Shown: piece by piece, positions 1 through 10,947 of the stretch
Numbering within the stretch: position 1 is the stretch's first letter
Layout of the letters: each line of letters starts with the position of its first letter
Source of the DNA: Oscillospiraceae bacterium
GTDB lineage: Bacteria > Bacillota_A > Clostridia > Oscillospirales > Oscillospiraceae
NCBI GenBank assembly: GCA_017537045.1
Contig: JAFYLN010000209.1
Location: 1-10,947, forward strand
Length of the DNA: 10,947 bases
Direction: 5' to 3'
Program-made: the position numbers and the translations under genes
Notes under the pieces: model-generated
What the model was told of the DNA's origin: nothing
The model's database searches: none
What the model saw: the letters and a program-made list of their open reading frames with translations, nothing else

Positions 1-464
1 CCCTTTGCAAACTTGGGAGGCTCGCCAACAAGAGGATTGCCAGCCAGGTCAACGCCCTTCTCCAGCTGGCAGACAGTGTGCAGCAGAGAAACGGAGTCTA
101 GGTCGAAAACGGGCTTTGCGCCGGGATGGTCGCCCATCTTGGTGTGGTCGCCGGTCAGGCACAGAATGTTATCAATGCCCAGCATAGCAGCGCCCAGCAG
201 CTCGGACTGCAGTGCGATACGGTTGCGGTCGCGGCAGGTCAGCTGCAGAATGGGGGTCAGGCCTGCGTTCTTCAGGGTCACGCAGGTGGGCAGGCTGCCC
301 ATACGCATAACGGAAGACTGGTTATCGGTGACGTTCACAGCAGTGATGCCGCTCAGGTACTCCTTAGCCTCTTCTACCAGATGCTCCAGATGGATGCCTT
401 TGGGAGGGCCAACTTCAGCGGTAACAACAAATTCACCGTTATCAAACAATTCGGTAATTCTCAT
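1..464 (-). CDS. metF: Methylenetetrahydrofolate reductase, N-terminal 154 codons (cut by window edge)
   Basis: MetF reduces 5,10-methylene-tetrahydrofolate to 5-methyl-tetrahydrofolate with FAD, supplying methyl groups for methionine synthesis (or the methyl branch of the Wood-Ljungdahl pathway in acetogens). Visible family signatures are TAEVGPPKG near residues 15-23, the VTDNQ segment near 45-49, LQLTCRDRNR near 74-83 and LCLTGDH near 101-107, all on one face of the TIM barrel in known MetF. The ATG at 464 follows AGGAG (474-478) at good spacing. About half of a normal ~290-residue protein is present; the 3' half lies beyond the left edge. It is the last visible gene of the metV-rnfC, metV, metF operon, separated from metV by 181 bases holding a palindromic repeat. 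The pairing with MetV and an RnfC-like protein argues that it works in a multi-subunit complex rather than as a stand-alone NADH enzyme. Confidence 0.93.
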   Translation of the reverse strand, partial: MRITELFDNGEFVVTAEVGPPKGIHLEHLVEEAKEYLSGITAVNVTDNQSSVMRMGSLPTCVTLKNAGLTPILQLTCRDRNRIALQSELLGAAMLGIDNILCLTGDHTKMGDHPGAKPVFDLDSVSLLHTVCQLEKGVDLAGNPLVGEPPKFAK

Positions 465-497
465 TATGTATTACTCCTATCCAAAAGTAAAATATGA

Positions 498-636
498 TGT
501 CATTCCGAGCCAGTTCGCAAACTGGCGTGGGAATCCCCTATTGCCTGCAACCAGCCCGGAATATCCGGGGGATTGCACCACGGGCATTCCCTTCGGTCAC
601 CACACCAGTGACATCGGTCACTGGTTCGCAATGACA
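498..636. repeat. 139-bp palindromic MITE-like repeat between metV and metF
   Basis: The element starts TGTCATTCCGAGCCAGT (498-514), and the reverse complement of its other end is TGTCATTGCGAACCAGT, so 15 of 17 terminal bases match. Inside are nested hairpins: GCCAGTT/AACTGGC (509-515 with 520-526), CCCGGA/TCCGGG (555-560 with 564-569) and CCAGTGAC/GTCACTGG (605-612 with 617-624). GTGGGAATCCCC is also mirrored, imperfectly, by GGGGATTGCAC. It has no coding capacity. It resembles the TGTCATTGCGA-type palindromic repeats scattered through many gut Clostridia. It fills almost all of the 181-base gap inside an operon, so it would be transcribed and fold into a large RNA hairpin. No target-site duplication is obvious. 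Confidence 0.8.
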
Positions 637-645
637 GCAGGATTT

Positions 646-1254
646 TTATTTCTTGACTTCATCATCGGTGGCGTAGTTACGCACCTGCACAGGACACTTC
701 ACAGCATCCAGACGCCCCACCTGAGCCAGACGGCGCATGATGCGCTCCCAGCCGCATTCCATATTGGGATCAACCTCGCACTTGCCATCCTTGGCACCGC
801 CGCACTGGCCGTTGAGCAGGCTCTTGGAGCAGGCAGTGATGGGGCAGATGCCGCCGGTCAGGTTCAGGTAGCACTCGCCGCACTGCTTGCAGTCGTATTC
901 CAGAGGGGTAACACCCTGAAAACCGGGCAGTGCATAGGTATCGCAGCAGGCGACGACCTTCTTGCCGGGGAATTTGGCAGCAACGGTCTGCACGCCAACA
1001 CCGCAGGAGAATACCAGAATCATATCGGCAGCCTCGATGGCGGCAGCATGTTTTTCCAGACGAACATTCAGATTCTCAGGGTTGCAGATGTAGTCAGTGG
1101 TGATGATACCGGTGGTATCCAGCTCCTTCTGGTAGCTTTCCGCAGCAGTCTCAGGGAAGTAAACTTCCTTGCAGCCGTGGCAGTTGATGACGAAGACCTT
1201 ACCGCTAATCTGGGAGGACAGGACTTCTTTATCTTTCAGTTCAGTAATCAGCAT
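646..1254 (-). CDS. metV: MetV, cysteine-rich partner subunit of methylenetetrahydrofolate reductase
   Basis: A 202-residue protein of the MetV family (the Pfam domain called methylene-tetrahydrofolate reductase C terminal). In characterised acetogens MetV carries metal/FeS centres and docks onto MetF to pass it electrons. The N-terminal part has Cys25 and Cys28, then Cys57, Cys84 and Cys103-104. The C-terminal signature runs from Cys122, Cys125 and Cys128 through TGGICPITACSK (133-144) and NGQCGGAKDGKCE (148-160) to Cys167-Gly-Trp. No signal peptide or membrane segment is visible, so it is cytoplasmic. The ATG at 1254 sits one base after the stop of the upstream fusion gene, with AGGGGG (1265-1270) inside that gene, so the two are probably translationally coupled. 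It is paralogous to the N-terminal module of its upstream neighbour. Confidence 0.9.
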   Translation of the reverse strand: MLITELKDKEVLSSQISGKVFVINCHGCKEVYFPETAAESYQKELDTTGIITTDYICNPENLNVRLEKHAAAIEAADMILVFSCGVGVQTVAAKFPGKKVVACCDTYALPGFQGVTPLEYDCKQCGECYLNLTGGICPITACSKSLLNGQCGGAKDGKCEVDPNMECGWERIMRRLAQVGRLDAVKCPVQVRNYATDDEVKK

Positions 1255-1255
1255 A

Positions 1256-3211
1256 TTACTTCATCCCCCTTACAGCGTTTTTGCCGATCTTGATCAGGTT
1301 GACCAGCGGGATCTTGGAGGAGCAGATGTACTCGCAGCAGCGGCATTCCATGCAGTCCATAATGTTGTAGCTCTTCAGTGCAGCAGCATCGCCCACCAGC
1401 TTTGCAAAGTACAGAGGCTTCAGTTCCATGGGACAGACATCCACGCAGCGGCCGCACTTGATGCATTCCTGAACCTCAGGCTCGTCGTTCTCGATGGCAA
1501 TGATGCCGTTGGAGCCCTTCATAATGGGGGTATCCAGCGTGGTCTGGGGGAAGCCCATCATGGGGCCACCGGCCTTGACCAGAACATCGCCCTCGGCGAT
1601 ACCGCCGCAGGCCTCGACCAGCTCCTTGGCGCTGGTACCGATACGCACGATGAAGTTTGCAGGCTTTGCGATGTACTTACCGGTAACGGTGGTGATACGC
1701 TCAATAAGAGGCATGCCGGTCTTGATGGCATCGGCAATGGCCTTAACGGTGGAAACGTTACTGACGCAGGCACCTACATCGGCGGGCAGCTTGCCGGAGG
1801 GCACGCTGCGGCCCAAGGCGCGCTTGATCAGCATTTTTTCGCCGCCCTGGGGGTACTGGGTAGCAACTTCCAGAACCTCGATATCTTCGATGTCAGCGGT
1901 CTTTTCACGCAGCAGCGCGATGGCATCGGGCTTGTTTTCTTCGATGACAATGATGCCCTTGGGGGCAGCGACCGTCTTCATTTCTGCCTGCAAGCCGAAG
2001 ATGATGTCGTCAGCATACTCCAGCAGCATTCTGTGGTCAGCGGTCAGCAGGGGCTCGCATTCGCAGGCATTGACCAGCACAGCATCGATGGGCTTGCCGG
2101 GATTCAGCTTGACGTAGGTGGGGAAGCCTGCGCCGCCCATGCCGACAATACCGGCATTCTTGACGATCTCAATGATCTCGGCAGGAGTCAGCTCCTCCAG
2201 AGGCTTGTTAGGCTTGACGGATTCATGGATGGTGTCCTTGAAGTCGTTTTCAATCACGATAGCGGGGCAGGTGCCGCGGGAAGCGTGGGGACGATCCTCG
2301 ATGGCAACAACCGTACCACTGATGGAAGAATGGACAGGTGCGGAGATAAAACCGGAGGCTTCCGCGATCTTCTGACCCACATCCACATGCTCACCCACTG
2401 CAACGATGGCAGTTGCAGGTGCACCCAGATGCATGGACAGGGGGAATACTGCGGTCTTGGGTGCAGGAAAACGAACCAGAGCCAGACGCTCGGTGGGTTC
2501 CTTGCCCTCTACGGGATGGACGCCGCCGTACCAGCCTTCCAGACGCTTTTCGCGGATGGCCTTGACGTAGTCATTGATGACCTTGAAATTGACCTTGGAG
2601 TAGTCACGAACCTGAACGGGCTGTGCAGTCAGCTCGCTCAGACGCCCCTGCGCTTCCAGACGCTCCTGAATCTTCTGCCATGCGCAGTCCTTATCGGGGC
2701 TGACTTCGCACTTACCGTCCTTGGCACCGCCGCACTGGCCATTGACCAGGCTCTTGGAGCAGTCGACAATGGGGCAGATACCGCCGGTCATGGTAAGATA
2801 GCACTGAGCGCAGGCATCGCAGGCCTTCTTGGTCAGTGCCATGCCGTGATGACCAGTGTAGTTCAGGGAGTTGCTGGCGGCGATGACGCTCTTGCCGGAG
2901 ACATCAGCCACAGTCTGGATGCCCAGACCGCAGGAAATGACCACCACATGGTCAGTCCCCTCAGGAATCATGGCATTCAGGTTCTTCTCAGCCTTGGTCT
3001 TGTTACAGAGAAAATCAGCCTTGGCAGAGCCGGTAACGGTCTTGCCAAGCTTCGCGGCGAGTTCCAGAAACACGTCGCAATCGGGCTCATTGGTGGTTTC
3101 AAATTCCTTGAAACACTTGTTGCAAGCAATCACGAAGAGGTTGTCCTTACCTTCCAGCAGGGCGGCCAGTTCGTCTTCTGCCTTCAACTTATACTTGGTA
3201 TAGTTTTCCAA
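1256..3211 (-). CDS. MetV-RnfC fusion protein (RnfC2-like electron-input subunit)
   Basis: I place the start at TTG 3211, preceded by a strong AAGGAAGGTGAG (3215-3226); the frame stays open to TTG 3262, which has no good ribosome site. The product is about 651 residues. Residues ~1-205 are MetV-like, with CNKC near 30-33, TGGICPIVDCSK near 142-153 and NGQCGGAKDGKCE near 157-169. The rest is RnfC-like. It has HLGAPA near 261-266, a lipoyl/SLBB-like APVHSSISGTV near 291-301, and the glycine-rich GMGGAGFPT near 357-365 typical of the NADH/FMN domain of RnfC and complex I 51-kDa subunits. Two 4Fe-4S motifs follow, CIKCGRCVDVCP near 583-594 and CMECRCCEYIC near 620-630. The second lacks the usual proline after its last cysteine. 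Inferred role: oxidise NAD(P)H and pass electrons to MetV and MetF. Whether it is NADH-linked or ferredoxin-linked cannot be read from sequence. Confidence 0.85.
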   Translation of the reverse strand: MENYTKYKLKAEDELAALLEGKDNLFVIACNKCFKEFETTNEPDCDVFLELAAKLGKTVTGSAKADFLCNKTKAEKNLNAMIPEGTDHVVVISCGLGIQTVADVSGKSVIAASNSLNYTGHHGMALTKKACDACAQCYLTMTGGICPIVDCSKSLVNGQCGGAKDGKCEVSPDKDCAWQKIQERLEAQGRLSELTAQPVQVRDYSKVNFKVINDYVKAIREKRLEGWYGGVHPVEGKEPTERLALVRFPAPKTAVFPLSMHLGAPATAIVAVGEHVDVGQKIAEASGFISAPVHSSISGTVVAIEDRPHASRGTCPAIVIENDFKDTIHESVKPNKPLEELTPAEIIEIVKNAGIVGMGGAGFPTYVKLNPGKPIDAVLVNACECEPLLTADHRMLLEYADDIIFGLQAEMKTVAAPKGIIVIEENKPDAIALLREKTADIEDIEVLEVATQYPQGGEKMLIKRALGRSVPSGKLPADVGACVSNVSTVKAIADAIKTGMPLIERITTVTGKYIAKPANFIVRIGTSAKELVEACGGIAEGDVLVKAGGPMMGFPQTTLDTPIMKGSNGIIAIENDEPEVQECIKCGRCVDVCPMELKPLYFAKLVGDAAALKSYNIMDCMECRCCEYICSSKIPLVNLIKIGKNAVRGMK

Positions 3212-3300
3212 TTGCTCACCTTCCTTACGAGTTGGTTCGTAATCTAATGATTTGTTCGACAACGTATTGATCTTACCTTATCGATACACAATACATGAAT

Positions 3301-3329
3301 AGTATAGCATAAGTATATGTTTAAATCTA
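3301..3329 (-). promoter_or_regulatory. Predicted promoter of the metV-rnfC / metV / metF operon
   Basis: Reading the minus strand, TATACT (3301-3306) is preceded by TGC, giving an extended -10. A poor -35, TAGATT (3324-3329), lies 17 bases upstream. Transcription would begin near 3294, leaving a leader of about 80 bases before TTG 3211. No known riboswitch was recognised in that leader. Confidence 0.5.
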
Positions 3330-3372
3330 GTCCTTACCGCACGAAAAATAGAAAAGAATGTAAAAACCATTC

Positions 3373-3401
3373 TTGCGCAAACCGGATGGTTGCGCTACAA
3401 T
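3373..3401 (+). promoter_or_regulatory. Predicted promoter of the acetyltransferase-glycosylase pair
   Basis: TTGCGC (3373-3378) and TACAAT (3396-3401) are separated by 17 bases. The expected start near 3408 leaves a leader of only ~16 bases before ATG 3424. It lies back-to-back with the leftward metV-rnfC promoter, so 3294-3408 is a divergent control region. Confidence 0.45.
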
Positions 3402-3423
3402 GTTCAGGTGGGAGGTGTGCAGA

Positions 3424-3864
3424 ATGATCACCATGCAAAAAGCAAAACTTGCCGATGCCGCAGCCGTCGCCTGTCTGGCTCAGCGGCTTTGGCCGCATCA
3501 CCGGCCAGACGAATTACAGGCAGAATTTGTGTCTTTGCTGCAAAACAGCAATGCTGCTGTTTTTCTTGCATTTCAGGCTGCTACACCCATCGGCTTTGCC
3601 CAGTGCCAGCTGCGGCATGACTATGTAGAGGGTACGGAAAGTTCTCCCGTCGGATATCTGGAGGGGATTTTCGTCCTGCCTGAATACCGGAAGACCGGTG
3701 TTGCCCGGATGCTGCTGACCTCCTGCGAGAGCTGGGCAAAGGAACAGGGCTGCACGGAATTTGCCAGTGACTGTGAGCTTGGCAATACCGAAAGCCTGCG
3801 GTTTCACCTGAATGTAGGCTTTACGGAAGCAAACCGCATTATCTGTTTTACGAAAAAGCTTTGA
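3424..3864 (+). CDS. GNAT acetyltransferase of the aminoglycoside 6'-N-acetyltransferase (AAC(6')-I) type
   Basis: A 146-residue, single-domain GNAT protein that would transfer acetyl from acetyl-CoA to an amino group. Its closest resemblance, from memory of the family, is AAC(6')-I: RHDYVEG (64-70), the acetyl-CoA loop region YLEGIFVLPEYRKTGVARML (78-97), FASD (113-116), an Asn at 121 and His128, ending in GFTEANRIICFTKKL. Length fits AAC(6')-I enzymes (~145 residues). The ATG at 3424 follows GGGAGG (3410-3415) at 8 bases; an upstream in-frame TTG at 3373 lies in the promoter and is rejected. The start of the next gene lies 20 bases past the stop, so the two are probably one transcript. Aminoglycoside acetylation is the inferred activity. 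Many chromosomal relatives confer little or no resistance, and another amine substrate is possible. Confidence 0.8.
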   Translation: MITMQKAKLADAAAVACLAQRLWPHHRPDELQAEFVSLLQNSNAAVFLAFQAATPIGFAQCQLRHDYVEGTESSPVGYLEGIFVLPEYRKTGVARMLLTSCESWAKEQGCTEFASDCELGNTESLRFHLNVGFTEANRIICFTKKL

Positions 3865-3884
3865 ATCCGGCAAGGAGGGAGAAC

Positions 3885-4889
3885 ATGGAGCGCGATGAGA
3901 TCATTGCACGGCGGATGGCCGGGCAGCATCTGCTGCAAAAAAGCAGCACGCAGACCGTTGTTAAAGATCTGTGCGGTGTACAGGCGCAGTTTCTGTCCCA
4001 TGCGCTTCATGGTCTGTCCATCCGCTGCACAGAAGTCTGTACCGATAATCTTGTGAAAAGCTGGACGAACCGTGGCACCATGCACCTGTTCTGCGAGGAC
4101 GATCTGCCGCTGTTTCTGCATCAGGGACGAATGCATTTTCTCCGTCCTGTAGATACGCTGGTATCCGATGGGTACATGAATGCCGAAAGGAAAGCCTATT
4201 TTGCAGATGTGATCATAAACGGCATTGTACAGGGCATTGACCAGCGGGAGGAATTGAAGGTTTTATGTGAATCCCATGGCATGACAGAAACGGAAGCAAG
4301 CAGCGCTTTTGATCCCTGGGGCGGTCTGATCCGCGCGCTGTGCGAATCGGGCAGGATCTGCCACAAGGTGCAGGAGAAAAAGGCTTATGTCCTCTGCCCG
4401 CTCTTTGTGCCGATGGAAGAACTGCCCGCCCGGCTGGAGCTGGCGCGGCGGTATTTTACCTACTTCGGCCCTGCCACCATAAAGGATGCCGCCTACTTTT
4501 TCGGCACCACCCAGACGCAGGTGAAGGCTTGGCTGAAAGCGCTTCCCGTGGAAGAAACACAGCTTGGTGGGAAAACATATTTTTACATCGATTCTGCAGC
4601 AAAAATCTCTGCCATGCCGGATTGCCTGTTTCTTGCCGGATTTGACCAGTTTCTGCTGGGGTATGAAAAGACGGAAAGCCTCAGTCTGCCGCAGGAATAC
4701 ATGCGCAGTATTTTTACTCTGGCAGGCATCGTCCGACCAGCAGTGCTGCTCAACGGACAGGTGGCAGGATGGTGGAATCTGAAAAACCGCAATCTGAAAA
4801 TCACCCTCTTCTCCCCTGCCGACCGGAGGATGATTGAAAACGCCGCCATGCAGCAGTGGGAAGATCTGAAAAGTATTTCATTTATGTAA
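3885..4889 (+). CDS. AlkZ/YcaQ-like DNA glycosylase (winged-helix HTH_42 family)
   Basis: A 334-residue protein of the HTH_42 family (formerly DUF1006), whose characterised members AlkZ and YcaQ (AlkX) excise bulky alkylated bases and unhook interstrand crosslinks. Seen here are VQAQ near residues 32-35, matching the QxQ catalytic motif of AlkZ-type (YcaQ has QxD), and TNRGTMHLF near 61-69, matching the conserved RGT-hL segment. A C-terminal LAGFDQFLLGYE follows near 244-255. Start: ATG 3885, six bases after AGGAGG (3873-3878). The frame extends upstream to TTG 3861, but that would overlap the preceding gene's stop with no ribosome site. It is the second gene of a two-gene unit with the acetyltransferase. 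Glycosylase function is inferred from family and motif. Some HTH_42 proteins are uncharacterised, so the natural lesion is unknown. Confidence 0.75.
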   Translation: MERDEIIARRMAGQHLLQKSSTQTVVKDLCGVQAQFLSHALHGLSIRCTEVCTDNLVKSWTNRGTMHLFCEDDLPLFLHQGRMHFLRPVDTLVSDGYMNAERKAYFADVIINGIVQGIDQREELKVLCESHGMTETEASSAFDPWGGLIRALCESGRICHKVQEKKAYVLCPLFVPMEELPARLELARRYFTYFGPATIKDAAYFFGTTQTQVKAWLKALPVEETQLGGKTYFYIDSAAKISAMPDCLFLAGFDQFLLGYEKTESLSLPQEYMRSIFTLAGIVRPAVLLNGQVAGWWNLKNRNLKITLFSPADRRMIENAAMQQWEDLKSISFM

Positions 4890-4894
4890 GTAGT

Positions 4895-4925
4895 ACGCAG
4901 GAGCAACGCTCCTGCGTGTTTGTTT
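4895..4925 (+). terminator. Intrinsic terminator after the glycosylase gene
   Basis: ACGCAGGAGC (4895-4904) pairs perfectly with GCTCCTGCGT (4908-4917) across a 3-base loop, followed by GTTTGTTTTG. It lies 5 bases after the stop codon. Confidence 0.85.
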
Positions 4926-4928
4926 TGT

Positions 4929-5107
4929 AAATTTCAGTTTATCGTACAGTCTTACAATGATCTCGTAGGGGCGGCGACCCGCCGCCCGCACAGCAGAATA
5001 TTTCGCATTCGCATTGGTTTTCGGAGAAATCGTAACATTTTACTGCGCGGGCGACCAATGGTCGCCCCTACGTTCTCCACGGCACACAGCAAAACAAACA
5101 TCAATTT
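4929..5107. repeat. ~179-bp intergenic repeat, copy A
   Basis: Nearly the same sequence recurs at 8716-8893 in the same orientation. The core is bounded by inverted repeats CGTAGGGGCG (4964-4973) and CGCCCCTACG (5063-5072), with an inner perfect hairpin GGGCGACC/GGTCGCCC (5049-5056 with 5060-5067). The flanks outside the core (TTTCAGTTT, CGTACAGTCTTACAAT, ACAAACATCAATTT) are also shared. It is non-coding. It fills the space between two convergent genes and abuts the stop codon of the ABC-F gene, so it forms the 3' untranslated end of that transcript. Confidence 0.85.
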
Positions 5108-6595
5108 TTACAAATCGATGATTTTGGTGGAGACGTTTTGGCAGAACATTTTATCGTGCTCCACAAAGAGGATCGTGGGCTGATATTGCAGCAAGAGTTC
5201 CTCGATCTGCATGCGGGAAATCACATCGATATAGTTCATCGGCTCGTCCCAGATATGCAGATGCACATTCTGGCAGATGGACATGGCAAGGAGCACCTTT
5301 TTCTTCTGTCCGGCGCTTAAGGATGACATATCCTTTTCCATCTGCACCTTCGACACATCCAGCTTGGCCAGCATGGAAAGCAACAGGCTCTCATCGATTC
5401 CCTGTTTTCGCGCCAGTTCTGACAGTTTCCCGTTCAGTCTCGACGCATCCTGCGACACATAAGAAATTTTCAGGCCGTTTCCGATACGGAGCATGCCCGT
5501 ATAGGGAATCTCCCCGCCGCAGATCAGCTTGATGATACTGCTCTTTCCGCAGCCGTTGGCGCCTCGTAAAGCGATGCGGTCACCTTGTTTCATGGTAAAA
5601 TTGACACCATTGCAGACCTGCTTTTCGCCGTAGGCAATGGATACATCCTGCAGCTGCACCAGACGTTTGGTGTGAAAGGGAGTCTGGAAGATTTTCAGCT
5701 CGTCGCTGCGTTCGATGTTTTTCAGCAGCTTGGATTTTTCTTCAATCGCCGCCTGCTGGCGCTGCTCAATGGCCTTGGCACGGGCCATGGTTTTCTTGGC
5801 CTTTGCGCCCTGCAGCGGCCGCCAGCCTTTTACAACGTCCACCTCCATGGGATCTTTTCGGAGTTTCCTACGTTCCGCCATATCGGACCACCGGGCTTTC
5901 TCTCTGGCGGTTTCCTCCAGACGGAAAATTTCCTTTTTCAGCTTTGTATTTTCCGCCTGTTCAAAGGCATCCTGCAGCTGTTTATTTTCCCACCATGTGG
6001 AAAAATCACCCCGCCGGACTTCGATATTGGTCTTGTTGATGGACAGGATGTGGTCCACACAGCCATCCAGAAAGGCGCGGTCATGGGATACCAGAATAAA
6101 TCCCCTTTTGCTGTGCAGATAGCGGCTGACCAGTTCTCTTCCCCGCACATCCAGATGGTTGGTCGGCTCGTCAATCAGCAGGAAATTGTTGTCCTTAGAA
6201 AACAGCACCGCCAGCTGTAGTTTTGTCTGCTCACCGTTGGAGAGGGTTTCATAGGGGCGGTAAAGCAGTTCTTCGTCCAGCTGCAGGCCGTTCATTTCTT
6301 TGGCCAGGCGCCAGTATTCATAGTCCGGATGAATCCGTTCCACAACATCGATTACCAGCGCTTTCCGGTCTTCCACTGTATATGGGAAATAGGAAAACTG
6401 CACCGATGCGGTGATGCTGCCCCGGTATTCATATTTTCCAAGAAGCAGGTTCAAAAAAGTGGTCTTGCCGCGGCCGTTGCGGCCCGTGAAGCCCAGCCGC
6501 CAATTGGTATCAATCTGGAAGCTGACATTTTCAAAAATGTTTTCATAGCTGCCGTCATAGGCAAAGGTGAGTTTTTGTACTTGAATCAGTGACAT
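5108..6595 (-). CDS. Lsa-type ABC-F ribosome-protection ATPase
   Basis: A 495-residue soluble twin ABC ATPase without membrane segments. Domain 1 has Walker A GRNGRGKTT (38-46), signature LSNGE (118-122) and Walker B LLIDEPTNHLD (139-149). Domain 2 has GANGCGKSS (345-353), LSAGQ (426-430) and HIWDEP (447-452). A charged linker at ~205-300 is the interdomain arm that reaches the peptidyl-transferase centre in ABC-F proteins. The opening (FAYD, then DTNWRLGFTGRNGRGKTT) and AFEQAENTKLKKE near 210-222 strongly resemble Lsa proteins, which dislodge lincosamides, streptogramin A and pleuromutilins from the 50S subunit. Start: ATG 6595, five bases after GGAGGG; the frame is open upstream to 6769, but that stretch is the regulatory leader. 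Expression is probably controlled by transcription attenuation. Spectrum and actual resistance are inferred. Confidence 0.85.
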   Translation of the reverse strand: MSLIQVQKLTFAYDGSYENIFENVSFQIDTNWRLGFTGRNGRGKTTFLNLLLGKYEYRGSITASVQFSYFPYTVEDRKALVIDVVERIHPDYEYWRLAKEMNGLQLDEELLYRPYETLSNGEQTKLQLAVLFSKDNNFLLIDEPTNHLDVRGRELVSRYLHSKRGFILVSHDRAFLDGCVDHILSINKTNIEVRRGDFSTWWENKQLQDAFEQAENTKLKKEIFRLEETAREKARWSDMAERRKLRKDPMEVDVVKGWRPLQGAKAKKTMARAKAIEQRQQAAIEEKSKLLKNIERSDELKIFQTPFHTKRLVQLQDVSIAYGEKQVCNGVNFTMKQGDRIALRGANGCGKSSIIKLICGGEIPYTGMLRIGNGLKISYVSQDASRLNGKLSELARKQGIDESLLLSMLAKLDVSKVQMEKDMSSLSAGQKKKVLLAMSICQNVHLHIWDEPMNYIDVISRMQIEELLLQYQPTILFVEHDKMFCQNVSTKIIDL

Positions 6596-6607
6596 AATGC
6601 CCTCCGT

Positions 6608-6646
6608 AAAAATGAAAAATGGCCGCAGGAAAGCATTCCCGCAACC
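6608..6646 (-). terminator. Attenuator terminator in front of the ABC-F gene
   Basis: In the minus-strand RNA, GGUUGCGGGAA (6646-6636) pairs with UUCCUGCGGCC (6631-6621), 11 base pairs with three G-U, over the 4-base loop UGCU. It is followed at once by AUUUUUCAUUUUU (6620-6608) and then the ribosome site and ATG of the ABC-F gene. A terminator immediately before the start codon implies conditional read-through. Confidence 0.85.
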
Positions 6647-6705
6647 ATCACAAGGGCACGCTCCCCCCATTACGGACGAGCGCCAAGTAAAGCACGAGGA
6701 TTCAC

Positions 6706-6717
6706 ACACTTTCCTGC
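6706..6717 (-). promoter_or_regulatory. Antiterminator 5' strand of the ABC-F leader
   Basis: GCAGGAAAGUGU (6717-6706) can pair over 12 bases with AUGCUUUCCUGC (6636-6625): nine Watson-Crick pairs in a row, then two G-U pairs and a U-A. The partner contains the loop and 3' strand of the terminator, so the two structures exclude each other. The same 5' strand can alternatively pair with the end of the upstream ORF (6791-6781). Confidence 0.7.
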
Positions 6718-6780
6718 CAAAGGGCATAGCAAACACAAGCGGCGCACTGCGTCGCTTTTTCATTTGCAATTACCCAACAA

Positions 6781-6801
6781 TCAGCAAGAAACAGTGCGCA
6801 T
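6781..6801 (-). CDS. Predicted 6-residue leader peptide (MRTVSC) of the ABC-F gene
   Basis: ATG at 6801 reads MRTVSC and stops with TGA (6783-6781). GGAG (6813-6810) lies 8 bases upstream, with GAGAGG also abutting the ATG, and the promoter start is ~25 bases upstream. Its last codons (6791-6781, UUUCUUGCUGA) are complementary to 6720-6710 (UUGGCAGGAAA) over 11 pairs including three G-U, which would sequester the antiterminator strand. A ribosome held on this ORF by an antibiotic would free that strand. Such leader ORFs are known for several antibiotic-induced ABC-F and methyltransferase genes. That this one is translated is inference. Confidence 0.6.
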   Translation of the reverse strand: MRTVSC

Positions 6802-6832
6802 CCTCTCAACTCCAATCTGTATCATTTCTTAA

Positions 6833-6861
6833 ATTATAGCAGATACCGGGGCGTTTTGCAA
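6833..6861 (-). promoter_or_regulatory. Strong predicted promoter of the ABC-F leader
   Basis: TTGCAA (6861-6856), 17-base spacer, then TATAAT (6838-6833) preceded by TGC, a consensus extended -10. Start expected near 6826. It lies only 22 bases beyond the stop codon of the deformylase gene on the same strand. Confidence 0.75.
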
Positions 6862-6883
6862 GCATCCGCTTCCGGTTTGCTTT

Positions 6884-7297
6884 TCAAATCAGGATGCCGT
6901 TGCAGTGGTCAATTTCGTGCTGGATGATCTGCGCCGCCCAGCCCTCAAAGGTTTTCAGGCGGGTTTGAAACTGTTCCGTCTGGTACTGCACCTTGATCTT
7001 CTGATAGCGTTTTGTTTTTCTCGGGCCGCCCAGCAATGACAGACAGCCTTCTTCAGTTTCATATTCTCCCGATGCTTTGATGATTTCCGGATTGAACATG
7101 AGCATTGGCGTGCCCCCGTTGTCAACCACAATGATCCGCTTAAACGCCCCGATCATATTCGCCGCCATGCCCACGCAGGTCTCCCGGTGGGCAAGCAGGG
7201 TGTCCAGCAGATCCTGCGCAAGGGGCAGATCTTCTTTCGTGGCCGGGGCGGATTTTCGCGCCAGCAGTATGGGATCATGAATCAACTCTCTTACCAT
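6884..7297 (-). CDS. def: Peptide deformylase, short clostridial type
   Basis: A 137-residue metalloenzyme that removes the formyl group from N-terminal formyl-methionine of nascent proteins. All three motifs are visible: CVGMAANMIG (41-50), where Asn47 replaces the usual Gln; EEGCLSL (82-88) with metal ligand Cys85; and QHEIDHCNG (126-134) with ligands His127 and His131 and catalytic Glu128. The protein ends three residues after the last motif, so the C-terminal extension of E. coli-type enzymes is absent. This short, Asn-containing form is, from memory, common in gut Clostridia and probably active. The ATG at 7297 follows GAGGA; an upstream in-frame TTG at 7318 would overlap the HAD gene and is rejected. 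The gap to the HAD stop is 8 bases, with the ribosome site overlapping that stop, so translation is probably coupled. It is not next to fmt, so it may be a second deformylase. Confidence 0.87.
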   Translation of the reverse strand: MVRELIHDPILLARKSAPATKEDLPLAQDLLDTLLAHRETCVGMAANMIGAFKRIIVVDNGGTPMLMFNPEIIKASGEYETEEGCLSLLGGPRKTKRYQKIKVQYQTEQFQTRLKTFEGWAAQIIQHEIDHCNGILI

Positions 7298-7305
7298 AAA
7301 AGTCC

Positions 7306-8064
7306 TCACATTTCGCAAAGAATTCTTGACAGCTGCTGCCAGTCGTAACCTTCAAATTCATAGTGGCCATCGGATGTATTTCCCGGGAAAAGAGCCGGGT
7401 CGGCCTCTGTCTGGTCGGGCGGAGTCAGGTTGGTGTGCATATAGAGTGTGTCCAAACCTGCGGCTTTCGCACCGGCAATGTCTGTTTCCCGGTCGTTCCC
7501 GATCATCAGACAGGTTTTGACGTTCAGTTTCTGCTCTGTCAGCAGCGCATTGTAGAACCGTGCATCGGGCTTGCGGCAGCCGTAGTCAGAAGAGATATAG
7601 ATGCCATCCAATTGTTCTCCCAGTCCCAGATGGCGCAGCTCGTAGGCGGTGAAAATACGCTGGGCATTGCTCAGCAGCCACAGCCGGTAACCCTTTTCAC
7701 GAAGCAGTGCCAGCGCTTCCAGCACATGGGGGTAAAGCTTTACATACTCGATAGAGGAAATGCGGAACAACTGCGCCGCGTTGATACCCAAAGTATCTGC
7801 ATTTTCCGTTACGCCATTGGCGCGGAAGAGTTCTTCCATCACCTGCTCGAAGGGAATGTCGGGGAAGCATTCATAGCTCTGTCCCGCCTGAGTCTCCCGG
7901 CGGCTCATAGCTGCGCGGAAGGCAGTTTTCAGTTCTTCTGCTGTGTAATGGGCACCGTAAAAGCCAAAATACAGCGCCGTTTTCTCCCAGACAAGGGCAT
8001 CCTCTTCCGTGTGGATGTCTACCAACGTGCCGTATAAATCAAAAATCAGATCCGTGTATTTCAT
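7306..8064 (-). CDS. HAD-superfamily hydrolase (subfamily IA phosphatase)
   Basis: A 252-residue cytoplasmic HAD protein. Motif I is FDLYGTLVD with nucleophile Asp9; the second acidic residue of DxD is Tyr11, as in many DxYGT members. Helical cap region lies at about 16-105. Motif II is LLSNAQ (Ser132), motif III CRKPD (Lys165) and motif IV IGNDRETDIAGAKAAG (Asp191, Asp195). Members dephosphorylate small phosphorylated metabolites or, with the DxYGT variant, may be dehalogenase-like; the substrate cannot be named. A weak GGAAG precedes ATG 8064. It lies 14 bases after the TIGR04076 gene and 8 bases before the deformylase gene, in a tight three-gene operon. Confidence 0.85.
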   Translation of the reverse strand: MKYTDLIFDLYGTLVDIHTEEDALVWEKTALYFGFYGAHYTAEELKTAFRAAMSRRETQAGQSYECFPDIPFEQVMEELFRANGVTENADTLGINAAQLFRISSIEYVKLYPHVLEALALLREKGYRLWLLSNAQRIFTAYELRHLGLGEQLDGIYISSDYGCRKPDARFYNALLTEQKLNVKTCLMIGNDRETDIAGAKAAGLDTLYMHTNLTPPDQTEADPALFPGNTSDGHYEFEGYDWQQLSRILCEM

Positions 8065-8078
8065 ATTTATCTTCCAAA

Positions 8079-8327
8079 TCAGTCAACAGCTTCGCCGTGA
8101 ATACAAACCCTGCCGCCGTCGGGACAGCGGGCATCAAAAGACTTCGCGCGGGTTTGTCCGTAATCCAGATCAGCTCCGTTTTGCAGAGCATAGACGAACG
8201 GGTATATACAATTCCAGAATTCATGACAAATGGGCGGGCACAGATCTTCGACGATGAAGGTGTCCCCCGCTTTCAAATATCCGCCGCGGCAGGTACTTTT
8301 CGTAACGGTCAATCTTACTTTACTCAT
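8079..8327 (-). CDS. TIGR04076-family small cysteine-rich protein
   Basis: An 82-residue protein of unknown function matching the TIGR04076 family as I recognise it: a short beta-strand start (MSKVRLTVTKSTC), GDTFIVEDLCPPICHEFW (21-38), YPFVYALQNGA (42-52) and FDARCPDGGRV (64-74). Cysteines at 13, 30, 34, 40, 68 and 75 suggest metal binding or a redox role, but none has been shown. There is no signal peptide. The ATG at 8327 follows AAGGAAGG at 9 bases. It is the first intact gene of the operon with the HAD hydrolase and deformylase. These proteins often sit beside redox or flavin enzymes in anaerobes; here that context is missing. Confidence 0.8.
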   Translation of the reverse strand: MSKVRLTVTKSTCRGGYLKAGDTFIVEDLCPPICHEFWNCIYPFVYALQNGADLDYGQTRAKSFDARCPDGGRVCIHGEAVD

Positions 8328-8367
8328 GCATTCAGCCTTCCTTCTGTTTTCATTTTCTCTGCGCTAC

Positions 8368-8483
8368 TTACGGCAGTTCGATCCAGAATTCCAGATCAAA
8401 ATGGGGATTTGGAAAGCCCGGAGCGCCATAGGGATAGGTTTCATGGCAGCACCGTACTTCTCCCCATTCCTGCTTTTGCGCAG
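8368..8483 (-). pseudogene. Possible decayed small ORF (~38 codons)
   Basis: After AAAAGGAGG (8498-8490) the minus strand carries a protein-like stretch ending HETYPYGAPGFPNPHFDL, then EFWIELP and TAA (8370-8368). That frame has no ATG, GTG or TTG start. The codon ideally spaced from the ribosome site is CTG (8483), which lies one frame off. Adding one A to the AAAA run just downstream would join CTG to the protein-like frame. This suggests a lost start codon and a one-base deletion, but a chance open frame is possible. No family is recognised. Confidence 0.25.
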
Positions 8484-8499
8484 GTTTTTCCTCCTTTTA

Positions 8500-8535
8500 A
8501 ACGCAAAACAGCCCTGTGCACCGGCGCAGGGCTGT
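8500..8535 (-). terminator. Terminator-like hairpin in the leader of the TIGR04076 operon
   Basis: ACAGCCCUG (8535-8527) pairs perfectly with CAGGGCUGU (8516-8508), 9 pairs, followed by UUUGCGUUU. It lies ~115 bases downstream of a strong promoter on the same strand. CUGUAA/UUACAG (8546-8541 with 8537-8532) would compete with its base. Confidence 0.65.
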
Positions 8536-8622
8536 AAAGTTTACAGAAATCCAGACAGAGTTACGCCACAGACAGACCATTATATCCGTTCATCATCTGA
8601 ACGCAACCTCTTTCCTGAATCT
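8536..8622 (-). ncRNA. Unidentified structured leader or small RNA upstream of the TIGR04076 operon
   Basis: The stretch between the predicted start (~8622) and the terminator hairpin holds no known gene. CGUUCA/UGAACG (8603-8598 with 8592-8587) forms a hairpin. AGAGGUUGCG (8611-8602) can pair with GCGUAACUCU (8566-8557) with one bulged G; the two partly conflict. An alternative is a leader peptide MMNGYNGLSVA from ATG 8596 after AGAGG (8611-8607). I recognise no riboswitch class. Confidence 0.35.
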
Positions 8623-8628
8623 GCCCTC

Positions 8629-8657
8629 ATTATATCCTGTTCTTTCCCATATTTCAA
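8629..8657 (-). promoter_or_regulatory. Near-consensus promoter of the TIGR04076-HAD-deformylase operon
   Basis: TTGAAA (8657-8652), 17-base spacer and a perfect TATAAT (8634-8629) on the minus strand. Start expected near 8622. The long distance to the first intact gene (ATG 8327) leaves room for the terminator-bearing leader. Confidence 0.75.
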
Positions 8658-8715
8658 GTTTAAATTTCAAAATTACCGCATATTTGTAAGCTGAACAACA
8701 CGGTGCGTTTTATGC

Positions 8716-8893
8716 AAATTTCAGTTTGTCGTACAGTCTTACAATAATCTCGTAGGGGCGGCTATCAGCCGCCCGGCGACACAGCATTACGTATTCGCAT
8801 TGGTTTTCGGCGAAATCGTAACATTTTACTGCGCGGGCGACCAATGGTCGCCCCTACGTTATCCACCCTACAGGGTGCGACAAACATCAATTT
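8716..8893. repeat. ~178-bp intergenic repeat, copy B
   Basis: Second copy of the repeat at 4929-5107, same orientation. Bounding inverted repeats are CGTAGGGGCG (8751-8760) and CGCCCCTACG (8849-8858). From GAAATCGTAACATTTTACTG (8812-8831) on to CCCCTACGTT (8860), about 49 bases are identical to copy A. The left arm differs: a GGGCGGC-TATCA-GCCGCCC hairpin replaces GGGCGGC-GACCC-GCCGCCC. It is non-coding and has no transposase nearby. Confidence 0.85.
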
Positions 8894-8916
8894 ACATCTC
8901 CACATAAAAAGGAACT

Positions 8917-8938
8917 CCCCGGCCTAGCCGGGGGTTTT
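8917..8938. terminator. GC-rich hairpin, possible bidirectional terminator
   Basis: CCCCGGC (8917-8923) pairs with GCCGGGG (8927-8933) over loop CTA. On the plus strand it is followed by GTTTTC, on the minus strand by AGTTCCTTTTT. It may back up the phosphoesterase terminator or stop transcripts coming from the repeat side. Confidence 0.5.
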
Positions 8939-8945
8939 CGGTATA

Positions 8946-8974
8946 CAAAAAAGCCACGCCCTATAAGCGTGGCT
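8946..8974 (-). terminator. Intrinsic terminator of the metallophosphoesterase gene
   Basis: On the minus strand AGCCACGC (8974-8967) pairs with GCGTGGCT (8959-8952) over a 7-base loop, followed by a T run covering 8952-8947. It lies 14 bases after the stop codon. Confidence 0.88.
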
Positions 8975-8988
8975 CTTGATATTCCATG

Positions 8989-9831
8989 TCAATGCATCAG
9001 TTCGATCAGAACCAGTTCCGGACGGTTGTTGATCCGAAAGGGAAAAATACTGTTACCAATACCACGGCTTACAACCATATTCGTTGCATTCTCTGTGTAT
9101 ACACCGGCATCGAACACCGGGAAGAATCCCTGCCCGGGTGCATAGATGCCACCAACAACCGGCAATCTGAATTGACCGCCATGGGCATGGCCGGCCAGAA
9201 CGAGATCAACTCCATGTTGCACATAAACCGCAAACAGCTCTGGCCTGTGGGAAAGCAGCACTGTGTAATGTTCCTGATTGACCAGTGGCTCCAGATTTCT
9301 CTGTATTCTGGCAGCGGCATCACCAAGGAGCTGATCTGTCTGGAAGGCCGGGTCATCCACACCAGCCAATGCAATGGATTCGCCATTGCATTCTATTTCG
9401 ATGCACATATTCTCCAGTACAGTCACGCCCAGTGCTTCCAATCCGGCTTTCAGCTCTTCATATTCAGAGATCCGGGATTCATGATTGCCCGTCACATAAT
9501 AGCACGGCGCAATCTGTACCGCGTCATGCGCAAACTGTAGGGCAATTTCGATATCCGTATTGCGGGAATCAACAAGATCCCCAGTTATGGCGATCATATT
9601 TGGCTCCGCTTTTTTCAGCATTGCAAGAAGGGTTTCGTTTTGATTGCCAAGCTGCGCATTGTGAAGGTCTGAAACCTGTGCGATGCGGTAGCCTTCAAAC
9701 GCTTCAGGCATGCGTTCACTTTTGATGGTGTATGCAGTCAATTCCAGTGCCGTGTTATTCTGGATGATCCATGCCGTCAGGCAAAGGAAAACTACCAGAA
9801 GCACGGCTGCTGCAAGCGCTTTTTTCTTCAT
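8989..9831 (-). CDS. Membrane-anchored calcineurin-like metallophosphoesterase (YkuE type)
   Basis: A 280-residue protein. Residues 1-4 are lysine-rich and ~5-23 form a hydrophobic helix (AAAVLLVVFLCLTAW), a signal anchor that places the catalytic domain outside the membrane. The two-metal phosphoesterase motifs are complete: VSDLHN (Asp55, His57), ITGDLVDS (Asp85), GNHE (Asn116, His117), LSHRPE (His195) and GHAHGGQ (His215, His217). Relatives such as YkuE act on cell-surface or lipid-linked phosphates, but the substrate is unknown here. The ATG at 9831 follows AGAAGGTGA. The gene lies on the same strand 83 bases after lysS, beyond a terminator. I see no clear promoter in between, so it may depend on partial read-through. 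Its own terminator is at 8946-8974. Confidence 0.87.
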   Translation of the reverse strand: MKKKALAAAVLLVVFLCLTAWIIQNNTALELTAYTIKSERMPEAFEGYRIAQVSDLHNAQLGNQNETLLAMLKKAEPNMIAITGDLVDSRNTDIEIALQFAHDAVQIAPCYYVTGNHESRISEYEELKAGLEALGVTVLENMCIEIECNGESIALAGVDDPAFQTDQLLGDAAARIQRNLEPLVNQEHYTVLLSHRPELFAVYVQHGVDLVLAGHAHGGQFRLPVVGGIYAPGQGFFPVFDAGVYTENATNMVVSRGIGNSIFPFRINNRPELVLIELMH

Positions 9832-9875
9832 CCATCATCACCTTCTTTGCAAAACTTCTATCAAAAGACAGAACA

Positions 9876-9903
9876 ACCCAAAGTACCGGAAAATACTTTG
9901 GGT
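9876..9903 (-). terminator. Intrinsic terminator of lysS
   Basis: ACCCAAAGTA (9903-9894 on the minus strand) pairs perfectly with TACTTTGGGT (9885-9876) over an 8-base loop, followed by TGTTCTGTCTTTTG. It starts 11 bases after the lysS stop. The tail is only moderately T-rich, so some read-through to the phosphoesterase is plausible. Confidence 0.75.
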
Positions 9904-9914
9904 CGTTTTGTCTA

Positions 9915-10947
<1,033 letters not shown>

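Follow-up and report, generated by a model that had tools for sequence, protein, structure and literature searches.

The control of ABC-F genes by drug-held ribosomes on short upstream open reading frames (uORFs) has been established for VmlR (PMC9226507), for CplR, the terminator stem of which also holds the ribosome site of the gene (PMC10201436), and for are5sc and tiaA (PMC12421871). Stalling at the start codon of ABC-F uORFs is documented for VmlR (PMC9226507) and for are5sc and tiaA, the toeprints of the latter two revealing it in the presence of lincosamides, a pleuromutilin or streptogramin A (PMC12421871).

The leader described below resembles that of vmlR from Bacillus subtilis (Takada et al. 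2022, PMC9226507) in having a uORF within an anti-antiterminator hairpin, a pause-type hairpin (putative in our case), an intrinsic terminator and an ABC-F gene downstream, the vmlR antiterminator becoming available once a ribosome is held at the uORF start. However, the vmlR uORF (MIN) is not of the M..[ST]C type found here, the ABC-F subgroup is different, and in our leaders the antiterminator (helix II) pairs, by covariation, with the loop and 3' arm of the terminator. The uORFs of cplR from Clostridioides difficile, LsaA (the nearest solved relative of our ABC-F protein) and VmlR2 (Obana et al. 2023, PMC10201436) have in common with ours the short frame and, as proposed here, the drug-stalled ribosome and the attenuation of an ABC-F gene, but have the consensus sequences MR[I/M], MAGN and MK[L/Q]. 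The are5sc and tiaA uORFs of Streptomyces (MLV and MVGDDDISG; PMC12421871) belong to another phylum. The hflXr/rli80 leader of Listeria (PMC6310831) and that of msrD (PMC10314930) also mediate ribosome-dependent attenuation of a ribosome-protection gene, although in these cases macrolides cause arrest on a specific peptide motif. The switch is of a kind already known from VmlR and CplR. Nevertheless, the uORF studied here, MRTVSC, fits none of MIN, MR[I/M], MK[L/Q] or MAGN, and the M..[ST]C consensus is absent from the published consensus strings compared, as excerpted from PMC10201436. The leader is also absent from Rfam: release 15 gave two matches in the stretch of DNA analysed, both outside the leader and far below the gathering score (E 0.34 and 0.96), and its search of 13 relatives returned only a tRNA and no leader family.

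This leader lies on the minus strand of a stretch of 10,947 nt (hereafter, the window), with a peptide deformylase gene on one side and an Lsa-like ABC-F gene on the other. The ABC-F protein scored 680 bits against the NCBIfam Lsa model NF000167, below its curated cut-off of 750, and 484.8 bits against the general ribo_prot_ABC_F model NF000355, above its cut-off of 380. Its best solved relative was Lsa(A) (7nhk, 405.6 bits, full length), and the protein database search yielded at least 7981 proteins at E ≤1e-100 among at least 7996 scored. On its sequence, the protein is Lsa-like. The window contains a putative translatable uORF with a ribosome site, and a terminator between this uORF and the gene, two of the features of the attenuator class. 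The elements are as follows.

6833 to 6861, minus strand: promoter TTGCAA-17-TATAAT with an extended -10 (TG), from the promoter scan; similar elements by eye in relatives.
6802 to 6813, minus strand: ribosome site of the uORF, GGAG(TT)GAGAGG; GGAG or similar formed part of the uORF search pattern.
6781 to 6801, minus strand: uORF MRTVSC*, the putative sensor frame; pattern present in 86 of 141 leaders.
6784 to 6791, minus strand: strand a, TTTCTTGC, 5' side of helix I; from covariation and position relative to the AUG.
6722 to 6775, minus strand: hairpins between a and b, from predicted folds (6775-6771/6726-6722 and, inside it, 6757-6753/6741-6737).
6706 to 6717, minus strand: strand b, GCAGGAAAGTGT, partner of a (helix I) or d (helix II); from covariation and folds.
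6658 to 6683, minus strand: predicted hairpin between b and the terminator, from fold predictions.
6618 to 6649, minus strand: intrinsic terminator formed by strands c and d (helix III), with 14 pairs and a loop of 4, from the terminator scan.
6625 to 6636, minus strand: strand d together with the loop of the terminator, ATGCTTTCCTGC, forming helix II on its 3' side; from covariation and folds.
6608 to 6617, minus strand: U-rich tail, TTTCATTTTT, from the terminator scan.
6600 to 6605, minus strand: ribosome site of the ABC-F gene, GGAGGG.
5108 to 6595, minus strand: Lsa-like ABC-F gene, 495 aa and stop.

According to the original prediction, a three-state attenuator precedes an Lsa-type ABC-F gene, and conservation, covariation, folds with and without a mask and a genome search, detailed below, support this. 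Its elements were also recovered in the window. The promoter has the predicted letters and was found by the promoter scan (one found against 0.5 expected in shuffles), with 10 of 12 consensus letters and TG preceding the second hexamer; TTG..TATAAT-like elements were seen by eye at the same place in the 14 close relatives compared. The uORF and its ribosome site were found as described, the letters of 6801-6781 being ATGCGCACTGTTTCTTGCTGA (six codons, MRTVSC*, minus strand). Helix I (6791-6781/6720-6710) pairs at all 11 positions, G-U included, and helix II (6717-6706/6636-6625) forms 12 pairs, two of them G-U. The predicted helix III (6646-6636/6631-6621) sits inside the 14-pair terminator 6649-6618, and the U tract placed directly before the ABC-F ribosome site corresponds to the tail TTTCATTTTT; the terminator scan found two candidates against 0.8 expected in shuffles. 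The predicted folding energy of the leader was -92.6 kcal/mol against a shuffle mean of -66.9 kcal/mol (z -6.4), a value equalled by none of 200 shuffles. In the minimum-energy fold, helix I is longer than the 11 pairs described, reaching across the ribosome site and start codon of the uORF (6805-6800/6696-6701, 6798-6794/6703-6707 and 6819-6809/6684-6693), so the uORF would be loadable only before strand b is synthesized or with the helix open. The hairpins between a and b are predicted to draw these two strands together. A further match suggested as a checkpoint, GCGCACTG with CAGTGCGC, pairs at eight of eight positions in the window but at no more than six in any of the 14 close relatives, and we rejected this 8-nt helix as window-specific. 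A long frame running from 6769 across the leader into the ABC-F gene was taken as due to chance.

The original prediction proposed a check for conserved uORF codons in the leaders of related ABC-F genes, which we carried out on 141 leaders: the window, 50 genome-contig loci and 90 loci from an order-wide genome search (loci are designated L followed by a number). The order-wide search gave 102 ABC-F places, for 90 of which the upstream DNA was taken (30 automatically, 60 by place); the other 12, which were distant or partial or lay at the edge of a contig, were left out. The pattern required a ribosome site and a frame ending in Ser or Thr, then Cys, at most one further codon and a stop (M..[ST]C(K/R)-stop). 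This type of uORF was found in 86 of the 141 leaders (the window, 32 of the 50 contig loci and 53 of the 90 order-wide loci). The 141 leaders in this count still include L051 (a second copy of the L001 locus), L075 and L108, whose upstream DNA amounts to just 158 and 66 nt, and relatives that are remote or uncertain, L048 and L050 among them. Twenty dinucleotide-shuffled sets gave a mean of 1.95 and a maximum of 4 of 141, and the antisense strand gave 3 of 141. Arginine is often the second residue. Six uORFs were added by hand (L052, L057, L097, L126, L130 and L139), yielding 92 leaders, in which an intrinsic terminator is present; the other 49 match neither the automatic pattern nor these six. 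The 92 leaders were thinned to less than 85% leader identity, leaving 80 non-redundant leaders. In a quick tree of 76 ABC-F proteins, with 28 of 73 branches open, the uORF type was scattered over deep splits, and named records with such loci include Paenibacillus macerans, P. camelliae, Acetobacterium paludosum, Anaerofustis stercorihominis, Sharpea porci and Candidatus Soleaferrea massiliensis. Among viral contigs, 12 stretches fitted a pattern and none encoded a relative.

A check for covariation of helices I and II had also been proposed. In the 80 leaders, strand a was located by coding position and strands b and d by likeness to the consensus, with no use of pairing. The a:b cores paired in 616 of 640 cells (597.9 expected) and the b:d cores in 610 of 640 (583.0 expected), and neither value was reached in 5000 reshuffles. 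Column 5 of a:b contains TA in 31 leaders, TG in 26, CG in 23 and CA in none, and column 5 of b:d contains CG in 44, TA in 28, TG in 5 and C-A in 3, whereas column 1 of a:b is unpaired in 14 of the 80 leaders, eight of these cells being C-A. Because strands a and d resemble each other in their 8-nt cores, the flanks provide the better test. The 5' flank of a with the 3' flank of b gave -4.20 kcal/mol (-2.24 when reshuffled), and the 3' flank of b with the terminator-loop side of d gave -2.58 kcal/mol (-1.68 when reshuffled), again with none of 5000 reshuffles reaching the observed value. The reshuffling statistics ignore kinship among leaders. Three controls with the same kinship were negative: of 5000 reshuffles, 914 reached the value for the flank of a with that of d, 4951 the value for the flank of b with the following 9 nt, and 1324 the value for the flank of b with the 9 nt preceding the terminator. 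A tree-based count of independent pairs for column 5 gave 5 to 8 pairs on starred branches, too few for significance, and b was never opposite to d or a in direction. Individual leaders carry compensating strands, as in L135 (CCTCTTGC / GCGAGAGG, with CCTCTCGC in the terminator), L073, the uORF of which ends in Phe-Arg (TTTCCGC / GCGGAAA / TTTCCGT), and L205 (ATTAC/GTAAT where relatives carry GTTAC/GTAAC). The leader thus appears to contain a mutually exclusive anti-antiterminator and antiterminator, both backed by covariation.

The fold predictions, which concern energies rather than kinetics, were made with and without a mask standing for a ribosome. With no ribosome and a complete terminator, a:b and c:d formed together in 77 of the 80 leaders. 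When the uORF was masked and 8 nt of d had emerged, b:d formed in 71 leaders, c:d in 4 and neither in 5; with the whole terminator out, the corresponding numbers were 35, 42 and 3. A mask from -15 to +16 around the AUG gave b:d in 68 of 80 leaders with 8 nt of d out and in 25 at the end, and a mask from -15 to +12 gave b:d in 55 of 80. In these predictions, therefore, a ribosome at the start codon is sufficient. A mask further along the uORF (-3 to +28) led to b:d in 58 of the 80 leaders, with c:d in 17, and a control 31-nt mask in the a-b loop preserved a:b and c:d in 60 and gave b:d in 5. Helix II is thus predicted to lead as d emerges, and to lose its hold at equilibrium in about half of the leaders. 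In the window, the masked leader passes from b:d, with 8 nt of d out, to c:d once the whole terminator is out. In helix II, strand b binds the terminator by its loop and 3' arm rather than by the usual 5' arm, so this helix must win while the 3' arm is emerging. As the finished leader returns to the terminator, the model requires either a kinetic advantage for helix II or an RNA polymerase that has already moved past.

We consider it very probable that the window leader is a ribosome-controlled transcription attenuator, in which stalling by a drug of the peptidyl transferase centre at or after the uORF AUG frees b for d, such that the ABC-F gene is read through. The layout, the conservation, the covariation of both helices and the location of strand a, close enough to be reached by a ribosome on the AUG, can be read from the compared sequences; from these, we infer the drugs, the stall and the read-through. 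In unstressed cells, ribosomes would quickly clear the six-codon uORF, strand a would pair with b and d with c, and transcription would terminate at 6618-6608. If a lincosamide, pleuromutilin or streptogramin A held a ribosome on the uORF, most likely on the AUG or immediately behind it, that ribosome would cover strand a. The freed strand b would then pair with d as d exits the RNA polymerase, terminator loop first; the terminator would come too late and the ABC-F gene would be transcribed. The antiterminator would therefore act by being first.

A covariance model (R1) was used to search genomes more widely; its seed was cut to nine close leaders because a MAFFT alignment of 15 misplaced strand b in L004-L007. 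R1 matched 42 of 394 genomes of one order, with one match each at E ≤0.001, and 39 of the 42 matches lay 14-144 nt before an ABC-F gene on the same strand, the genes having been found independently. The predicted position of the leader before an ABC-F gene is thus borne out beyond the window. Of the three remaining matches, L172 precedes an ABC-F fragment, L171 precedes another gene, and L173, inside a reading frame, is apparently a chance hit. In Paenibacillales, 36 of 296 genomes matched; loci were counted in 30 of these 36, with 28 of the 30 upstream of an ABC-F gene, and L194 is a leader without one. A class-wide sample of Bacilli gave 12 matches in 348 genomes: six with ABC-F genes (L176, L191 and L214-L217), two with a Cfr-like frame (L218 and L220) and four that are apparently due to chance (L219, L221, L222 and L223). 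In a phylum-wide sample, 17 of 348 genomes matched, 15 before an ABC-F gene, including L238, with an ABC-F frame of only 52 residues, and L141 and L243, assigned from the order-wide search and the contig loci, respectively; L239 precedes no ABC-F gene and L248 appears to be a chance match. L171 and L239 are leader-like, with no recognizable ABC-F gene behind them.

The same leader could also work through drug-dependent arrest by a specific nascent peptide, R-x-x-S-C, with the amino acids as the sensor, as in macrolide leaders. The Ser/Thr-Cys end of 86 of the 141 uORFs and the frequent arginine at the second position would fit this reading, as would the observation for VmlR that the uORF sequence alters induction somewhat, MRK being weaker (PMC9226507). 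However, the codons of these 86 uORFs follow the demands of pairing with b: TCT-TGC in 67, TCC-TGC in 16, ACC-TGC in 2 and TCC-TGT in 1, with no other serine codon and TGC in 85 of the 86. The truncated uORFs M*, MK*, MR* and MRK* retain the helix-I strand after their stop, at a similar distance from the AUG. In L015 (ATGTAATATTTCTTGC), L062 (ATGAGATAAGCTTTCTTGC), L021, L084 and L087 (MK*) and L138 (MRK*), the stop precedes the retained strand a, the 6-mer of which starts at +11 to +15 from the AUG, compared with +13 in 78 of 80 leaders and +10 in the other two. Other uORF ends also pair (MRNNFR in L073, MYKLFC in L130, MRSFDRR in L118 and MRFSLR in L121). Furthermore, in 15 of the 30 Paenibacillales loci, the AUG is followed immediately by TAA or TAG and then by strand a, strands b and d being located by pattern in 28 of the 30. 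In a quick tree of 36 proteins, 15 of them AUG-stop, with 17 of 33 branches open, at least five changes separated AUG-stop from longer uORFs. In these Paenibacillales loci, about 12 nt separate the AUG from GGAG, more than in the window; this AUG is therefore a putative start. Given the codon choice and the retention of strand a without coding, we rejected the idea that sensing depends mainly on a specific arrest peptide, which we regard as quite unlikely. The conserved feature is the RNA strand rather than the peptide, the amino acids of the uORF probably not being what is read, and this conservation fits a switch that senses ribosomes detained on the start codon, as shown by others for VmlR (PMC9226507). 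It is possible, at somewhat below even odds in our judgement, that this is a widespread family in which the uORF serves as a landing pad, with only the AUG 10-15 nt before a counting, and that it has shrunk to AUG-stop in several or more Paenibacillales lineages, a peptidyl-transferase drug being detected as a failure to leave the AUG-stop. The sensor would then be a ribosome making no peptide bond. In the open-licence literature without supplements, we found no fitting AUG-stop uORF in an ABC-F attenuation setting and no report of a Paenibacillus ABC-F gene with a uORF, which is weak evidence of absence.

Control might instead be exerted mainly on translation of the ABC-F gene, through a hidden ribosome site, with termination secondary, as for CplR. 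In one of the folds predicted for 6790-6600, leader bases further upstream are paired with the ABC-F ribosome site. TGCCC (6726-6722) could pair with GGGCA in that site (6602-6598), GGAGGGCA is common by eye among close relatives, and CplR joins both levels (PMC10201436). We nevertheless find this unlikely, as the strong terminator and its U-rich tail lie ahead of the ribosome site, whereas the CplR stem holds the site. A plain intrinsic terminator with repeats of one short palindrome and no switch must also be considered, because strand a closely resembles d, as b does c, and some cross-pairing would come for free. It is highly improbable, however, given the conserved uORF in 86 of 141 leaders and a pairing within leaders that exceeds reshuffles in the cores, the flanks and the terminator loop, with negative controls. 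Ribosome-controlled attenuation of transcription is therefore the reading that we retain.

The leader is real, deeply conserved and very probably an attenuator, with a family-wide lesson on what is sensed: uORFs that are truncated or reduced to AUG-stop amount to natural experiments on the input of the switch, opposing peptide and position. Lsa-like ABC-F genes are numerous in uncultured gut and soil Firmicutes, and those controlled in this way would be silent until a ribosome is held, so the presence of the gene would not equate to resistance and induction is worth looking for. In some Paenibacillales, the leader also precedes a Cfr-type rRNA methyltransferase gene, either behind the ABC-F gene (L227, L228 and L230) or, at three loci (L224, L225 and L226), directly, with no ABC-F frame between. 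The Cfr-like frames of L224 and L227 scored 638.6 and 636.7 bits against TIGR04432 (cut-off 550), the others being judged by their sequence ends. In L202, a frame resembling, by eye, an intron-type reverse transcriptase lies between the terminator and the gene; the ABC-F frame is found beyond it in L232.

In the window, the leader hairpin carries a TGCCC motif (6726-6722, minus strand) that is complementary to GGGCA in the ABC-F ribosome site (6602-6598, minus strand) and could pair with it. A second, translational layer of control is possible. The leader is also crossed by a stop-free frame, listed here with two neighbouring genes, and we take this frame to be due to chance.

6769-6595, minus strand: stop-free frame across the leader, in frame with the ABC-F gene
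3373-3864, plus strand: aminoglycoside 6'-N-acetyltransferase-like gene (NF043067, 191.6 bits, cut-off 140)
6884-7318, minus strand: peptide deformylase-type gene (NF006670, 199.7 bits, cut-off 162)

The peptide deformylase-type gene lies directly upstream from the attenuator promoter, and the acetyltransferase-like gene is 1.2 kb away from the end of the ABC-F gene.

Among the related leader loci collected from other genomes, L224, L225 and L226 have the leader 5' of a frame of the Cfr-type rRNA methyltransferase, with the ABC-F gene missing, and L227, L228 and L230 combine the leader and such a frame with an ABC-F gene. The apparent leaders of L171 and L239 contain a uORF of the window's type, and no ABC-F gene was recognisable behind them. 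In one clade of related ABC-F genes (L071 and L074-L079), the leader uORFs are short and of other kinds (MIR*, MIG*, MKNR* and MIIQ*), the pairing of the strands is less clear, and another strand set is probably present.

The interval between the terminator and the ABC-F gene is occupied in L202 / L232 by an intron-type reverse-transcriptase frame, identified by eye. In L010 and L016, an extra stretch with inverted ends (ggaacctctga..tcagagcttcc) is inserted after the terminator and before the ABC-F start; this insert resembles a small mobile element.
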